Assembly: GCA_947629025.1 (NCBI GenBank)
Contig: CANRCC010000007.1
Span: 1 to 62,069 of the forward strand
Length of the DNA stretch: 62,069 bases
Direction of reading: 5' to 3'
DNA from: an uncultured Bacilli bacterium
GTDB lineage: Bacteria; Bacillota_I; Bacilli_A; RF39; UBA660
Under the pieces are notes generated by a model, which saw only the letters and a program-made list of their open reading frames with translations, ran no database searches and had not been told where the DNA came from. The translations under genes and the position numbers were made by a program. Position 1 is the first letter of the stretch. Each line of letters begins with the position of its first letter. This document shows positions 1-62,069 of the stretch, piece after piece.

Positions 1-470
1 TTTTCAATTTCTAATTTCATAAAATATTCATTTTTATAATCCCTTTTAACTGCTCTTATAAAACTTTTAACTTTAGCTGTTCTTTTCACAATTACTTTGC
101 CTTTTAATTTAGTTATAGGATTAATATCTTGAATAATATTTCCTTCAATTAAAGCTTTTTTATTTTCTTTTTTTATATAATTAATTATATCTATATATTG
201 TTTATAGAATTCTTCTTCTTTAATTATTCCGTATTTCTTTTTTAATAAGTCTCTAATTTTAGAAAGCTCTTTATGTTCCTTACCGCCAGGTAATTCAAGT
301 AATCTATCACAATTTATTACAATATAATTTTCATCATTCATATATTTTAAAGATGTGGTAGTCTTACCAGATCCTTTACTACCAATTATATTGATAATTT
401 CATCATTTGTTATAACTTTTTCATAATCTTTCTTATCTTTAAAAAAGTTAATTTTATATTCTTTATTCAT
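1..470 (-). CDS. P-loop NTPase, partial (C-terminus beyond window)
   Basis: The frame opens at an ATG (468-470) preceded by AAGGTGAG and runs off the left edge without a stop, giving about 156 residues. Residues 30-38 read GSKGSGKTT, a clear Walker A loop, so the protein binds ATP or GTP. The rest is lysine-rich and helical; I recognise no further family motif and cannot name a substrate. The gene is accessory in character: it sits beside an orphan antisense-RNA locus, and its upstream region (525-554) carries the same 30-bp element found before the unknown gene at 867-1841 and the Nudix gene at 54229-54714. A small nucleotide-kinase-like protein is the most likely reading. Confidence 0.7.
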   Translation of the reverse strand, partial: MNKEYKINFFKDKKDYEKVITNDEIINIIGSKGSGKTTTSLKYMNDENYIVINCDRLLELPGGKEHKELSKIRDLLKKKYGIIKEEEFYKQYIDIINYIKKENKKALIEGNIIQDINPITKLKGKVIVKRTAKVKSFIRAVKRDYKNEYFMKLEIE

Positions 471-524
471 GAATCTCACCTTTTAAATTAAATTTATTTG
501 TATATTAATATATCGTCATTTGAT

Positions 525-554
525 AATATGTAAGTGTGTTTTTTTAATTGACAA
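525..554 (-). promoter_or_regulatory. Shared 30-bp upstream element, copy 1
   Basis: In the minus direction the element reads TTGTCA, about 18 bases, then CATATT, compatible with a -35/-10 pair. The same block, with few changes, lies at 1895-1924 and 54754-54783, each time upstream of an unrelated accessory gene. It probably is the promoter, perhaps with an operator, of the P-loop gene ending at 470. Confidence 0.5.
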
Positions 555-572
555 TTTTATTACCAATTTTCA

Positions 573-601
573 TCGCTTTAAGAACAAATGTTTGATATAA
601 T
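573..601 (+). promoter_or_regulatory. Promoter with LexA-like box, relic toxin copy
   Basis: AGAACAAATGTTTG at 581-594 matches the Gram-positive LexA (DinR) box GAAC-N4-GTTY, followed at once by TATAAT (596-601). The 25 bases 577-601 are identical to 46809-46833, the promoter of the intact toxin gene. The -35 here (TCGCTT) is poorer than in the intact copy (TTGTTT). Confidence 0.6.
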
Positions 602-644
602 ATTACTCCTATTATTAGTCGTAATTATTTTACTTCTAAAATAG
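602..644 (+). pseudogene. Relic of a small membrane toxin gene (start and N-terminus deleted)
   Basis: Directly after the -10 box an open stretch encodes Ile-Leu-rich residues (IILLLLLVVIILLLK) and stops at TAG (642-644). It resembles the C-terminal half of the 27-residue peptide at 46895-46978, but there is no ribosome binding site and no start codon, so a deletion appears to have fused the promoter to the tail of the reading frame. Both hairpins and the antisense promoter downstream remain. Confidence 0.5.
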
Positions 645-757
645 CAAAAGCATCTGATTTCAACAATCGTTGATTTCAGATGCATTCCACAAGGGATAAC
701 ATCTGATTCCTGCAATCAAATGTATCCTTTTTTTATTTTATTCAAGTTTCCTTGACA
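640..757 (-). ncRNA. Orphan antisense (antitoxin) RNA
   Basis: A minus-strand promoter is visible: TTGATA (rc of 786-791), a 17-base spacer and TATTAT (rc of 763-768). Transcription would pass the hairpin at 699-723 and end at the hairpin GCATCTGA/TCAGATGC (650-683) followed by a U-rich tract. The block 730-779, holding the promoter -10 and RNA 5' end, is identical over 50 bp to 47059-47108 in the intact locus. The toxin it would repress is broken here, leaving an orphan antitoxin. Existence of the RNA is inferred. Confidence 0.5.
699..734 (+). terminator. Terminator of relic toxin transcript
   Basis: Arms ACATCTGATT (699-708) and AATCAAATGT (714-723) pair with one mismatch and are followed by a run of seven T. 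The same position in the intact copy has a different hairpin sequence with the same shape. Confidence 0.55.
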
Positions 758-809
758 TATTCATAATAACATAAAAACGTACTTTTATCAAGTTCTCTAT
801 ACAGAAATT

Positions 810-874
810 CGAAAAAGTTTAATCAGATTCTTTAATGATGCCCTAAAGAAAGACGTACAACAATTTTTATTTTT
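810..874. repeat. 65-bp cassette tail repeat, copy 1
   Basis: This block aligns without gaps to 54160-54224, with about 50 of 65 positions equal by eye; conserved cores are CGAAAAAGTT, CTAAAG and AAGACGTA. Both copies lie at or just beyond the stop codon of an unrelated minus-strand accessory gene. Its role is unknown; it could be a recombination site or a conserved 3' end. Confidence 0.6.
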
Positions 875-1841
875 TCAAAGATAGTTGTTTAATTTCTTCT
901 ACTATTTCAAGATCTTTTTGAATCAATGGCCCACTTGAATATTCATAATAAATTTCTAACCCTGTATTTGACATTTTCTTTAACAATTTTAGAGTTTTCT
1001 TATCTATTGATTTTTGCCTTTTCATTTCAGAAATAGTTGAATTTGATATTTTTTTAAACTTCTCTAATCTCCTATCTGTAGTAGAGAGTTTAGATCCTGC
1101 TAATTGCAAATCAAATCTGTTCATAATGTATATAGGATACTTACCATTATTAAAATAAGATATAACTTCTAATAATGTAGGGTTATCGATGCCTAGTAAT
1201 TTACTTAGAACTAAGTTAGTGTTATTTTGGATTTCTCTAGAGATTAGTTCAATTATAACATCATCTGCCATACCACATACTCGAGCTTCTCGCAACTTTC
1301 CAATCAAGTAATATATTTTATAAGTGTTATCAAAAGTACCAAAAGTATCAACAAAAAAATTTATTGTCGAAAAAACTTTGTCTTCAAAATATTTTTTATC
1401 AGTAAATTTATAATTAAAAGATATTTCAGATAATCTCTTTTTAGCGTCTACTTCTCTTAACAAAATTCCTTTTATCATAGATGGTTCTATTTTATAATGC
1501 ACATGTCTTTCATTTGTATAATTGCGCCTATTATTACGGGTTTGTTTTTCCAAAGTAATAATATCATCAATAATAAAACAAATTTTGTTAGTATTAAAAT
1601 CATAAAGCTCATTTTCAATTTGATAATATCTTAAAATCGTTCTTGGAAAATGATTAACACTTATATATTCATTTTTTGTACTAGAATGAGTATAATTACG
1701 ATAATAATATTTGATACTTTCATCAATTGCAGCTTTTTTAGATACTATACCATAAGTTAGTATAGAATAAAATCTTGCAAAATCGATATCTATTGAATGA
1801 TAATAAAACAAATCTATATTTTCATAAGAAATTGATGCCAT
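867..1841 (-). CDS. Hypothetical accessory protein, possible ADP-ribosyltransferase-like fold
   Basis: The protein has 324 residues from the ATG at 1839-1841, chosen because GGGGG lies six bases upstream; a longer frame starting in a homopolymer run is less likely. I do not recognise the family with confidence. The N-terminus has the pattern YYHS...ARFYSILTYGIVS...NEYISV, reminiscent of the His/Gly-Ile-x-Ser signature near the NAD site of DarT-like or DUF4433-like ADP-ribosyltransferases; this is a weak analogy. The C-terminal third is lysine-rich and helical. No signal peptide or membrane segment is visible. The gene stands alone between the tRNA-Leu(UAG) 3' flank and a repeat shared with the Nudix gene cassette, which suggests horizontal acquisition and possibly a defence or stress role. 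Confidence 0.6.
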   Translation of the reverse strand: MASISYENIDLFYYHSIDIDFARFYSILTYGIVSKKAAIDESIKYYYRNYTHSSTKNEYISVNHFPRTILRYYQIENELYDFNTNKICFIIDDIITLEKQTRNNRRNYTNERHVHYKIEPSMIKGILLREVDAKKRLSEISFNYKFTDKKYFEDKVFSTINFFVDTFGTFDNTYKIYYLIGKLREARVCGMADDVIIELISREIQNNTNLVLSKLLGIDNPTLLEVISYFNNGKYPIYIMNRFDLQLAGSKLSTTDRRLEKFKKISNSTISEMKRQKSIDKKTLKLLKKMSNTGLEIYYEYSSGPLIQKDLEIVEEIKQLSLKK

Positions 1842-1894
1842 TTTGACCCCCAAAAAAAAAATTATCATATTTGTCTATGTATAATGATAAAATC

Positions 1895-1924
1895 AATATG
1901 CAACTGTGTTTTCTAAATTAACAA
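1895..1924 (-). promoter_or_regulatory. Shared 30-bp upstream element, copy 2
   Basis: Reads in the minus direction TTGTTA, an 18-base stretch with GAAAACACAG, then TTGCATATT. Equivalent blocks lie at 525-554 and 54754-54783. Likely the promoter of the gene ending at 1841. Confidence 0.5.
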
Positions 1925-1973
1925 ATATATCAATTAAAATCTATAAAAATTATAACATAAATTCAAACATATT

Positions 1974-2002
1974 AAAACTCGAACCATAAAAGTTCGAGTT
2001 TT
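1974..2002 (-). terminator. tRNA operon terminator
   Basis: AAAACTCGAAC and its complement form a hairpin followed by TTTTAAT in the minus direction, just past tRNA-Leu. A near copy follows the other tRNA-Leu (55688-55715). Confidence 0.7.
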
Positions 2003-2011
2003 CTATCAATC

Positions 2012-2096
2012 TGGTGCAGGTGAAGGGACTTGAACCCCCACTCCGTAAGGAACTAGATCCTAAGTCTAGCGCGTCTGCCAATTTCGCCACACCTGC
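2012..2096 (-). tRNA. tRNA-Leu (anticodon UAG)
   Basis: An 85-base type II tRNA with encoded CCA. The acceptor GCAGGTG pairs with CACCTGC; the anticodon stem CTAGA/TCTAG encloses CTTAGGA, giving anticodon TAG; the T-loop GTTCAAG is canonical. It reads in the same direction as, and four bases after, tRNA-Ile2. Confidence 0.95.
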
Positions 2097-2100
2097 AAAG

Positions 2101-2177
2101 TGGTGGACCCTATAGGACTCGAACCTATGACCGCCCGGTTATGAGCCGGATGCTCTAACCAACTGAGCTAAGGGTCC
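2101..2177 (-). tRNA. tRNA-Ile2 (anticodon CAU, lysidine-modified)
   Basis: A 77-base tRNA with encoded CCA; acceptor GGACCCT/AGGGTCC, anticodon loop CTCATAA. The body closely follows the Gram-positive Ile2 tRNA (for example GGTTAGAGCA and CGGTCATAGGTTCGAGTC), rather than the elongator Met tRNA at 47165-47241, so CAU is expected to be converted to lysidine-AU and to read AUA codons. A weak promoter (TTGAAA, 17 bases, TAAACT) lies upstream. Confidence 0.85.
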
Positions 2178-2281
2178 ACGACTACTTAAGTTTATCATAT
2201 CTTTCATTATTTTTCAATATATATTACAAATTTTTTTTGAAATTTTTGATAAACTTTATATATTATATTTTTATGATTAAA

Positions 2282-2304
2282 AATAATGACTATTTAGTCA
2301 TTAT
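2282..2304 (-). terminator. Terminator of the 2290-2772 gene
   Basis: AATAATGACTA/TAGTCATTATT forms a hairpin overlapping the stop codon and runs into a T-rich tract in the minus direction. Confidence 0.6.
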
Positions 2305-2772
2305 TTTAACATTTGGGTATTTAATTTTAAATTTATCAACTATTTGTATACTAGATTCTAATATAACCTTATTTATTGATATATTATTATTGGTATATCC
2401 TCTTTCATAAACATTATTCTTAATAAGTACTTCTTCATATCTTTCTTTTATTATTTTAATTAATTCATTTAAATCATTACCTGTTACAGATATATATTTA
2501 ATATCTTTAAAATAATCTTTTAAATTATTTGGATAATTTAGATATATTTCTCTTATATTGCTTGAATTATTTGAAAAATTAGCCATTTTTAATTTAAAAT
2601 TAGATAAATTAAGTACTTCATCATCAAATATTAACTCATATTTATTTTGAATATTATTATAAGTTCTTATTTCACTCATAACACTTAAATCTTCATACTC
2701 TACTCTTTTTAATTCATTGTATGAATAAAATAAAAAAAGAAATGATAATAAACAAACCAAATATTTTTTCAT
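2290..2772 (-). CDS. Small N-terminally anchored or secreted hypothetical protein
   Basis: It has 160 residues from the ATG at 2770-2772, preceded by AGGTG at seven bases; an in-frame GTG three codons earlier lies inside that Shine-Dalgarno and was not used. Residues 1-20 (MKKYLVCLLSFLFLFYSY) form a membrane segment or uncleaved signal peptide without a lipobox cysteine in place. The remainder is Asn/Ile/Lys-rich and probably extracytoplasmic. No family recognised. It lies 58 bases downstream of the CmpB-like gene and may share its transcript. Confidence 0.6.
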   Translation of the reverse strand: MKKYLVCLLSFLFLFYSYNELKRVEYEDLSVMSEIRTYNNIQNKYELIFDDEVLNLSNFKLKMANFSNNSSNIREIYLNYPNNLKDYFKDIKYISVTGNDLNELIKIIKERYEEVLIKNNVYERGYTNNNISINKVILESSIQIVDKFKIKYPNVKIMTK

Positions 2773-2830
2773 ATAAATCACCTATTTTATTTTTGACAAA
2801 AATAGACAAAATATTCAGTATGTTTTATTT

Positions 2831-3460
2831 TTATTTAATTACAACAGAATTAGCATATACTTTTTTTAAATAATCATCATTATATTTTCTATCTATAAAA
2901 ATATCAAATTTATTTTTTGCTTTTATTCCTTGTCTTCTTAATTTTTGTCTATAAGTTGCGACTACAGATAGAAAAATATCAAAAATCATATATATTAAAG
3001 ATAATATAGTAACAGGTAATATTAAATTATTTACTTTTAAAAATCTTAAAAATAAATTTATATATTTTGGTATAAATTTTGCCCATAAAACACCTAAAAT
3101 ACTCCAAATACATAAATAAGGTATAAATACTCTTCCACCAATATTAAATTTTAATTTAGAATAATCCCATGATTTAGTTTTAAATATTTTTTCTTGTAGA
3201 TAACTAGAAATATATTCTATTATAAATCCTAAAGTAAATGTAAGTAAATATATCTTAAAATAAGATTCTATTTTTAATATATCTATAAAAAATGTTAATA
3301 ATAAAGTTGCCATACCATAAATAGGAATAAGATATCCATAAATTAATCCTTTTCTACTTTCATATCTTCTATTTTTTATAATGCACCAAATAGTTTCAAG
3401 CATGCATCCAAAAATTGAACCTAATATAAAAACAAATAAATACTTCGCAAAATTATCCAT
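2831..3460 (-). CDS. Putative ABC transporter permease (CmpB-type integral membrane protein)
   Basis: It has 209 residues from the ATG at 3458-3460, which has GGAG at eight bases; the upstream in-frame ATG at 3479-3481 lacks one. Several hydrophobic segments are visible (about residues 6-24, 38-58, 68-86, 110-130, 140-165), with an early GCMLETIW motif and WDYSKLKFNIGGR in the middle. This pattern matches the PF06541 family annotated as putative ABC transporter permease, whose actual function is unsettled. No ABC ATPase partner is adjacent. Confidence 0.7.
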   Translation of the reverse strand: MDNFAKYLFVFILGSIFGCMLETIWCIIKNRRYESRKGLIYGYLIPIYGMATLLLTFFIDILKIESYFKIYLLTFTLGFIIEYISSYLQEKIFKTKSWDYSKLKFNIGGRVFIPYLCIWSILGVLWAKFIPKYINLFLRFLKVNNLILPVTILSLIYMIFDIFLSVVATYRQKLRRQGIKAKNKFDIFIDRKYNDDYLKKVYANSVVIK

Positions 3461-3577
3461 AAATACTTCTCCATACTTCATATAACTTTAATATTACTGA
3501 TACATCAGTTATTATATATTGTTCTTATAAACATTATATCATTTACTAATTTACTTATCAAGTTAATAAATAAAAAA

Positions 3578-3600
3578 TAATATTCCTTTACAGAATATCA
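3578..3600 (-). terminator. Terminator of the MATE-kinase gene
   Basis: TGATATTC and GAATATTA pair around a short loop and are followed by TTTTTTATTT. The hairpin begins at the TGA stop of the MATE-kinase gene, which supports TGA being a real stop here. Confidence 0.75.
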
Positions 3601-5574
3601 TTTTTTTATTTTTTTAATATAATCACAAATTATTTCAGCAGTTTTTTCTTTTCCAATACTTGAATCTATACATAAATCATAATTTTCATAGTTACCCCAA
3701 GTTTGTCCTGAAATAATTTCATAATAACTTGCTCTATTTTTATCTGATTTTTCTATATTTCTTTTTGCTTTAATTTTGGTATCACCATACATTTCCATTA
3801 TATTTTTAATTCTATAATCCATTGGTGCATAGATAAATATTTTTACTAAATTTTTATTATCTTTTAATGCATAGTCTGCTGCCCTACCAACTATTACACA
3901 TGAACCTTTATCTGCTATCATTTTAATGACTTTATCTTGTGCTTCAATTGCATATTTAACTGGTGATGTAGTTAAATATAAATCATGTAAAATATCTTTA
4001 TTTCTATTTATATCAGATACAAATTCTTTATCTAAACCACTTTCTTTTGCTGCAAGTGCAGTCATTTCTTTATAATAATATGGTATATTTAATTTTTCTG
4101 AAACAAGTTTTCCAATTGCCTTACCTTGACTACCATGAGTTCTTGCAATAGTAATAATAAAGCCTTGCTTAGAATCTTTTAAATAAATATTTTCATTATT
4201 TTGATCATCTTCTATTTTAAGATTTTTAAAGAAATTTGATACTAGTACTATGCAAACTATAATTCCTAATAAATCTGCAATTGGAGCTGCAATTAAAACA
4301 CCTTTAATACCCATATATTTTGGTAATATTATAACAAGTGGAACAAAGAAAATTAAATCTCTTGTTAAAGATACTATTGCTGATTTTAATGGTTCTCCAA
4401 CTGCTTGGAAAAATATAGAACACATTTTTATTAAACATGTAAAAGTTACAAGCATTAAAAATAGTCTAAAAGTTAATTTTGCAAACTGCATATATAAACT
4501 TTCATTTGAACCAAATATACCAATAATTATACTTGGATATAATTCAAATAATATAGTTGATATAAATCCAATAATAAATGATATAATTACAACTTTTTTA
4601 AATGTTTCTTTTACTCTACTTATATTTTTTGCTCCATAATTATAACCTAATATAGGTTGTGCACCTAAAATAATTCCAACTATAATATTTATTACAATTG
4701 AAAATACTTTCATTGTTATACCTATAACAGCAATTGGTATATCTATTCCATATTTACTTTGTGCTCCATATTTAGCAAGCATTATATTACATACTAAAGA
4801 AATAATAACTATACTTATTTGTGTAATAAATGTAGAAATACCAAGTTTAATTACATTTTTAAATACTTTAAAATTTATTTTAAAACTATCTTTACATAAT
4901 TTAAAAGTTTTAGTTCTTGTATAGTAAATAATAGAAATAATTAATGATATAAATTGTCCTATAATTGTTGCATATGCTGCTCCTTTTATTCCTAAATCAA
5001 AACAAAATATAAATATAGGATCTAAAATAATATTAACTAATGCTCCTACTGCTGTTGTAGCCATAGAAAATCCAGGTGATCCATCAGCACGAATAACTGC
5101 ATTCATACTATTTGCTAACATATAAATTGGTATTGCTGATAGAATTATTACATAATAATCTCTTGCTAAATTAATACTTTTATTACTAGCACCAAATAAA
5201 TATAATAACTGATCTTTAAAAATAAATCCCAAAATAAGAAATAAAATACTAATGAAAAAAGTTACTAATATACTATTTCCAATAGACTTATGAGCATTTT
5301 TAGTATCTCCTCTACCTTGACATAATGATAAATATGCAGATGCGCCATCTCCAAAACACCATGCAAATGCAAATGCAATAATAGTTATTGGATAAACAAC
5401 ACCAGTCGCAGCATTACCTAAATAACCTAATTTACTATTACCAATAAAAATTTGATCTACTATATTATAAAGTGAACTAATAAGTAATGATAAAATACAT
5501 GGTATAGAAAATTTAGTAAGTAATTTAGATATCTTCTCTTCTCCTAAAAATTTATTATCTTCATGATTTTCCAT
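3598..5574 (-). CDS. MATE-family efflux transporter fused to a cytidylate-kinase-like domain
   Basis: The protein has 658 residues, and the start has a perfect AGGAGG. Residues 1 to about 455 are a complete 12-helix MATE transporter (family length about 450), with the typical KLLTKFSIPCILSLLISSLY entry and QPILGYNYGAKN in the middle; such proteins export drugs or metabolites with sodium or proton counterflow. Residues about 470-658 form a cytidylate-kinase-like domain (Cytidylate_kin2 type): ITIARTHGSQGKAIGK nucleotide loop, YYKEM, and VIVGRAADYAL. Known cytidylate kinases phosphorylate CMP, but this domain may sense or modify a nucleotide to control transport. A leader with a terminator hairpin precedes the gene. 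Intact, no frameshift between domains. Confidence 0.85.
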   Translation of the reverse strand: MENHEDNKFLGEEKISKLLTKFSIPCILSLLISSLYNIVDQIFIGNSKLGYLGNAATGVVYPITIIAFAFAWCFGDGASAYLSLCQGRGDTKNAHKSIGNSILVTFFISILFLILGFIFKDQLLYLFGASNKSINLARDYYVIILSAIPIYMLANSMNAVIRADGSPGFSMATTAVGALVNIILDPIFIFCFDLGIKGAAYATIIGQFISLIISIIYYTRTKTFKLCKDSFKINFKVFKNVIKLGISTFITQISIVIISLVCNIMLAKYGAQSKYGIDIPIAVIGITMKVFSIVINIIVGIILGAQPILGYNYGAKNISRVKETFKKVVIISFIIGFISTILFELYPSIIIGIFGSNESLYMQFAKLTFRLFLMLVTFTCLIKMCSIFFQAVGEPLKSAIVSLTRDLIFFVPLVIILPKYMGIKGVLIAAPIADLLGIIVCIVLVSNFFKNLKIEDDQNNENIYLKDSKQGFIITIARTHGSQGKAIGKLVSEKLNIPYYYKEMTALAAKESGLDKEFVSDINRNKDILHDLYLTTSPVKYAIEAQDKVIKMIADKGSCVIVGRAADYALKDNKNLVKIFIYAPMDYRIKNIMEMYGDTKIKAKRNIEKSDKNRASYYEIISGQTWGNYENYDLCIDSSIGKEKTAEIICDYIKKIKK

Positions 5575-5579
5575 TTTTT

Positions 5580-5681
5580 ACCTCCTTTTTATGGTTTATC
5601 ACATCATGTCCTAGCAATTTAGGGCAAAAAAAATGTGCGCAAAAACTTGTCTTGTTTTTACGCACTATTGCTGGATCAGAC
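5580..5681 (-). promoter_or_regulatory. Attenuator leader of the MATE gene, candidate riboswitch (guanidine-IV/mepA-like?)
   Basis: Between a strong promoter and the MATE start lies a short leader with a near-perfect 12-bp hairpin (5635-5665: GTGCGTAAAAAC/GTTTTTGCGCAC) followed by eight T, a terminator inside the 5' UTR. Flanking segments ATCC-AGCAAT (rc of 5667-5676) and ATTGCT-A-GGA (rc of 5609-5618) can pair around it, with single-base bulging. The upstream gene has its own terminator at 5737-5760, so this hairpin belongs to the MATE transcript. Guanidine-IV riboswitches are known to precede MATE (mepA) genes in Bacillota; I cannot confirm the consensus, so the class is a hypothesis. Confidence 0.5.
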
Positions 5682-5687
5682 TAATTA

Positions 5688-5716
5688 ATTATACAACTTT
5701 TTTAAAATTTTTTCAA
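5688..5716 (-). promoter_or_regulatory. Promoter of the MATE-kinase gene
   Basis: TTGAAA (rc of 5711-5716), exactly 17 bases, then TATAAT (rc of 5688-5693). Start of transcription would fall near 5681, giving a leader of about 105 bases. Confidence 0.7.
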
Positions 5717-5736
5717 ACAATTTTTATTAAAAAATG

Positions 5737-5760
5737 TAGTTTTATATACTACATTTTTTT
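5737..5760 (-). terminator. Terminator of the 5749-6384 gene
   Basis: AATGTAGT and ACTACATT pair around TATATAAA and are followed by TTTTT; the hairpin overlaps the gene's stop. Confidence 0.7.
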
Positions 5761-6384
5761 ATTAAATTGTGGTATAGATCTAAATTCTTTTCTAACCTCA
5801 AGTGTTGTATGTACTGCTTCTTTAATTTGGTTAATATCTTCTTCGTCACCAACATATGGAATACTACATAAATATCTTAATGTAAAATCATCAACTTTAC
5901 GAGTTATTTGACGCATTAATTGATTTATTATATTTGGATTTATTGCTACCCACTGTGCTGTTTCTTTTGCTGTTAAATAGTTAGCTATTGAATTACCTGG
6001 TGTATTTGGATTAAATAATGCTGATATCATTCCCTCATTTACAAGATCATTTAATACTTCAATTGGTGTATATGGATTTTTTGCAATATAATCAACTAAT
6101 TCTAAATCATAAACACTTTCTTCATATGATTCACTATTTTGTCCATTATCATCAAAATCAATAAATTCATATACATCTTTTGAATTTTTTGCTATATCCT
6201 CAACTATTTTTTTAGTGTTTTTGCTTTCATTTTTTAATATACCTATTAAAATACGATTATCTTTTCTTTCTTTTGCAACATAATATATATCCCATAACAA
6301 ATCATAATCATTAGAAGTTTCAGCAATTATTGTAAGTGCCTCACTTGGTATTCTACTTAAATCAACTTTAGAATATCTAGTCAT
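5749..6384 (-). CDS. Hypothetical protein with leucine-rich-variant-like helical repeats
   Basis: It has 211 residues, starting at the ATG at 6382-6384 with GGGGG seven bases upstream. Repeated units such as LVDYIAKNPYTPIEVLNDLV and similar ALTIIAETSNDYDLLWDIYY resemble short variant leucine-rich helical repeats that make protein-binding solenoids. No membrane segment, no catalytic motif. It is followed by its own terminator and is not obviously in an operon. Function unknown. Confidence 0.6.
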   Translation of the reverse strand: MTRYSKVDLSRIPSEALTIIAETSNDYDLLWDIYYVAKERKDNRILIGILKNESKNTKKIVEDIAKNSKDVYEFIDFDDNGQNSESYEESVYDLELVDYIAKNPYTPIEVLNDLVNEGMISALFNPNTPGNSIANYLTAKETAQWVAINPNIINQLMRQITRKVDDFTLRYLCSIPYVGDEEDINQIKEAVHTTLEVRKEFRSIPQFNKKM

Positions 6385-6450
6385 TTTATTTCCCCCTTTG
6401 AAAAAACTAACATGTATTCTAGCATATTTCTTACATAAATGCAATAAAAA

Positions 6451-6472
6451 AGTAAAATATTATTATTTTACT
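6451..6472 (-). terminator. Terminator after lepB
   Basis: AGTAAAATA and TATTTTACT pair and are followed by TTTTTTATT in the minus direction; the hairpin overlaps the lepB stop. Confidence 0.65.
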
Positions 6473-6999
6473 ACTCCAAACTTTTTAATAGGCCATATTA
6501 CAAGTTTTGCTCTTCCAACTATTAATTTCTTTTTAACAGTTCCAACCTCAGAATATCTACTATCTAACGATGCTGCTCTATTATCTCCCATAACAAAATA
6601 ACTATCACCAGGTATCTTTTTATGTCCTATATTTTCAATTGAGAAATCATCTGTTTCAGTTGATGGGTATGGATCACTCATTTCTTTTCCATCAATATAT
6701 AATTTATTATCTCTATATTCAATTACTTCTCCTGGCATACCAATAACTCTTTTTATTATGTAATGATCATCTTCTTTAATAACAACTATATCAAATCTTT
6801 TAATGTCACCTTTTTTATAAATAAATTTATTTAAAAGCATTATTTCACCATCTGCTAAAGTTGTATTCATTGAACTACCATCTACTCTTATTGGATCAAT
6901 AACAAATATTCTAATTATTACAACAATTAATATAATTCCTACATAAGTTACCAATGTTTTAAAAAAATCACTTTTAAAAAACCTTTTTATTCTTTCCAT
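6463..6999 (-). CDS. lepB: Signal peptidase I
   Basis: It has 178 residues from the ATG at 6997-6999 with GGAGG; the longer frame lacks a ribosome site. One N-terminal membrane anchor (about residues 15-34) is followed by the catalytic SSM motif with nucleophile Ser43, the general base Lys83 in IIKRVIGMPGE, and the GDNRAASLDSR box near the end. It cleaves Sec/Tat signal peptides on the outer face of the membrane. It lies 37 bases downstream of rplS, a common pairing in Bacillota, and would process secreted proteins such as the BIG2 protein at 18000-22586. Confidence 0.95.
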   Translation of the reverse strand: MERIKRFFKSDFFKTLVTYVGIILIVVIIRIFVIDPIRVDGSSMNTTLADGEIMLLNKFIYKKGDIKRFDIVVIKEDDHYIIKRVIGMPGEVIEYRDNKLYIDGKEMSDPYPSTETDDFSIENIGHKKIPGDSYFVMGDNRAASLDSRYSEVGTVKKKLIVGRAKLVIWPIKKFGVVK

Positions 7000-7036
7000 T
7001 ATAATCCTCCATAACAAAAATAAGGCATACAAAGCC

Positions 7037-7378
7037 CTACTTTCTTTCTTTTATTCTGTATGTACCGATAAAACCTCTTAAGAAATTTAATTTTGCTCTT
7101 CTTACTTTACCTTTTCTTACAACAGTTATCTTATCAATCTTAGGTGAATTTACTGGAAATATTCTTTCAACACCAATACCAGATGACATTTTTCTAACTG
7201 TAAATGTTTCAGATACTCCACCGCTTCTTTTTGCTGTACAAACACCTTCAAATGCTTGTATTCTTTCTCTTTTACCTTCAATAATTCTAACATCTACTCT
7301 AACAGTATCTCCAACTCTAAATTCTGGAATGTTAGGATTAATTTGTTTTGCAGTAATCTTATCAATAACATTACTCAT
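7037..7378 (-). CDS. rplS: Ribosomal protein L19
   Basis: It has 113 residues, the usual length. Hallmarks are [35 protein letters not shown] and [13 protein letters not shown]19 sits at the 30S-50S interface. The start has AGGAG. The gene is followed by lepB; its usual partners rimM-trmD are instead 17 kb away in this genome. A structured leader precedes it. Confidence 0.97.
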
Positions 7379-7452
7379 ACGATATCACTCCTTTTTTACC
7401 CAGCAATCATATTTATAAACATAAGAAAACAGCGGATTGCTTTCTCGTAAGT
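7379..7452 (-). promoter_or_regulatory. Structured rplS leader (L19-leader-like)
   Basis: AGCAATC (rc of 7435-7441) and GATTGCT (rc of 7402-7408) can pair to close a hairpin a few bases before the Shine-Dalgarno. Bacillota rplS genes often have an autoregulatory L19 leader of this size and position; assignment is by context and fold only. Confidence 0.45.
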
Positions 7453-7500
7453 TAAATTTTAACATAATAATAACAAAATTGCAATAGTTTTATTCTAATT

Positions 7501-9240
7501 TTACCTTTTCATATCATTAGCATATAATTTTTGATAATATTTATTATTTTTTAATAAATTTTCATGAGTATCTAAACCTACTACTTTTCCTTTTTTCATT
7601 ACTACAATTTGATTACTTTCTTTTATTGTAGATAATCTATGTGCAACAATAATAATAGTATATTGACCTTGTAAATTATTTATTGCTTCTGTTATATTTT
7701 GTTGTGTTTCATTATCAAGTGCACTTGTCGCTTCATCAAATAATATTATTTTTGTATCAGTTAATAGTGCTCTTGCTATAGCTATTCTTTGTCTTTGTCC
7801 ACCAGATAAAGTTATTCCACCTTCTCCAAGTATAGTATCATATTTTTCTGGTAATGACATTATATAATCATGTATACATGCTTTTTTACATACATTTTCT
7901 ATTTCTTTCATAGTTACATTTTTCTTAACTATTTGAAAGTTTTCTTTTACTGAAAAATTAAATATATATGGATTTTGTGTTATAAGTGAGATATTTCCAC
8001 GTAAACTTTCTTCTGTAATACCATTAATATCATATCCATCTATTGTTATTCTTCCACTATTTATTTGATATAACTTTGTTATCATATTAAATACAGAAGT
8101 TTTACCTGCACCACTTTCTCCAACAATAGCAGTTGTCTGAAATGCTGGAATCTCCAAATTCATATTTTCAATTACATTAATACCTTTTCTATAACCAAAA
8201 TTAACATTTTCAAATTTGAAATTCCCATTTAATTTTTTTACTTTTGTAGTACCAAATTGTTCTTTTTTATATTTACCATCTATTATTTCAAATACTCTTT
8301 CAGCAGATAAATTAAAATCTTTTAATACTTCAAGTAAATCAATTACTATTACTAAAAAGTCAAATACTTTATCACTATACATAAATAATATAACAAAATT
8401 AGCAGCTGTTAAATTTCCATCTCCTATTAAATAAATACCTAACAAAATAAATATAAAATTAAATAAATTTTTTAAAAATTCTCTTAATAATTCATATCTT
8501 TTTGTCATTTCTGACATTTGATATTGAACTAAATTTGCTTTTTTTAATTTCTTGTAAATTTTATTTTCAAAAGATGGATAACAATTAAGAACTTTTATAT
8601 CTCTTATACCTCTTACTAATTCAGAAACTAAACCAGTATTATGCTCTTTAACTTTTTTAAAATATTTTGTTCTTTCATAGTGTCTAACTAAATACATTTT
8701 TTCAAAGTAAAATATTATTGATAATACTATAATAAAATAAACAAATAATATTTTATTAATAGTAAATACTGCAAATAATATACCTACGTTTGTAATTATA
8801 ACATTTATTTTTTTAAATATAGTTCTAAAAACTTCAGCAATATTTGAAGTATCTTGACTTAACCTATCAATAAAAACTCCAGAAGAATTTTTATCTATCT
8901 CTATTGTTTCTAAATCAATTATGCTTCTTGCAACTTCAACTTGAAGATTTAAATACGTTTCTCTATAAAATACTCTAGAAACTTTAGAAGATAAATATCC
9001 TACAAAACTAGATAACATTCTCATTGAAACAAAACTAAATGCAATTACGACAAGTTGTCCCCATAATTCATCTTGCATTGTTATAACAACTCTAGCAGAT
9101 ATTAATGGTATTATAGCGCCAATAATACCTGTTAAAATACTTAAAAATACATAAATTACAAATAATTTTTTATTATTCTCCATATATTTATATGCTTTTC
9201 TCATATAATTTATAGAGTCTTTTATACCAAGATTATTCAT
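7501..9240 (-). CDS. ABC exporter half-transporter (fused permease-ATPase)
   Basis: It has 579 residues, standard for a homodimeric or heterodimeric type IV exporter. Residues about 20-310 hold six membrane helices. The ATPase has Walker A GESGAGKT near residue 377, the signature LSGGQRQRIAIARALL near 480, Walker B IILFDEATSALD near 501 and a switch His in AHRLSTI. Substrate cannot be inferred (lipid, peptide or drug). It is a lone half-transporter with no second subunit beside it. A bidirectional-looking hairpin separates it from the upstream glycosyltransferase. Confidence 0.9.
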   Translation of the reverse strand: MNNLGIKDSINYMRKAYKYMENNKKLFVIYVFLSILTGIIGAIIPLISARVVITMQDELWGQLVVIAFSFVSMRMLSSFVGYLSSKVSRVFYRETYLNLQVEVARSIIDLETIEIDKNSSGVFIDRLSQDTSNIAEVFRTIFKKINVIITNVGILFAVFTINKILFVYFIIVLSIIFYFEKMYLVRHYERTKYFKKVKEHNTGLVSELVRGIRDIKVLNCYPSFENKIYKKLKKANLVQYQMSEMTKRYELLREFLKNLFNFIFILLGIYLIGDGNLTAANFVILFMYSDKVFDFLVIVIDLLEVLKDFNLSAERVFEIIDGKYKKEQFGTTKVKKLNGNFKFENVNFGYRKGINVIENMNLEIPAFQTTAIVGESGAGKTSVFNMITKLYQINSGRITIDGYDINGITEESLRGNISLITQNPYIFNFSVKENFQIVKKNVTMKEIENVCKKACIHDYIMSLPEKYDTILGEGGITLSGGQRQRIAIARALLTDTKIILFDEATSALDNETQQNITEAINNLQGQYTIIIVAHRLSTIKESNQIVVMKKGKVVGLDTHENLLKNNKYYQKLYANDMKR

Positions 9241-9301
9241 ACTGCATCACCTATTATAATTATACAATAGAATTATGTTAAAAAAAATGATATAAAATAA
9301 A

Positions 9302-9345
9302 AAAATGCAAATTTAACACAATGTGTATAATATATGCATCTTTTT
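9302..9345 (-). terminator. Terminator between glycosyltransferase and ABC exporter
   Basis: ATGCATATATTATACAC pairs imperfectly with GTGTTAAATTTGCAT and is followed by TTTTTTTA in the minus direction. Confidence 0.45.
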
Positions 9346-10395
9346 CTATTCTAAACGATTTTTTATTTCATACTTATTAGTAATTGACATAAATCTAAAA
9401 TATATATTAATAAAATTAATATTTTTTGTTCTTAAAATAAATTTTTCTAATTTTTTATCATCATTAGTAAATTTATAAATATATTTTCTTATTAATTTAT
9501 TAACTTTCTTATTTTCATTATATTTTGGAAATAGTTTAATAAGTTTATTTAGATATTCTTTTGCTAATATTGTATTTTCTTTTACAGTACCATTATTTTT
9601 TACAACTTTAGTAATGCATGTTAGAAACATATTACTAATAAGCATTGAAGAAACTTCTTCTTTAATACTAGGACTATAGTTTTTATAAATATTTTTAACT
9701 TTTTTAGCAGCTTCAATATAATCAAAATGAGATTTACCTAATGAATTAACTAATGATGTTGGTCTTTGTTCATAAATATATACTACTCTATTCATAAATA
9801 CATAATTTTTTATTCTTGGTTTAATTTGATGCTCTAAAACCATATCTTCATAACACTTTAAATTTTCATCAAATTCTAAATCATCAAATAAACTTTTTTT
9901 AATTAATTTACCTGTTACATAAGTTGCCATAGTTATTATCTTAGGATTATCTTTTATATTTCCCATAACTAATACATTTTTTGGTACTTTCTTTTCTGTA
10001 AATTTTAAAACTTTACCTTTTTTATTAGTATATCTTAATAAATGATAATTATCTATAAAATCAGAATTATATTTAAGGCTTAAATCTACCATTCTTCTTA
10101 TTGCTTCTTTTGTTAAATAATCATCACTATCTACAAATACAATATATTCTCCAGTTGCAGCTTTTAAACCAACATTCCTAGCTGCACTAACTCCTTTATT
10201 AGTAGATTGATAAAAAGGTATTATCCTATTATCATTTTTTGCATACATACTTATTATTTCTTTAGTACTATCAGTAGATGCATCATCAATTATTATTATT
10301 TCTAAATTTTTATATACTTGATTAATTATACTATCTAAGCATTTTTTTATATATTTTTCAGCATTATATGCTGGAATAATAACAGATACCTTCAT
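9346..10395 (-). CDS. Family 2 glycosyltransferase
   Basis: It has 349 residues. The GT-A fold is shown by VSVIIPAYNAEKYIKKCLDS at the N-terminus, DDASTDST near residue 40, and FVDSDDYL near residue 92, the metal-binding DxD. The C-terminal 150 residues are basic and family-variable. It transfers a sugar from a nucleotide donor to a cell-surface glycan or protein. Related GT2 proteins in the window are at 26815 and 47393. It follows the EssC gene by about 80 bases upstream on the same strand but behind a terminator. Confidence 0.88.
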   Translation of the reverse strand: MKVSVIIPAYNAEKYIKKCLDSIINQVYKNLEIIIIDDASTDSTKEIISMYAKNDNRIIPFYQSTNKGVSAARNVGLKAATGEYIVFVDSDDYLTKEAIRRMVDLSLKYNSDFIDNYHLLRYTNKKGKVLKFTEKKVPKNVLVMGNIKDNPKIITMATYVTGKLIKKSLFDDLEFDENLKCYEDMVLEHQIKPRIKNYVFMNRVVYIYEQRPTSLVNSLGKSHFDYIEAAKKVKNIYKNYSPSIKEEVSSMLISNMFLTCITKVVKNNGTVKENTILAKEYLNKLIKLFPKYNENKKVNKLIRKYIYKFTNDDKKLEKFILRTKNINFINIYFRFMSITNKYEIKNRLE

Positions 10396-10453
10396 ATTAA
10401 TCTCTCCTTATAAATAATTTTATCATATTTTTTAATTACTATCAAATATGAAA

Positions 10454-10477
10454 AAGGTTATACATATATATAACCTT
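10454..10477 (-). terminator. Terminator of the type VII secretion operon
   Basis: AAGGTTATA and TATAACCTT pair and are followed by TTTTT, overlapping the essC stop. Confidence 0.75.
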
Positions 10478-13400
10478 AAATTTTTTCTACATATTTTACT
10501 AATAATGGTTTACCACGTCTTACTACAAAACAGAAATTACTATCTATATCTTCTTTCATTTCAGGTATTTTTTGAGTTATATTAATTAAGAATTGATCTG
10601 ATATACCACTTCCAAGCCATATACCCTCATTTGGATTAATACTACTCTTATACCATGGTTCATATTCAAATAACTTAATCTTATCCATACTATCAATTAA
10701 TATAAAGCTTAATATATCTAATTCACTTGCAGTTGCAAATAAATCATTTAATTTTGATTGGTTTTCGATAGATAACTTATTTTTAAATGCATTTATTCCT
10801 ATTATTATACAGTAAGTTTTCTTTTGATTTTTAAAAATACTCTTATCAAAATTATTTTGTGTATAAACATTATTACAATCATTAAGATATTTAGTTATTG
10901 TATCAAATATTACATCAAAATTAGAATCTATATATGATAAACTTTCTTTAACTCTATCTTCAATTATAATATCTTCAGCATTTATTATTATTGTATTACA
11001 ATTTTCTTTATAACTAAATTGATATAAGAATGGATTTATAAATGGATTAAATTGATTAAAATCTAAAGTAGTAATAATATTAATATGATTCTTAATAAAA
11101 TCTAGTTTACATACATTAAGACTTGATTTACTTATACCAATAGCAAATTCATTACTAGAAATATCATCTTTTATTTCATTATAATCTACAACTTCTGGAA
11201 GTATAGGTATCTTTTTAGTTCTTTGAGGATATCTCTTTTGTAATTTCTCACTTAAATCCATTACATATTTAGATATTTGTTCTTTAGGGCCTGCTAATGC
11301 TGTTTGAAATTCATATACTGCATCTTTCTTAATTAAACCTCTACCAAATAATTTAGATGGATATGTTTTATTAATGTTACCAAGTATTGCTACATAATCA
11401 TCTTCATTATTTTGTTGCAATACAAATTGTTGTCCAAAGTTTTGTTTTAACTTAAATCTCATACCATCTGCAGTATTACAAGTAAATACAAAATAAATAC
11501 CATATTTTATACAATCTCTTGTAAGTATAATAATTAATTCTTCATAATTTGGATATGTTTCTGCATATGCTTCATAATTATTTATAACAACAACTATATT
11601 TGGAACTGTTTTACCACTATTTTTACAATATGTTACATAATCTCCATTATAATTTGAGAAAAGTTTTTTTCTTTCTTCTATAGTATCAGAAATCATTTTA
11701 AACAAGTTTCTTACCTTTTCTGAATCATTTATATATAGTATGTCACCTACTATTGGTGAAGTATCAAAATATCTAAGTACTTCTGCACCAAAATCTAGAA
11801 TATAATAATTTACTTCTTCTGGTGTATATATAAGCATTGATGAATAAATCATAGTAGTTATAAAGTTTTCCTTACCTGATCCAGCCATACCAAATACTAT
11901 AGCATTTCCTTCTTCTGAAAAAGGTATTGTTAAAAGATGTTGTTGTTGCATATTTGGAACATCATATTCTCCTACTATTGGATTTAATATAAATTTTTCT
12001 TTTGCATAGTTATACTTTCTAAATAGCCCTGGTACTAATATACTATCAGATAATTTCTCAAGCCATAATGGTTTAGTATAAATACTTTCCTTTACTGCAC
12101 AATCAGATAAATATTTAACAATATTTATAAGTTCCTCTCCATGTTTTTCTGAAACCTCTACTTTTTGTTTTGTTTCTATACTTTTAAATACATATCCTAT
12201 ATTGTCTATAAAATTTATTGATGAATCAATTGTTTTTTGAATATTTTCTGATGGAATATATTGTCCACCTGCCCAAGCTGACTGACCTAATACAAATATT
12301 TCATTAAAACCTACTTGAAGATAGAATCTACCTGTTTGTGTTAAATATGCTGCATCAGGACATTGTATAACTTCTGCAGAATCTGCCTTTTCTTGAACCC
12401 TTAAACAAACTCTAAAACGAGTATTACTCCATATTTGTGAATCAACTATACCACTTGGTTTTTGAGTTGCAAGTATTAAATGAACACCTAAACTACGACC
12501 TATTCTCGCAGTACTTATTAATTGTTCCATAAATTCTGGTTGTTGTGTTTTTAACTCTGCAAATTCATCTGCTATTATAAATAAATGAGATACTGGCTCA
12601 TCAACAACATGATTTCTATACATTTTTTGATATTTATATATATCAACTGTACTTTCTCCAGATATTTCCCTTGCTTTATTAAATAGTGCTTGTCTTCTTT
12701 TTAATTCACTTTCTATTGACGCTAATGATCTATTTATTTCGTTCTTATCAAGGTTTGTTATTACACCAACTAAATGTGGTAATTTAATACCAATGTTTTT
12801 ATTTTCAAAAGCACCAGCTAGTCCTCCACCTTTATAGTCAATTAATATAAATTGAACTTCATATGGATGATAATTTATTGCCATTGATAATATATATGTA
12901 ATTATAAACTCAGATTTACCACTACCAGTCATACCAGCAATAAGTCCATGTGGTCCATGAAATTTTTCATGTAAATCTAGGCTTATTTTTTCTCCATTTT
13001 TACCTATACCAACAACCGCATCCATATTAAGTATAGGTACATTTTTATCCCATCTTGAAAGTGCATTTAATTGTTCAACTTTACCAACATCATACATTTC
13101 AAGAAATCCAACCTTTTTAGGTATTGCACCTTCACTATCATCATTTATTTCAATTGGAATATTTGCTAAATTACAAAAACAGTTATGAATATCTATAACA
13201 TTAAAATCAATCTTAAACTTTTGATTTTCGCTGTTTGCTATATTTTTAAATACTTTAGATTCATTTTCATTTAATTCAATAAATGTTTGACATTGATCTG
13301 GCAAATTTGAAATTTTATCATTTAATATTAAAATACTAAACCCTAAATATTTTTTAGATTCGATTATATTCTTAATTAAATCAAAGTTTCTAATCGAACT

Positions 13401-15092
13401 AAAAGAATCAGTTATAATTAAATATACTGGATTATATGTTTTATTTTCTTGACTCTTCTTATTATTTAATTCCTCATTTCTATAATTAAATACTCTTTCT
13501 AAATTATAGTTAAGTTCTTTATATTCCTCACTATTAGTTGCAAAATACCTAACAGATTTGTCATTACTAAATAAATGAGGTAAAACTTTAACATCACTCC
13601 AAATTTCTTCATTTAACTCGCTTGTAAATACTGCAATTTTTAAATTATCATAACTATGAAAAGTAGCTAATTGTAATAATATATTTCTAATTAGTTTATT
13701 AGATAACTTCCCTTTACCAATTAATGCAGAAACATAATTATTAGATAATGAAAATGGTATTGGAACATTTGTTAAGTTTTTATCAGCAAGTTCTAGTTTC
13801 TTTAAATTCTCTTTTAAATTATCATCTGTCATAGAAAAATGATCATCTGGAAATTTTATATCAATTTCCATTGGAAGTGAACCATTTCCTAAACTAATTG
13901 TTAAAAAATCATCATCTTCTACCCTTTTTTGCCATAATCTATCTTCTTTTTTTAATATTATTTGTTCACATTCTAATAATGTAGGATAACTTTTTTTAAG
14001 GATTTCTTCTTGTTTTTGTTTTTCACTAATTATTTGTTCTCTTTTAGAATCAATATATCTACTATACTTTTCTTGCCTTTGTTTCTCTTTTTTCTTATCC
14101 AAATGTTTTTGAAATAAATTAGTAAGTATTGGCCAAAGCAAGAAACTAAGCATCATCGCACCACTTATTACTAATGATGGTATTGCTTGTTCCCATGTTG
14201 TTTCTTCATTTAATACATTATTAATTGTTGTATAACACATAACAACAGAGGTTAAACTCATTGTCATCATAGGCCCAAGAGTTAAAATCATAGGCATTTC
14301 TTGTCTTGATGATTTAACAGGTGGTGGATCTATTTGTAGATCTAAACATTTTATAGAATATATAAATCTTGGTTGTTTATGAAAGTAATCATCTTCATTA
14401 TATAAAGTCATATATCTTTCTTCTTGTGGTTCTTCATATTTATCTTGAGAGTTATTATTAATTATATCGATTTCTTGCATTGACACTTTAACTAAATTAT
14501 TGGGATTATTAACACCTATTACGTACATACCATCAATTCTTAATATTAACAATTTAAGCCCCATAATAAATACAATATCACCAAAATTTAATTTAGTTTC
14601 TTCTGTAATTTTAGTATTATTTACATATGTTCCGTAATTAGTATTTAAATCTTTTATATATACATCTTTATCTTTAAGAATTATTTGAGCATGATCATCA
14701 TTAACAAGACTAAAATTATAATATATTTTTGAATTAGAACTTTTTCCTATAGATATTCCAGTTACAAGAGAAGTTGATGCAGAATAATATTTCATATTAT
14801 CTTCAAATGTTAAAGAACAATATATAAAGAAAGTTAAATCAGTTTTTGATTCTTTTAGCATATAAATATTATTTTCTTTTAAAACTACAAAAGGAACCTT
14901 TTTAGAATTATCTATTGCATAAAATTCATTATTACTTATAAGTTCCCACAACCCGTCATTATTATATTGTATATTAATCATATTTTTTTCATTACCATTT
15001 TCATCAAAGTTTGTTATCCAAAAATTATCTGATGTATTTTTGGGTAATGAAAAAATTCTAATTTTATTATCTTTTAATAATAATATCTTCAT
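10476..15092 (-). CDS. essC: Type VII secretion ATPase EssC
   Basis: It has 1538 residues, close to known EssC (about 1480). Order: N-terminal forkhead-associated-like beta domains (GISIGKSS ... NFSLVNDDHAQI ... NYGTYVNN, about residues 110-180); two membrane helices (about 268-290 and 300-325); FtsK/SpoIIIE ATPase 1 with Walker A GMTGSGKS near 720 and IIADEFAEL near 844; ATPase 2 with FGMAGSGKEN near 1069 and VVVINNYEAY (Asp of Walker B replaced by Asn); and a degenerate third ATPase module without Walker A. It is the motor that binds WXG100 substrates. It is the last gene of the operon, and no EssA, EssB or EsaA gene is next to it. Confidence 0.93.
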   Translation of the reverse strand: MKILLLKDNKIRIFSLPKNTSDNFWITNFDENGNEKNMINIQYNNDGLWELISNNEFYAIDNSKKVPFVVLKENNIYMLKESKTDLTFFIYCSLTFEDNMKYYSASTSLVTGISIGKSSNSKIYYNFSLVNDDHAQIILKDKDVYIKDLNTNYGTYVNNTKITEETKLNFGDIVFIMGLKLLILRIDGMYVIGVNNPNNLVKVSMQEIDIINNNSQDKYEEPQEERYMTLYNEDDYFHKQPRFIYSIKCLDLQIDPPPVKSSRQEMPMILTLGPMMTMSLTSVVMCYTTINNVLNEETTWEQAIPSLVISGAMMLSFLLWPILTNLFQKHLDKKKEKQRQEKYSRYIDSKREQIISEKQKQEEILKKSYPTLLECEQIILKKEDRLWQKRVEDDDFLTISLGNGSLPMEIDIKFPDDHFSMTDDNLKENLKKLELADKNLTNVPIPFSLSNNYVSALIGKGKLSNKLIRNILLQLATFHSYDNLKIAVFTSELNEEIWSDVKVLPHLFSNDKSVRYFATNSEEYKELNYNLERVFNYRNEELNNKKSQENKTYNPVYLIITDSFSSIRNFDLIKNIIESKKYLGFSILILNDKISNLPDQCQTFIELNENESKVFKNIANSENQKFKIDFNVIDIHNCFCNLANIPIEINDDSEGAIPKKVGFLEMYDVGKVEQLNALSRWDKNVPILNMDAVVGIGKNGEKISLDLHEKFHGPHGLIAGMTGSGKSEFIITYILSMAINYHPYEVQFILIDYKGGGLAGAFENKNIGIKLPHLVGVITNLDKNEINRSLASIESELKRRQALFNKAREISGESTVDIYKYQKMYRNHVVDEPVSHLFIIADEFAELKTQQPEFMEQLISTARIGRSLGVHLILATQKPSGIVDSQIWSNTRFRVCLRVQEKADSAEVIQCPDAAYLTQTGRFYLQVGFNEIFVLGQSAWAGGQYIPSENIQKTIDSSINFIDNIGYVFKSIETKQKVEVSEKHGEELINIVKYLSDCAVKESIYTKPLWLEKLSDSILVPGLFRKYNYAKEKFILNPIVGEYDVPNMQQQHLLTIPFSEEGNAIVFGMAGSGKENFITTMIYSSMLIYTPEEVNYYILDFGAEVLRYFDTSPIVGDILYINDSEKVRNLFKMISDTIEERKKLFSNYNGDYVTYCKNSGKTVPNIVVVINNYEAYAETYPNYEELIIILTRDCIKYGIYFVFTCNTADGMRFKLKQNFGQQFVLQQNNEDDYVAILGNINKTYPSKLFGRGLIKKDAVYEFQTALAGPKEQISKYVMDLSEKLQKRYPQRTKKIPILPEVVDYNEIKDDISSNEFAIGISKSSLNVCKLDFIKNHINIITTLDFNQFNPFINPFLYQFSYKENCNTIIINAEDIIIEDRVKESLSYIDSNFDVIFDTITKYLNDCNNVYTQNNFDKSIFKNQKKTYCIIIGINAFKNKLSIENQSKLNDLFATASELDILSFILIDSMDKIKLFEYEPWYKSSINPNEGIWLGSGISDQFLINITQKIPEMKEDIDSNFCFVVRRGKPLLVKYVEKI

Positions 15093-15125
15093 ACATACTC
15101 CTCTTTATTCTATATCTTTTAAAAT

Positions 15126-15536
15126 CTAACTCATTTTTTTATCTATATTTATTTTACTACTATTTTCCATAAAATCCAACTTATAAAAATCATTTTTTGA
15201 TAAATTTGATAGTTTACTATTTAAAAAATTTCTTATTACACTATCACTTACAAATGAAGAACCAGTATTTTTAGATAAAAATGATTCTAGTCCATTAGCA
15301 TTTTCTATATATTCTTCAATCCATTTTAATATATTAGTATACGATTCATCAATATTTTTATACAAATTATCTAGTTTTGATGCAACTAGTCTAATATATT
15401 CATCACTACACGTATTTAAATATCCAGAATTAAAAGTACTATATGCACCATTAATAAACAAGTTTTTTTCATTCAAGAATTTAGACTTAAATTGCTTTAA
15501 AAAATTTAGATTTATCTTATTTTCATCATATAACAT
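15126..15536 (-). CDS. Small helical T7SS-locus protein, paralogue of 15554-15901
   Basis: It has 136 residues. The start MLYDENKINLNFLKQ and the segment YIENANGLESFLSKN...SDSVIRNFLNSKL match the neighbour at 15554-15901 (MIYDTNSINLTLLNQ, YIENANNLGLSLSDN...DDPIKNFVIANL), so the pair arose by duplication. The protein is mostly helical and lacks WXG, a signal peptide or a membrane segment. Position between WXG100 genes and essC suggests a substrate, partner or chaperone of the secretion system; family not recognised. Confidence 0.65.
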   Translation of the reverse strand: MLYDENKINLNFLKQFKSKFLNEKNLFINGAYSTFNSGYLNTCSDEYIRLVASKLDNLYKNIDESYTNILKWIEEYIENANGLESFLSKNTGSSFVSDSVIRNFLNSKLSNLSKNDFYKLDFMENSSKINIDKKMS

Positions 15537-15553
15537 TATAATAATTTCCTTTA

Positions 15554-15901
15554 TTAAATTTTTGGTAAATTTTGTAAATTTGCAATAACAAAATTTTTAA
15601 TAGGATCATCAGGAATAGAATAACTTGTTTTATTATCAGATAATGAAAGTCCCAAATTATTAGCATTTTCAATATAAGAAACTAAATAATCAATTATTGA
15701 TGCATAACTTGATTCTATTTTTTTAAATAAAAAATCTAAATTTGATAATATTTTTTGTAAATAAGGATCATCTATTTCTTTAAAACTTTTTAAATTAGAA
15801 AAATTAACTACATTGTTCAAAAAATTCCTCATTTCTTCTTTAAGAGTAGAAGAATATTGATTAAGTAATGTTAAATTTATACTATTTGTATCATATATCA
15901 T
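15554..15901 (-). CDS. Small helical T7SS-locus protein, paralogue of 15126-15536
   Basis: It has 115 residues from the ATG at 15899-15901, chosen because GGGAG precedes it and the paralogue begins at the same point; a frame with 12 more residues exists. Helical, about the size of WXG100 proteins, but no WXG motif. The C-terminal half carries SYIENANNLGLSLSDNKTSYSIP, the region most like the paralogue. Possible heterodimer partner in the same secretion system. Confidence 0.62.
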   Translation of the reverse strand: MIYDTNSINLTLLNQYSSTLKEEMRNFLNNVVNFSNLKSFKEIDDPYLQKILSNLDFLFKKIESSYASIIDYLVSYIENANNLGLSLSDNKTSYSIPDDPIKNFVIANLQNLPKI

Positions 15902-15938
15902 CTTATCTACTCCCTTATCTTTTATATTTTTAGACATA

Positions 15939-16346
15939 TTATAATAACGATTCTATATTACCCTTAATATTAGCAAGCATAATATCATTGTTATTTATTT
16001 CGGAATTTATTGAACTAACTTCATTTAATGTAGAAGATTCATTATTTTCTATATCTAATGCTTGAAGTTGTGCTTGTAAAGATGCATTATTATCTAAAAC
16101 TTGTTTATATTTTTCAATTTGATCTACCAAAGTACAATATTGTTTTAATTTATCTTCTAATTCTTTATATCTAACATTTATAAGTTTTTCAAGTGCATTT
16201 TTAAAATTATCTCTAGATGCACAAACCCACACATTATTACCTTGAATATCATCTAATATTTGTCTACTAGACGAATAATTAATTGAATTAATACAATTAT
16301 TAAGAGCATTTTTTAATAACTCTGTATTTATATTTTCAAATGCCAT
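15939..16346 (-). CDS. WXG100-derived protein with WVC in place of WXG
   Basis: It has 135 residues. Residues about 38-41 read NVWVCAS at the place where WXG100 proteins turn, so Gly of WXG is replaced by Cys. The second half is a long coiled-coil-forming helix rich in Leu, Asn, Gln and Glu (LEDKLKQYCTLVDQIEKYKQ and onwards), longer than in a WXG100 protein. This form resembles the small helical partners encoded next to LXG effectors. AGGAGG precedes the ATG. Confidence 0.65.
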   Translation of the reverse strand: MAFENINTELLKNALNNCINSINYSSSRQILDDIQGNNVWVCASRDNFKNALEKLINVRYKELEDKLKQYCTLVDQIEKYKQVLDNNASLQAQLQALDIENNESSTLNEVSSINSEINNNDIMLANIKGNIESLL

Positions 16347-16363
16347 ATTTACCTCCTAGAAAA

Positions 16364-16672
16364 CTAATTAAATATTTTTGATCCACTTACTATATCATCT
16401 ATCTCTTGTTTAAATTTCTTATCTAGACTTTCATACGAATCAGAACATTTTTGTAAGAATGCAACACATGCATTTAATTCTCTATAAAAATCTTCCATTT
16501 CATTAGAAAAATTTCTTGTTTTATTAAGATAATATTCTGAAGCTTTACCAGTCCAATTATTATTTACTTGTTTAAAAGCATTTGCAATTATGTCAAATTG
16601 TTTTTTCATATCAATATTGATATTTCTCATTTGATTACAACAATTTTCTATTTTTTTATAATCATATTTCAT
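16364..16672 (-). CDS. WXG100 family protein (fourth)
   Basis: It has 102 residues, helix-turn-helix with NNWTGKASEYY at residues about 39-50, the WXG turn followed by the YxxxY-like helix. WXG100 proteins are dimeric substrates exported by EssC. The gene follows 16684-16977 by 11 bases and is read with it. Confidence 0.85.
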   Translation of the reverse strand: MKYDYKKIENCCNQMRNINIDMKKQFDIIANAFKQVNNNWTGKASEYYLNKTRNFSNEMEDFYRELNACVAFLQKCSDSYESLDKKFKQEIDDIVSGSKIFN

Positions 16673-16683
16673 AATTAACCACC

Positions 16684-16977
16684 TTAAGCATTAATATTTT
16701 TATTTGCGAAAGTTTCATCAAGTAAATCATACACTTTTGAAACATTAATTAAATATTCACCATATTCCTTTAAATTTTCCCCAAATTCATTTAATCTATT
16801 TACATAAGATTCTTTTAATTTATTAACATATTTTAGAGCATCTGCACCATTCCATGCATTATTAATATCATTAATTATAGTTTCAAATTTTTTAACATCA
16901 CTTAAAAAATCCAAAGATGCTTCACAAATTTGTTTACCTGAATTTGTTATACTAGATTTTTTTATGTTGATATCCAT
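16684..16977 (-). CDS. WXG100 family protein (third)
   Basis: It has 97 residues with INNAWNGADALKYVNKL; the WNG turn is typical. It is the first gene after the 17-bp perfect hairpin at 16998-17034, so expression may differ from the two WXG100 genes upstream. The start follows AAAAGGTGG at seven bases. Confidence 0.87.
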   Translation of the reverse strand: MDINIKKSSITNSGKQICEASLDFLSDVKKFETIINDINNAWNGADALKYVNKLKESYVNRLNEFGENLKEYGEYLINVSKVYDLLDETFANKNINA

Positions 16978-16997
16978 TCATACACCACCTTTTGCTC

Positions 16998-17034
16998 TAG
17001 TCAATAAATATTACCAAGTAATATTTATTGACTA
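16998..17034 (-). other. Perfect 17-bp intra-operon hairpin without a U-tract
   Basis: TAGTCAATAAATATTAC and GTAATATTTATTGACTA are exact complements around a three-base loop. In the transcript the structure is followed by GAGCAAAAGG rather than a U run, so it is not a standard terminator. It lies between the second and third WXG100 genes and could protect the 3' end of the upstream mRNA after processing. Confidence 0.75.
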
Positions 17035-17064
17035 AAGTCTCTAATAAAATAGAGAACCTTAAAT

Positions 17065-17373
17065 CTATTCAGTTACTTCTTTTTCACTTATTACTTGTCT
17101 ATCTGCAGCTTGGTAATTAGCTACTACAGTTTTTAAGTAACTAGCACATTCATTTACTGCTTGTGAAAATTCTGGAAATTTGGCACTTAATCTATCAAAA
17201 TCTTGTTTAGCAGCTTGTGCAGAAGTACCAGACCATACTGAATCTGTTCCTACCTTTGCAAATAATGTTTTTATTTCATTTAATATAGATTCCATATTAG
17301 TTGAATAACTTTTTAAATTTGAACTAATTGAATCTATTTGAGCATATGTTAATGCTGATCCTGATGTATTCAT
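17065..17373 (-). CDS. WXG100 family protein (second)
   Basis: It has 102 residues. SVWSGTSAQAAKQDFDRL contains the WSG turn; the helices contain heptad-like Leu, Phe and Ala positions. The C-terminus (YQAADRQVISEKEV) has a YxxxE/D-like pattern close to the known T7SS export signal. GC use is a little higher than in neighbours, as expected for a highly expressed secreted protein. Probably partners with the first WXG100 protein encoded 26 bases upstream. Confidence 0.9.
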   Translation of the reverse strand: MNTSGSALTYAQIDSISSNLKSYSTNMESILNEIKTLFAKVGTDSVWSGTSAQAAKQDFDRLSAKFPEFSQAVNECASYLKTVVANYQAADRQVISEKEVTE

Positions 17374-17399
17374 ATCTTCACTCCTTTCTCACTAAATTA

Positions 17400-17690
17400 T
17401 TATTGAATTGCTTCTTCATTTTGTTGACTTACTTTTTCGTATGCATCACCAACTCTAACTAGATATCTACCAATTTCATCAATAGTAGCAGCTAATTGAT
17501 CCATTACTTTTGCTTGTTCTTCTACTTGGTTTGCGTACTTAATTGAATCTTTACCTTCCCAATATGATTTTAAGCTTTCATTTGCACTCTTTACTTTAGA
17601 AAGTAAACTTTTAAATTCATCACCTTTAGATGAAACATTATTTCCTAAGTTTCTTGTTTGAGCATAGTCAATTCTTAAATCTACTGCCAT
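17400..17690 (-). CDS. WXG100 family protein (first, EsxA-like)
   Basis: It has 96 residues, the canonical EsxA length. SYWEGKDSIKYANQVEEQ gives the WEG turn near residue 43; VGDAYEKVSQQNEEAIQ at the end fits the YxxxD/E export pattern. GGGAGGTG precedes the ATG. It lies 65 bases after the YukD-like gene in the operon. Confidence 0.92.
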   Translation of the reverse strand: MAVDLRIDYAQTRNLGNNVSSKGDEFKSLLSKVKSANESLKSYWEGKDSIKYANQVEEQAKVMDQLAATIDEIGRYLVRVGDAYEKVSQQNEEAIQ

Positions 17691-17755
17691 TAACTTTCAC
17701 CTCCCTATGTTATATTTGAATTTTTGTCATGAGATATCCAGAAACTCAATATTAT

Positions 17756-18007
17756 TTATAAAAGTATTAATACACTACCATTATGTATATTACTATCTTT
17801 GACATAAATATCATTACTATATAATTTACAATCTTCTTTATTATATAAATTCATATTTTCAGTATTAACTAGACTATTTTCTGATAATTCATTAATAGTT
17901 TCTATAAGTATTTTTTTTATAGTTCCCATTTTCTTATTTATTGGAATATATACCTCATATTTTTCATAAAGTAACGGAACATTTATAGTAATTAATAATT
18001 TATTCAT
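17756..18007 (-). CDS. esaB: YukD/EsaB ubiquitin-like T7SS protein
   Basis: It has 83 residues, the family size. The pattern KLLITINVPLLYEKYEVYIP...TIKKILIETINELS...SNIHNGSVLILL is the beta-grasp YukD/EsaB fold, a cytoplasmic regulator or component of Firmicutes type VII secretion. Its ATG overlaps the last codons of the BIG2/SGNH gene by eight bases, so the two are translationally coupled; GGGAG for the start lies inside the upstream gene. Confidence 0.82.
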   Translation of the reverse strand: MNKLLITINVPLLYEKYEVYIPINKKMGTIKKILIETINELSENSLVNTENMNLYNKEDCKLYSNDIYVKDSNIHNGSVLILL

Positions 18008-21000
18008 CTATATACTCCCAGGTCCACCCATTGCTTGTCTCACTAGAACTAGATGTAGAACTACCATTAACTTTCGATTTTATGTAGTTATATATCTTTT
18101 TATAAGTTTCATTATTATAATGAAGACCATCAGTTGTTTCATATCCATTATTAACTAAATAGCTATATGTATCTATTACTTTATATTTTTTGGCTCCGTC
18201 TTTTAATTTTTTATTGAACGATTTGATACTACTATTTTTAACAGAATATGAACCTTTTCCTTCTTCAACTGGATTTACAGTTAAGAAATATATTTTTGAC
18301 TTAAATCCAGCATTATTAACGTATTTTATATATTTGTCAACGTTACCTAAATCATTAACACCAAAACCTATAATTAATACACTATTACCTGTTTCTTTAT
18401 TTTTTATGTTACTTTCATTAGAAACAAAATAATTATATCCTTCACCAACTTTACCTATAAATATATCACTACCTGTATTAACTGCATTTTGCATTCCTAC
18501 GAATCTAGAATCACCTACAAATATAAACTTTTTATTTGATGAAGAAGTTGTTGTAGTTGTTTTCTTCTTAACAGTTAATTTTATTGAATCTTTTATTTCA
18601 TTATCAGAATTAGCCTTTGCAGTTATAATTACAGTTCCTGCTTTTACACCAGTTACTACACCTTTTTGATTAACAGTTGCAATACTTTTATCACTTGAAA
18701 CCCAAACTACTTTTTCATCTTTTAAAGAACTTGGTGATATTGTAGCCTTTAGTGTTAATGTAGATCCAACTTTTAAACTTGTTTTATCTGATTTAATTGT
18801 TACTTTTGTTACTTTTTCTTCAGTTATTAATCCTATTAACACATTTTGGTTATTAACAACTTTAACAGTAACTTTTGCTTTCTTACTAGTATTTGATTTT
18901 GATTTTACAGTTATAGTTGCAGTTCCTTTTTTTACACCTGTTACTTTTCCATTTTTATTTACTTTTGCTACTTTTTCATTACTTGATTTAAATGTTACAT
19001 TTTTATTACTAGCATTTTCTGGTGATACAATATATTGTATTTTTGCTGTATCACCCTTATAAATTTTCATTGTATTTTGTGGAACACTTATACTTTGTAC
19101 AGCAATTTCATCTTTTACTGCCGAACTAGTAGCTGCACCACCTTGTGCATTTTCTACTACAGTAATTTTTAACATCATAAATGTAGTAGAATCAGAATTA
19201 TTTATCAATTTTAAATACGTTTCACCTGCTTTTAAAGCAGTTATTAATCCTGTTGTACTATTAATAGATGCAATAGTATTATCAGTAAACACATATGTGT
19301 ATTCTGATTGATCAAACTGTCCATCTTCATACCAAGGAACATATATTGTTCCACCAAGTAATAAAGTTGTTGACATTAAATCTTCACTTTCTGTTTCCCA
19401 TTCACCATAAGTTGTTTCTTCAGTAGTAGTATTTTCTTCTGTTTTCTGATTAGTAGTATTTTCACTATTATCACCATAATCATATTTAAGCTTATTTCCA
19501 GATTTGTACACTTTTATAACTGTTGGTTCTGATTTTTCTTTTCCATAATATGCAACAAATGTAAGAGTTATTCTTTCATTTTTTTTCAAGCTATCTAATG
19601 CTCTATCTGTAATTTCTAAAGTAGAAGATTTATTACTTTTTGAATTAAATGATTTTATTAATCCATTACCATCTGTAAATCTTTTTGGAGTTTTAACTTT
19701 TAATTCTACTTTGTCTGCGCCTTTTATATTATATTTAAAAAATAGTCTGTTACCCGTAGCATTATTAACTGATGTATACTTTTCATTTTTGTCTACTTTA
19801 ATATTTGGAGCTGGATATTTACCATCTACCTTTATTTTTATAGTTGCTTTTTTTGTTGTATCTGATTTAGATGTTGCTGTTATTGTTGCTGTTCCTTTTT
19901 TATGTCCAGTTACTTTGCCATCTTTTACTGTAGCAACTTTTTCATTACTTGATTTCCATGTTACATTCTTATTTGATGCTGTTTCTGGTAATACTTGTAC
20001 ATTTAAAGTTGTACTCTTTTCTGGTGCAATTGTTGTTTTATCTGAAGTTATAGTAATGCTTGTTACGTCTACTTTTTTCGTTACTGTTACTTTACATGTT
20101 TTTTTAACACTTGAAGTTCCACCTAATGTAGCAGTTATTGTTGCTGTGCCTTTCTTTTTACCAACAACAGTTCCATCTGAATCTATTGTTGCTACTTTAG
20201 TATTAGATGATTTGAATTTAAATTCATTTGCTTGTGCTCCTGTTATTTTTATTTTCTTTTTATTACCAACTGCTACGCTTAAAGTTTCTTGCATAGTAAC
20301 ATTATCAGTTTGTATACTAGCTACTCCATTTTTTGCTTTTTTAACTGTTACTTTTACTGTTGCTTTTTTACTTGTATCACTTTTTGATTTAACAGTTATT
20401 GTAGCACTTCCTTTTTTCTTACCAGTTATTTGTCCACTTGAATTTACAGTTGCTACTTTTTCATTACTTGATTTATATGTTACAGTTTCATTATAAACTG
20501 TTGATGGTGAAACTGTTGCAACTATTGTTTTAGTTTGCCCAACAGAAATTGTTGCACTTTTTGGACTTACACTTACACTTTTTACATTAACTTTTTTTGT
20601 TACTGTTACTACACATTTTGATGTAGCATTTTTATTATCTTTTGATGTTACTGTTACTGTTGCTGTACCCGTTTTATGACCTACTATTGTTCCATCTGAA
20701 TCTACAGTAACTATCTTTTTATTACTTGACTTCCATGTTACGTCTAAATTATATGGATTTGATGGAGTATATGTAACTTTTAATTTTGCCTTACTATCAA
20801 CAGAAATAGTTTTAGTACTTGGTATAGATATACTTTCAACCTTATCTGTTGGTCCATATCTATTTATTTTTTTAAATTCTATAATAGCTACCTTTTTTGT
20901 TCCTTTTATCTTACTATTTTCTTTTGAAGTTGCTGTTATTGTTACTGTTCCTGCTTTTTTAGCAGTTACTTGACCTTGTGAATTTACTGTTGCAACTTTT

Positions 21001-22586
21001 TTATCACTTGATTTCCATGATACATTTTGATTTGCTTTTGCTGGAGATACATTAGCAATATATGTCTTCTTGTCTCCTTCTTTCATTTGTTTGTTTCCTG
21101 ATATAGTTATCTTTGTTACCTTTGTTGAAGAACTAGATTTTTTTGAACTAGATTTTTTTGAACTTGAAGATGCTTTTTCTACTTTAATTTTACATGTCGT
21201 TGTTTTACCATTATATTTAAATACAATTTTACCTGTACCTTTTTTTAATCCTTTTACTTTTAATGGACTAGTACTAGTTATTTTTATATTATCTTTACTT
21301 CCACCCTTAACTATTATATTTAATCCATTTGTACTTGCATTTGATGGATTTTTTGTATAAGAAATTTTTTTAGTTTTACCTACTTTTACTGTTGGAGTTT
21401 TACTAGGACACTTAATAGTCTTAAGTGTAACATTATTAGAAGAATCATTTGTAGTATTTGAATCAGTATCATCTATGTTTTGATTTATATCATTTAATCC
21501 GTCATTAACTGTGTCTTCAGCTACATTTTCTTCATTTGTTTGCGTATTTTCTTTATTGACTGTTACATTACATTTTTTACTTACTCCGCCAACTGTTATT
21601 TTAATCTTAGTTGACCCAACTTTCTTACCTGTTACTTTACCTTTTGCACCTACAGTTGCAATTTTAGTATCCATTGATTTAAAAGATACATTTTTCTTTT
21701 GAGATGACGTTGCACCTGTAACAGTATATCCTATTGTTTTTTTCTTTCCTTTATCTACGCTAAAACTACTATCATTACATTTTATTGTTATTTTTTTAGA
21801 TTTTTTAGTAGAACTTGTTGATTTTTTTGTTGAGCTAGAACTACTTGATTTTGATTGATTACTTGTTGTAGAAGTATTTGATTTTTCTACAAAACTAATA
21901 TTTGCATAATCTAAAGGATATAAATAATTACCTTCTTTATAACCAAGCTTAATAAACCCAAAGTGGAAGGAGAGAGAAAATTCATAATCTGGTTCTTCAT
22001 AATCACAAACTGGTTTTGAACGTACTTTTACCTTCAAATAAAATTTATTATTTTTAACTACTGGTTTAACATATTCTGTATAACAATCATTACTATCATA
22101 TACAACTATTTTATTTATATTTATGTTTTTATTTTTAACTTTATTTGCAACTGTAACTTTAATTTTTACTTTTTTGGTTTCACCAAAGTTTATTTTTGCT
22201 GGTGGTTCTAGACCATTTTGAAAAGATATACCTGATTTACATTTATTATCATCATCAAAATAAAATCCCGCAGGGCATTGATCTTTAGGTACTGTTGTTT
22301 TTGTTGTGTGTGTAATTTTTGTTCCTTTTACTGATTTTCCGTTTTTTATACAAGTTGGAGATTTATTACCACCTGGTTGTGAATAACTAGTATCAGGACA
22401 CTTATATGTATATGTTTTTTTCTCCTTTATACAAGTTGTACTCGACGCAGAATAAGTTCCTGATGGACATGAAGGTGAAGGGTTAGATTTTCTCGTCACC
22501 GCCATAACATTTAATGGACTACCAAAATATATACTTATTAGTAATATTCCTACAAATAATAAATATTTTAATTTACTTTTCTTCAT
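18000..22586 (-). CDS. Secreted multi-BIG2 surface protein with C-terminal SGNH hydrolase domain
   Basis: It has 1528 residues. Residues 1-30 are a Sec signal peptide. A cysteine-rich part (about 38-125) repeats CPSGTYS/CPAGFYF-type units. About nine or ten Ig-like BIG2 domains follow (about 265-1340), recognised by recurring SSNEKVATVN...GKVTGKKKGTATITV, with Ser-rich linkers. The C-terminus is an SGNH/GDSL hydrolase: GDSRFVG near 1359, GVNDLG near 1411 and DGLHY near 1487. No LPXTG or C-terminal anchor is seen. SGNH enzymes typically deacetylate glycans. It is the first gene of the type VII operon and overlaps the YukD gene, so it is likely part of or served by that system, although it leaves by Sec. 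Confidence 0.88.
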   Translation of the reverse strand: MKKSKLKYLLFVGILLISIYFGSPLNVMAVTRKSNPSPSCPSGTYSASSTTCIKEKKTYTYKCPDTSYSQPGGNKSPTCIKNGKSVKGTKITHTTKTTVPKDQCPAGFYFDDDNKCKSGISFQNGLEPPAKINFGETKKVKIKVTVANKVKNKNININKIVVYDSNDCYTEYVKPVVKNNKFYLKVKVRSKPVCDYEEPDYEFSLSFHFGFIKLGYKEGNYLYPLDYANISFVEKSNTSTTSNQSKSSSSSSTKKSTSSTKKSKKITIKCNDSSFSVDKGKKKTIGYTVTGATSSQKKNVSFKSMDTKIATVGAKGKVTGKKVGSTKIKITVGGVSKKCNVTVNKENTQTNEENVAEDTVNDGLNDINQNIDDTDSNTTNDSSNNVTLKTIKCPSKTPTVKVGKTKKISYTKNPSNASTNGLNIIVKGGSKDNIKITSTSPLKVKGLKKGTGKIVFKYNGKTTTCKIKVEKASSSSKKSSSKKSSSSTKVTKITISGNKQMKEGDKKTYIANVSPAKANQNVSWKSSDKKVATVNSQGQVTAKKAGTVTITATSKENSKIKGTKKVAIIEFKKINRYGPTDKVESISIPSTKTISVDSKAKLKVTYTPSNPYNLDVTWKSSNKKIVTVDSDGTIVGHKTGTATVTVTSKDNKNATSKCVVTVTKKVNVKSVSVSPKSATISVGQTKTIVATVSPSTVYNETVTYKSSNEKVATVNSSGQITGKKKGSATITVKSKSDTSKKATVKVTVKKAKNGVASIQTDNVTMQETLSVAVGNKKKIKITGAQANEFKFKSSNTKVATIDSDGTVVGKKKGTATITATLGGTSSVKKTCKVTVTKKVDVTSITITSDKTTIAPEKSTTLNVQVLPETASNKNVTWKSSNEKVATVKDGKVTGHKKGTATITATSKSDTTKKATIKIKVDGKYPAPNIKVDKNEKYTSVNNATGNRLFFKYNIKGADKVELKVKTPKRFTDGNGLIKSFNSKSNKSSTLEITDRALDSLKKNERITLTFVAYYGKEKSEPTVIKVYKSGNKLKYDYGDNSENTTNQKTEENTTTEETTYGEWETESEDLMSTTLLLGGTIYVPWYEDGQFDQSEYTYVFTDNTIASINSTTGLITALKAGETYLKLINNSDSTTFMMLKITVVENAQGGAATSSAVKDEIAVQSISVPQNTMKIYKGDTAKIQYIVSPENASNKNVTFKSSNEKVAKVNKNGKVTGVKKGTATITVKSKSNTSKKAKVTVKVVNNQNVLIGLITEEKVTKVTIKSDKTSLKVGSTLTLKATISPSSLKDEKVVWVSSDKSIATVNQKGVVTGVKAGTVIITAKANSDNEIKDSIKLTVKKKTTTTTSSSNKKFIFVGDSRFVGMQNAVNTGSDIFIGKVGEGYNYFVSNESNIKNKETGNSVLIIGFGVNDLGNVDKYIKYVNNAGFKSKIYFLTVNPVEEGKGSYSVKNSSIKSFNKKLKDGAKKYKVIDTYSYLVNNGYETTDGLHYNNETYKKIYNYIKSKVNGSSTSSSSETSNGWTWEYIDE
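18585..21790 (-). repeat. Tandem BIG2-domain coding repeats
   Basis: The DNA encodes divergent units of about 240-270 bases, one per Ig-like domain. Similarity is clearest in the stretches encoding SSNEKVATV and GTATITV. The units differ enough at DNA level that they are not a recent expansion. Confidence 0.6.
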
Positions 22587-22639
22587 AATAAAAACTCCTA
22601 TTCTATTTTCCCTATTATGTATTTAACTCTATGATAACT

Positions 22640-22678
22640 CTACTATTTAATAGTAGCATAGTCAAATACATTTTTCAA
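22640..22678 (-). promoter_or_regulatory. Promoter and palindromic operator of the T7SS operon
   Basis: TTGAAA (rc of 22673-22678), 17 bases, TACTAT (rc of 22650-22655). The -10 lies inside CTACTATTTAATAGTAG (22640-22656), a perfect palindrome with eight-base arms, which is a plausible repressor or activator site. An alternative -35 (TTGACT, rc of 22660-22665) is possible. Confidence 0.5.
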
Positions 22679-22706
22679 CATAAATTGACATATTTTTACA
22701 TAAAAA

Positions 22707-22733
22707 AATAGTAGTTATAAAATTACTACTATT
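22707..22733 (-). terminator. Terminator of the rimM-trmD-trpS transcript
   Basis: AATAGTAGT and ACTACTATT pair and are followed by a run of T, just past the trpS stop. Confidence 0.75.
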
Positions 22734-23771
22734 TTAAGAAAAATAATCAATCATTAATGCCTTTCTAACTTCTTTTATAGTTTTATTTGCTTCTTCTCTT
22801 GCTTTTCTTGTTCCATCTTTTAATATATCATATACTTTATCTATATTATCTTCATAATATTTTCTTTTTTCTCTAATAGGTTCTAATATCTCTTCTAGTA
22901 TATTATATAAAACTTTTTTTATTACTACATCACCAAGGCCACCTTTTTTATAATGTTTCTTCATTTCTTCTAAAGAATTATATTTAGAATATTTTCTTAT
23001 TAATTCATCATTTGAAAATACATCTAGGTAAGTAAATACCATATTTCCTTTAACACTACCTTTATCTTCTACTTTTATATGATTAGGATCTGTATACATA
23101 CTCATTACTTTTTTATATACCTCATCACTTGTATCTGATAAATATATACAATTCCCTAGTGATTTACTCATTTTAGCTTTACCATCAAGACCTGGTAATC
23201 TTTTAGCTTGTTCATTATTTGGAAGAATTGCTTTTGCATTTACTAAAGTATCTCCATATATTCTATTAAATGAATTTACTATTTCATTAGTCTGTTCTAT
23301 CATAGGAAGCTGATCATCTCCTACTGGAACTATATTTGCTTTAAATAAAGTTATATCAGCTGCCTGACTAATTGGATAACAAAAAAATCCAACTGGTATA
23401 CTTTTTTCATATTCTTTTTGTTTTATTTCATTTTTTACTGTAGGATTTCTACTTAATCTTGATACAGTTACTAAATTCATATAATAAAATGTTAATTCTG
23501 TAAGTTCACTTATTTGTGATTGAATAAATATTGTTACTTTTGATGGATCTATTCCAACAGATAAATAATCTAAAGCAACCTCTATAATATTATCTTTTAT
23601 TTTTTTTGGATTATCAAAATTATCAGTAAGTCCTTGTGCATCTGCGATCATAACATACATTTTATCAAAATTACCTTCATTTTGAAGCTTAACTCTTTGT
23701 TTTAAAGATCCTACATAATGTCCTAAATGAAGTTTTCCTGTTGGTCTATCTCCTGTTAATATAATATCCAT
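22734..23771 (-). CDS. trpS: Tryptophanyl-tRNA synthetase
   Basis: It has 345 residues, the bacterial size. PTGKLHLGHYVGSL at residues 10-23 is the class I HIGH region and KMSKSLGN near residue 200 is the KMSKS loop; GDDQLPMIEQ is typical of TrpRS. It charges tRNA-Trp in the cytoplasm. The ATG overlaps the trmD stop (TAATG), so both are co-translated. No T-box is visible between them. Confidence 0.96.
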   Translation of the reverse strand: MDIILTGDRPTGKLHLGHYVGSLKQRVKLQNEGNFDKMYVMIADAQGLTDNFDNPKKIKDNIIEVALDYLSVGIDPSKVTIFIQSQISELTELTFYYMNLVTVSRLSRNPTVKNEIKQKEYEKSIPVGFFCYPISQAADITLFKANIVPVGDDQLPMIEQTNEIVNSFNRIYGDTLVNAKAILPNNEQAKRLPGLDGKAKMSKSLGNCIYLSDTSDEVYKKVMSMYTDPNHIKVEDKGSVKGNMVFTYLDVFSNDELIRKYSKYNSLEEMKKHYKKGGLGDVVIKKVLYNILEEILEPIREKRKYYEDNIDKVYDILKDGTRKAREEANKTIKEVRKALMIDYFS

Positions 23772-24892
23772 TATAATCTTCTTCCCCTTTCATTTTCATA
23801 ATCAACTACTCTTGCTTTCATCATCATTTTTAAATTTATTTCATCTTTAAGCATTTTAAGTTTATTTTTAATTAATCCTATATATGCATCACTTAAATAA
23901 TTACTATAATTAGAAATTATAATATTTTCTAATCTATCTATCTCTCCTAGTACATACTCAGCACCCTCATCATCTGTTTCATCATTTAATACAATAGCAA
24001 TTTGTTTTAAAAGTATATCCATTTTCTTATTTATATTCTTTTTAGCAATTGCTTCTACAAATGTAGGTTCTACAAGTATTACTTTACTAATTCCCGCAAC
24101 TTCTTCTTTTTTTATTTTTTTAGGAATAAAATTATAAGAACTATTAATTTTTAAATCAAACATTCTAATTTTTTTATTATCATCTATAAGTGAATAATTT
24201 CCTATTTTTTTTCTTTTATGTTCTTTTGAACTTTTTATTAAATCAGGTCTTTTTTCTTCTGTTTTCTTAACTGATTCATTTTCTCTCCATTCATCTATTT
24301 TTTTATGATCACCACTTAATAATATATCTGGTACTTTCATACCTCTAAATTCTTGTGGTTTAGTATATTGTGGATAATCAAGTAAATCATTATTAAATGA
24401 ATCATTTAAGTGTGATTCTTCTTCTATAACACCTTTTATTAATCTTGTTACAGAATCAGTTACTACCATGGCAGGTAATTCTCCACCAGTTAATATATAA
24501 TCTCCTATACTTATTTCTTTATCAACAATAGATTTAATTCTTTCATCAAATCCCTCATAATGTCCACATAATAAAATTATATCTTCTTCTTTAGATAAAG
24601 AATATGCTAATTTCTGATTAAATTTTTCTCCTTCTGGTGTAAGCATAATTACTTTTGTATTTTCTTTTTTTATGCTTTCAATAGCATTAAATATTGGTTC
24701 ACATTTTAAAAGCATACCTGCTCCTCCACCATATGGAGTATCATCAACATGTTTATGTTTATCAGATGTATAGTCTCTAATATTATGTACATTTATATCA
24801 ACAAGTTTTTTATCTCTAGCTCTTTTAATTATAGATTCATTTAAAAATCCATCAAACATATTTGGAAATAATGTTAATATATTTATTTTCAT
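23771..24892 (-). CDS. trmD: tRNA (guanine-N1-)-methyltransferase with unusual C-terminal extension
   Basis: It has 373 residues against about 240-250 in the family. Residues 1 to about 225 are normal TrmD: DDTPYGGGAGMLLKCEP, LLCGHYEGFDERI and SIGDYILTGGELPAMV, the SAM-binding trefoil knot; it makes m1G37 in tRNA. Residues about 228-373 are an added domain (MFDLKINSSYNF...RLENIIISNYSNYL...LIKNKLKMLKDEINLKM) that I cannot assign, helical in its second half. The start overlaps the rimM stop (TAATG). The fusion is in frame with no sign of a lost stop. Confidence 0.92.
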   Translation of the reverse strand: MKINILTLFPNMFDGFLNESIIKRARDKKLVDINVHNIRDYTSDKHKHVDDTPYGGGAGMLLKCEPIFNAIESIKKENTKVIMLTPEGEKFNQKLAYSLSKEEDIILLCGHYEGFDERIKSIVDKEISIGDYILTGGELPAMVVTDSVTRLIKGVIEEESHLNDSFNNDLLDYPQYTKPQEFRGMKVPDILLSGDHKKIDEWRENESVKKTEEKRPDLIKSSKEHKRKKIGNYSLIDDNKKIRMFDLKINSSYNFIPKKIKKEEVAGISKVILVEPTFVEAIAKKNINKKMDILLKQIAIVLNDETDDEGAEYVLGEIDRLENIIISNYSNYLSDAYIGLIKNKLKMLKDEINLKMMMKARVVDYENERGRRL

Positions 24893-25368
24893 TACATTAG
24901 CCCCCTTACATCATTTACATATATAATTTTATTATCTTTATCTATTTTATTAATAAATTCTTTAACATAAGGAATAAGTACATCTGCTTTTATAACCTCA
25001 TTAGCAGGTGTATCAATTATATCAGTAACTATACCTGCATCTTTTTCTCCAATAAATACTTTATATCCAATTAGTTCATTAGAAAGTACTTGTCCATCAT
25101 CTAATTTAATATCATCTTCATTAACAAATACATAGTCTCCTTTTAAATATAAAACTTCATTTATATCATTAAAGCCTTTAAATGTTACCATATCAAATAT
25201 TTTATGAAATCTATAAGAATTAACTATAAATTCTTTTTTATCTTTTCCTACATAAAACTTCATATCCTTTTTAAATACTTTATCTTTATATTTAAAATCA
25301 GATAAAATTCTAAGTTCACCTTTAATACCGTGTGTATTAACTATTTTACCAATTCTTATATACTTCAT
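24892..25368 (-). CDS. rimM: 16S rRNA processing protein RimM
   Basis: It has 158 residues. KYIRIGKIVNTHGIKGELRI at the N-terminus and YIKEFINKIDKDNKIIYVND-like C-terminus with PRC-barrel features identify RimM, which helps assemble the 30S head with S19. Co-translated with trmD. GGTGG precedes the ATG. Confidence 0.93.
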   Translation of the reverse strand: MKYIRIGKIVNTHGIKGELRILSDFKYKDKVFKKDMKFYVGKDKKEFIVNSYRFHKIFDMVTFKGFNDINEVLYLKGDYVFVNEDDIKLDDGQVLSNELIGYKVFIGEKDAGIVTDIIDTPANEVIKADVLIPYVKEFINKIDKDNKIIYVNDVRGLM

Positions 25369-25379
25369 ATAACCACCTA

Positions 25380-26108
25380 CTATTTATTTAATTCATATAA
25401 AATTATTGAAGTAGCGACTGCAACATTTAAGCTTTCGCAAGAAATATTCATATCTATATAAATATTTTCATCAGTTAAATCTTTTATTTCTTCTTTTAGT
25501 CCTAAGCCTTCATTCCCCATTATTATAGCATACTTTTTTAAATCTTTTACATTTTTTATTCTTATTCCATCTTTTACATTTGTTCCATATATTTTATAAT
25601 TATTTTCTTTTAACTTTTCTATTTCACTTTTAATATCTCTTCTTATTATATTTAAATGAAAATTCATACCTTGAGAACCTCTTAATACTTTAGAATTATA
25701 TAAATCTACAGTATCTTCACTAAGTATTAAAGTATTTACATTAAATGCTACGCAGCTTCTTATTATAGTTCCTAGATTACCAGGATCTTGCACATTATCT
25801 AATATTAATATCTTATTACCATAATTTTCATCTTCATCTTTATATTTACAAACACCAATTATATTATATGGAGTATCTAGTTCTGATAATGACTTTAATA
25901 TTTCTTTTGTTACATATACTTTATTTACATCCATATCTATTTTTTCATCTGATAAAAGTATTACCTCTAGTAAATCTTTACTTTTATAAGCTTCTTTTAC
26001 AAGATGAATACCCTCTATTAAATACATTTTCATTTTATCTCTATATTTTTTTTGTTTTAGTTTTCTTAAGTTTTTAATTTTTTTATTATCTAAAGACTCT
26101 ATAATCAT
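25380..26108 (-). CDS. TrmH/SpoU-family RNA 2'-O-methyltransferase
   Basis: It has 242 residues. The three SPOUT motifs are DNVQDPGNLGTIIRS, IIMGNEGLGL and ISCESLNVAVATSIILYEL. An N-terminal L30e-like substrate domain (about 1-90) precedes them. It methylates a ribose in rRNA or tRNA; the exact target is not clear. It lies between the YgjP-like gene and rimM, all on the same strand with short gaps. Confidence 0.9.
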   Translation of the reverse strand: MIIESLDNKKIKNLRKLKQKKYRDKMKMYLIEGIHLVKEAYKSKDLLEVILLSDEKIDMDVNKVYVTKEILKSLSELDTPYNIIGVCKYKDEDENYGNKILILDNVQDPGNLGTIIRSCVAFNVNTLILSEDTVDLYNSKVLRGSQGMNFHLNIIRRDIKSEIEKLKENNYKIYGTNVKDGIRIKNVKDLKKYAIIMGNEGLGLKEEIKDLTDENIYIDMNISCESLNVAVATSIILYELNK

Positions 26109-26109
26109 A

Positions 26110-26745
26110 CTACTCTCTCATTTCTTTTCTTAATTTTTTATAATTAGGTTCATTTTCAGAAACTAATTTCCAAAATTCTTTACTATGATCAAAATGAATA
26201 AAATGTGATAATTCATGTACTATTACATAGTCTAAATATTTTGGATTTTTATATATTAAATTATAATTTAGTGTTATTTTTTTTAATTGTTTATTACATA
26301 CTCCCCATCTTGTTTTCATCTTTCTAATTACTAGTTTTGGATATTCTATATTTTCTGTAAATCTATTTATTACATCATCTAAATGTTTCTTAAATACTAT
26401 TTCTGCTTGTTTTTTATACCACTTTTCTATATCTTCTTTATTTCTTACATATAAAGTACCATCTTCTAAATGAGGTTTTTTTATTATATTAATAATCATA
26501 ATATCTATTTTATTTCCTAAATAATAATTACCTGATGTTTCTATATTTTCTTTTTTTTGTTTTTCTATCATTTTTATTATTGTATTTCTATTATCTTGAA
26601 TCAATTTTTCAATTAATACTTTTGGAAATAGTTTTGATGTAGTTATATATATTTTTAAATCATCTTTTACTCTTATATATGTATTTTTATTATTCTTTCT
26701 TTCAATAATAACATCATAGTTATCTCCATTATATGAAAATGTCAT
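26110..26745 (-). CDS. YgjP/M48-type zinc metallopeptidase domain protein
   Basis: It has 211 residues. YVIVHELSHFIHFDHSKEFW holds the HExxH zinc site and the third ligand region HSKEFW; the upstream RKMKTRWGVCN is typical of the YgjP-like (DUF45) family. Cytoplasmic, no membrane segment. Its stop is one base from the start of the methyltransferase gene. Biological substrate unknown. Confidence 0.85.
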   Translation of the reverse strand: MTFSYNGDNYDVIIERKNNKNTYIRVKDDLKIYITTSKLFPKVLIEKLIQDNRNTIIKMIEKQKKENIETSGNYYLGNKIDIMIINIIKKPHLEDGTLYVRNKEDIEKWYKKQAEIVFKKHLDDVINRFTENIEYPKLVIRKMKTRWGVCNKQLKKITLNYNLIYKNPKYLDYVIVHELSHFIHFDHSKEFWKLVSENEPNYKKLRKEMRE

Positions 26746-26790
26746 ACTACATCACCAAATATATTTTATCATATTTTTAATAATATTAAA

Positions 26791-26813
26791 ATTCGAACTA
26801 TTACTGTTCGAAT
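26791..26813 (-). terminator. Terminator of glycosyltransferase gene 26815-27840
   Basis: ATTCGAAC and GTTCGAAT pair and lead into TTTTAAT in the minus direction. Confidence 0.65.
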
Positions 26814-26814
26814 A

Positions 26815-27840
26815 TTAATTTTTTAAAATATCATTAACATATAAATATACTTTATTTTCATCTTTTTCTGTTACTAAATTATCTTTAATAAAGTATTTCA
26901 TCATTATTTGCATTCTTTTTCTAAAGAAGCTATCATTTTCTTTTACATAATTATATCCATAATTATCTTCTAAATTTCCATATTTCATTTTAACTAGTTC
27001 TATTAAATATGTATATAAATTTCTTTTTTCTTCTATGGATAATTCTTTCCATAATATAGTATCATTAAATATATGAATACAGTTAATTAATTTTATTGAG
27101 TTTATATATTCACTTAATTCTTTAGAAGAATCATCTATCATATCCATAGATTTTAATATATCTAATATTTTCTCATTTTTATGAAATAAGTTTTTTCCCA
27201 TTATACTATTTGGATTAAATGTATAATTATATAAACTATCATTTAGATATACTATTTTATCTGCTTTTATAATTTTTTCTAATACAAAAGGAGCATCTTC
27301 AAATAATATATCTTCTGGAAATCTAGAATCACCAATTATTTTTCTTGAAAAAAGTTTATTACATGGTCCTAGATTTTCTCTTAATAAATAATTATCTTCT
27401 AATTTATGTATATTTTTTGTATTTTCCTTTAAGTTTGGATAAAGTATCATACTACTAAATTTTTTATTATTAAAAACTCTATTAAAGTCATATCTAACTA
27501 TATCTGCATTTGTTGATACAGCGCATTCATATGCTTTTTTTATAGTATCTTTTTGTAGAAAATCATCTGAATCAACAAACATTATATATTCGCCTTGTGC
27601 TAAATCTATTCCAATATTTCTAGCATGACCTACTCCTTTATGGCTACCATCTATTACTTTTATCTTATTTGGATAATTCCATTCATAATCTAATAAAATA
27701 TCTAAACTATTATCTGTTGATTCATCATTTATAAGAATAATTTCTATATCTTCAAACGTTTGATTTAATAAACTATCTATACATGTTTTTAAATATTTTT
27801 CACTGTTGTATACAGGTACTATTACACTTACCTTTATCAT
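26815..27840 (-). CDS. Family 2 glycosyltransferase
   Basis: It has 341 residues. VSVIVPVYNSEKYLKTCIDS, INDESTDNS and FVDSDDFLQKD near residue 93 show the GT-A fold and DxD motif. The C-terminal part has LYNYTFNPNSIM, common in capsule or teichoic-acid glycosyltransferases of Gram-positives. It stands behind polC with 69 bases between them. Acceptor unknown. Confidence 0.88.
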   Translation of the reverse strand: MIKVSVIVPVYNSEKYLKTCIDSLLNQTFEDIEIILINDESTDNSLDILLDYEWNYPNKIKVIDGSHKGVGHARNIGIDLAQGEYIMFVDSDDFLQKDTIKKAYECAVSTNADIVRYDFNRVFNNKKFSSMILYPNLKENTKNIHKLEDNYLLRENLGPCNKLFSRKIIGDSRFPEDILFEDAPFVLEKIIKADKIVYLNDSLYNYTFNPNSIMGKNLFHKNEKILDILKSMDMIDDSSKELSEYINSIKLINCIHIFNDTILWKELSIEEKRNLYTYLIELVKMKYGNLEDNYGYNYVKENDSFFRKRMQIMMKYFIKDNLVTEKDENKVYLYVNDILKN

Positions 27841-27909
27841 AATATTTCTCCTTTATCTTTGCAGTCCAAGAAACATTATATCACATATATTTAAGTTTTG
27901 TTACAATTT

Positions 27910-30900
27910 TTAAAACAAACTTAATTGACTAGTTTCTGGCATATCACCAAATATACCCATTATACGCATTTTGTCTATTAAAGTACCTGATACTTTACAC
28001 CTGTTTTGAAATTCTTCAATAGATATAAATGGTGATTTTTCTCTTTCTTGTGCTATATTATTTGCTACTGTATCACCTAAACCATCTATTGAGTTAAATG
28101 GTGGAATTATATCTGTTTCATTAATAGCATTATAAGTAGTAGCATTACTCTTATATAAATCTACATTTAAAAATCTTATTCCTCTTGCTGATGCTTCTAA
28201 GCATAGATGAAGAGATTCTCTCATTCCAGCATCTTTGTTAGTAGCATCTCTTCCTTTTTCATCTATTTCAACAATTTTATCTTTAATAGAATCATAACCT
28301 TTTATCATAGAATTAATATCAACATCTGTAGCCTTACAAGAAAGCCAAGATGCATAATAATATACTGGCATATGTACTTTATACCATGCAATTCTAAATG
28401 CACTAGTAACATATGCTGCTGCATGTGCTTTTGGGAACATGTATTTTATTTTATAACAAGAATCTATATACCAAGGTGCAATACCATTTTCTGTTAATAT
28501 TTTTTCATATTCTGCCCATTGTTCTTTATCTTTTGGTTTACTTGCTCTTCCTTTACGAACAAATTCCATTATTTTAAATGCTGTTATTGGTTCAAGTCCA
28601 TTATACATTAGATAAACCATTATATCATCACGACATCCTATTACTTCACTAAATGGTACTATATTATTTTTTATTAATTCTTGTGCATTACCTAGCCATA
28701 CATCTGTACCGTGTGATAAACCAGATATTTTTATAAGTTCTGCAAATGTAGTAGGTTTTGTATCTTCAACCATCTGAATAGTAAATTTTGTACCAAATTC
28801 TGGAATACCAAGTGTACCTGTATTACACATTATTTGTTCTTCTGTTACACCAAGTGGTTTTGGTGATAAAAATATTCCCATTGTTTCTTTATCATCAAGT
28901 GGTACTTTTGATACATCTGTTTTTGTCATATCTTGTATCATACGAAGTTGTGTAGGATCAGAATGTCCTAATATATCTAATTTTAATACATCATCTTCTA
29001 TTTTATGATAATCAAAGTGAGTAGTTCTCCATGCAGAATTTGGATCATCTGCTGGGAATTGATATGGTGTAAAATCAAATACATCCATATAATCTGGAAT
29101 AACTACAATACCTCCTGGATGTTGTCCTGTAGTTCTTTTAACTCCAACACATCCTTTTGATAATCTTTCTATTTCTACTCCTCTTTTATTTATACCTTTA
29201 TCTTCAAAATATCCTTTTGTATATCCATATGCAGTTTTTTCTGCTACTGTACCTATTGTACCTGCTCTATAAACATTATCAACACCAAATAATACTTTAG
29301 TATATTCGTGTATTGCTGCTTGGTTTAAATCAGAAAAGTTAAGATCTATATCTGGTACTTTATCAGCATTAAAACCAAGGAAAGTAGCAAATGGAATATC
29401 TTGTCCATCTTTTATCATATAAGTATTACACTTAGGACATTTCTTATTAGGTAAATCAAATCCACTAGAATAAGTCGCACCAAGTGCTTTTCCATCTTCT
29501 TCAAATATACTATGTTTACATTTTGGACATCTATAATGTGATGGAAGTGGATTAACTTCTGTTATCCCCATCATTGTTGCAACAAAACTAGAACCAACTG
29601 ATCCTCTTGAACCTACTAAGAATCCATCATCATTTGATTTTTTTACTAGTCTTTGTGCAATTAAATAAATTGGATCAAACCCAGCACCTATAACTCCACC
29701 TAAACTCTTCTTTAATTTCTTTTCTAATTCTTCTTCTGTTAAATTTTCTTCAGTAGTATCTTTTAAATATTTTCTTACTAAATCTTTAACTGATGAAGAA
29801 CCCTCTAATATAACATTATGTAATTGTTTATAAGCTTCTATTTCATATTCTTTTTCATCTAAGTTTTTATCTAAATAATATTTAACACTAGTAAATACTA
29901 TATCTCCATAAAGTTCAACACCAAGTCTATTTTCAATATTATATGGAAGAGGATCTCCATACCATTCTTTTGCTTTATCATAAACAAGATCAGTTACAAC
30001 TCTAGGACAATCAAGATAAGTTTCTCCATCATCTGCTTTTACTCTTGGAGAAAATGGTACCCCTCCTGTTTGAACAATTACATCAAATATTTCTACCATA
30101 TCAAGAATTTTATTTGTATTTGTAACAACTATCTTTTTAGCAACATCTTTTCCTAAAAATTCAAATGAATCAAGCATTTCTTTAGTTGTCCTAAAATGTT
30201 GTGATGGAATATTTGAACCTTTACTATTTCTAATAAGTGGATGTCTACCTCTACCAGGAACATTTTGATTAATTATTATTTCTCTATAAATTTTATCTTC
30301 TTTTCTTAAATGATGAACATCTCCTGTTGCGACTATTATTTTTCCAGTTTCTTCTGTAACTCTTACTACCTTTTCAATATTTTGTATTACTTGCGCTTCA
30401 TTTTCAAAAACACTTGGAACTAAGTGACAATATTCATCTACTGGTTGTACTTCTACATAATCATAAAATTTAATTATATTAGCAAGTTCCTCATCACTTT
30501 TTGTAGATGCTGATGTAAATACCTCACTTTGGTAACAACCACTACCAATTAATAATCCATCTCTATATTTTTCTACTTCACTTCTAAGTATTCTTGGCGT
30601 TTTATATAAATACTTTGTATTAGCAAAAGATATAAGTTTAAATATATTTTTTAAACCTTTATGATTTAAAGTTAAAATATTTATATCATGAGTTTTACCA
30701 TATTTATGTATTTCATCTTTTGGTACTAAATTATTTAATTCACTAATTTTTCTAAAATTTTGGTCATACATTTTCTTTAGCATTTTATGTAATACGTATG
30801 CTGTTCCCTCAGCATCATAATTAGCTCTATGGTGTGCATCTTCATCAAATACTACTCCATATCTTTTTGTAATTGCTGAAAGAGAATGTCTTGCTTCTGT

Positions 30901-32550
30901 ATTATCTAGTGCTCTTGATAATTCTAATGTATCTATTATAGGATTTTTAAATTCACCTAAGTTATATTTTTGATATGCCATTTCTATAAATGAAACATCA
31001 AATTTTGCATTATGAGCTACCATAGGAAGATTTCCACCTATCCAAGATATAAATTTCTTTACAGCCTCTTCTTCATTCATTTTACCAGCCAACATATCAT
31101 CAGTTATATGAGTTATATCTATTATTTTTTGTGGTAATTTTCTTTTTGGATCAATAAGTTCATCAAATGTATCAATTATTTCTCCATTACATATTTTAAC
31201 CGCACCTATTTCAATAATGCTATCTTCTCCACCTGCATTAAATCCTGTTGTTTCAAGGTCAAAAACTACATAAGTAGATAATAATATATCATCATCTGTT
31301 GGTCTTATTACTATATCTATATTATCATCAACCATTACAAGCTCACATCCATATATTACTTTAAATGGTTCTTCTCCTTCTTTTAAGTCTTTATTCATTC
31401 CTCTTACTAAATTAAATGCATTAGGGAAACTTTGAGCCCCATCATGATCAGTTATTGCAATACCTTTATGTCCCCATTTTTTTGCTTGTTTAATTAAATC
31501 TTCAACAGATACTACTCCATCCATTTGACTCATTAAAGTATGGCTGTGAAGTTCTACTCTTTTTTCTTCTTCTTCATCTTTTATCTCATTATCTTTTTTT
31601 TCTATTGGTACAATATTTTTTGCACTTAAAACATAATCATTAGAAAACGTATCAAAAGATACTCTACCATTTATTTTATACCAAGATCCCTCTTTTATAT
31701 CATTACTTACTCTATTAAAATCTTCTTCATTTTTAAAGAATATTTTTGAAACAAGACTATCTGTTTCATCTGATATTTTTATAGTAATTATCTTAAAATT
31801 TGTTTTACTACTTTCAAATTCTTCTTTTGCAAATACATATCCCTCAACAGTTACATCATCTATTTCACCAGTAACATCTTTCATAGGAGTACTATCTTTA
31901 GTTATTTCAAATCCTAAAATAGCATTACTTTCTGGATCTTTTTTAGTACTAACAAGCTGAATTCTTTCTTTGTTTTTTTGTTTTGGAATACTTTTTATAT
32001 GACTAATATTTTCAATAGTATCTTTTACTTCCTTATCAAGCTGATTTTCTATTTCTTCTTTTACTTTACTATCTTCATTTATAAGTTCAACTGAAAGAGA
32101 AAAATCACTAAATCCTATTTTTTTATACTTATCTACAATCATTTTTAATTTATTACTAATCATATTTTCTTCTGCTTTATTATAAGCAGGTATTACTAAT
32201 CCATTTGTAGTATATTTAATACTTTTACCTAAAAAAATCATTGATATTGCTTTACCTAAATTCATACTATTTATTACATAATCAAAATAATCATTTATAT
32301 GTGATTTATTAACGTTATTTGCCCTTATAGTATAAGTTACAGTATTTAAATTAGGAAATGCATCTTGTATATTATTATCAATATATTCTAATATATTTGA
32401 TGGTAATAGCTGTTTTGTTTCAATTATAAAATTCCAATTTAATTTATCTTTTGATGATATAATTTTAATTATTTTTCCACCTGTAAAATATTTATAATCG
32501 TCTTTATTTAATTTTATTTTATCTAATAATAATTCTAATTTACTATCCAT
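27910..32550 (-). CDS. polC: DNA polymerase III alpha subunit, PolC type
   Basis: It has 1546 residues from the ATG at 32548-32550 with GGTGG; a GTG four codons earlier overlaps that site. Order: N-terminal domain; OB fold (about 215-330); PHP domain starting RVELHSHTLMSQMDGV; DEDDh proofreading exonuclease inserted in PHP (VFDLETTGF near 435, DAEGTAYVLH); zinc ribbon with CPKCKHS and CPKCNTY near 1015-1045; polymerase palm with DIDLNFSD near 1070. It is the replicative polymerase of low-GC Gram-positives. It is about 100 residues longer than the B. subtilis enzyme. Confidence 0.97.
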   Translation of the reverse strand: MDSKLELLLDKIKLNKDDYKYFTGGKIIKIISSKDKLNWNFIIETKQLLPSNILEYIDNNIQDAFPNLNTVTYTIRANNVNKSHINDYFDYVINSMNLGKAISMIFLGKSIKYTTNGLVIPAYNKAEENMISNKLKMIVDKYKKIGFSDFSLSVELINEDSKVKEEIENQLDKEVKDTIENISHIKSIPKQKNKERIQLVSTKKDPESNAILGFEITKDSTPMKDVTGEIDDVTVEGYVFAKEEFESSKTNFKIITIKISDETDSLVSKIFFKNEEDFNRVSNDIKEGSWYKINGRVSFDTFSNDYVLSAKNIVPIEKKDNEIKDEEEEKRVELHSHTLMSQMDGVVSVEDLIKQAKKWGHKGIAITDHDGAQSFPNAFNLVRGMNKDLKEGEEPFKVIYGCELVMVDDNIDIVIRPTDDDILLSTYVVFDLETTGFNAGGEDSIIEIGAVKICNGEIIDTFDELIDPKRKLPQKIIDITHITDDMLAGKMNEEEAVKKFISWIGGNLPMVAHNAKFDVSFIEMAYQKYNLGEFKNPIIDTLELSRALDNTEARHSLSAITKRYGVVFDEDAHHRANYDAEGTAYVLHKMLKKMYDQNFRKISELNNLVPKDEIHKYGKTHDINILTLNHKGLKNIFKLISFANTKYLYKTPRILRSEVEKYRDGLLIGSGCYQSEVFTSASTKSDEELANIIKFYDYVEVQPVDEYCHLVPSVFENEAQVIQNIEKVVRVTEETGKIIVATGDVHHLRKEDKIYREIIINQNVPGRGRHPLIRNSKGSNIPSQHFRTTKEMLDSFEFLGKDVAKKIVVTNTNKILDMVEIFDVIVQTGGVPFSPRVKADDGETYLDCPRVVTDLVYDKAKEWYGDPLPYNIENRLGVELYGDIVFTSVKYYLDKNLDEKEYEIEAYKQLHNVILEGSSSVKDLVRKYLKDTTEENLTEEELEKKLKKSLGGVIGAGFDPIYLIAQRLVKKSNDDGFLVGSRGSVGSSFVATMMGITEVNPLPSHYRCPKCKHSIFEEDGKALGATYSSGFDLPNKKCPKCNTYMIKDGQDIPFATFLGFNADKVPDIDLNFSDLNQAAIHEYTKVLFGVDNVYRAGTIGTVAEKTAYGYTKGYFEDKGINKRGVEIERLSKGCVGVKRTTGQHPGGIVVIPDYMDVFDFTPYQFPADDPNSAWRTTHFDYHKIEDDVLKLDILGHSDPTQLRMIQDMTKTDVSKVPLDDKETMGIFLSPKPLGVTEEQIMCNTGTLGIPEFGTKFTIQMVEDTKPTTFAELIKISGLSHGTDVWLGNAQELIKNNIVPFSEVIGCRDDIMVYLMYNGLEPITAFKIMEFVRKGRASKPKDKEQWAEYEKILTENGIAPWYIDSCYKIKYMFPKAHAAAYVTSAFRIAWYKVHMPVYYYASWLSCKATDVDINSMIKGYDSIKDKIVEIDEKGRDATNKDAGMRESLHLCLEASARGIRFLNVDLYKSNATTYNAINETDIIPPFNSIDGLGDTVANNIAQEREKSPFISIEEFQNRCKVSGTLIDKMRIMGIFGDMPETSQLSLF

Positions 32551-32585
32551 ACTACTTACCACCCATCTATATATAATTATATCAA

Positions 32586-32876
32586 TTATTTTAAATATTT
32601 AAGTCTTTTCTTTATAAGTAATATTAATTCCATTGATGCATCAATTTTATTTAATATTATTAAACTAGACTGAAGTTTTGTTTTAATTTCAATATTATCT
32701 TTTATATATTCTGCTTCTTTTTTATAATCAAAGTTATCTATTTTGTATTCAGAAATAAAATTATTTATATAATTTTCTATATCTTTTAATACATATATTT
32801 TTAAATCATATTCATCCATTTCAAGAACACCATAATAGGCTTCTACTAAACACTTAAATTGATTTTCTAATGACAT
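32586..32876 (-). CDS. Small hypothetical helical protein
   Basis: It has 96 residues, all alpha-helical in appearance (ENQFKCLVEAYYGVLEMDEY ... LLIKKRLKYLK), with no membrane segment. Its ATG overlaps the stop of the ABC-F gene, so it is co-translated with it, and polC follows 35 bases later. No family recognised. Confidence 0.65.
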   Translation of the reverse strand: MSLENQFKCLVEAYYGVLEMDEYDLKIYVLKDIENYINNFISEYKIDNFDYKKEAEYIKDNIEIKTKLQSSLIILNKIDASMELILLIKKRLKYLK

Positions 32877-34459
32877 TATTTCATCTCCAAATATTCATCA
32901 TATGTAGTTTGTTTATCTATATATTTTCCATCTTCTTTAAACTCAATAATTCTATTTGCAACTGTAGATAAAAGTTCATGATCATGTGATGAAAATAATA
33001 ATGCGCCTTTATATTCTTTCATTCCTTTATTAAGTGAAGTAATAGATTCTATATCTAAATGATTAGTTGGATCATCTAATATAAGTACATTCGCACCACT
33101 AAGCATAAGTTTAGATAACATACATCTAACTTTTTCTCCACCTGATAATACATTTACTTTTTTTAATGCTTCATCACCAGAAAATAACATTCTTCCTAAA
33201 AAACCTCTTATAAATGGTTCTTCTTGAACTTTAGAATACTGCGCTAGCCATTCTACTAAATTTAAGTCGCTATCAAAGTAATTATTATGATTTTTTGGAA
33301 AATAATCATAACTTACAGTAGTTCCCCATCTTATTTCACCCTCATCTGGTTTTATCTCTCCTGTAATTATTTTAAATAATGTTGTAATAGCAAGTTCATT
33401 AGTACCAACAAAAGCTACTTTATCAGTTGTATTAATAGTTAAATTCATATTTTTTAATACAACTTCTCCATCAATAGTTTTTGATACCCCTTTAAGTTCT
33501 AAAACATCTTTTCCAAGAGGTCTTTCTACTTCAAAATTAACATATGGATATTTTCTTGATGATGCTTTCATTTCTTCTAGTTCTATTTTTTCTAAAGATT
33601 TCTTTCTACTAGTTGCTTGTCTTGATTTTGATGCATTAGCAGAAAATCTTGCAATAAAATCTTTTAACTCTTTTATTTTTTCTTCTTTTTTCTTATTTGA
33701 GTCTTTCATTTGTTTTAATATTAATTGACTTGATTCATACCAAAAGTCATAGTTACCTATAAATTCTGTTATCTTACCATAGTCAATATCTATCATATGT
33801 GTACATACTTTATTTAAAAAATGTCTATCATGTGATACTACGATTATAGTATTATCAAAATTTATTAAAAATTCTTCAAGCCACATTTTAGCTTCAATAT
33901 CTAAATAGTTTGTTGGTTCATCTAATATAAGTACATCAGGATCACCAAATAAAGCTGATGCTAGTAAAACTTTAACCTTTTCAGGGCCTGTTAAATCTTT
34001 CATAAGTTTATCATGATATGTATTATCAATACCAAGACCATTAAGTAAAATAGCGGCATCACTTTCTGCATTCCATCCATTAAGATCAGAAAATTCTGAT
34101 TCAAGTTCTCCTGCCCTTATACCATCCATCTCTGTAAAATCAGGTTTTGAATATAATTCTTCTTTTTCTTTCATTATGTTATAAAGCTTAGTATTACCCA
34201 TTATAACAGTATTAATAACATTCATATCATCATAAGCATTATGATCTTGTTTTAATACTGATATTCTTTCTCCTTTTGATATAATTACATCTCCAGTTGT
34301 TGACTCTATATCACCACTTAAGATTTTTAAAAAAGTTGACTTACCTGCGCCATTCGCACCAATAACTCCATAACAATTTCCTTTTACAAATTTTAAATTT
34401 ACGTTTTCAAATAAAGTTCTAGTATTAAATTTTAGACTTAAATTACTAACTTGTAACAT
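32876..34459 (-). CDS. ABC-F ATPase (YkpA/YbiT-like)
   Basis: It has 527 residues with two ATP-binding cassettes and no membrane segments. Cassette 1 has GANGAGKST at about 37-45 and LDEPTNYLD; cassette 2 has FVGTNELAITTL, a Walker A without the usual GxxxxGK(S/T), LSGGEKVR and LDDPTNHLD. The linker (about 245-300) is lysine-rich. ABC-F proteins act on the ribosome E site to relieve stalling or give antibiotic resistance. The second Walker A deviation is worth noting; the YkpA branch shows the same tendency. Confidence 0.88.
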   Translation of the reverse strand: MLQVSNLSLKFNTRTLFENVNLKFVKGNCYGVIGANGAGKSTFLKILSGDIESTTGDVIISKGERISVLKQDHNAYDDMNVINTVIMGNTKLYNIMKEKEELYSKPDFTEMDGIRAGELESEFSDLNGWNAESDAAILLNGLGIDNTYHDKLMKDLTGPEKVKVLLASALFGDPDVLILDEPTNYLDIEAKMWLEEFLINFDNTIIVVSHDRHFLNKVCTHMIDIDYGKITEFIGNYDFWYESSQLILKQMKDSNKKKEEKIKELKDFIARFSANASKSRQATSRKKSLEKIELEEMKASSRKYPYVNFEVERPLGKDVLELKGVSKTIDGEVVLKNMNLTINTTDKVAFVGTNELAITTLFKIITGEIKPDEGEIRWGTTVSYDYFPKNHNNYFDSDLNLVEWLAQYSKVQEEPFIRGFLGRMLFSGDEALKKVNVLSGGEKVRCMLSKLMLSGANVLILDDPTNHLDIESITSLNKGMKEYKGALLFSSHDHELLSTVANRIIEFKEDGKYIDKQTTYDEYLEMK

Positions 34460-34521
34460 ATTACCACATCCAATCTAACATAATATTATTTTACTTTATA
34501 TACAAAATAAAGGCAAGTAAA

Positions 34522-34543
34522 AATAGTCTTTAATAAGACTATT
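34522..34543 (-). terminator. Terminator of gene 34539-36461
   Basis: AATAGTCTT and AAGACTATT pair and are followed by TTTTAC, overlapping the stop codon. Confidence 0.65.
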
Positions 34544-36461
34544 TTGCTATATATAATCCATATAAATTACCAGTTTTACTATTTTCTTTTACTATGATAA
34601 ATATATTATTATTTTTTTCATTAATTTCAACAGTATTAATTTCAGCATTTTTTATTTTCTTAACTACTTTAGCTTTTGAATTAATTACTTTTATATATTT
34701 ATCAGAACTATTATTTATAAATATTGCTCCTCTATATGGTGGAATTATTTCTCCTGAACCATCATTTATTTTTTCATTTGACTTTAATTTATATTTTCTA
34801 ACTTTATCTTTTTTAACATCATATATATTAACAATATTATCGTCTAAGTATACTATATTTGAACTACTATATTTTAAATAATCACTCTTTGATGTTACTA
34901 GTTTTTTACCACTTAAATTACATATAACTACATTACCATCTTCATCTTTATACTTATATAACTTTTTATTAGCTATTGTAATTATTGATGCATCTTCTTT
35001 ACTAATTACCTTATTTTCTTTTGAAGAATATAAAGCTAAAGAATAATCATATTCATTACCAAATATTAGCTTTTGATCAATTACTATAGGTCTATCAGAT
35101 GTTTTTAATAACTCTTTACCATTTGAATCATATAATACATATTTACCTTTATATTCAGTATCACTAGAAGATGTTGAATATCTTATTACTTTGTAACCAT
35201 TTTCATATTGTATATAATCTGAAACAACTAAATTTGAATCTTCAATTTTATATATTTCTTTCATATGTTCAAAATCATATATTATAGTTCTAGGAGTACT
35301 ACAATTATTTTTTGAACAATATATTTTTAAATATAAATCACTATTATTATCATTTAACTTATCAACTGTTGAATAATAATATGAATTATTTAAATCATAA
35401 GAATATATTTTAGTATATTTATTTGTATCTAAATTTAATACACCAAATGATTTATCATTCTTATTATCAACTAAAACATTTTTTTGATCTTTTTTACTTA
35501 TACTATTTTCATACAAATAATAAGAATTTGAATCTACTTTTTCTTTTACTTGTAAAACTATATCTGAATCATTTAATTTTTCTTCATACTTTGTTTGTTT
35601 ACCATCACTTTTTAAAAGATAATTTTCTCTTTTGTCATTTAAAACTTTAGTTATAATAAATTCACCAGATTTATCAGCTTTTTTATAACTTATAAATCCA
35701 TCACCTACGACTTCATTTTTATCTATATCAAAGTAGTAATACATATTATTTTTTACATCTTCTACTATAAAATATAATACATTTGAAGAATTATCTTCAA
35801 TAGTTTTAGCAACTTTATAATTATTTAAAACTCTTTCTCCCTCTTCATTTATTATAGTGTATGTATCATCAATCTTAAATTCAATATATTTTCCATCCAT
35901 ATATGTATCTATACTAGATATAGTATTATATAATTCAGTTCCTTTTTTATCTAAAATTGAATACTCACCAGTTTCTGAATCTTCCATTGATATAAAGTTT
36001 TTATTTATTACTTTTAAAGGATTGCTTGTTTGATACATATCTTTACCTTTAGAATTTACTATAGAAAATTTAACATCATTAGAATCATCATTATTAATTG
36101 TTCTCATTATAAAGTAATTATCAGTTAATTGATATGGAGTTTTCGAACTCTTGCTTTTACTATTATATTTTTCTTTATAACTAGCGACTTTCTTTCCATC
36201 AACGTTATATAACTCTACTGTATATTCTTTTAGTTTATCTCCTTTTATTGCAACAAAACCATTACAATATGAATCAATACATTCTAAATAAGAATAATTT
36301 GATTTTAATACCCTTTTTACACTTTTTATATCTTGGTTATTATTTTTATTAGATATAAAATTAGTAACAAAGAATATAAATAAAATGACAATTAAAATTA
36401 TAGCAATAAATGATAAATATTTATTACTTGTTTTTTTACTATTTTCTCCCTTTTTTTCCAT
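34539..36461 (-). CDS. Membrane-anchored repeat protein, probably beta-propeller-like
   Basis: It has 640 residues. One membrane helix near residues 15-35 (FIAIILIVILFIFFVTNF) anchors a large extracytoplasmic part. That part repeats short beta-strand units with Asp/Asn-Gly turns (LYNVDGKKVASY, SIVNSKGKDMYQ, SILDKKGTELYN, TIINEEGERVLN), like WG or propeller blades. No catalytic motif is evident. It precedes a secreted GH5 enzyme gene in reverse order, behind its own terminator. Likely a surface binding or scaffold protein. Confidence 0.65.
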   Translation of the reverse strand: MEKKGENSKKTSNKYLSFIAIILIVILFIFFVTNFISNKNNNQDIKSVKRVLKSNYSYLECIDSYCNGFVAIKGDKLKEYTVELYNVDGKKVASYKEKYNSKSKSSKTPYQLTDNYFIMRTINNDDSNDVKFSIVNSKGKDMYQTSNPLKVINKNFISMEDSETGEYSILDKKGTELYNTISSIDTYMDGKYIEFKIDDTYTIINEEGERVLNNYKVAKTIEDNSSNVLYFIVEDVKNNMYYYFDIDKNEVVGDGFISYKKADKSGEFIITKVLNDKRENYLLKSDGKQTKYEEKLNDSDIVLQVKEKVDSNSYYLYENSISKKDQKNVLVDNKNDKSFGVLNLDTNKYTKIYSYDLNNSYYYSTVDKLNDNNSDLYLKIYCSKNNCSTPRTIIYDFEHMKEIYKIEDSNLVVSDYIQYENGYKVIRYSTSSSDTEYKGKYVLYDSNGKELLKTSDRPIVIDQKLIFGNEYDYSLALYSSKENKVISKEDASIITIANKKLYKYKDEDGNVVICNLSGKKLVTSKSDYLKYSSSNIVYLDDNIVNIYDVKKDKVRKYKLKSNEKINDGSGEIIPPYRGAIFINNSSDKYIKVINSKAKVVKKIKNAEINTVEINEKNNNIFIIVKENSKTGNLYGLYIAK

Positions 36462-36524
36462 TTTACTAGCCTCCTATTTTCTAAATGTATTATATTATAA
36501 AAATCTTTTTAAATCAACAATAAA

Positions 36525-37538
36525 TTAATTATTTAGTATTTCTTTTACAAATTTACCAGATTCTGATAAATATATATCATCTATCTTATCTTCTTTTGCA
36601 CCTGGAAGAAAAAATGCTGATGATTCATTTTTATCTGATAGTGACCAGTTAGCCCATGATAAATTATTCTCATCCATAAAATCTACCCATTTTTTTGCTT
36701 CATCTAGATAAACTCCACCATTACCTGACGCATCACTTACTCCCCATTCTGATACAAATATTGGTATTTTATTTAATGCTTCTTTTACTCTTTGCCTTAA
36801 ATCTTCTTTATGAGTTCCTGCATAAAAGTGAAAAGCATACATTACATTTTTATCATTTATTGGATTATTTGCTGCTTTATCAACCTCTTGACTCCAAGTT
36901 GGTGTACCAACTATTATTATTGAATCTTTACTATTTTCTCTTATAACACTTATTACCTCTTCGGCATATGGTTTTATATTTCCTTCCCATGTAATATTTC
37001 CATTTGGTTCATTACAAATTTCATAAATAACATTTGGATAATCTTTATATTTATAACTTATCTCACTAAAAAATTCTTTTGCCTCATCTTTATACATCAT
37101 AGGATCATTATCACTTAGTATATGCCAATCTATTATTACATACATATCTAATTTTATAGCATTATCAATAATTTCTATTGCTTTATTTTTTAAACTTTTA
37201 TCTTGTATATATCCATTTTCACTTGTATACATTGCAACTCTAATTAAATTACTATTTAAATCTTCTTTTAGACTTTTAATCATATTATAATTAGCAAAAT
37301 TAAAATACCATTGTATTCCATGAGTACTCATTCCTCTTAATCTTACTTTTTCATTATCTTCATTTACAAGTGTATTATCTTGTATATGTAACCATCCTAA
37401 ATCATTTTTTGTCATTTTCTCTTTTACCTCTTCTTTTGTACTTTTATTTATTTGTTTTTCTTCTATAGTATTTTTTCTAAAAACTATACAAAATACAGCA
37501 ATACTAATTAATATTATAAATATCAATATCTTTTTCAT
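36525..37538 (-). CDS. Secreted or membrane-anchored glycoside hydrolase family 5 (cellulase-like)
   Basis: It has 337 residues from the ATG at 37536-37538 with AGGTGAT. Residues 1-20 ([20 protein letters not shown]) are an N-terminal anchor or signal. The (beta/alpha)8 barrel shows [18 protein letters not shown], the acid/base in YEICNEPNG near residue 173 and the nucleophile in IFVSEWGVS near residue 260. GH5 enzymes cut beta-glucans, mannans or related plant polysaccharides. It overlaps no other gene and lies just after the guanine deaminase gene, 14 bases away. Confidence 0.9.
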
Positions 37539-37551
37539 ATTATCACCTACA

Positions 37552-38010
37552 TTAATATATGATTCCGTTTTCTTTTTCATATTTTTTCATAATCTTTAAA
37601 CATTCTTCTCTATCAATTTGTTTTAAATCAATAATTTTATTATTTCCTTTTATAAATTCATAAATATCATTATCTCTAAAACCTATATCTGAAGCATCCT
37701 CTTTTGTACAAGCATAATATACTTTTTTTATATTTGCCCAAATTATAGCAGATAAACACATTGGACATGGTTCACAAGTTGTATATAATGTGCATCCATC
37801 TAAACTACTTGTTTTTAATTTTTTACATGCCTTTCTTATTGCTACAATTTCAGCATGTGCAGTTGGATCTTTCTTTTTAATAACTTTATTATTTCCCTTT
37901 GCAATTATATTTGAGTTTTTATCTACTATAACTGCACCAAAAGGTCCTCCCTCTTTTTTTGTTATTCCTCTTAAAGAAGCATCTTTAGCAAGTTTTATAT
38001 ATTTATTCAT
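37552..38010 (-). CDS. guaD: Guanine deaminase, CDA-fold
   Basis: It has 152 residues. [19 protein letters not shown], the zinc ligands His52 in HAEIVAI with catalytic Glu54, and Cys81/Cys84 in CEPCPMC define the deaminase site. [21 protein letters not shown] matches the B. subtilis GuaD type rather than TadA. It converts guanine to xanthine for purine salvage. Starts at GAGAGGATG-spaced ATG. Confidence 0.82.
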
Positions 38011-38067
38011 TTTATCATCCTCTCAAATATGATTATAACAAAAATTCATTAATTGATAAATAAAAAG

Positions 38068-38087
38068 ATGATATATTTCTATATCAT
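38068..38087 (-). terminator. Terminator of superoxide dismutase gene
   Basis: ATGATATA and TATATCAT pair; TTTTTATTT follows in the minus direction. Confidence 0.6.
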
Positions 38088-38678
38088 ATATATATTATTG
38101 TACCTATTATTTACAACATTAAAATCAAGTATATAAAACAGATTTCTAATATATTCTTTTTTGTTTGTATTATACTGAAGATAATAAGAATGTTCCCACA
38201 TATCTATAACAAGAAGTGGAATAAAATCAATCAAAGTAAGATCTTGGTGCTTTTCAATCTGAATTATTAATAATTTATCTAAATATCTATCATATCCAAA
38301 TACTACCCAGCCAGGACCCTCTACATTTAACAAAGATGAATTTAATTCATCTATAAATGCATCATATGATCCAAAATCTTTTTTTATATGATTAACTATT
38401 TCCTTACTTAATAAAGTCTTATTAGGCATTGGAGTTAAATTTTCAAAAAATAAGCTATGTAAAATATAAGCATTTGCAGTAAAAGCTAATCTTTTTGATA
38501 AATTTTGTATATTATCAAAATTACTATTTTTTCTATTATTATTAAATTCATCCATTATCTTATTTAAATTATCTGTATATGCTTTATATAATACATTATA
38601 ATGATAATTAAACATATCACTATCATAATAAGGTTCTAAATCTTTATAATCATATTTTAGCTTTATCATTTCATACAT
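38079..38678 (-). CDS. Iron/manganese superoxide dismutase, divergent
   Basis: It has 199 residues from the ATG at 38676-38678 with AGGTG; an earlier in-frame GTG is in the Shine-Dalgarno. All four metal ligands can be placed: His26 (NYHYN), His74 (ILHSLFF), Asp159 and His163 (IDMWEHSYY). GPGWVVFGYD corresponds to the GSGW motif. It converts superoxide to peroxide and oxygen. The rest of the sequence is far from typical SodA/SodB, with Tyr/Asn-rich substitutions, so metal preference cannot be given. Confidence 0.85.
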   Translation of the reverse strand: MYEMIKLKYDYKDLEPYYDSDMFNYHYNVLYKAYTDNLNKIMDEFNNNRKNSNFDNIQNLSKRLAFTANAYILHSLFFENLTPMPNKTLLSKEIVNHIKKDFGSYDAFIDELNSSLLNVEGPGWVVFGYDRYLDKLLIIQIEKHQDLTLIDFIPLLVIDMWEHSYYLQYNTNKKEYIRNLFYILDFNVVNNRYNNIYMI

Positions 38679-38748
38679 AATTTTCACCTAGTTAAATATA
38701 TGAAATAAAATTAAAAAAGAATACATATACATGTAATCCTTTAAAATA

Positions 38749-40833
38749 TTATTGAAATACAAAAGATAGCTTACCATCTTCTTCTAATTTTAATTTAGCA
38801 GAAAACTCTTTATTATTTTTAGATATAAATCCTTTTATATCACTAGATATTTTATTATCAAGTATCTCTTTAGCAATATTTTTATTTATTACTCTTTTAC
38901 AAATATTCATACTTATCTTAAAATTACACCCATCTTTATAACCTGTGCATCCATAATTATATTTCCCTTTTATAACATCTTTTCCACATAATGGACATTT
39001 TCCAATATAATCTTTATAAAACCCAGTATCAAATTCAGGATTATTTTTATCAAATACTTCACTTATTTCATTTTCTGCTAATTGTACTACATCACAGACC
39101 CTTATATTTCCTTTATAAACTTGTTTTAAACCTTTACCAAGTTCACTAGTTTTATATTTATCCATACTTATATTCATATTTGATAAAGATTCAATTAGAT
39201 ACTTACCTTCTGGAAGTATATAATATACATCTTTTTTAAGTTCAATATATTTACTATTAATAGCATTATTTATAATACCTGTTCTTGTTGCTTCTGTACC
39301 AAGTTCAAGACCCTCAAATATTGCTTTATAATCTTCTGTATCATCATCGTCTTCTTCATTTAACTTTGCTTTATCTTCTTTAAATGGATTTTTCAAATAG
39401 TTATTAAGAGTTTCAATAGTATAATGTTTTGGTGCTGATTTTTTCTTTTCTTTTGGAATAAAATTAATATTTATTTCATCAGAAATATTTAGATTTGGAA
39501 GAACTTTATCATTTTTATTATATTCATCATACATAGTCCATCCTTTTTCAATTATTACATTTCCTTTTAATATAAATTCTTCTTTTTCACCTAGTTTTAT
39601 TTTTATTTCAGTTTTTTCAATCTTACAATCTTCACTACAAAATACTGCGACAAATCTTCTCATAACTGCAGTATAAACCTTAATCTCATCTTCTGTCATA
39701 TTTTCTTTTTTTGGTATTTTATATGTTGGAGTTAATGCAGAATGTGATTCTATTTTACTATCATCAAATATAGTTTTTTTATCTTTAAATTTTACTTTAT
39801 ATCCTAAATTAGATACTACACTTAATATTTCTTTTACTTTTTCTTTTTCATTAGTTGCTAAATACTCTGAATTTGTTCTTGGATATGTCAAATAACCCTC
39901 TTCATATAATTTTTGTACTATAGCAAGTGATTTATCCATAGGCATTTTATACTTTTTACCTAAATAGTTTTGAAGTTTAGTTAATGAGTAAAGTTTACCT
40001 GGCATAAGAGTATCTTTTTTAATAGTCTTATCTACTACTATTGCTTTTTCTTTATTATATTCATCACATAATTTTTTTGCATTTTCTAATTTTTCTTTAT
40101 CAAATTTTTCTTTAGAATTAAGTTCTATTTCTTCTCCATTTGTTTTTTGATTACTTACTATACCATAATAAATATCTGGAACAAATTCTTCTATTTGTTT
40201 ATCTCTATCATATATTGCTTTTACAATAGGAACTATTACTCTTCCTACTCTAAGAAGTGTACCTGTTTTTAATGTTGCATACCTAGTTAAATTAACACCA
40301 TAAAGCCAATCAACATATGTTCTTGCAAATCCCTCATTTGCCAAATTATCATATTCTTTTTCATCTTTCATATTATTTAATGCTTCATTTACAGTTTTTG
40401 ATGTTTGATCTTTAAGCCAAAGTCTAACTTGTTTTTTATTACTTTTAAGAGAGTTATTTATACATAATCTAACTATTATTTCTCCCTCTCTATCTGAGTC
40501 TCCTGCATTAACAACAGTATCTACATCATCTCTATTTATTAATTGTTTTATTATATTAAATTGTTTTACAATACCATCATCTGTTTTTTTATTTTGATCT
40601 TTTTTTAAATTAAATTTAAACTCTTTTGGAAAAAAAGGTAAATTATCTATTTTCCATCTTCTATCTTCTAAATTATCATAATCTTCTATATCATAAAGGG
40701 TAAATAAATGACCAAATGCCCATGATACTAAATAATTATCATTTTCAAAATATCCATCTTTTCTCTTCATATTTCCAATTGCGGACACAATATTACGAGC
40801 AAGTGATGGTTTTTCTGCAATTATTAACTTCAT
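38749..40833 (-). CDS. topB: DNA topoisomerase III
   Basis: It has 694 residues. N-terminal Toprim domain with IIAEKPSLARNI and DSDREGE near residue 113; active-site tyrosine in YLTYPRTNSEYL near residue 314; C-terminal zinc-ribbon remnant GKCPLCGKDVIKGKYNYGC. A type IA enzyme that decatenates DNA. Plasmids and integrative elements often carry such a gene, but here the neighbours are chromosomal. AAAGGAGG precedes the ATG, and a hairpin with a U-run follows near 38715-38740. Confidence 0.93.
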   Translation of the reverse strand: MKLIIAEKPSLARNIVSAIGNMKRKDGYFENDNYLVSWAFGHLFTLYDIEDYDNLEDRRWKIDNLPFFPKEFKFNLKKDQNKKTDDGIVKQFNIIKQLINRDDVDTVVNAGDSDREGEIIVRLCINNSLKSNKKQVRLWLKDQTSKTVNEALNNMKDEKEYDNLANEGFARTYVDWLYGVNLTRYATLKTGTLLRVGRVIVPIVKAIYDRDKQIEEFVPDIYYGIVSNQKTNGEEIELNSKEKFDKEKLENAKKLCDEYNKEKAIVVDKTIKKDTLMPGKLYSLTKLQNYLGKKYKMPMDKSLAIVQKLYEEGYLTYPRTNSEYLATNEKEKVKEILSVVSNLGYKVKFKDKKTIFDDSKIESHSALTPTYKIPKKENMTEDEIKVYTAVMRRFVAVFCSEDCKIEKTEIKIKLGEKEEFILKGNVIIEKGWTMYDEYNKNDKVLPNLNISDEININFIPKEKKKSAPKHYTIETLNNYLKNPFKEDKAKLNEEDDDDTEDYKAIFEGLELGTEATRTGIINNAINSKYIELKKDVYYILPEGKYLIESLSNMNISMDKYKTSELGKGLKQVYKGNIRVCDVVQLAENEISEVFDKNNPEFDTGFYKDYIGKCPLCGKDVIKGKYNYGCTGYKDGCNFKISMNICKRVINKNIAKEILDNKISSDIKGFISKNNKEFSAKLKLEEDGKLSFVFQ

Positions 40834-40941
40834 ATATTTACCTCCTTTATTAATTTTAATATATATTATTTAAAATCTCAAGACTAATATTATTACATAA
40901 GTTTTCATATTTAGTTAATAATAACTTTAAGGGAGGATATT

Positions 40942-41379
40942 ATGAAAGAAAATTATGAACTAATTATGCATATTTATGAAGATGCTCAAATGGCTTGTTA
41001 TACACTTTGCAAATTAATAGAAGATTTAAAAGAAAAAGATAACAAAATAAAAAAGACTTTAGAAGACATATTAAAAGAATATACATATTATGAAAATGAG
41101 TCTAAAAAAATATTAGAAGAAAATAAAATTGAACTAAAAGAAAAAGGATTAATGAGTAAAATGATGGCTAGTAAAGGAATTAAAAAAGAAGTAAAAAAAG
41201 ATAATAGTGATTCAGCTATTGCAGAACTTTTAATACAAGGAATATCTATGGGAAGCTTAGATATGGACAAAAAAATAAGTTCTTATGAAAAAGATACAGA
41301 AAAGAAATATATTAAATTTGCTAAAGACTTTTTAAAATTTCAAGAAAAAACTATATCTAATTTAAAAAAATACCTTTAA
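40942..41379 (+). CDS. Hypothetical four-helix (ferritin-like?) protein
   Basis: It has 145 residues with GGGAGG before the ATG. Long amphipathic helices rich in Glu and Lys (ELIMHIYEDAQMACYTLCKL, ENESKKILEENKIELKEKGL) and no membrane segment suggest a ferritin-like or DUF2383-like bundle, but iron ligands cannot be placed with certainty. Divergent from topB; its last four bases overlap the tail of the opposing DUF305 gene. Confidence 0.6.
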   Translation: MKENYELIMHIYEDAQMACYTLCKLIEDLKEKDNKIKKTLEDILKEYTYYENESKKILEENKIELKEKGLMSKMMASKGIKKEVKKDNSDSAIAELLIQGISMGSLDMDKKISSYEKDTEKKYIKFAKDFLKFQEKTISNLKKYL

Positions 41380-41954
41380 TATTTAAAGGCATTTTTATTT
41401 AGGTTATATTGTACTTGTTTTAAAATCTTAATACTTTCATTTTCTTGAACAATAATATTATTAGCAAGCATTCTAAGTCTTGGATCAATTGGATATTTTA
41501 ATAAATTTTGACACATCTTAATCGCACCTTCATGATGAGGTATCATTTCATATATAAAATCTAAATTTATATCAATTGTTGTTTTGCTATTTCTCATTTC
41601 ATTTACCATATTTTGTACTATCTTAAAATATTTTTTAAAATAATTATTAACTTGTTTTTCAATATTTGCATAAGGTATCGTAGTATCTCCTATTTTTTGC
41701 ATAGTTTCTATTTCGTTTTTTTGTATAGTTATTATAGTATTTGCTATATCAATTAGTGGTCTATAATATGTATAATTAAGTAAATTTTCACACATATAAA
41801 TTGCTGCTATATGGTGTGGTATCATACATCTTATAAAATCTATTGTTATATTATTTGTAGTTGTTGTAATTCTCATTTCATTAGACATATTATATAGTAT
41901 CTCATTAAACCTAGCTAAATAATAATTAGCATTTATTTCATTTTGATAGTTCAT
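41376..41954 (-). CDS. Tandem DUF305 protein
   Basis: It has 192 residues made of two copies of the DUF305 core. First half: FIRCMIPHHIAAIYMCENLL; second half: FIYEMIPHHEGAIKMCQNLL. The MIPHH...A...M pattern is the proposed metal-binding signature of the family, linked in some bacteria to copper handling. No signal peptide is seen, which is unusual for the often secreted family. Stop codons of this gene and 40942-41379 overlap tail to tail inside a shared hairpin. Confidence 0.82.
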   Translation of the reverse strand: MNYQNEINANYYLARFNEILYNMSNEMRITTTTNNITIDFIRCMIPHHIAAIYMCENLLNYTYYRPLIDIANTIITIQKNEIETMQKIGDTTIPYANIEKQVNNYFKKYFKIVQNMVNEMRNSKTTIDINLDFIYEMIPHHEGAIKMCQNLLKYPIDPRLRMLANNIIVQENESIKILKQVQYNLNKNAFKY

Positions 41955-42122
41955 TGTACCACCCTAATCTTCTAATCTTACTAATATATAATATTAAAAT
42001 ATTAGAAAATTAATACAAATTATTAAAACATTACATTATTATTTTTTATTTCATAATAAGATATAAACATATGACCCAAACATTTTCTTAGTTTTTCCAT
42101 ATTATACTATGAGGTAAAATTT

Positions 42123-42656
42123 ATGTTTGTAGAGGCAATTATAACTGCAATTATTGTAAGTATAGATGGATTTTTTTCAGGATTTGCTGTTGGATTAAAG
42201 AAAACAAAAATAAATATTAAAAAATTACTTATAATAGCAATTATACCAATAATTATGGCTATGCCAATTATGCTTATAGGAAATGTTGTTAGTGAATTTA
42301 TAAATAGTAATATTGCAAATTATATTGGATTTTCTCTATTTATATTTCTTGCAATATCTTCTTTTATAAATATAAGAAAAAATAAAGATACTAACGATTA
42401 TGAAAATAATATTAATCTAACAAATAGTATTATTATAGGATTTACAATTGGTATAGATTCATCTATTAGTGCTTTTTCATTAGCACTTATGCATCATAAT
42501 CCATTCATTACTCCATTCTATTTTGGTATTACACATGGAATATTAATATGGTTAGGTAATAGAATTTCATTAAGTAATAAGATATCTAATATACATAAAA
42601 TTGAATATTTAAGTCCAATATTATTTACAATAATTGCATTTACTAGAATATTTTAA
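42123..42656 (+). CDS. MntP/YtaF-like manganese efflux or sporulation membrane protein
   Basis: It has 177 residues with six membrane helices. The two inverted repeats each carry a conserved acidic turn: VSIDGFFSGFAVG at residues about 12-24 and IGIDSSISAFSLAL near residue 110. This is the DUF204 pattern of MntP manganese exporters and of YtaF. GAGGT precedes the ATG. A divergent promoter region separates it from the DUF305 gene. Confidence 0.78.
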   Translation: MFVEAIITAIIVSIDGFFSGFAVGLKKTKINIKKLLIIAIIPIIMAMPIMLIGNVVSEFINSNIANYIGFSLFIFLAISSFINIRKNKDTNDYENNINLTNSIIIGFTIGIDSSISAFSLALMHHNPFITPFYFGITHGILIWLGNRISLSNKISNIHKIEYLSPILFTIIAFTRIF

Positions 42657-42660
42657 AAAA

Positions 42661-42675
42661 AGAACATAATGTTCT
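42661..42675. terminator. Bidirectional terminator
   Basis: AGAACATAATGTTCT is flanked by A and T runs on both sides and serves the converging MntP-like and hydrogenase genes. Confidence 0.75.
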
Positions 42676-42679
42676 TTTT

Positions 42680-44026
42680 TTATGATGTTTGTTTTACTTT
42701 TTCTTTTAAGTCTGATTTATCTTTATACTTAGTATGAAGTAATTTATTAGATATATTACTTAATGGATTATTTAAATATTCTTTATATACTCTAATAATA
42801 TCTGGATTTTCATGTGCATATCTAAGATTATCTTGCTTATCTCTTTTATATAATGAATCTATTCTCTTTTGTTTTTGGTTTATCTCTTCACTAGGTAAAA
42901 GCTTAGGTTGCCCTCCACCACCTACACATCCTCCTTGACAATTCATAATTTCAATATAATTATATTTTGATTTACCATTTTTAACATCTTCTAATATAGG
43001 TAATGCGTCTTTCATTTTATGTACTACTGCGATATTAAATTCTATGCCATTTATATTAATGCTTGATTCTTTTACATTATCCATTCCACTAATATTTTTA
43101 AATTCAATATTTTTTAATTTTTTACCTGTTAATATATAATTTACCTCTCTTAATGCTGCTTGCATAACTCCACCAGTATTACCAAATATCATTCCAGAGC
43201 CTGTACCCTCAGATAATAATGGATCAAAATCACTATCCTTTAAATTAACAAAATCAATATTTTCATTTTTTATTATATCTGCTAATTCACTTGCAGTTAT
43301 AACTAAATCTGTACCTGTTATTTCATCTTTTGTTATCTCATATTTTTTTGATGTACAAGGTGTAATTGCAACTGTAAATATATCTTTTTTATCTAGATTA
43401 TTTTTCATAGAAAAATAATTTTTTACTATCTCACCTTGCATACCTATTGGACTTTTACAAGTTGATAAATTAGGTAAAAGTTCTGGATAAAATATCTCAG
43501 CATATTTTACCCAAGATGGACAACAACTTGTAAACATAGGTAATACACCATTATTTTTTATTCTACTTATTAATTCATTTGCTTCTTCCATAATTGTTAA
43601 ATCTGCTGCAAAAGTTACATCAAAAACATAATCAAATCCTAATTTTCTAAGTGAAGTTACAAGTTTACCTTGAATGAATTCTCCTTTTTCTAAACCAAAT
43701 TCATCTCCTATTGAAACCCTAACAGCAGGAGATGTATATGCGACTAATACCTTTTTATTTTCTTTTGCTTGCTTTAATTTTTCAGTAGAACTTTTAGGTA
43801 CTATGCATCCTACTGGACAAAACTGTATACATTGACCACAATTAACGCATAATTTACCATCACATATATCATCTATTCCCTCTCTTTGTTGACATATATT
43901 TTTACACATTCCACAATCTATACAATTTTTTTCAATTCTTTCTATAGATGGATTATCTTTAGAAATTTTTATAGCATTTTGAAGTTTCTTATCATTATCT
44001 AATCCATTTATATATTTACTATCCAT
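42680..44026 (-). CDS. Monomeric [FeFe] hydrogenase
   Basis: It has 448 residues. Two 4Fe-4S clusters: CIDCGMCKNIC (about 36-46) and CVNCGQCIQFCPVGC. H-cluster motifs: TSCCPSWVK near 166, TPCTSKKYE near 224 (usually MPCxxK) and EIMNCQGGCVGGGGQP near 367 (usually MACxxGC). The small-subunit domain follows (DSLYKRDKQDNLRYAHENP). It interconverts protons and H2 with ferredoxin as electron partner, a sign of fermentative anaerobic life. Maturases HydE, HydF and HydG are not in the window. Confidence 0.9.
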   Translation of the reverse strand: MDSKYINGLDNDKKLQNAIKISKDNPSIERIEKNCIDCGMCKNICQQREGIDDICDGKLCVNCGQCIQFCPVGCIVPKSSTEKLKQAKENKKVLVAYTSPAVRVSIGDEFGLEKGEFIQGKLVTSLRKLGFDYVFDVTFAADLTIMEEANELISRIKNNGVLPMFTSCCPSWVKYAEIFYPELLPNLSTCKSPIGMQGEIVKNYFSMKNNLDKKDIFTVAITPCTSKKYEITKDEITGTDLVITASELADIIKNENIDFVNLKDSDFDPLLSEGTGSGMIFGNTGGVMQAALREVNYILTGKKLKNIEFKNISGMDNVKESSININGIEFNIAVVHKMKDALPILEDVKNGKSKYNYIEIMNCQGGCVGGGGQPKLLPSEEINQKQKRIDSLYKRDKQDNLRYAHENPDIIRVYKEYLNNPLSNISNKLLHTKYKDKSDLKEKVKQTS

Positions 44027-44036
44027 ATATCCTCCA

Positions 44037-45128
44037 CTAACTAATAATATTATTAATATTACTTTTTAAGTCACTTATTAAATAGTCTATATTAAATTTT
44101 ATTAAATTTATTATTATTTCTTTTGATTCTTTATCTATGTCATTTAAATTATTTATTATATTTGATAATTTTCTAAAATCTAATAAATCATTCGCATTAT
44201 ATATCCCATTATTTTCTAGAGAATCAAATATAATTGTTACTGCTTTTTCTCTTTGACTATCATCATATTTATCTAACCACATATTTGTACTTTTTTCAAG
44301 TCTCTTGCTCATTGTACTTAAATTTGAAGAAACTAGTTTATTATCTTTTATTTCCCAGTACATAACACTATGTGCAAGTATATCTATTCTAGAAGATTTT
44401 ATAACTTTATAATTATCATTTTTAAGTAATACCCCTACATAAGAGTAATTTGGTACTATATGTATATATCTATCTTTTATTCTTTTATAATTTTTAGAAT
44501 TTAATTCATTACTTCTAAGTCCAGGACCATCATTATTATATATTAATTTAATTTTTCTTCTTAAATATTTTCTACAATACATACTTGATACAAGTGCTAA
44601 ATTTCCACCTTTTGAATGACCTATTACTATTACATTTTTATCAAATAAACTTATATTTTTATTTAAATATTTTCTTGCACAAGTTTGTGATGGAACAGGA
44701 AACTTATATGACATTTGAAAATCTTCTTTCCATCCACTAATTAAATAATCAGTACCCTCAAAGGCAATAACAGTTAAATCTTTTTTTACTTTAAAACTAA
44801 TAGCACCAAATTGTTTATTATTATCACCTATATAACAATAGCTATATAATAAAACATCTTTATACCTATCACTATTAATGGCTTCTTTTAATACACGATA
44901 AGCATCTATTGCTGATTTTCCATATTTTTTTATAGAATCAAATGAATTATTATCTAAATAAATTTTACCTGCATCATTAAGAGTAATATATTTTCTTTTT
45001 TCTGAAACTATATTACTAAAATTCAAATATGTAAGAGTAGAAAATACTAAATTATCTATTTCATTAAAATCTTCTTCTTCAAAAGTAATATTACTATAAT
45101 TTCTTATATAATTTTTTATATTTGACAT
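44037..45128 (-). CDS. Mbeg1-like lipase/hydrolase (DUF2974)
   Basis: It has 363 residues. The nucleophile elbow is GHSKGGNLAL near residue 171; FEGTDYLISGWKEDFQMSY and NNDGPGL fit the DUF2974 branch of alpha/beta hydrolases. Probably cytoplasmic. Function is not well known in this family. It starts ten bases upstream of hydrogenase in the same direction, so the two may be co-transcribed. Confidence 0.8.
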   Translation of the reverse strand: MSNIKNYIRNYSNITFEEEDFNEIDNLVFSTLTYLNFSNIVSEKRKYITLNDAGKIYLDNNSFDSIKKYGKSAIDAYRVLKEAINSDRYKDVLLYSYCYIGDNNKQFGAISFKVKKDLTVIAFEGTDYLISGWKEDFQMSYKFPVPSQTCARKYLNKNISLFDKNVIVIGHSKGGNLALVSSMYCRKYLRRKIKLIYNNDGPGLRSNELNSKNYKRIKDRYIHIVPNYSYVGVLLKNDNYKVIKSSRIDILAHSVMYWEIKDNKLVSSNLSTMSKRLEKSTNMWLDKYDDSQREKAVTIIFDSLENNGIYNANDLLDFRKLSNIINNLNDIDKESKEIIINLIKFNIDYLISDLKSNINNIIS

Positions 45129-45167
45129 TATTACTCACCTATTAAACTATATTTTATTTATAAATAA

Positions 45168-45190
45168 AATACTTAAGTTTATTAAGTATT
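45168..45190 (-). terminator. Terminator of the flavodoxin-DUF362 transcript
   Basis: AATACTTAA and TTAAGTATT pair and lead into TTTATTTAT, overlapping the DUF362 stop. Confidence 0.65.
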
Positions 45191-46077
45191 TAATCTATAT
45201 TAATTATTTCATATTCTCTTGTTCCAATACCAAGTTTTTCAGCTTCTTCTACTGTATGAATAGCATGTTTTTCATTCATTCTATTTACTAAAGATGCCTT
45301 ACCCTCATCAGTAGAGTTCATAATTTGATCAAAACAACATTGGTCTATAGCAACTGGATCAAGAGAAGCAAATATACCAATATCTTCCATTTCTGGATCA
45401 TGTGGATTAGAATCACAATCACAATCTATTGAAATATTATTCATAACATTTATATATGCCATATTTTCTTTTTTAAAATAATCTACAACTGATTTATCTG
45501 CTTCTGCCATACTTTCTAAAAATCCATCTTGATCATCAGTATGAGACCACATAGCATCTGGATCTGTAGTAATACCAACTGAATGAATCCATGCTTTTCC
45601 ATTTCTTGATGCAACTCCTATACTCATATTTTTAAGAGCGCCTCCAAAACCTCCCATCGCATGACCTTTAAAATGAGATAACATAAGCATTGAATCATAA
45701 TTTTTTATATGTGAACCTACATAATTAACACCATTTAGATGTTTTCCACCATTAATAGGTATTGTAATTTCACCTTCACAATCCATAATGTCACATGATG
45801 CAATTTTTGTAAATCCATGATCTTCTATTGCTTTCATATGATCATCTACATTAAATCTTTTTCCTCTATAAGCAGTACAACATTCAACAATTGTACCATC
45901 TAATTTATTTACAAGTCCCTTTATTAAATTAGGATTTAAAAAATTATGTCCTCCTGGTTCTCCTGTTGATATTTTTACAGCTACTTTACCTTTTAATTCT
46001 TGTCCTAATGCTTCATAAATTTTAATTAAACTTTCACTTGTTATTTCTTTCGTAAAATATACTTTTGCTTTTTCCAT
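45190..46077 (-). CDS. DUF362 family protein
   Basis: It has 295 residues. KISTGEPGGHNFLNP, CCTAYRGKRF, LSHFKGHAMGGFGGALKNMSIG and LDPVAIDQCCFD are typical of DUF362. The C-terminal 4Fe-4S ferredoxin domain found in many members is absent; scattered cysteines (for example DCDCDSN) remain. Probably redox-linked; it follows the flavodoxin gene by 19 bases. Confidence 0.85.
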   Translation of the reverse strand: MEKAKVYFTKEITSESLIKIYEALGQELKGKVAVKISTGEPGGHNFLNPNLIKGLVNKLDGTIVECCTAYRGKRFNVDDHMKAIEDHGFTKIASCDIMDCEGEITIPINGGKHLNGVNYVGSHIKNYDSMLMLSHFKGHAMGGFGGALKNMSIGVASRNGKAWIHSVGITTDPDAMWSHTDDQDGFLESMAEADKSVVDYFKKENMAYINVMNNISIDCDCDSNPHDPEMEDIGIFASLDPVAIDQCCFDQIMNSTDEGKASLVNRMNEKHAIHTVEEAEKLGIGTREYEIINID

Positions 46078-46096
46078 AATAAACTTTCCTTTCTTT

Positions 46097-46615
46097 TTAC
46101 AAAACTGTATTTATCCAGTTTTCAATTTCATTTTTTGAATTATAAACATTACTTCCATAAATTGCACAGCCATCTTTTACATCTGCATTATTACATATTT
46201 TTTTAATTTCGGATACACAATTACCTAAGCCACTACCCTCATGTGTTGTAAATGGCATTATAATCTTACCATCAAAATTTAATTTTTCAAGCTGAGTATA
46301 CATAGCCATTGGAGGATAACCCCACCAAACTGGAGTTCCTATATATATTATATCATAATCATCTATATTGTCTAAGTAATTAACAAGATTTGGCCTTTTA
46401 TTTTCATTTAATTCTTGTTTAGCTACATCGCAACATTCTTTATAACTATATGGATACTTTTTAATAGGCTGAACTCTAAATAAATCAGCATTTGTAATAT
46501 CTTTTATAAATTCTGCCACTACTTCAGTATTACCTTTATCTATATTTCTTATTCCATCTGACATATAATTTTCTCCAGTATGTGAAAAATATATAACTAA
46601 GCTTTTTCTATCCAC
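46097..46615 (-). CDS. Flavodoxin-like protein (GTG start)
   Basis: It has 172 residues. The start is GTG at 46613-46615 with AAGGATG upstream; an overlapping ATG is out of frame. VIYFSHTGENY gives the FMN phosphate loop, and IYIGTPVWWGYPPMAM and FTTHEGSGLGN line the flavin ring. It carries electrons under iron limitation or serves as a reductase partner. Operon with DUF362. Confidence 0.88.
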   Translation of the reverse strand: MDRKSLVIYFSHTGENYMSDGIRNIDKGNTEVVAEFIKDITNADLFRVQPIKKYPYSYKECCDVAKQELNENKRPNLVNYLDNIDDYDIIYIGTPVWWGYPPMAMYTQLEKLNFDGKIIMPFTTHEGSGLGNCVSEIKKICNNADVKDGCAIYGSNVYNSKNEIENWINTVL

Positions 46616-46682
46616 ATTATCATCCTTTCTTACTAGTTAAATTATATTATAAAATAACTAAATTGTTAATACTTTTTTAAAA

Positions 46683-46712
46683 TTAAAACTCTGATTATTT
46701 ATAATTAGAGTC
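46683..46712 (-). terminator. Hairpin left of the toxin locus
   Basis: ACTCTAATTA and TAATCAGAGT pair around a short AT loop (46690-46712) and are followed in the minus direction by TTTTAATTTT. It could stop minus-strand transcription coming from the antitoxin or tRNA-Met side before the flavodoxin gene. Confidence 0.45.
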
Positions 46713-46804
46713 ATATTTTTTACTTATATATATTTTTCCAAATGCATAAAAACAAAAATTTTAAAAGTTGTTTTCTAAATTATCAAAATTTATTAGAAAA
46801 TATA

Positions 46805-46833
46805 TTGTTTTAAGAACAAATGTTTGATATAAT
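46805..46833 (+). promoter_or_regulatory. Toxin promoter with LexA box in the spacer
   Basis: TTGTTT (46805-46810), 17-base spacer, TATAAT (46828-46833). The spacer contains AGAACAAATGTTTG (46813-46826), which matches the Gram-positive LexA/DinR consensus CGAACRNRYGTTYG at 13 of 14 positions. LexA bound here would block RNA polymerase, so DNA damage should induce the gene. Confidence 0.7.
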
Positions 46834-46894
46834 TAATTTGGAACATTTAATAGTTGGGTGATTGCTAAACTTCATAATGAAGGGAGGCGATAGT

Positions 46895-46978
46895 ATGAAT
46901 AAGAAGGATTTTTTAATTCTATCTTTAATCATTCTTATCTTCCTATTAGTATTATTACTATTTATAGTTTTAATATAA
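46895..46978 (+). CDS. 27-residue hydrophobic peptide, candidate type I toxin
   Basis: The peptide begins MNKKDFLILSLIILIF and continues as one uninterrupted Leu/Ile/Val membrane helix to the stop. GGGAGG lies seven bases before the ATG, a strong ribosome site. Upstream is a LexA-boxed promoter and a 55-base leader; downstream a terminator hairpin overlaps a convergent antisense RNA. This is the arrangement of the TxpA/BsrG and holin-like-toxin type I systems of Bacillota, and of SOS-controlled TisB in E. coli, which damage membrane potential. The peptide sequence itself does not match a family I can name. Confidence 0.75.
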   Translation: MNKKDFLILSLIILIFLLVLLLFIVLI

Positions 46979-47085
46979 AAGAAAATCACCTAACTCAGCA
47001 ATGATTTAGGTGATGCACATTATATGGCAACACTCAACATGCGATATTGAATGTTCCCTTTTTATTTTATTCAAGTTTCCTTGAC
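46977..47085 (-). ncRNA. Antisense antitoxin RNA
   Basis: Promoter TTGCAA (rc of 47115-47120), 17 bases, TATTAT (rc of 47092-47097) drives transcription toward the toxin. The RNA would overlap the 3' end of the toxin mRNA, pass the shared hairpin at 47029-47055 and end at hairpin ATCACCTAA/TTAGGTGAT (46985-47014) followed by TTTCTTTT. The RNA is about 110 bases. The promoter spacing is conserved in the second copy at 763-791. Confidence 0.6.
47029..47063 (+). terminator. Toxin mRNA terminator
   Basis: AACACTCAACAT and ATATTGAATGTT pair with two mismatches around GCG, followed by CCC and a five-T run. Confidence 0.65.
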
Positions 47086-47106
47086 ATATTCATAATAACA
47101 TAAAAA

Positions 47107-47124
47107 CGACTCTTTTGCAAGTCG
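47107..47124 (-). terminator. tRNA-Met terminator overlapping the antitoxin promoter
   Basis: CGACTTGCAAAAGAGTCG followed by TTTTT in the minus direction. The antitoxin -35 hexamer (TTGCAA) lies in this hairpin, so the two functions share bases. Confidence 0.6.
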
Positions 47125-47164
47125 CCTTTTACTATACTTGAAAAATCCAAGTTTCCTATCAATC

Positions 47165-47241
47165 TGGTAGCGACGGGGGGATTCGAACCCTCGACCCTTC
47201 GGGTATGAACCGAATGCTCTAGCCAACTGAGCTACATCGCC
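47165..47241 (-). tRNA. tRNA-Met, elongator (anticodon CAU)
   Basis: A 77-base tRNA with encoded CCA; acceptor GGCGATG pairs with CGTCGCT (one G-T), anticodon arm TTCGG-TTCATAC-CCGAA. The body follows the elongator Met tRNA of Bacillota (GGCTAGAGC, GGTTCGAATCC). An open frame running through it (DVAQLARAF...) is the well-known spurious translation of this tRNA. Confidence 0.92.
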
Positions 47242-47260
47242 ATAAAAAATAAGCAATATG

Positions 47261-47289
47261 ATTATAACAAAATTATTGAATTTTAACAA
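47261..47289 (-). promoter_or_regulatory. tRNA-Met promoter
   Basis: TTGTTA (rc of 47284-47289), 17 bases, TATAAT (rc of 47261-47266). Confidence 0.7.
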
Positions 47290-47377
47290 TACTTTTTTTT
47301 AAATTAATAAAAATTAGTATTATTTATTAATATTATCTTTATTATTTATAAAAATATAACTATAAATTTTATAATTA

Positions 47378-47404
47378 AAAAGGAAAATAAACTTATTCTC
47401 CTTT
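47378..47404 (-). terminator. Terminator of collagen-like/glycosyltransferase transcript
   Basis: AAAAGGAGAATAA and TTATTTTCCTTTT pair and end in T-rich sequence, overlapping the stop of the glycosyltransferase gene. Confidence 0.65.
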
Positions 47405-48484
47405 TTTTATTTTTTCTTCAAATATTTTTTTATTATTTATCATTCTTTCATCATCTGGAGATATTTCTAATGCCTTATTAACATATTCTAAAGCAAGTTT
47501 ATTGTTTCCTTTAAAATGATAACTTAATGATAATAAATCATAGATTGTATGATCCCAACTAAAAGGCTCATTTATGTATGTTTTAGCATATTTATCAATT
47601 TTTAATGCTTCTAAACAACACTTTTCTACCTCATCCCAATTTGAAAATGTAGATTCAAGAAGAGCCATTTCTATATAAGGATCTCTTAAATGAGGTGCTT
47701 CTTTTATTGCTTTATTTAACCACATTCTAGCTTCGTCATATCTCTTTAAGTTAATATAACATCTAGAAATAAATCTCATAGATGCACATCTCTCATCTTT
47801 CCATTTAGCAGTTGGTAAATTCAAATGTTTTATTAATGTATCAATACAATCATTCCATCTACCATAAAACATATACTCTCTACCTAAATAATGCATATTT
47901 CTATCATCTTCTGGCGTTTCTTTAACAGATAATTCTAAAAGTGGTAGATAACCGCTTCTTGATTTATCTTTATCTGGATAATGATTAACAGTTATTTCAT
48001 CAGTTGTTAAAAACACTTCTTTTTCTCCTGTGTACGTAAGTACTTCATGAACAGGATGAGACCATTTATAATTTTTTCTTGTATGTATTTTATCTATATA
48101 AAAATTTACTGATGGATTACCATATTTATCAAAACTCCAATTATAATTATATCTAAGTCTAGTTACATTATCATTCCAAATTTCTTCTAATTTTTCTCTC
48201 CAACCTTTTACTAATACCTCATCTAAATCAATACATACACATATATCAACATCTAAAGGAACTAATTCTAATGATCTATTTCTTGCATCATCAAATCTCC
48301 AAGGTACTATTTCTTCTTTATATACAGTTGCTCCTCTTTTTTTTAATTTTTCAATAGTATTATCGGTAGATCCTGTATCAAGAACTACTATTTCATCAGC
48401 ATCTGATACAGAATCCATCCATCTATCTACAAATTTTTCCTCATTTTTACTTATTGCATATACACATATTTTATATTTATTCAT
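47393..48484 (-). CDS. TPR-containing family 2 glycosyltransferase
   Basis: It has 363 residues. The N-terminal GT-A domain has VYAISKNEEKFVDRWMDS, LDTGSTDNT and CIDLDEVL (DxD region). About residue 190 onward are tetratricopeptide repeats (RCYINLKRYDEARMWLNKAI, KGNNKLALEYVNKALEISPD). Similar enzymes glycosylate proteins. It begins five bases after the stop of the collagen-like gene, so it is probably co-transcribed and may glycosylate the Thr residues of the collagen-like proteins. Confidence 0.87.
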   Translation of the reverse strand: MNKYKICVYAISKNEEKFVDRWMDSVSDADEIVVLDTGSTDNTIEKLKKRGATVYKEEIVPWRFDDARNRSLELVPLDVDICVCIDLDEVLVKGWREKLEEIWNDNVTRLRYNYNWSFDKYGNPSVNFYIDKIHTRKNYKWSHPVHEVLTYTGEKEVFLTTDEITVNHYPDKDKSRSGYLPLLELSVKETPEDDRNMHYLGREYMFYGRWNDCIDTLIKHLNLPTAKWKDERCASMRFISRCYINLKRYDEARMWLNKAIKEAPHLRDPYIEMALLESTFSNWDEVEKCCLEALKIDKYAKTYINEPFSWDHTIYDLLSLSYHFKGNNKLALEYVNKALEISPDDERMINNKKIFEEKIKKGE

Positions 48485-48489
48485 AAATA

Positions 48490-49176
<687 letters not shown>

Positions 49177-49230
49177 TTATGATTTTATAATTTTTTTGAA
49201 TAATCTATAATCACATATTTCTTTTTTTTA

Positions 49231-50382
49231 CTACCCTAAATATTGTATAAGTATAGTTACTAAAGGATTTACAAAATATGATTGTGATGCAACAGAATCT
49301 ATAGATGGTGCATTCAATACTAAATCATTTTCACCTGTGTTAACTAATTCAAAATAATCTCTAACTATATCTGATACAACAAACATTCCTTGGCCAACTA
49401 TTCTTATATTTTTTTCATTATCATACCAAGAACTTCCTCCAGCATAAATAACTTTTTTGCTAACACTTTTAAAACCTACTGATATTACATTTTGTTTTTC
49501 ATCAAAAGACTGAGAAGATTTGGGACTTGCAGTAACAACAAAATCAATTCTATATACACCCTCTTTAGAAAAAGTTATTGAATAATCATCATGTAATGTA
49601 CACATTTGCGTATTATCTACTTCTTTTCTTAAAATAGGAATTCTATGATTTTTTACTACCGTATGTCCACTAAATGGAGGTGTATCATTTAATGTTACTA
49701 AATATACTACTCCTATTTCTTCTGGACCTGCTGGTCCTGTTGGGCCTTGTGGACCTTGTTCTCCAGGATTACCTTGATCACCTTGTATTCCTTGTAATCC
49801 TTGTGGACCCCTAGGTCCTATCTCACCTTGTTTTCCCTCTGGACCTGTTGGACCTTGCGGACCTCTTATTACTCCTACATCATTCCATTGTTGATCATTT
49901 TCAGACCAAACATATAAATTATCACCTACTAAATAGCCATCTCCAGCTTCACCCTCTGAATGTTCTCTTTGCAAATCTTCAAGTGTACTATATGAACCTA
50001 ATATTTTAACACTTGTTCCTGATGGACCTGTTGGACCTTGTGGACCTGGTTCTCCAGTTACACCTCTTGGTATTACAAAATTTAAAATATGATTAATACC
50101 ACTGCCAGTATCTGTTATACTAACACCTGCCATATCGTCTGTTAACTCAACATCCCCAATACTTAAATTTATTGAATCTCCTGGCAGTCCTTGTTCTCCT
50201 TGTGGACCTGTTGGGCCTGTTGGACCTGGTCTACCTTGTAATCCTTGTGGACCTTCTAATCCTTCACTACCAATAGGACCTTGTGGACCTGTTGGACCTG
50301 TTGGACCAAAACAAACTTTACAACAATTTTTATTTTTCTCTATTATTTGAAGTAATCTTTCATCACTATTACAAGAGTTCAA
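49231..50382 (-). CDS. Collagen-like protein with C-terminal beta-sandwich (BclA-type) domain
   Basis: It has 383 residues. The start is TTG (50380-50382) with AGGAGG at eight bases, and the N-terminus [18 protein letters not shown] matches the neighbour. Gly-Pro-Thr/Gln triplets occupy about residues 26-72, 112-126 and 174-223, with beta inserts between. The C-terminal 155 residues ([28 protein letters not shown]) look like the C1q/TNF-like trimerising head of BclA proteins. Probably forms a stalked surface layer together with the shorter paralogue. Confidence 0.85.
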
Positions 50383-50617
50383 AGTTTATACCTCCTTTCT
50401 TTTATATACTATGAAATATACTTTTTTCTAATAATTATTAAACACTATAAAATAATAATCTTATAAATATCACTACATAGTATTTTTTACTACTTCAAAC
50501 ATTTTTTCTAAAATATTACATTAAATTACTAATAGAATTTAACACATTAAGTTATATGTTAACATAAACAAATATTTTTATGATATAATATTGATATATG
50601 TAATATGGAGGATATTT

Positions 50618-52345
50618 ATGCAATATAGTAATGTCAAACCTATTATTAAAACATCAAATGAAATATTTAACTTTATCACAGATGAATATTTAGCTAAAAA
50701 AATTTTATTAGGATGTTTTATTAATGATAGTTTCAATAATGATGTATTTTTAAAAATTAAATTTCTTAAAAAAGATTGTGATTCTAAATCTATTGATGAT
50801 ACTTTTATTGATATTCATACTAAGACTATAAAATACTTTAATTTAGCAAAAAATAGTTCAAATATTAATCTAAAAACAGTAAAGAATATACTTACAAGTT
50901 TATCATACTTTTATCTTCTTGAAGCTTTTGATGAACATTGTAAGTTTAATGATAATCTAATAGAAAAAATAAAAATTAAATTTAAAAATGATTATTTAAA
51001 TGTTATATCAAAAGTTGATAAATTATTTTTATCAGAAGATATTAAATCTACAGATGTTGAAATAATAAATAATTTTGAAGATAAAATTGATTACGATGAT
51101 GAACTAATAAAAAAATACATTATATTAAAAAAATGGCAAGATAAACAACATAATTTTTATTTTAAACAACTAGAAAATTTTTATAAAAGTTTATTAAAAA
51201 AAGCATATCCAGAAATATCTAACGATGATGATTTAGAAAATAATATTTTAACGAAATTAGTATTTAAGATTATAAATAAGGATAAAATTGTAGATATTGA
51301 CACTATAAGTGTATTATCAAAACTAGATTTAAAACAAGAAATTGTAGATAATTTTGGTGGTAAGGCATATGGACTTGCAAAACTAAAATCTATTAAAGCT
51401 AAAATACCATTAACTTTTGTTATTCCTGTTAATAAAAATGTAACATTTAAAGAATTAGATAAAATTATTCCTAAAGAAATAGAAAAATTTTCTATTAGAA
51501 GTTCTGCCGATATTGAAGATGGTGAAAAATACTCTTTTGCTGGTATGTTTGATTCTTATCTTAATATTAAAAGAGCTGATATAATATCTTATATAGATAA
51601 AGTTAAAAATTCTATTAAAAATAAACGCTTAAAAAGTTATATAAAGAAAAATAACTTAAAAAAGCCTAATATGGCAGTTGTAATTCAAGAATTTAAAGAA
51701 CCTGAAAAATCTGGTATATGGATTGGAAATAATTTAAATACTGGAATATTAGAATATACAGATGGAAATGGTGAAAAATTAGTTTCTGGTAAAGTAATTC
51801 CAAAACAAGAAATATGGAATAATAAAATTGATAATAAACATTCATTAATGATTAATAATCACTATATAGGAAAAGAACTTATAAATTTGCAAAAAAAACT
51901 AAAAACCATATGTGATTTTGAATGGATGATACTTGATAATCAATTAGTTATGCTTCAATTTAGACCAGTTACAACAAAAATCTTAAACAAAAGCAATAAT
52001 ATTTCTTCAGATTCTTTAATAAAAGGAATACCTTGTTCTCCTGGGAAAATAGAAGGAAAATTACAATTTTTAAACTCTCCACAAGAAAGTTTTAAAAAAG
52101 GAAATATATTACTTGCATGGATAACTGATCCAGATTGGCTTCCTCATATGATTAAAGCTAAAGGTGTTATAACTGCAAGTGGTGGATTCTTATGTCATGC
52201 AGGTATTATATGTAGAGAACTTAATATACCTTGCGTAACTGGTATTGGTGGTGATGCAATAAAAAAATTATCTATTTTAGATAATGCTACTGTTATACTT
52301 GATGCTGATAATGGATTAATATCAATAAAGCAAGATGAATTATAA
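50618..52345 (+). CDS. PEP-synthase-like phosphotransferase, reduced form
   Basis: It has 575 residues from the ATG at 50618 with GGAGG; an earlier in-frame start lacks one. Residues 1 to about 240 are a helical region I do not recognise. Residues about 246-470 are the ATP-binding PPDK_N domain (FGGKAYGLAKL, FSIRSSADIEDGE near 293, FAGMFDSYL). Residues about 490-575 are the swivelling phosphohistidine domain (GGFLCHAGIICRELNIPCVTG, His near 526). The PEP/pyruvate TIM barrel is missing. This resembles rifampin phosphotransferase-type enzymes with a swapped substrate domain, so a small-molecule phosphotransferase is possible. Confidence 0.8.
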   Translation: MQYSNVKPIIKTSNEIFNFITDEYLAKKILLGCFINDSFNNDVFLKIKFLKKDCDSKSIDDTFIDIHTKTIKYFNLAKNSSNINLKTVKNILTSLSYFYLLEAFDEHCKFNDNLIEKIKIKFKNDYLNVISKVDKLFLSEDIKSTDVEIINNFEDKIDYDDELIKKYIILKKWQDKQHNFYFKQLENFYKSLLKKAYPEISNDDDLENNILTKLVFKIINKDKIVDIDTISVLSKLDLKQEIVDNFGGKAYGLAKLKSIKAKIPLTFVIPVNKNVTFKELDKIIPKEIEKFSIRSSADIEDGEKYSFAGMFDSYLNIKRADIISYIDKVKNSIKNKRLKSYIKKNNLKKPNMAVVIQEFKEPEKSGIWIGNNLNTGILEYTDGNGEKLVSGKVIPKQEIWNNKIDNKHSLMINNHYIGKELINLQKKLKTICDFEWMILDNQLVMLQFRPVTTKILNKSNNISSDSLIKGIPCSPGKIEGKLQFLNSPQESFKKGNILLAWITDPDWLPHMIKAKGVITASGGFLCHAGIICRELNIPCVTGIGGDAIKKLSILDNATVILDADNGLISIKQDEL

Positions 52346-52391
52346 CATCAAAATAAAATTATAATAAGAAGATAGTTATAAGTGATATGAA

Positions 52392-52423
52392 CCCCATTTC
52401 TTGGATATAGAAATGAGGTTTTT
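52392..52423 (+). terminator. Terminator of the PEP-synthase-like gene
   Basis: CCATTTCT and AGAAATGAGG pair around TGGATAT and are followed by TTTTTAT. Confidence 0.75.
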
Positions 52424-52504
52424 ATATGCACTCAATATCAAAGTTTCAACAAATTCATAACTAATACTCGAAATAAAGGATTATACCATCTTTAATTCTT
52501 TATC

Positions 52505-53113
52505 CTATGAATTTGAAATGTCACTACTATCCCATTTTTTGAAGTCAGAATCTAGTTCCAATCTTTTAGCTCTATTTACTTTTCTTTCATCGCTTACTTT
52601 AACATCTCTTATATTTTTTAATGCATATTTAAAAAAATTAATAGCTTTTTCATCACTAATGTCAGGATAAACATTTTTAATTTTTGTATATATTGCTTGT
52701 GCCAAGTCTATATCACATAAAATTTCAGTTTGAATTCCACCAAAATTACTACTAAGATAATTTTTCCTTAAATAATCATACATTATTTTTTGTGTACCAC
52801 TTAGACAATCACGTGACTCATTCAAAACACTATTATCTAAACCACACTTTATACAGCCACAACTTTCATAGCTACGACCCTCATATCTATCATAATCTAT
52901 TTTAGAATATACCAAAATATGATTACAAGTTGCATATTCTTCCATTTTTATATCTCTAAATAAACTAAATTGATCATTACTTAAGATTTCATTTTTTTCT
53001 TTTAAGTCAAAATATCTTTTTAATATTTCATTTTTTTCAAGTGTTTTCATTTCTGTAATAATTGCGCTTCTTTGCTCTATTATTTTGTTATATTTTTCTT
53101 TTAAAGTTTCCAT
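52505..53113 (-). CDS. Hypothetical accessory protein with a Cys/His cluster
   Basis: It has 202 residues from the ATG at 53111-53113 with GGAGG at five bases. The N-terminal third is a coiled coil (KEKYNKIIEQRSAIITEMKT). In the middle ATCNH...YESCGCIKCG supplies Cys and His residues in a zinc-binding-like pattern. No enzyme motif and no membrane segment. Neighbours are accessory genes, so it may belong to the same acquired patch. Confidence 0.6.
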   Translation of the reverse strand: METLKEKYNKIIEQRSAIITEMKTLEKNEILKRYFDLKEKNEILSNDQFSLFRDIKMEEYATCNHILVYSKIDYDRYEGRSYESCGCIKCGLDNSVLNESRDCLSGTQKIMYDYLRKNYLSSNFGGIQTEILCDIDLAQAIYTKIKNVYPDISDEKAINFFKYALKNIRDVKVSDERKVNRAKRLELDSDFKKWDSSDISNS

Positions 53114-53207
53114 AAAAACCTCCAAATTCTTACAATTATGATATCACAATATTTTAAATAAGAAAAGTTATTTAATCAAAGTTTTTTAAACTATTTATAA
53201 TTTCATT

Positions 53208-53999
53208 CTACTTCATTCTTTTTGATAATATTTGTTCTTCGTCTGTTTTAGTAGATTGTAATACTTCTTGCTCTTCTAATAGTTGAATTCTTAAGCGCTG
53301 TAATGCTTGTTTTTGTTCTTCTGCTAATTTTTCTTGTGTTATACCTTTTATTTTTAAATAGTCAATTAAAAATGATATATCATATTTTTCATCTATATTA
53401 TATGGATTTTTTTCTATCTCTTTTTCATCGTTTTCACTATCATTTAAATCTATACTTGTATTAATTTTTAAAGCATCAGCAACCATTTTCTTTTGTTCTT
53501 CAATAGTTAATCTAGATGCGTAACCGCTAACTTTTAAAATATTAATATCATTTAACGATTCATCAATTTCATAATAAATCTCACTATGTTTATTACCATT
53601 ATTAATTTGGACGGAGTCTGCTTCTGACAATATTAGTTCTGATTTTAATTGTATGATTACGGCATTTAACATTGTTGGATTTTTTAAATATTCTTTTTTT
53701 TCGATTTCTGACATTTCTTCTAAAGCATCCATTATTCTGAACTGATCTAGAATAGTTATTCTAATATTATTGTATTTCATTGCTCTTTGAAATGCCTGCA
53801 TTAAATTAAATATTGGTATTAACATTGATTGAAATATAATCTTTGATGCATTTGGATTTAAGTTTTCAAATTCCGATAATCTTGTTGTATTAACTTTATA
53901 TCCAGCATCTGCAACATCTTTAAATACTCTAAATTCATTTATTATTTCCATACCAAAACTTGCAACAATTGTTCCTAACCATAAAGTTAAAAATTACAT
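53208..53999 (-). pseudogene. Membrane-anchored hypothetical protein with a stop at codon 2
   Basis: The best ribosome site (AAAAGGAGA) precedes an ATG at 53997-53999, but the next codon is TAA (53994-53996). In the same frame the following codons give FLTLWLGTIVASFGMEIINE, a natural N-terminal membrane helix, continuing without break for 261 residues. The internal ATG at 53949-53951 has no ribosome site. A single change such as AAA to TAA at codon 2 would explain this. The soluble part (PNASKIIFQSMLIPIFNLMQ, ILDQFRIMDALEEMSEIEKK, coiled-coil end) belongs to no family I can name. If translation restarts at 53951 a 247-residue product without anchor results. Confidence 0.65.
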
Positions 54000-54078
54000 A
54001 ATAGATTCTCCTTTTTAAATTAGTTATTATTCTAACACATTTACAAACTATTATCAAATACAATTTACCAAATAGTTA

Positions 54079-54151
54079 TTTTGACAAAATAATTAACCCC
54101 TAGGTATTTTGACACAAGTGTAAAAATAACCTAAGGGATTATCTTTTTTAT
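54079..54151 (-). repeat. Palindromic upstream repeat, copy 1
   Basis: A 24-base imperfect inverted repeat (54094-54115 and 54119-54141) flanked by conserved AT-rich sequence. A related block of about the same length lies at 55421-55496. Each copy stands 40-100 bases before the start of a minus-strand accessory gene. Here the arms still pair well. Confidence 0.55.
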
Positions 54152-54159
54152 ATTAAGTC

Positions 54160-54224
54160 CGAAAAAGTTCAAATAGATTCGTCACTGGTACGCTAAAGGA
54201 AGACGTAAGGCAACTTTTATTTTT
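54160..54224. repeat. 65-bp cassette tail repeat, copy 2
   Basis: Ungapped relative of 810-874. It ends four bases before the stop of the Nudix gene. Confidence 0.6.
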
Positions 54225-54228
54225 ATAA

Positions 54229-54714
54229 TTATTTATTTAAATTATATTTATTAATAGTTTTAATCAAATATTTACAACTATCACTTACTTTGTCTGATTT
54301 TGTAGCTTCATTATATTTAAAAAAATGATAACCTTTGCATTTTGTTGGTTCCATAACTTTAATATTACCATTAATATATTTAGCAAAATAAATTACAAAT
54401 AACCAATTAGTATCATTTTTAAAACTATGAAAAATTCCAATTGAATCACTAAATTCTAAATTAATTTCTTCTCCTGCTTCTTCTTTTACTTCACGAATAA
54501 TTGCTGATTTAAAGTTTGAATCTTCTGGATCAACCTTTCCACCAATATCTTCAAATAAACCATTTTCATCACGTGATTTTTCCCCTCTTTGTTGTAAAAG
54601 TATTTCTCCATCAGAGTTTTCTATATGAACAATTACTCCTATTTTTTGGTTAGGAAAATTAAATTTTTCTAAATCTTTAAAAGTTGCTTCATGATTTAAT
54701 AAATAAAAATGCAT
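54229..54714 (-). CDS. Nudix hydrolase
   Basis: It has 161 residues from the ATG at 54712-54714 with AGGTGG. The Nudix box is present with one extra residue in its first loop: GGKVDPEDS at 59-67 and REVKEEAGEEI at 74-84, containing the REUxEExGU core that binds metal. Such enzymes remove diphosphates from nucleotide derivatives; the C-terminus (FVIYFAKYINGNI) is ordinary. Its flanks, the 30-bp element at 54754-54783 and the 65-bp tail at 54160-54224, are shared with the unrelated gene at 867-1841. Confidence 0.85.
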   Translation of the reverse strand: MHFYLLNHEATFKDLEKFNFPNQKIGVIVHIENSDGEILLQQRGEKSRDENGLFEDIGGKVDPEDSNFKSAIIREVKEEAGEEINLEFSDSIGIFHSFKNDTNWLFVIYFAKYINGNIKVMEPTKCKGYHFFKYNEATKSDKVSDSCKYLIKTINKYNLNK

Positions 54715-54753
54715 TATCAGTACCACCTATCTAATATACATATTGGTATTGGC

Positions 54754-54783
54754 AATATGCAAGTATGTTTTCTATCTTTACAA
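54754..54783 (-). promoter_or_regulatory. Shared 30-bp upstream element, copy 3
   Basis: Minus direction: TTGTAA, a stretch with GAAAACATAC, then TTGCATATT. See copies at 525-554 and 1895-1924. Confidence 0.5.
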
Positions 54784-54792
54784 GTATTTTTC

Positions 54793-54820
54793 CGAGTTTG
54801 GTATTTATCTGGTACGAGTG
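54793..54820. repeat. Degenerate copy of the tRNA-Leu(CAA) 3' flank
   Basis: Matches 55709-55736, which covers the terminator arm and 3' end of tRNA-Leu(CAA), at 22 of 28 positions including an unbroken CGAGTTTGGTAT. The GNAT gene lies exactly between the two, as expected if an insertion at the tRNA end duplicated the site. Confidence 0.5.
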
Positions 54821-54826
54821 AAATAA

Positions 54827-55399
54827 TTATTTACAACTTTTACCATTAAAATATTCTTCTCTAGTTATCGAATAAGATATTAAATCATTTCTTTTGTTAT
54901 CTTTATCAACAACTCTGCTTCTTAATATACCCTCATATTTCATTCCTGATTTTTTCATAACTTTGCCACTTGCTGGATTATTACTCATATATTCTGCACA
55001 GATTAATTCTGCATCAGCTTCTTCAAATAAATATTTTATAACAGCTTTCAAAGATTCTGTTGCATATCCTTTATTCCAAAATTCATCTCCATAACAATAT
55101 CCAATTTCACATGTTCCATACTTTAAAAATTTGGTTGATACATCAATAGTACCAATTACTTCTTTATTTTCTTTTAATTCAACAATCCATCTAAAAGTTT
55201 TTGGATTTTCATATTCTAAAACCCAATTTTCATATTGTTTTAGAGTTATATCAACAGTTTCATGCTTTTTCCACAAAACATATTTATCTACATTATCTTT
55301 GTTGCACCAATTCTTAAAAGCATTATAAGCATCTTCTATAGTCAACTTTCTTAATAATAATCTATTTGTTTCTATATTTTTTGTTCCTATGTATTTCAT
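54827..55399 (-). CDS. GNAT-family N-acetyltransferase (RimJ/RimL type)
   Basis: It has 190 residues from the ATG at 55397-55399, for which GGAG lies nine bases upstream. Motifs: IETNRLLLRKLTIEDAYNAF, EIGYCYGDEFWNKGYATESL (acetyl-CoA loop) and NPASGKVMKKSGMKYEGILR. These enzymes acetylate ribosomal proteins, antibiotics or small amines; the closest general look is RimL or streptothricin-like enzymes, not certain. It lies in a probable insertion bounded by tRNA-Leu 3'-flank copies. Confidence 0.85.
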   Translation of the reverse strand: MKYIGTKNIETNRLLLRKLTIEDAYNAFKNWCNKDNVDKYVLWKKHETVDITLKQYENWVLEYENPKTFRWIVELKENKEVIGTIDVSTKFLKYGTCEIGYCYGDEFWNKGYATESLKAVIKYLFEEADAELICAEYMSNNPASGKVMKKSGMKYEGILRSRVVDKDNKRNDLISYSITREEYFNGKSCK

Positions 55400-55420
55400 A
55401 TATCTCATCTCCATAACAAT

Positions 55421-55496
55421 TTATTTATACAAAATTATTAACCCTCTAGATATTTTAACAAGTATATCAAAATGACCTAAGTAATTATCTTTTTTA
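55421..55496 (-). repeat. Palindromic upstream repeat, copy 2
   Basis: Related to 54079-54151 along its length (AGATAATnnCTTAGGT, TTGTnTAAAATA-like core, GGGTTAAT) but with a more decayed palindrome. It precedes the GNAT gene start by about 22 bases. Confidence 0.5.
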
Positions 55497-55535
55497 TTAT
55501 AATTATTTTAATATGTAAATTAGTTTTGAATGCAT

Positions 55536-55628
55536 TTAATGATATTTATTAAGAATTTCAGTTCTAATTTTTGTATATTGCTTTATATTTAATGGTAGTC
55601 CAAACTCTGCCTTTTCTAAAACAGACAT
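55536..55628 (-). pseudogene. 30-residue gene fragment
   Basis: A short frame, MSVLEKAEFGLPLNIKQYTK and ten more residues, looks like real protein rather than random AT-rich translation (it contains Gly, Pro, Glu and Arg in a plausible order), but it has no ribosome site. It lies in the 311-base gap between the GNAT gene and tRNA-Leu, otherwise without genes. Probably the remnant of a lost accessory gene. Confidence 0.35.
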
Positions 55629-55687
55629 ATAATTGACAAATATATCAATTTATACCATAAATATTATATCAAAATTTTAAACATTTT

Positions 55688-55715
55688 AAAACTCGAACTA
55701 TAATAGTACGAGTTT
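55688..55715 (-). terminator. tRNA-Leu(CAA) terminator
   Basis: AAACTCG and CGAGTTT pair around an AT-rich loop and are followed by TAAAATG in the minus direction; near copy of 1974-2002. Confidence 0.6.
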
Positions 55716-55725
55716 GGTATCAACC

Positions 55726-55811
55726 TGGTGCGGGAGATGGGACTTGAACCCACACAACTAAAAGTTAAAGGTGTTTGAGACCTTCGCGTCTACCAATTCC
55801 GCCACTCCCGC
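55726..55811 (-). tRNA. tRNA-Leu (anticodon CAA)
   Basis: An 86-base type II tRNA with encoded CCA; acceptor GCGGGAG/CTCCCGC, anticodon arm AAGGT-CTCAAAC-ACCTT, long variable arm AACTTTTAGTT. Its own promoter overlaps the terminator of the gat operon (TTGAAA at rc 55842-55847, 16 bases, TATAAT at rc 55820-55825). Confidence 0.95.
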
Positions 55812-55835
55812 GCAAGTTAATTATAACATAAATAA

Positions 55836-55859
55836 AAAAGATTTCAATAGAAATCTTTT
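55836..55859 (-). terminator. Terminator of the aspS-gatCAB operon
   Basis: AAAAGATTTC and GAAATCTTTT pair around TATT and are followed by TTATTT; it overlaps the gatB stop and contains the tRNA-Leu -35 box. Confidence 0.75.
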
Positions 55860-57327
55860 ACTCACCTACTATTTTTTCAAGTTCTTCTTTCATTAATTTA
55901 CTTGCAACCATAGGATTTGCCTTACCTCTTGTTTTTTTCATTACTTGACCTATAAAATAATCAAGTGCTTTTGGATTTTGTGGATCATATGTTTTAGCTT
56001 GACTTTCATTTTCACTAATTACTTCTTTTACAATATCCATTATTGCATTTTCATCTGTTATCTGCATCATACCTTCATCTTTTACTACTTGTTTTGGAGT
56101 TTTTTTATCTTCTATACATTTATAAAATACATCTTTTCCTTGTTTACTAGATATAGTCTTTGATTCTATTAATTCTATTAATTCTTTTAACATTTCTGGT
56201 GTCATAAAGAAATCTTCTATTGACACTTCATTATAATTTAAGTAACTAAGTATCATACCATTTACCCAATTAGCTGCTTGTTTTATATCGCAACCAAGTT
56301 CTACTGCTTTTTCAAAATAATCACTAATTGATTTTTCTTTTACAAGAATATTTGAATCATATTCACTTAAATTAAATTCATTAATGTATTTCTTTTTTCT
56401 ATCATAAGCAAGCATTGGTATACTTTCTTTTATTTCTTTTAACCACTCATCACTTATCTTAAATTTAGGGATATTTGGATCAACAAAATATTTATAATCT
56501 ATAGCATCTACTTTTGATCTCATATATATTGTAGTACCAGATTCTTCATCCCATCTTCTTGTTTGTTGTGGCATACTATCATATTCATTTGTTTCTTTTA
56601 ATTTAGTTTGTCTTTTTATTTCATAATTTATTGCATCTCTTACTCCACCAAAAGAATTTACATTTTTTATTTCTACTTTTGTTCCATAATTACTTAAATC
56701 ACTATCATCTAGATTTTCATCCATAATTGAAATATTAACATCACATCTTATTTGACCTTTTTTACTATCTGCTTCAGATATTCCTAAATATTGATATACA
56801 CTTCTCATATGTTCTAAGAATGCTACCGCTTCTTCAGCATTATTAAAGTCAGGTTCTGTTACTAACTCAAGTAATGGTACACCTGCTCTATTATAATCTA
56901 TAGTAGATGTATCATATAAATGATCAAGTGATGCAGCATCTTCTTCTAAGTGTATATTATTTACTCTAATAGTTTTTTCTTCTCCATTACAATCAAATGA
57001 TACCTTTCCATATATACCTACTGGTATTGGTTTTGTTTCTTGAGTTATTTGATAATTCTTAGGCATATCAGGATAATAGTAATTTTTTCTTTCAAAATAC
57101 ATATATTTTGGTTGTGTACAATTAAGAACGATACTTGTCATTAAAGCCATTCTTACAGCTTCTTTATTAACTACTGGAAGTGTACCCGGAAATCCCATAT
57201 CAAGTGGTCTTATATTACTATTTGGAATAGATGAATAAGTATTTGCTGCACTTGAAAATACCTTAGTATTTGTCTCACTTATTTCACAATGCATCTCTAA
57301 ACCAATTTTTGCTTTATAATTACTCAT
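55858..57327 (-). CDS. gatB: Asp/Glu-tRNA amidotransferase subunit B
   Basis: It has 489 residues from the ATG at 57325-57327 with GGAGG. KIGLEMHCEI, PGTLPVVNKEAV and RAGVPLLELVTEPD are GatB hallmarks; a helical YqeY-like tail (about 330-489) ends ARGKANP-type VMKKTRGKANPMV. GatB activates and amidates the mischarged aminoacyl-tRNA with ammonia from GatA. The gene overlaps gatA by eight bases and ends the operon. Confidence 0.96.
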   Translation of the reverse strand: MSNYKAKIGLEMHCEISETNTKVFSSAANTYSSIPNSNIRPLDMGFPGTLPVVNKEAVRMALMTSIVLNCTQPKYMYFERKNYYYPDMPKNYQITQETKPIPVGIYGKVSFDCNGEEKTIRVNNIHLEEDAASLDHLYDTSTIDYNRAGVPLLELVTEPDFNNAEEAVAFLEHMRSVYQYLGISEADSKKGQIRCDVNISIMDENLDDSDLSNYGTKVEIKNVNSFGGVRDAINYEIKRQTKLKETNEYDSMPQQTRRWDEESGTTIYMRSKVDAIDYKYFVDPNIPKFKISDEWLKEIKESIPMLAYDRKKKYINEFNLSEYDSNILVKEKSISDYFEKAVELGCDIKQAANWVNGMILSYLNYNEVSIEDFFMTPEMLKELIELIESKTISSKQGKDVFYKCIEDKKTPKQVVKDEGMMQITDENAIMDIVKEVISENESQAKTYDPQNPKALDYFIGQVMKKTRGKANPMVASKLMKEELEKIVGE

Positions 57328-58783
57328 TATCCTCACCTCCTGCAATTTGATTTTTATATGGCATTACACTTTCTAAAGCATAAGCAATATTAAGAACATT
57401 ACTATCATCATAACAATTACCTGTTATATTAACTCCTACAGGAAGATTATCTATAAATCCATTTGGAATTGTAATTGATGGAAATCCACCATAATTACCT
57501 ATTTGAAGATGTTCTTCAAGTACTTGTGTTTCTTTTGTTAATATATCTTTAGAACCATCTAATTTTTTTGCTGGGCCAGTTCCAACAGGAAGTATAACTG
57601 CATCATATTTTTTAAATAATTCTTTCCATTTATCAACAAGTAATCTTCTTACTCTTTGAGCATTTCTAAAATATCTTTCTTGATTTTGTGATTGAAGTAC
57701 ATAAGAACCAATTACAAATCTTCTTTTAATAAGTGGAGAAAATCCTTTTGTTCTATGATCTTTCATCATATCAATATAATTATCTCCTTCTCCTCTTGGA
57801 CCAAAAACAATACCAGTTAAATTAGACATATTACTTGTTGCCTCTGCACAAGATATTACAACATATACTGCAGCTGATGCATTAAGTAAAGTTTGATCAA
57901 CACTTTCTTCTTCGACTTGTATTCCAAGTTCTTTTGCTTTTTCAATAGTTTTCATAAAATTTTCTAAATGTTTTTTTAATTCATCTGAAGGATTTGAATA
58001 ATTATTTATATCACAAATTTCTTTTATATAACATATTTTTTTATTTTTAACATCTCCAGTTAATGATTCTGCTAAATTAATATTACTTGAATCCCAAGAT
58101 GTCATATCATTTTTGTCAATACCTTTCATATTATCTACAACAATTGCGGCATCTTTTACATTTCTTGTAAGTACTCCTAAATGATCTAATGAAGAAGCAA
58201 ATGGAAATAATCCATATCTACTTATCATTCCATATGTTGGTTTATATCCTACTATACCACAATAAGCTGCTGGTTTTCTAATTGAATCTCCTGTATCTGA
58301 GCCTGTTGCATAAGGATATACACCTGCTGCAACTGTTGCTGCTGAACCAGAAGATGAACCAGCACACATTCTTGATGTATCCCATGGATTTCTTATTATT
58401 CCAGTATGAGCTGTCGTTCCAGTTCCACCCATACCAAATTCATCCATAGCTGTTTTATTAACAAATACTGCTCCTGCTTGCTTTAATTTTGTAACTGCAG
58501 TAGCATCAAAAAATGGTACATAATCTTTAAGTGTATTACTAGATCCTGTTGATAATATTCCTTTTGTTGAATAATTATCTTTAAGGCCACATGGTATTCC
58601 TGAAAGCAAATTATCTGTTACTTTTTCTTCTTTTACATCATCAAGTATAGTTACAAATGCATTACATTTTTCTTGAAGTTCATGTGATAGTTTTAAAGAT
58701 TCATCTATTAATTCTCTTGAAGTTACTTTTCCTTCTTTTAAAAGATTATGTAACTCTTCAATACTTTTATTCATGTATTTCAT
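57320..58783 (-). CDS. gatA: Asp/Glu-tRNA amidotransferase subunit A
   Basis: It has 487 residues. The amidase signature includes catalytic Lys in GLKDNYSTKG, the cis-Ser in GSSSGSAATVAAGV and nucleophile Ser in TGSDTGDSIRKP. GatA releases ammonia from glutamine. The ATG overlaps the gatC stop. Confidence 0.96.
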   Translation of the reverse strand: MKYMNKSIEELHNLLKEGKVTSRELIDESLKLSHELQEKCNAFVTILDDVKEEKVTDNLLSGIPCGLKDNYSTKGILSTGSSNTLKDYVPFFDATAVTKLKQAGAVFVNKTAMDEFGMGGTGTTAHTGIIRNPWDTSRMCAGSSSGSAATVAAGVYPYATGSDTGDSIRKPAAYCGIVGYKPTYGMISRYGLFPFASSLDHLGVLTRNVKDAAIVVDNMKGIDKNDMTSWDSSNINLAESLTGDVKNKKICYIKEICDINNYSNPSDELKKHLENFMKTIEKAKELGIQVEEESVDQTLLNASAAVYVVISCAEATSNMSNLTGIVFGPRGEGDNYIDMMKDHRTKGFSPLIKRRFVIGSYVLQSQNQERYFRNAQRVRRLLVDKWKELFKKYDAVILPVGTGPAKKLDGSKDILTKETQVLEEHLQIGNYGGFPSITIPNGFIDNLPVGVNITGNCYDDSNVLNIAYALESVMPYKNQIAGGEDNE

Positions 58784-59085
58784 TACTCACCCACCACCTT
58801 TGGTACTTCTATTTCTCTTCCATTATGTAAATCACAATTTGAAAGTATATCATCTATATTGCAAGATTCTTCTACTACATCTTCCCTTAGTTCGTACTCA
58901 AAATCATCAAGTGTATGAGTCATAGGCTCTACATCTTTTATACCCTCTATTTCATTAATAACATTAATAGTTTCATCTATTACTTCAAATTCATCTAAAA
59001 CCATTTTATTTTCTTCTTCTGTTAGCCCAATAAGTAACTTATCAGCATAATCATCTACCATCTCTTTAGTAAATTTTTTACTCAT
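58783..59085 (-). CDS. gatC: Asp/Glu-tRNA amidotransferase subunit C
   Basis: It has 100 residues from the ATG at 59083-59085 with GGAGG, which itself lies in the aspS stop region. LTEEENKMVLDEFEVIDETI and the C-terminal LREDVVEES fit GatC, the clamp between GatA and GatB. Confidence 0.93.
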   Translation of the reverse strand: MSKKFTKEMVDDYADKLLIGLTEEENKMVLDEFEVIDETINVINEIEGIKDVEPMTHTLDDFEYELREDVVEESCNIDDILSNCDLHNGREIEVPKVVGE

Positions 59086-59086
59086 A

Positions 59087-60841
59087 TTAATCCTCCTTAA
59101 CAATTTGTATTCCAAGTTCTTCTAATTGTTCATCATCAAGAGTACTTGGTGAACCCATCATTTGATCTTGTCCTGAACTACTAGTTGGAAATGCTTGAAC
59201 TTCTCTTAAATTTGACTCATCTTTTATAAGCATTAAAATTCTATCTATACCAGGTGCCATTCCTCCATGTGGTGGAACTCCATACTTAAATGCAGTAAAC
59301 AAACTATTAAATCTTTTTTCTACTTCTTCTTTAGTATAACCTACTACTTCAAATCCTTTAACTAAAGAATCTAAATCTGTATTTCTAATCGCACCAGATG
59401 CCATTTCATTTCCATTACATACAAAGTCATATTGATATGCTAAAATATCTTCAACATTTTCTTTATCATAATCATTTATTCCATTATGAGGCATAGAAAA
59501 TGGATTATGGCAAAATTCATATTTTTTTGTCTTATCATCAAACTCAAACATAGGGAAATCATTAATAATACATAATTCTAATTTATTAGGATCTAAAAGT
59601 TCTAATTTACGTCCTAATTCATCACGAATTAATCCAGCAAATTTTCTTGCTACTGATAATCTTTTATTTGCAATAAAGAACATTACACTATTTGTTTTCA
59701 TATTAAATTCTTTTATTAATGATTCTCTTTCTTTTTCACTTAAAAATTTATCAATTGGTCCTTTTAAACTTCCATCTTCCATAAGTGTTATATATCCTAT
59801 ACCTGGCATACCAATACTTGAAGCATAATCAACAATTTCATTAAACCAACTATTTGGTTTAGTTCCAATATCATCTACAACAATTACTTTAATTATACTG
59901 TTTTTAAATGGATTAAAAGTTGTCTCACTTAATATATCTGATGCATCTTTAATAATTAATGGATTTCTAAGATCTGGTTTATCAGTACCATAATCATCCA
60001 TTGCATCTTTATATGAAATTCTTCTAAATGGTCTACTTGAAACTTCTTTATTACTAAAATTAGTAAATACATCATAGAAGATTTCTTCTCCTATTTCAAG
60101 AACATCTTCTTCAGTTACATAACTCATTTCCATATCTAATTGATAAAATTCTAAAGTTCTATCTTTTCTTGAATCTTCATCACGAAAACAAGGTGCAACT
60201 TGGAAATATTTATCTAGTCCACCAACCATTAATAATTCTTTATAAATTTGAGGTGCTTGTGGAAGAGCATAAAATTTACCTTTAAATTTTCTTGATGGAA
60301 CAACAAAATCTCTAGCTCCTTCTGGTGATGAAACAGTTAATATTGGTGTTTGAACTTCAGTAAATCCTAAATCATACATTTTATTTCTTAAATAATGAAG
60401 TACATCACTTCTTAATTTAATATTATCTTTTATCTTTTTACCTCTCATATCTAAATAACGATATTTTAATCTTACTTCTTCATTTACTTCTTGCTGAGTA
60501 TCTATTTCAAAAGGTAAATTATTTGCTTTTTTTGATAATACTTCTAAATTATCACATAATATTTCTATTTCTCCTGTTACAAGTTTAGTATTTATTGTTT
60601 CTTCATCTCTTCTTATTACCTTACCTGTTATTTTTATTACTGTTTCTTTACTAACTCCTTTTAACATTTCTTCATCATGAACTACAACTTGTGTTACTCC
60701 CTCATTATCTCTTAAATCAATAAACATAACACCGCCATGATCTCTTATTGTAGAAACAAAACCAGATAATATTACAGTTTTTCCTAAATCATCAATTGTT
60801 AGCTCTCCACATGTATTTGTCCTATACTTATTTATTTTCAT
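59087..60841 (-). CDS. aspS: Aspartyl-tRNA synthetase, probably non-discriminating
   Basis: It has 584 residues, bacterial type. N-terminal OB fold (VILSGFVSTIRDHGGVMFIDLRD), motif 2 CFRDEDSRKDRTLEFYQLD, GAD insertion and motif 3 GMAPGIDRILMLI. Because it is co-transcribed with gatCAB and controlled by an Asn-type T-box, it probably charges both tRNA-Asp and tRNA-Asn with Asp. No AsnRS gene is in the window. Confidence 0.95.
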   Translation of the reverse strand: MKINKYRTNTCGELTIDDLGKTVILSGFVSTIRDHGGVMFIDLRDNEGVTQVVVHDEEMLKGVSKETVIKITGKVIRRDEETINTKLVTGEIEILCDNLEVLSKKANNLPFEIDTQQEVNEEVRLKYRYLDMRGKKIKDNIKLRSDVLHYLRNKMYDLGFTEVQTPILTVSSPEGARDFVVPSRKFKGKFYALPQAPQIYKELLMVGGLDKYFQVAPCFRDEDSRKDRTLEFYQLDMEMSYVTEEDVLEIGEEIFYDVFTNFSNKEVSSRPFRRISYKDAMDDYGTDKPDLRNPLIIKDASDILSETTFNPFKNSIIKVIVVDDIGTKPNSWFNEIVDYASSIGMPGIGYITLMEDGSLKGPIDKFLSEKERESLIKEFNMKTNSVMFFIANKRLSVARKFAGLIRDELGRKLELLDPNKLELCIINDFPMFEFDDKTKKYEFCHNPFSMPHNGINDYDKENVEDILAYQYDFVCNGNEMASGAIRNTDLDSLVKGFEVVGYTKEEVEKRFNSLFTAFKYGVPPHGGMAPGIDRILMLIKDESNLREVQAFPTSSSGQDQMMGSPSTLDDEQLEELGIQIVKED

Positions 60842-61106
60842 AATATCCTCCCTAACTAAATAAAAAACAGTTATTATATCCCAAATAAGGGACGAATAAC
60901 TGTTAAATCCGTGGTACCACCCAAATTATCATATTTCTATGATCACTCTTTTGAATAACGCATCAATATCGCGCTTCTTCCTACTATTATTTCAAAAGAA
61001 GAACTCCTTGGTGTTCTTTCATATTAATATTATTATCCATTTTCACCATTTAGGACTCTCTGTAAATAAATCTTAATATTACTTTTCCAAATCAACGTTT
61101 TTGACT
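60842..61106 (-). promoter_or_regulatory. T-box riboswitch, Asn specifier (AAC)
   Basis: The antiterminator sequence GGGTGGTACCACGG (rc of 60909-60922) is the T-box core. The terminator AACAGTTATT/AATAACTGTT with a T run is at 60862-60906. In Stem I the AGAGAG bulge, GGTGAAA distal loop and an AGTA/GAA loop-E pair can be seen; the specifier loop ends GAACA just before CCAA, which pairs with TTGG. The codon followed by A is AAC (rc of 61013-61015). The overlapping GAA could be a second codon, as reported for a clostridial two-codon T-box. Confidence 0.85.
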
Positions 61107-61112
61107 AGATAT

Positions 61113-61141
61113 ATATTATCATAAGTAAAATTTAATGTCAA
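61113..61141 (-). promoter_or_regulatory. Promoter of the T-box-aspS-gatCAB operon
   Basis: TTGACA (rc of 61136-61141), 17 bases, TAATAT (rc of 61113-61118). Confidence 0.8.
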
Positions 61142-61253
61142 TCACATATAGTATATGACTTTACAATAAAATTATTTAACTTTACTATATTTTTTTATTA
61201 AATTCTATAGACATTTTGATAATTAAAAATTATATTAATAAGTTGATTTAAAC

Positions 61254-61775
61254 TTAACTTTCTATAGTATATCCAATCTCATTCATTATATAATTATAAG
61301 CATCTGTTAATCCTTTTTCAAAATCTTTTGTATCAAATACTTTTTCTTTTGTCTCAGAAGCCCATTTTCTACCTACTTTATTATGAATAATTAGTGATTT
61401 AATCATATCTTTATTACTTTTATAGTTTGTATAACAATTTTTATCATATTTTCTACAATCTTCTAGTAATTCACCCGCTGTCATATCTTTTCTATAAAGT
61501 AATACTATTACCGCATCTTTAAATATTTTTCTTGCTCTATCAGGATGCATTTCCATTCCCTCTATTATAGTATTACCTTTAACTAAAGATTGTATATGTC
61601 TTTCAAATTTATTTTGATCTAATGGATGAATTTGTGTATCATACCACTTACTATAATATCCTAAATTCCATCTTTCTTTATCCATGCTAATTAAATTATA
61701 ATTTAATTTTTTATTTATTTCATTTGCAAGAATTGTTTTACCAGTTCTAGGTTGACCAAGTATAATTATTACCAT
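61254..61775 (-). CDS. P-loop kinase-like protein
   Basis: It has 173 residues. IIILGQPRTGKTILANEINK has Walker A at 7-14; SMDKERWN and IIEGMEMHPDRARK resemble adenylate/shikimate-kinase-like small-molecule kinases. The lid region has RKDMTAGELLEDCRKYDKN. Substrate unknown. GGTGA precedes the ATG. It stands between tRNA-Asn and the aspS operon. Confidence 0.75.
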   Translation of the reverse strand: MVIIILGQPRTGKTILANEINKKLNYNLISMDKERWNLGYYSKWYDTQIHPLDQNKFERHIQSLVKGNTIIEGMEMHPDRARKIFKDAVIVLLYRKDMTAGELLEDCRKYDKNCYTNYKSNKDMIKSLIIHNKVGRKWASETKEKVFDTKDFEKGLTDAYNYIMNEIGYTIES

Positions 61776-61843
61776 CTAAAATCACCATGCTAATTATACT
61801 AAAAAAAGAAAAAAAGTTCAATAAATGAACTTTATATTCTAAA

Positions 61844-61919
61844 TGGCGCTCGATGTAGGACTCGAACCTACGACCCAACGGTTAACAGCCGTTTGCTCTA
61901 CCAACTGAGCTAATCGAGC
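61844..61919 (-). tRNA. tRNA-Asn (anticodon GUU)
   Basis: A 76-base tRNA with encoded CCA; acceptor GCTCGAT/ATCGAGC, anticodon arm AACGG-CTGTTAA-CCGTT. This is the tRNA expected to be sensed by the T-box at 60842-61106 on the same strand. Confidence 0.95.
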
Positions 61920-61937
61920 AGTTGCTTGACATAACTA

Positions 61938-61966
61938 ATAATATCATTACTATTATATTTTGTCAA
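61938..61966 (-). promoter_or_regulatory. tRNA-Asn promoter
   Basis: TTGACA (rc of 61961-61966), 17 bases, TATTAT (rc of 61938-61943). The remaining bases to the window end hold no gene that I can see. Confidence 0.75.
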
Positions 61967-62069
61967 TAAATTTTTATGATTTTTATAAATACTCGTTAAT
62001 TTTTATTTGAAATTCCGTTTTATTTAGAAAAACTGCAATAAGTGTGTTTATAATAGTATTTAATGTTTC

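Follow-up and report, generated by a model that had tools for sequence, protein, structure and literature searches.

How do two genes with unrelated products come to share both their upstream and their downstream sequences? The question is raised by a 62,069-nucleotide contig of an uncultured Bacilli bacterium (CANRCC010000007.1; the whole stretch is referred to here as the window), in which an orphan gene and a gene for a Nudix hydrolase lie in the same frame. A sequence-only reading had seen in them swappable cargo with the logic of integron cassettes, set next to a tRNA-Leu gene in both cases. The upstream elements (1895-1924 and 54754-54783) and the tails (810-874 and 54160-54224) are indeed there; the former are similar in pattern and the latter have a mean column identity of 84%. 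A third copy of the upstream element was recognized at 525-542 (minus strand) from its similarity to the other two. Across the genome, the upstream pattern gave 16 matches, as opposed to none with the reversed control, and about 11 of the 16 fall in leaders of the cassettes described below; the tail sequence recurs beside matches to this pattern elsewhere in the genome. The elements shared by the orphan and Nudix genes are not due to chance. The window's genome amounts to 1.12 Mb in 36 contigs and is 91% complete; most of the sequences compared in this work are draft metagenome assemblies.

Three arrays behind tRNA genes

The features of all three arrays lie on the minus strand. The first array follows a tRNA-Leu(tag) gene (2012-2096, identified by ARAGORN), whose 3' end, CACCA, closes the left half (2012-2043) of an attachment (att) site scoring 51.2 against a best value of 9.0 among reversed controls. 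The right half of the site (1988-2011; GATTGATAGAAAACTCGAACTTTT, type I by weight-matrix score) opens cassette 1 with a motif that also occurs after about 90 tRNA or tmRNA genes. A terminator scan placed a hairpin derived from this arm (AAAACTCGAAC..GTTCGAGTTTT; 1974-2002) behind the tRNA, with a computed RNA fold of −15.2 kcal/mol and a z score of −4.8. Across 14 leaders the helix is 98.6% paired and shows one compensatory change, and the type I right arm is predicted to double as a transcription terminator behind the tRNA. The leader segment containing the 30-bp element (1894-1931; delimited by genome pattern matches and aligned copies) comes next. Many aligned copies of the element hold an inverted repeat, TTGTCAAT-N19-ATTGACAA; it appears to be promoter- or operator-like and may serve as a promoter.

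The cargo of cassette 1 is a 333-aa orphan protein. The gene had been called at 867-1841; the gene stands, but the ORF extends from 867 to 1868 on the minus strand, the strand that also carries the Nudix gene. Its product matches no Pfam, PHROG or NCBIfam model and has no homologue among 116 other genomes of the family. The left arm of the cassette (836-867), defined by alignment of tails and by att scan, ends with GGGCATCA, a variant of GGGCACCA, and abuts a right half of a second type (812-835; TTAAAGAATCTGATTAAACTTTTT, type II by att scan) which opens the next cassette and is the same half that precedes the clade II serine recombinases described below. From this half a leader of another kind, type C, continues to about position 690; it is followed by the third copy of the upstream element and by an AAA-type ATPase gene (3-473; Pfam AAA_14, 1.6e-5, below cut-off) truncated by the contig end.

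The second array starts at a tRNA-Leu(caa) gene (55726-55811, ARAGORN; left half-site 55726-55757, att score 40.0). Here a type I right half found by att scan (55702-55725) opens a cassette for a GNAT acetyltransferase (54827-55414; Pfam Acetyltransf_3, 6.5e-30), which closes at an internal att junction (54786-54841, att scan) made of a tail (54810-54841; AAAAGTTGTAAATAATTATTTCACTCGTACCA) and a further type I right half (54786-54809). The Nudix cassette follows, with its upstream element (54753-54783, exact genome pattern match) and gene (54229-54726; Pfam NUDIX, 3.9e-15), and ends at a second junction (54162-54217; tail alignment and att scan) in which the left arm (54186-54217) meets a type II right half (54162-54185). 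The ORF list and profile searches point to a likely third cargo, a 247-aa protein of no family (53208-53951). In array 3, a tRNA-Met gene ending in TACCA (47165-47241, tRNA scan; att score 35.4) is followed by a type I right half (47141-47164, att scan) opening a type C leader, and the probable cargo is a flavodoxin-like protein (46097-46615; NCBIfam PRK06934, 5.3e-38, below cut-off).

These coordinates recast part of the initial description. The 65-bp tail is real as sequence but is not a single element: in both arrays a cassette's own left arm, ending in CACCA, is joined there to the right arm with which the next cassette opens. Likewise, adjacency to tRNA-Leu holds for the orphan gene, which is in the first cassette after tRNA-Leu(tag), but not for the Nudix gene, which is second after tRNA-Leu(caa) with the GNAT cassette in between. 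No special role attaches to tRNA-Leu, as genes for tRNA-Ala, -Arg, -Glu, -Lys, -Met, -Thr, -Phe and -Gly and for tmRNA are also used.

Several further sequences were recorded in the same regions. The type C leader (GTCAAGGAAACTTG..AAAAAAGGA plus a hairpin) is present at 640-760 and 46900-47160 of the window and at 10700-10960 of another stretch, L038. It looks like a conserved RNA leader; the copy compared with Rfam gave no family, only sub-threshold noise, and the tail and leader had no Rfam match at gathering level. A long inverted repeat, CCCCTTAGGTCATTTTGATA..TCAAAATACCTAGGGG, is present in leaders behind type II arms (54060-54160 of the window; about 9450-9530 of L038). Outside the arrays, the window carries a T-box leader on the minus strand (60885-61104; Rfam RF00230, 132 bits) and, between 10476 and 32562, three ORFs of about 1530-1550 aa separated by runs of ORFs of about 100 aa, a set whose layout resembles a secretion or surface system.

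Attachment sites and the cassettes between them

Nearly every array lies directly downstream of a tRNA or tmRNA gene, on the same strand. The type I leader begins at the base following the encoded CCA with GATTGATANNAAACTCG, behind many types of tRNA and in many genera; in the type II right arm the motif AATCTGTTCGAAC occupies position +7 and corresponds to the second half of the tail as first described. A weight-matrix scan of 204 kb of genome stretches identified about 25 att sites, the best real score being 51 and the best reversed control 9.0; the sites at tRNA and tmRNA genes begin their right half exactly behind the CCA. An exact search of GTDB contigs returned at least 114 stretches with the type I motif, under record titles naming Bacilli, Tenericutes and other groups, many from gut samples. 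About two thirds of these lie behind a tRNA or tmRNA gene and the remainder behind other left arms ending in CACCA, although, CACCA having been fixed in the search, the result is no guide to which tRNA ends can serve. With up to two mismatches permitted, 64 of the 117 genomes from the window's family contained the type I pattern, against none of 79 from other families of the class.

In alignment, left-right junctions are 55-57 bp long and symmetric, the arms AAAAGTT..AACTTTT flanking a centre at the CA of CACCA. An attP site of a large serine recombinase would be expected to span about 50-56 bp with inverted half-sites, and its attB to have the motif displaced towards the centre. At tRNA sites the motif lies 4 bp closer to the centre than in the left-right junctions, close to but not equal to the corresponding shift between the attP and attB sites of LI integrase, which is 5 bp (PMC3783163). 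Two other ideas about the sites were discarded. A tRNA-like fold of the left arms failed as a general feature, as acceptor/T-arm mimics fold in some arms and are absent from others, and the three pattern matches found in viral contigs, considered as possible phage carriage, all lack a CACCA junction. Single-strand transposition of the HUH/IS200 kind, using hairpin ends and a CACCA target, would accommodate hairpin-like arms and a short common target. We consider it highly improbable: a site is preceded by a complete tRNA 3' end or left arm and not by just any CACCA, the 85 first cargo genes compared yielded a single Y1_Tnp match, which showed no link to the arrays, and linkage to serine recombinases explains more.

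Taking as a unit the DNA between neighbouring att sites, 18 bounded cassettes of 624-2129 bp, those of the orphan and Nudix genes among them, were delimited in the 204 kb of stretches covered from the window's genome, all in the orientation of the tRNA. With a threshold of at least 60 aa, 16 of them contain one ORF and two contain two; they are flanked by att sites and have no integration or transfer genes, which is the structure of cis-mobilizable elements (CIMEs). The tmRNA array alone comprises nine att sites. The 104 first genes after att sites fall into 77 unrelated families, including GNAT, Nudix, HD, deformylase, transglutaminase, radical SAM and KilA-N proteins and many orphans. A KilA-N-like regulator (PHROG 2657) is recurrent as a cassette gene (L154, L174, L201, L248 and L327); in L327 the 30-bp element and then a second gene come directly after it. 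Elsewhere in the window's genome (G000), at positions 28919 and 33531 of contig C8 (L046, L274), att-like sites lie about 3.5-8 kb downstream of tRNA-Thr, near a transglutaminase gene whose product is 66% identical to that of a cassette on C3. The search of the genome and its relatives thus found the elements bracketing single genes, not scattered as common unrelated intergenic repeats, and the notion of swappable cargo in a conserved frame beside tRNA genes is borne out.

Near-identical cassettes were found at different tRNA genes. Within one genome, units at the tRNA-Ala and tmRNA genes share 92% identity from one bounding CACCA to the other, with unrelated sequence beyond both ends. A transglutaminase cassette occurs in two species, each time behind a different tRNA-Arg gene, and its proteins are 98.4% identical; SmpB identity between members of the genus, the species that share this cassette included, is about 82%. 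Other units or genes are common to different genomes at 85-98% identity, several of them at different tRNA sites. The tmRNA site itself is empty in one genome (G006), holds cassette arrays in two (G000 and G003), a decayed recombinase in another (G007) and an autonomous element in yet another (G010).

Could the genes simply have been exchanged by homologous recombination between conserved flanks, with no dedicated enzyme? Some boundaries suggest as much: in L327 and L249 homology begins at the 30-bp element and not at the att arm, and in L215 the gene alone is shared. These cases indicate that ordinary homologous recombination also contributes. As the general explanation it is quite unlikely, since boundaries fall at CACCA with unrelated DNA beyond, insertions occur at unrelated tRNA genes, empty sites exist, and recombinases and arms co-segregate as shown next.

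Recombinases and the origin of the cassettes

Autonomous elements occupy the same sites as the cassettes. They consist of an att site, a gene for an 89-aa protein, a gene for a CcrB-like large serine recombinase, a Mob_Pre relaxase gene, cargo and a left arm; in L218, L313, L316 and L317 the recombinase and Mob_Pre genes, that is, integrase and relaxase of the element's own, are found on one integrated element. The recombinase has the make-up used here to define a large serine recombinase, namely a Resolvase N-terminal domain, a Recombinase domain and a zinc ribbon in about 450-650 aa (Pfam; the zinc ribbon below cut-off), and it matches the TP901-1 integrase. Its score against the NCBIfam CcrB model (9e-39; 133.5 bits for a cut-off of 900) marks it as related to CcrB without being a member.

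Recombinase homologues were searched for in relatives independently of att sites. Among those with at least 40% identity, 12 of 15 have a tRNA or tmRNA gene upstream of them (in one case at 2 kb), compared with one of nine weaker homologues (Fisher p ~0.002). In the recombinase tree, type I arms accompany all eight members of clade I. Wherever a tRNA junction was readable for a clade II member, its arm is of type II, except in one divergent case (L292); another clade II member (L315) sits behind a separate type I cassette. The association of clade with arm type has a Fisher p of 1.6e-4, uncorrected for relatedness. The type of left arm did not serve as a second marker, as clade II elements end in either kind. 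Two cargo ORFs considered as Resolvase matches (L191 and L220) are other proteins; the recombinase loci were located by direct search. The 89-aa protein is conserved between att site and recombinase (L172, L223, L230 and others). Its structural model (pLDDT 88) gave no Foldseek match with E below 0.001 and a best VIA Z of 7.0, within the usual background; it is possibly a directionality factor.

In the window's genome, at 91% completeness, the homologue search found no clade I or clade II recombinase, implying that the enzyme acts from elsewhere, was lost, or is missing from the assembly. Two serine recombinases on contigs C22 and C5 (L272, L273) belong to different clades, both outside I and II, and no tRNA gene lies within the stretches examined around them. 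The genome has just two tyrosine recombinases, read from sequence and context as a XerC/XerD-like pair, which is present in all eight members of the genus. This bears on whether the arrays are true integrons, in which a tyrosine integrase acts on attC-like hairpins. Like integron cassettes and CALINs, the units carry single genes in one orientation with one site each, form arrays, hold similar cargo of the GNAT and Nudix type, and occur with no integrase in the same genome. Yet the only tyrosine recombinases are the Xer-like pair, the arms run GTT..AAC (aligned as AAAAGTT .. AACTTTT plus CACCA) and not in the attC order (RYYYAAC .. GTTRRRY), many tRNA genes act as landing sites, and every cassette brings its own promoter-like leader. 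Where integrons rely on a tyrosine recombinase, attC and attI, the cassettes would rely on a serine recombinase, near-symmetric duplex att sites and tRNA ends. True integrons are thus very unlikely here; the arrays work like integron arrays but differ in integrase and site, and are not integrons. What the sequence-only reading had missed is the tRNA end as recombination site, the right arm of the next cassette within the tail, and the likely enzyme, serine rather than the tyrosine recombinase of integrons.

We postulate that the units are non-autonomous gene cassettes which a serine integrase mobilises and which pile up at the 3' ends of tRNA genes, an explanation to which we assign a probability of somewhat under four in five. 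Each unit would consist of a right att arm, a leader with terminator and promoter-like segment, usually one gene, and a left arm ending in CACCA. Insertion at the CCA end of a tRNA or tmRNA gene would take place in a single orientation and build up arrays, most likely through a CcrB-like large serine recombinase from autonomous integrative mobilizable elements at the same sites. In a cassette circle, attP would be the joined left-right site, about 56 bp long, near-symmetric and with the CA of CACCA at its centre; attB would have as its left part the T-arm and 3' end of the tRNA. Integration would leave the tRNA intact, as everything up to CCA is either kept or carried in with the cassette; the right arm would then terminate transcription behind the tRNA and the promoter-like segment drive the cargo gene. 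On this account the recombinase performs the joining, circles exist, and cassettes move in trans or together with autonomous elements, all of which we infer. The growth of arrays needs explaining, since hybrid sites of the attL/attR type are not normally recombined by serine integrases unaided.

The cassettes might instead be decayed, cis-mobilizable versions of the integrative mobilizable elements, having lost their mobility genes and kept the att ends around a leftover gene. Consistent with such an origin, their att ends are the same as those of autonomous elements, decayed recombinases occur at the same sites (the tmRNA gene of G007), and elements without integration genes have been described in Dehalococcoides (PMC3146451) and in streptococci (PMC5704250). 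Set against this, random decay should not yield exactly one forward ORF in 16 of 18 units, unrelated cassettes have the leader segment in common, and whole single-gene units recur at different tRNA sites. We judge this origin doubtful, though our confidence in it overlaps with that in mobilised cassettes because both use the same enzyme. The fullest form of the cassette explanation, a "serine integron", holds that throughout the family many tRNA 3' ends act as places where single genes, packaged with a standard leader and att arm, are gathered, traded and expressed, the integrase being provided in trans by mobilizable elements; we offer it tentatively, at rather less than even odds.

Related systems and biological meaning

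The nearest relatives by mechanism are the Dehalococcoides ssrA islands, SCC elements and the accretion of streptococcal CIMEs and IMEs. The Dehalococcoides islands have a CcrB-like serine integrase, DsiB, target the tmRNA gene and stand in tandem, several units having no integration module (PMC3146451), features all paralleled here. They differ in that ssrA is their sole target, and in being multi-gene, with a 20-bp repeat and an insertion inferred to be in the T-loop (PMC3146451), whereas the cassettes use many tRNA genes besides tmRNA, have their junction at CCA, span 0.6-2 kb with mostly one gene, and carry a leader of their own. In addition, the islands carry a DsiA/DsiB module, and the autonomous elements described here one recombinase plus the 89-aa partner. 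In streptococci, elements without mobility genes are stacked by site-specific recombination beside mobilizable elements (PMC5704250), much as in our arrays. Among those IMEs, though, tRNA genes are targeted by tyrosine integrases, the site-specific serine enzymes insert within protein genes, and no single-gene cassettes in a shared frame are described (PMC5704250). SCC elements (CcrA/B/C) resemble the arrays in their CcrB-kind serine recombinase, in stacking at the 3' end of a gene and in including elements without a recombinase. Unlike the cassettes, they target one protein gene, rlmH, and are tens of kb long.

The open literature searched yielded papers on the Dehalococcoides islands, on CIMEs and on Islander, and none describing a tRNA-end cassette system. 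There is a real chance that the system merits a separate name. According to the Islander paper, no serine integrases are known to have tRNA genes as targets (PMC4383910), a statement on which the arrays bear. The recombinase/arm pairs of the two clades are directly testable and could yield integrases that land at tRNA ends.

Integrons, which depend on a tyrosine integrase, are the textbook bacterial route for gathering single genes. If our explanation is true, the trading of cassettes by a serine integrase would be convergent with them, and cassette exchange would have had more than one evolutionary origin, here in gut bacteria that have small genomes and are known chiefly through metagenomics. 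New functions could be sought in their arrays, where the 333-aa gene is one example of orphan cargo.

Follow-up and report, generated by a model that had tools for sequence, protein, structure and literature searches.

The MATE efflux gene at positions 3598-5574 (minus strand) of the window, i.e., the whole 62,069-nucleotide stretch of an uncultured Bacilli bacterium that was analyzed here, is preceded by a short leader RNA. Judged by sequence comparison, this leader is real and conserved, and belongs to a family of tiny on/off switches that are found in many gut Bacillota, mostly before efflux pumps; the motif family is apparently unreported so far. The reading that we favor, at a probability of roughly 0.7, is that of a compact transcriptional ON switch, in which a ligand-held fold of two short helices, P1 and P2, would block the terminator such that the MATE gene is read through. 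In broader terms, we lean towards a new riboswitch class of ~32 nt in gut Bacilli and Clostridia, which would respond to one toxic or stress-related compound by turning on MATE, MFS and other genes with the use of two terminators, and of which class 1, located before MATE-kinase fusions, would have a rebuilt loop for a second, related compound. If true, an orphan riboswitch on several efflux families would offer a handle on what the pumps export and what induces efflux in gut bacteria.

Architecture of the leader

An earlier note on this DNA had claimed a strong promoter, a leader of about 100 bases and an intrinsic terminator within it, and each of these was indeed found, all on the minus strand. 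The promoter (5688-5716) consists of TTGAAA (5716-5711) and TATAAT (5693-5688), separated by a 17-nt spacer, and matches the consensus at 11 of 12 positions; the predicted transcript start at ~5682 gives a leader of ~108 nt up to the ATG of the 658-amino acid MATE gene, with a ribosome binding site, AAGGAGG, at 5581-5587. The terminator, T1 (5635-5665), has a 12-bp stem, a 7-nt loop, and a tract of eight U residues (5626-5633), and is one of two terminator-like sites in 4 kb, where 0.4 are expected. The 116-nt leader had a minimum free energy (MFE) of -26 kcal/mol (z = -2.68), which was equalled by two of 200 shuffled sequences, and among 18 class-1-type leaders, 5 of the 12 pairs of the T1 stem were changed on both sides.

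Absent from the earlier note was a pairing of the extreme 5' end of the RNA, GUCU (5678-5681), with AGAC (5649-5652) inside the terminator loop; this is P1, and inside it lies P2, made of GCA (5669-5671) and UGC (5662-5664). The 5' strand of P1 and both strands of P2 were placed by folding of the isolated 5' segment. The internal loop, in its class-1 form, reads GAUCCA on the 5' side (5672-5677; alignments A5 and A6) and GUAAAAACA on the 3' side (5653-5661), the respective sequences in classes 2/3 being GNGYA and GUAARUCCR. The 3' segment, GUAAAAACA, also supplies the greater part of the 5' strand in the T1 stem, T1 overlapping with the 3' portion of the P1-P2 fold. The RNA is expected to start at or next to P1, since the -10 box ends 5 nt upstream of (A/T)GUC in 16 of 17 class-1 leaders.

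We infer that a ligand exists and that it turns expression on. In the proposed mechanism, the 5' end of the RNA would fold co-transcriptionally into P1, internal loop and P2 (~32 nt), and this fold would be held by a ligand, for which a small molecule with a link to toxic or xenobiotic stress is the likeliest candidate. The terminator stem could then no longer take up the 3' half, allowing RNA polymerase to enter the MATE gene, whereas the terminator would win when the ligand is absent. It is to be noted that the isolated 34-nt P1/P2 segment of the window folds with -3.7 kcal/mol compared to -16.4 kcal/mol for the terminator; since P1 and P2 are so weak alone, the switch would have to act kinetically.

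An outer pairing (ATCC-AGCAAT with ATTGCT-A-GGA) had also been put forward in the earlier note as the alternative structure. The pairing itself does appear in the MFE fold, between 5676-5667 and ATTGCTAGGA (5609-5618), but it is nested round an intact terminator; because it encloses the terminator, and because RNA polymerase must already have passed the terminator when the 3' strand of this pairing is synthesized, it is no alternative to the terminator. As a class-1 antiterminator it was rejected, since the leaders' own pairs were no better than mismatched ones (n = 17, permutation p = 0.21). In class-1 relatives, GAUCC often pairs with other downstream segments, and the exact outer pairing of the window leader was not seen in those examined. 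Among class-2 leaders, own partners scored better than mismatched ones in the outer pairing tested (n = 61, p = 2e-4). In several class-2 leaders (e.g., L193, L081 and L209), an outer helix is seen in which the 5' end of the RNA, often UUGAGCA, pairs with UGCUCAA just beyond the terminator.

Covariation in the main class

Classes 2/3, which form the main class, occur across Bacilli and Clostridia with the core P1-GNGYA-P2-GUAARUCCR-P1'; class 2 has the consensus CAAU-GAGUAGC-n-UGCGUAAGUCC-A-AUUG, and precedes MATE and CarD-like genes. Scanning the genome collection for the pattern GAGTAGCN{3,6}TGCGTAAGTCC gave at least 118 stretches, and the matches listed include Ruminococcus, Blautia, Butyrivibrio, Lachnospiraceae, Oscillospiraceae, Clostridium, Anaerovorax and many gut MAGs. 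Two pattern matches in viral contigs were both dismissed as chance by their context. A dispersed repeat of cyanobacteria was observed to end in GAGTAGC-n-TGCGTAAGTCC, i.e., the core letters, without a convincing terminator. Ten of the at least 118 stretches listed are such repeat loci (L158, L172, L179, L181, L184, L191, L203, L229, L230 and L251); these and L270 were dropped before the counts of 137 and 107 given below, and L218 was also dropped before the count of 106.

The P1 strands lay outside the search pattern. The strand 5' of GAGUAGC pairs with the strand one nucleotide past GUCC, and this offset of 1 was the best of three in 144 of the 154 core matches listed. For 76 class-2/3 aptamer sequences among the matches listed, 86.5% of the P1 cells were paired versus 73.0% upon shuffling, and the double-change cells numbered 100 versus 39.1, while slid controls gave 16.5-55.0%. 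Invariance of the core letters in the pattern loci is uninformative, as these letters were fixed by the pattern, and hence a search with an aptamer model of the main class, R2, was used. In the order to which R. albus 8 belongs, R2 matched 26 of 197 genomes at E <= 0.1; at E <= 0.01, the matches were in 25 of 246 genomes in the order of Lachnospiraceae TWA4 and in 10 of 299 in the phylum of Anaerovorax. P1 was paired in 93.9% of the cells of the 66 matches so found (65 distinct), compared to 77.1% when shuffled, and G6, G8, U41, A42, A43, C46 and C47 were identical in all 66, it being noted that R2 favors such matches. The length of P2 varies, and its G-C pair is replaced by A-U in two of the 65 distinct rows of alignment A6 and once in A4 (L144). 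RNAalifold, when applied to A4, recovered P2 and not P1; among the matches listed, 66 of 106 isolated class-2/3 cores had P1 together with P2 in the MFE structure.

Two terminator designs on one core

The same core is combined with two different terminators. The 3' strand of the terminator pairs in T1 with the 3' half of the core, UGCGUAAGUCC; its partner in T2, which was found in Ruminococcus, Blautia and related bacteria, is the 5' half, made of the P1 strand and GAGUAGC (AACGAGUAGCAAU with AUUGCUGCUCGUU). The 154 core matches listed comprise 112 with T1, 31 with T2 and 11 with neither, and deduplication and removal of the cyanobacterial and Bradyrhizobium loci left, among the matches listed, 90, 16 and 1, respectively, of 107. 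When the T1 leaders among the matches listed were considered alone, a 3-bp P1 was present in 86 of 90, where shuffling gave 44.6 on average and 56 at most, and counting only distinct combinations of 5' and 3' strands, in 14 of 18 versus 4.2, a result reached by none of 2000 shuffles. The T2 subset consists of just two P1 combinations, on which covariation of P1 cannot be judged. Since T1 and T2 both destroy the P1-P2 fold, the arrangement follows the logic of an ON switch. Two terminators on one tiny core also provide a clean natural case for the evolution of expression platforms.

The terminator is strong and thermodynamically favored, as would suit a constitutive partial terminator that receives no signal and whose sequence is conserved for another reason. 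This is very unlikely, however, since P1 covaries even though its 5' strand lies outside the T1 stem, and since T2 combines an unchanged core with another stem. Conditional transcription of the MATE gene, which had been proposed from the leader of the window, draws good support from conservation and covariation, and also from the interchangeable use of two terminators. Attenuation through a translated leader peptide is suggested by ATGAGTAGCnnnnATGCGTAA, which constitutes a short open frame in many class-2 leaders, but this explanation is scarcely credible: the frame is broken by spacer lengths of 3 to 8, the second leader of L009 has AAG in place of ATG, class 1 lacks such a frame, and, by inspection, the frame has no ribosome binding site ahead of it.

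Class 1, the type found in the window

The 658-amino acid protein is a MATE efflux protein (MatE, E = 4.1e-38) fused to a cytidylate-kinase-like domain (Cytidylate_kin2 at residues 473-639, E = 2.2e-44) by Pfam, and it scored above the cut-off for the matE subfamily of NCBIfam. The substrate of the kinase-like domain could hint at the compound that the MATE part exports. A search with this protein found it in 33 of 60 related genomes, and its closest homologues have the same leader in the same position, namely AAGUC...AGC-n-UGCGUA followed by a terminator. A covariance model, R1, was built from 10 homologue leaders, and at E <= 0.1 matched 47 of 243 family, 32 of 296 class and 23 of 295 phylum-sample genomes, these samples being overlapping and the weak tail consisting mostly of plain terminators. 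Weak matches (e.g., L106, L108-L111, L132, L134 and L145-L155) were judged to be ordinary terminators or chance, and were left out of the members.

Two leader types, class 1 and class 2, emerged among the R1 matches. Class 1, with the consensus GUC-UGAUCCAGC-n-UGCGUAAAAAC-AA-GAC, was found in 17 genomes, upstream of MATE genes only, and the encoded proteins that were complete enough had a fusion-like length of 612-695 amino acids, Pfam having been run on the protein of the window alone. In the MFE structures of the 17 isolated 5' segments of class 1, P1 was present in 14 and P2 in 16; the segment ends had been placed at the GAC/GCUCAC partner, which favors P1. The MATE proteins of class 1 form one clade (support 100) that adjoins those of classes 2/3 (join 90), as obtained by a quick tree method.

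The window leader resembles classes 2/3 in its closing helix P1 (GUCU/AGAC), in a P2 that begins with G-C and C-G (GCA/UGC), and in a terminator that covers half the core (T1, 5665-5635). Its internal loop, GAUCCA/GUAAAAACA, differs from GNGYA/GUAARUCCR, GUAA alone being common to both. R2 scored the window leader at 11.4 bits (E = 1.9), and thus did not recognize it, and gave 14.5 bits at best on other class-1 leaders; since it misses them, it is position, gene orthology and architecture that tie class 1 to the main class. The R1 hits are no independent proof of this kinship, as R1 was trained on both classes. Class 1 is thus read, from these sequence relationships, as a divergent subtype by descent, to which classes 2/3 are a sister form. 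Since the internal loop is changed, class 1 may have another ligand than classes 2/3, making the pair a candidate case of changed ligand specificity.

Relation to guanidine-IV and other known RNA elements

The guanidine-IV riboswitch, as described in the accessible part of PMC7736828, consists of two hairpins with kissing loops, in which G62, G66, U67 and G72 of the second loop are conserved; from the mutants of these residues reported there, the spacing G-N3-GU-N4-G was inferred. The earlier note had put this forward as a possible identity of the window leader, on the grounds that MATE genes in Bacillota are known targets of the class, and the available text of PMC9788692 does state that guanidine-IV and its variant Gd4v both regulate MATE genes. 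Apart from this gene context, the leader shares with guanidine-IV the participation of the 5' part of the terminator in the sensing fold, and an upstream segment that pairs with the terminator loop. Nevertheless, either identity is extremely unlikely. The two-hairpin pseudoknot, whose 3' hairpin is a terminator in guanidine-IV, was not found in the window leader, which has one hairpin and a 5' pairing, and since the transcript is predicted to start at P1, there is no room for the first hairpin; the sequence at 5665-5655 reads G-TGC-GT-AAAA-A, with an A in place of the last G. Furthermore, the core nucleotides of the motif, a single P1-internal loop-P2 fold, are in the internal loop and the terminator stem and not in an apical loop, the T2 design in classes 2/3 is a further difference, and genes of the sugE type (PF00893) were found in just 5 of 120 genomes of the class and 1 of 149 of the phylum. 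Gd4v is likewise orphan, gut-enriched and in some cases followed by MATE genes, but in the accessible part of PMC9788692 it has two hairpins, an extra hairpin on the terminator, and transaminase genes in more than half of the cases, and neither the structure nor the genes were seen here.

Rfam 15, applied at gathering and permissive thresholds to the window, 15 relatives and R. albus 8, reported nothing but tRNA, T-box and other families with no relation to the leader, and its matches at the motif itself were at the level of chance; none was sensible for the window leader. A Blautia sugE leader (L277) contains the full G-N3-GU-N4-G pattern, AGGCCGUUGAAG, with guanidine-IV features by reading, and a further sugE leader (L276) has most of them; both look like guanidine-IV or its variant, but neither gives a hit in Rfam 15, which probably has no usable model of guanidine-IV. 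Since these two leaders are also unmatched, the negative Rfam result is weak evidence either way regarding guanidine-IV, and the lack of a model hit, named in the earlier note as grounds for refutation, could not decide the matter. A plasmid sugE leader (L120) considered for comparison turned out to be a guanidine-I leader. Elsewhere in the window, a T-box leader is present at 60885-61104 (minus strand, 132 bits).

The HMP-PP (thiS) riboswitch, in the available text of PMC6478431, also has its aptamer embedded in the terminator, but its genes are different, and Rfam 15 riboswitch matches at the present leaders were at chance level at most. No published report of the motif was found by literature searches, in passages of PMC11611296 and PMC12186494, or by term searches in the main text of the surveys PMC11109978 and PMC8632094.

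Downstream genes and a possible protein regulator

The motif recurs before unrelated gene families. The first genes after 137 distinct class-2/3 leaders, among the matches listed, encoded MATE (88), CarD-like (17), a 79-amino acid protein (11), MFS (5), Veg-like (3) and unnamed proteins of 166-169 amino acids (2), with two singletons and nine leaders for which none was found. Clusters were named from Pfam matches of single members (CarD_TRCF_RID, VEG, MFS_1), and the MATE cluster by likeness to the MATE protein of the window and by reading; the 79-amino acid protein had no Pfam or NCBIfam family over the cut-off. Reading of further contexts added more MFS proteins and an ABC exporter-like protein.

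The main rival to the ligand-sensing switch is an RNA-binding protein with antiterminator function, which would recognize the P1-P2 hairpin. RAT antiterminator hairpins, bound by BglG/LicT, are ~30 nt long, have an asymmetric internal loop, and overlap a terminator, although their conserved sequence differs from that of the motif. The layout of the present hairpin, namely its size of ~30 nt, its conserved asymmetric internal loop and its overlap with the terminator, is indeed that of RAT. However, by inspection of the first downstream genes, no constant regulator neighbor was noticed beside the motif, and such a protein would need to have been retained across both Bacilli and Clostridia; we consider this explanation unlikely, and prefer the ligand-sensing switch.

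In one locus (L326, minus strand), two copies of the motif, at 1501-1534 and 1579-1612, lie 44 nt apart before a single MATE gene, and may form a tandem switch. Two copies were also observed per 4-8 kb contig piece in L165, L188, L214, L226, L227, L234 and L238, apparently before different genes, e.g., the 79-amino acid protein and a CarD-like protein, or MATE and a Veg-like protein.
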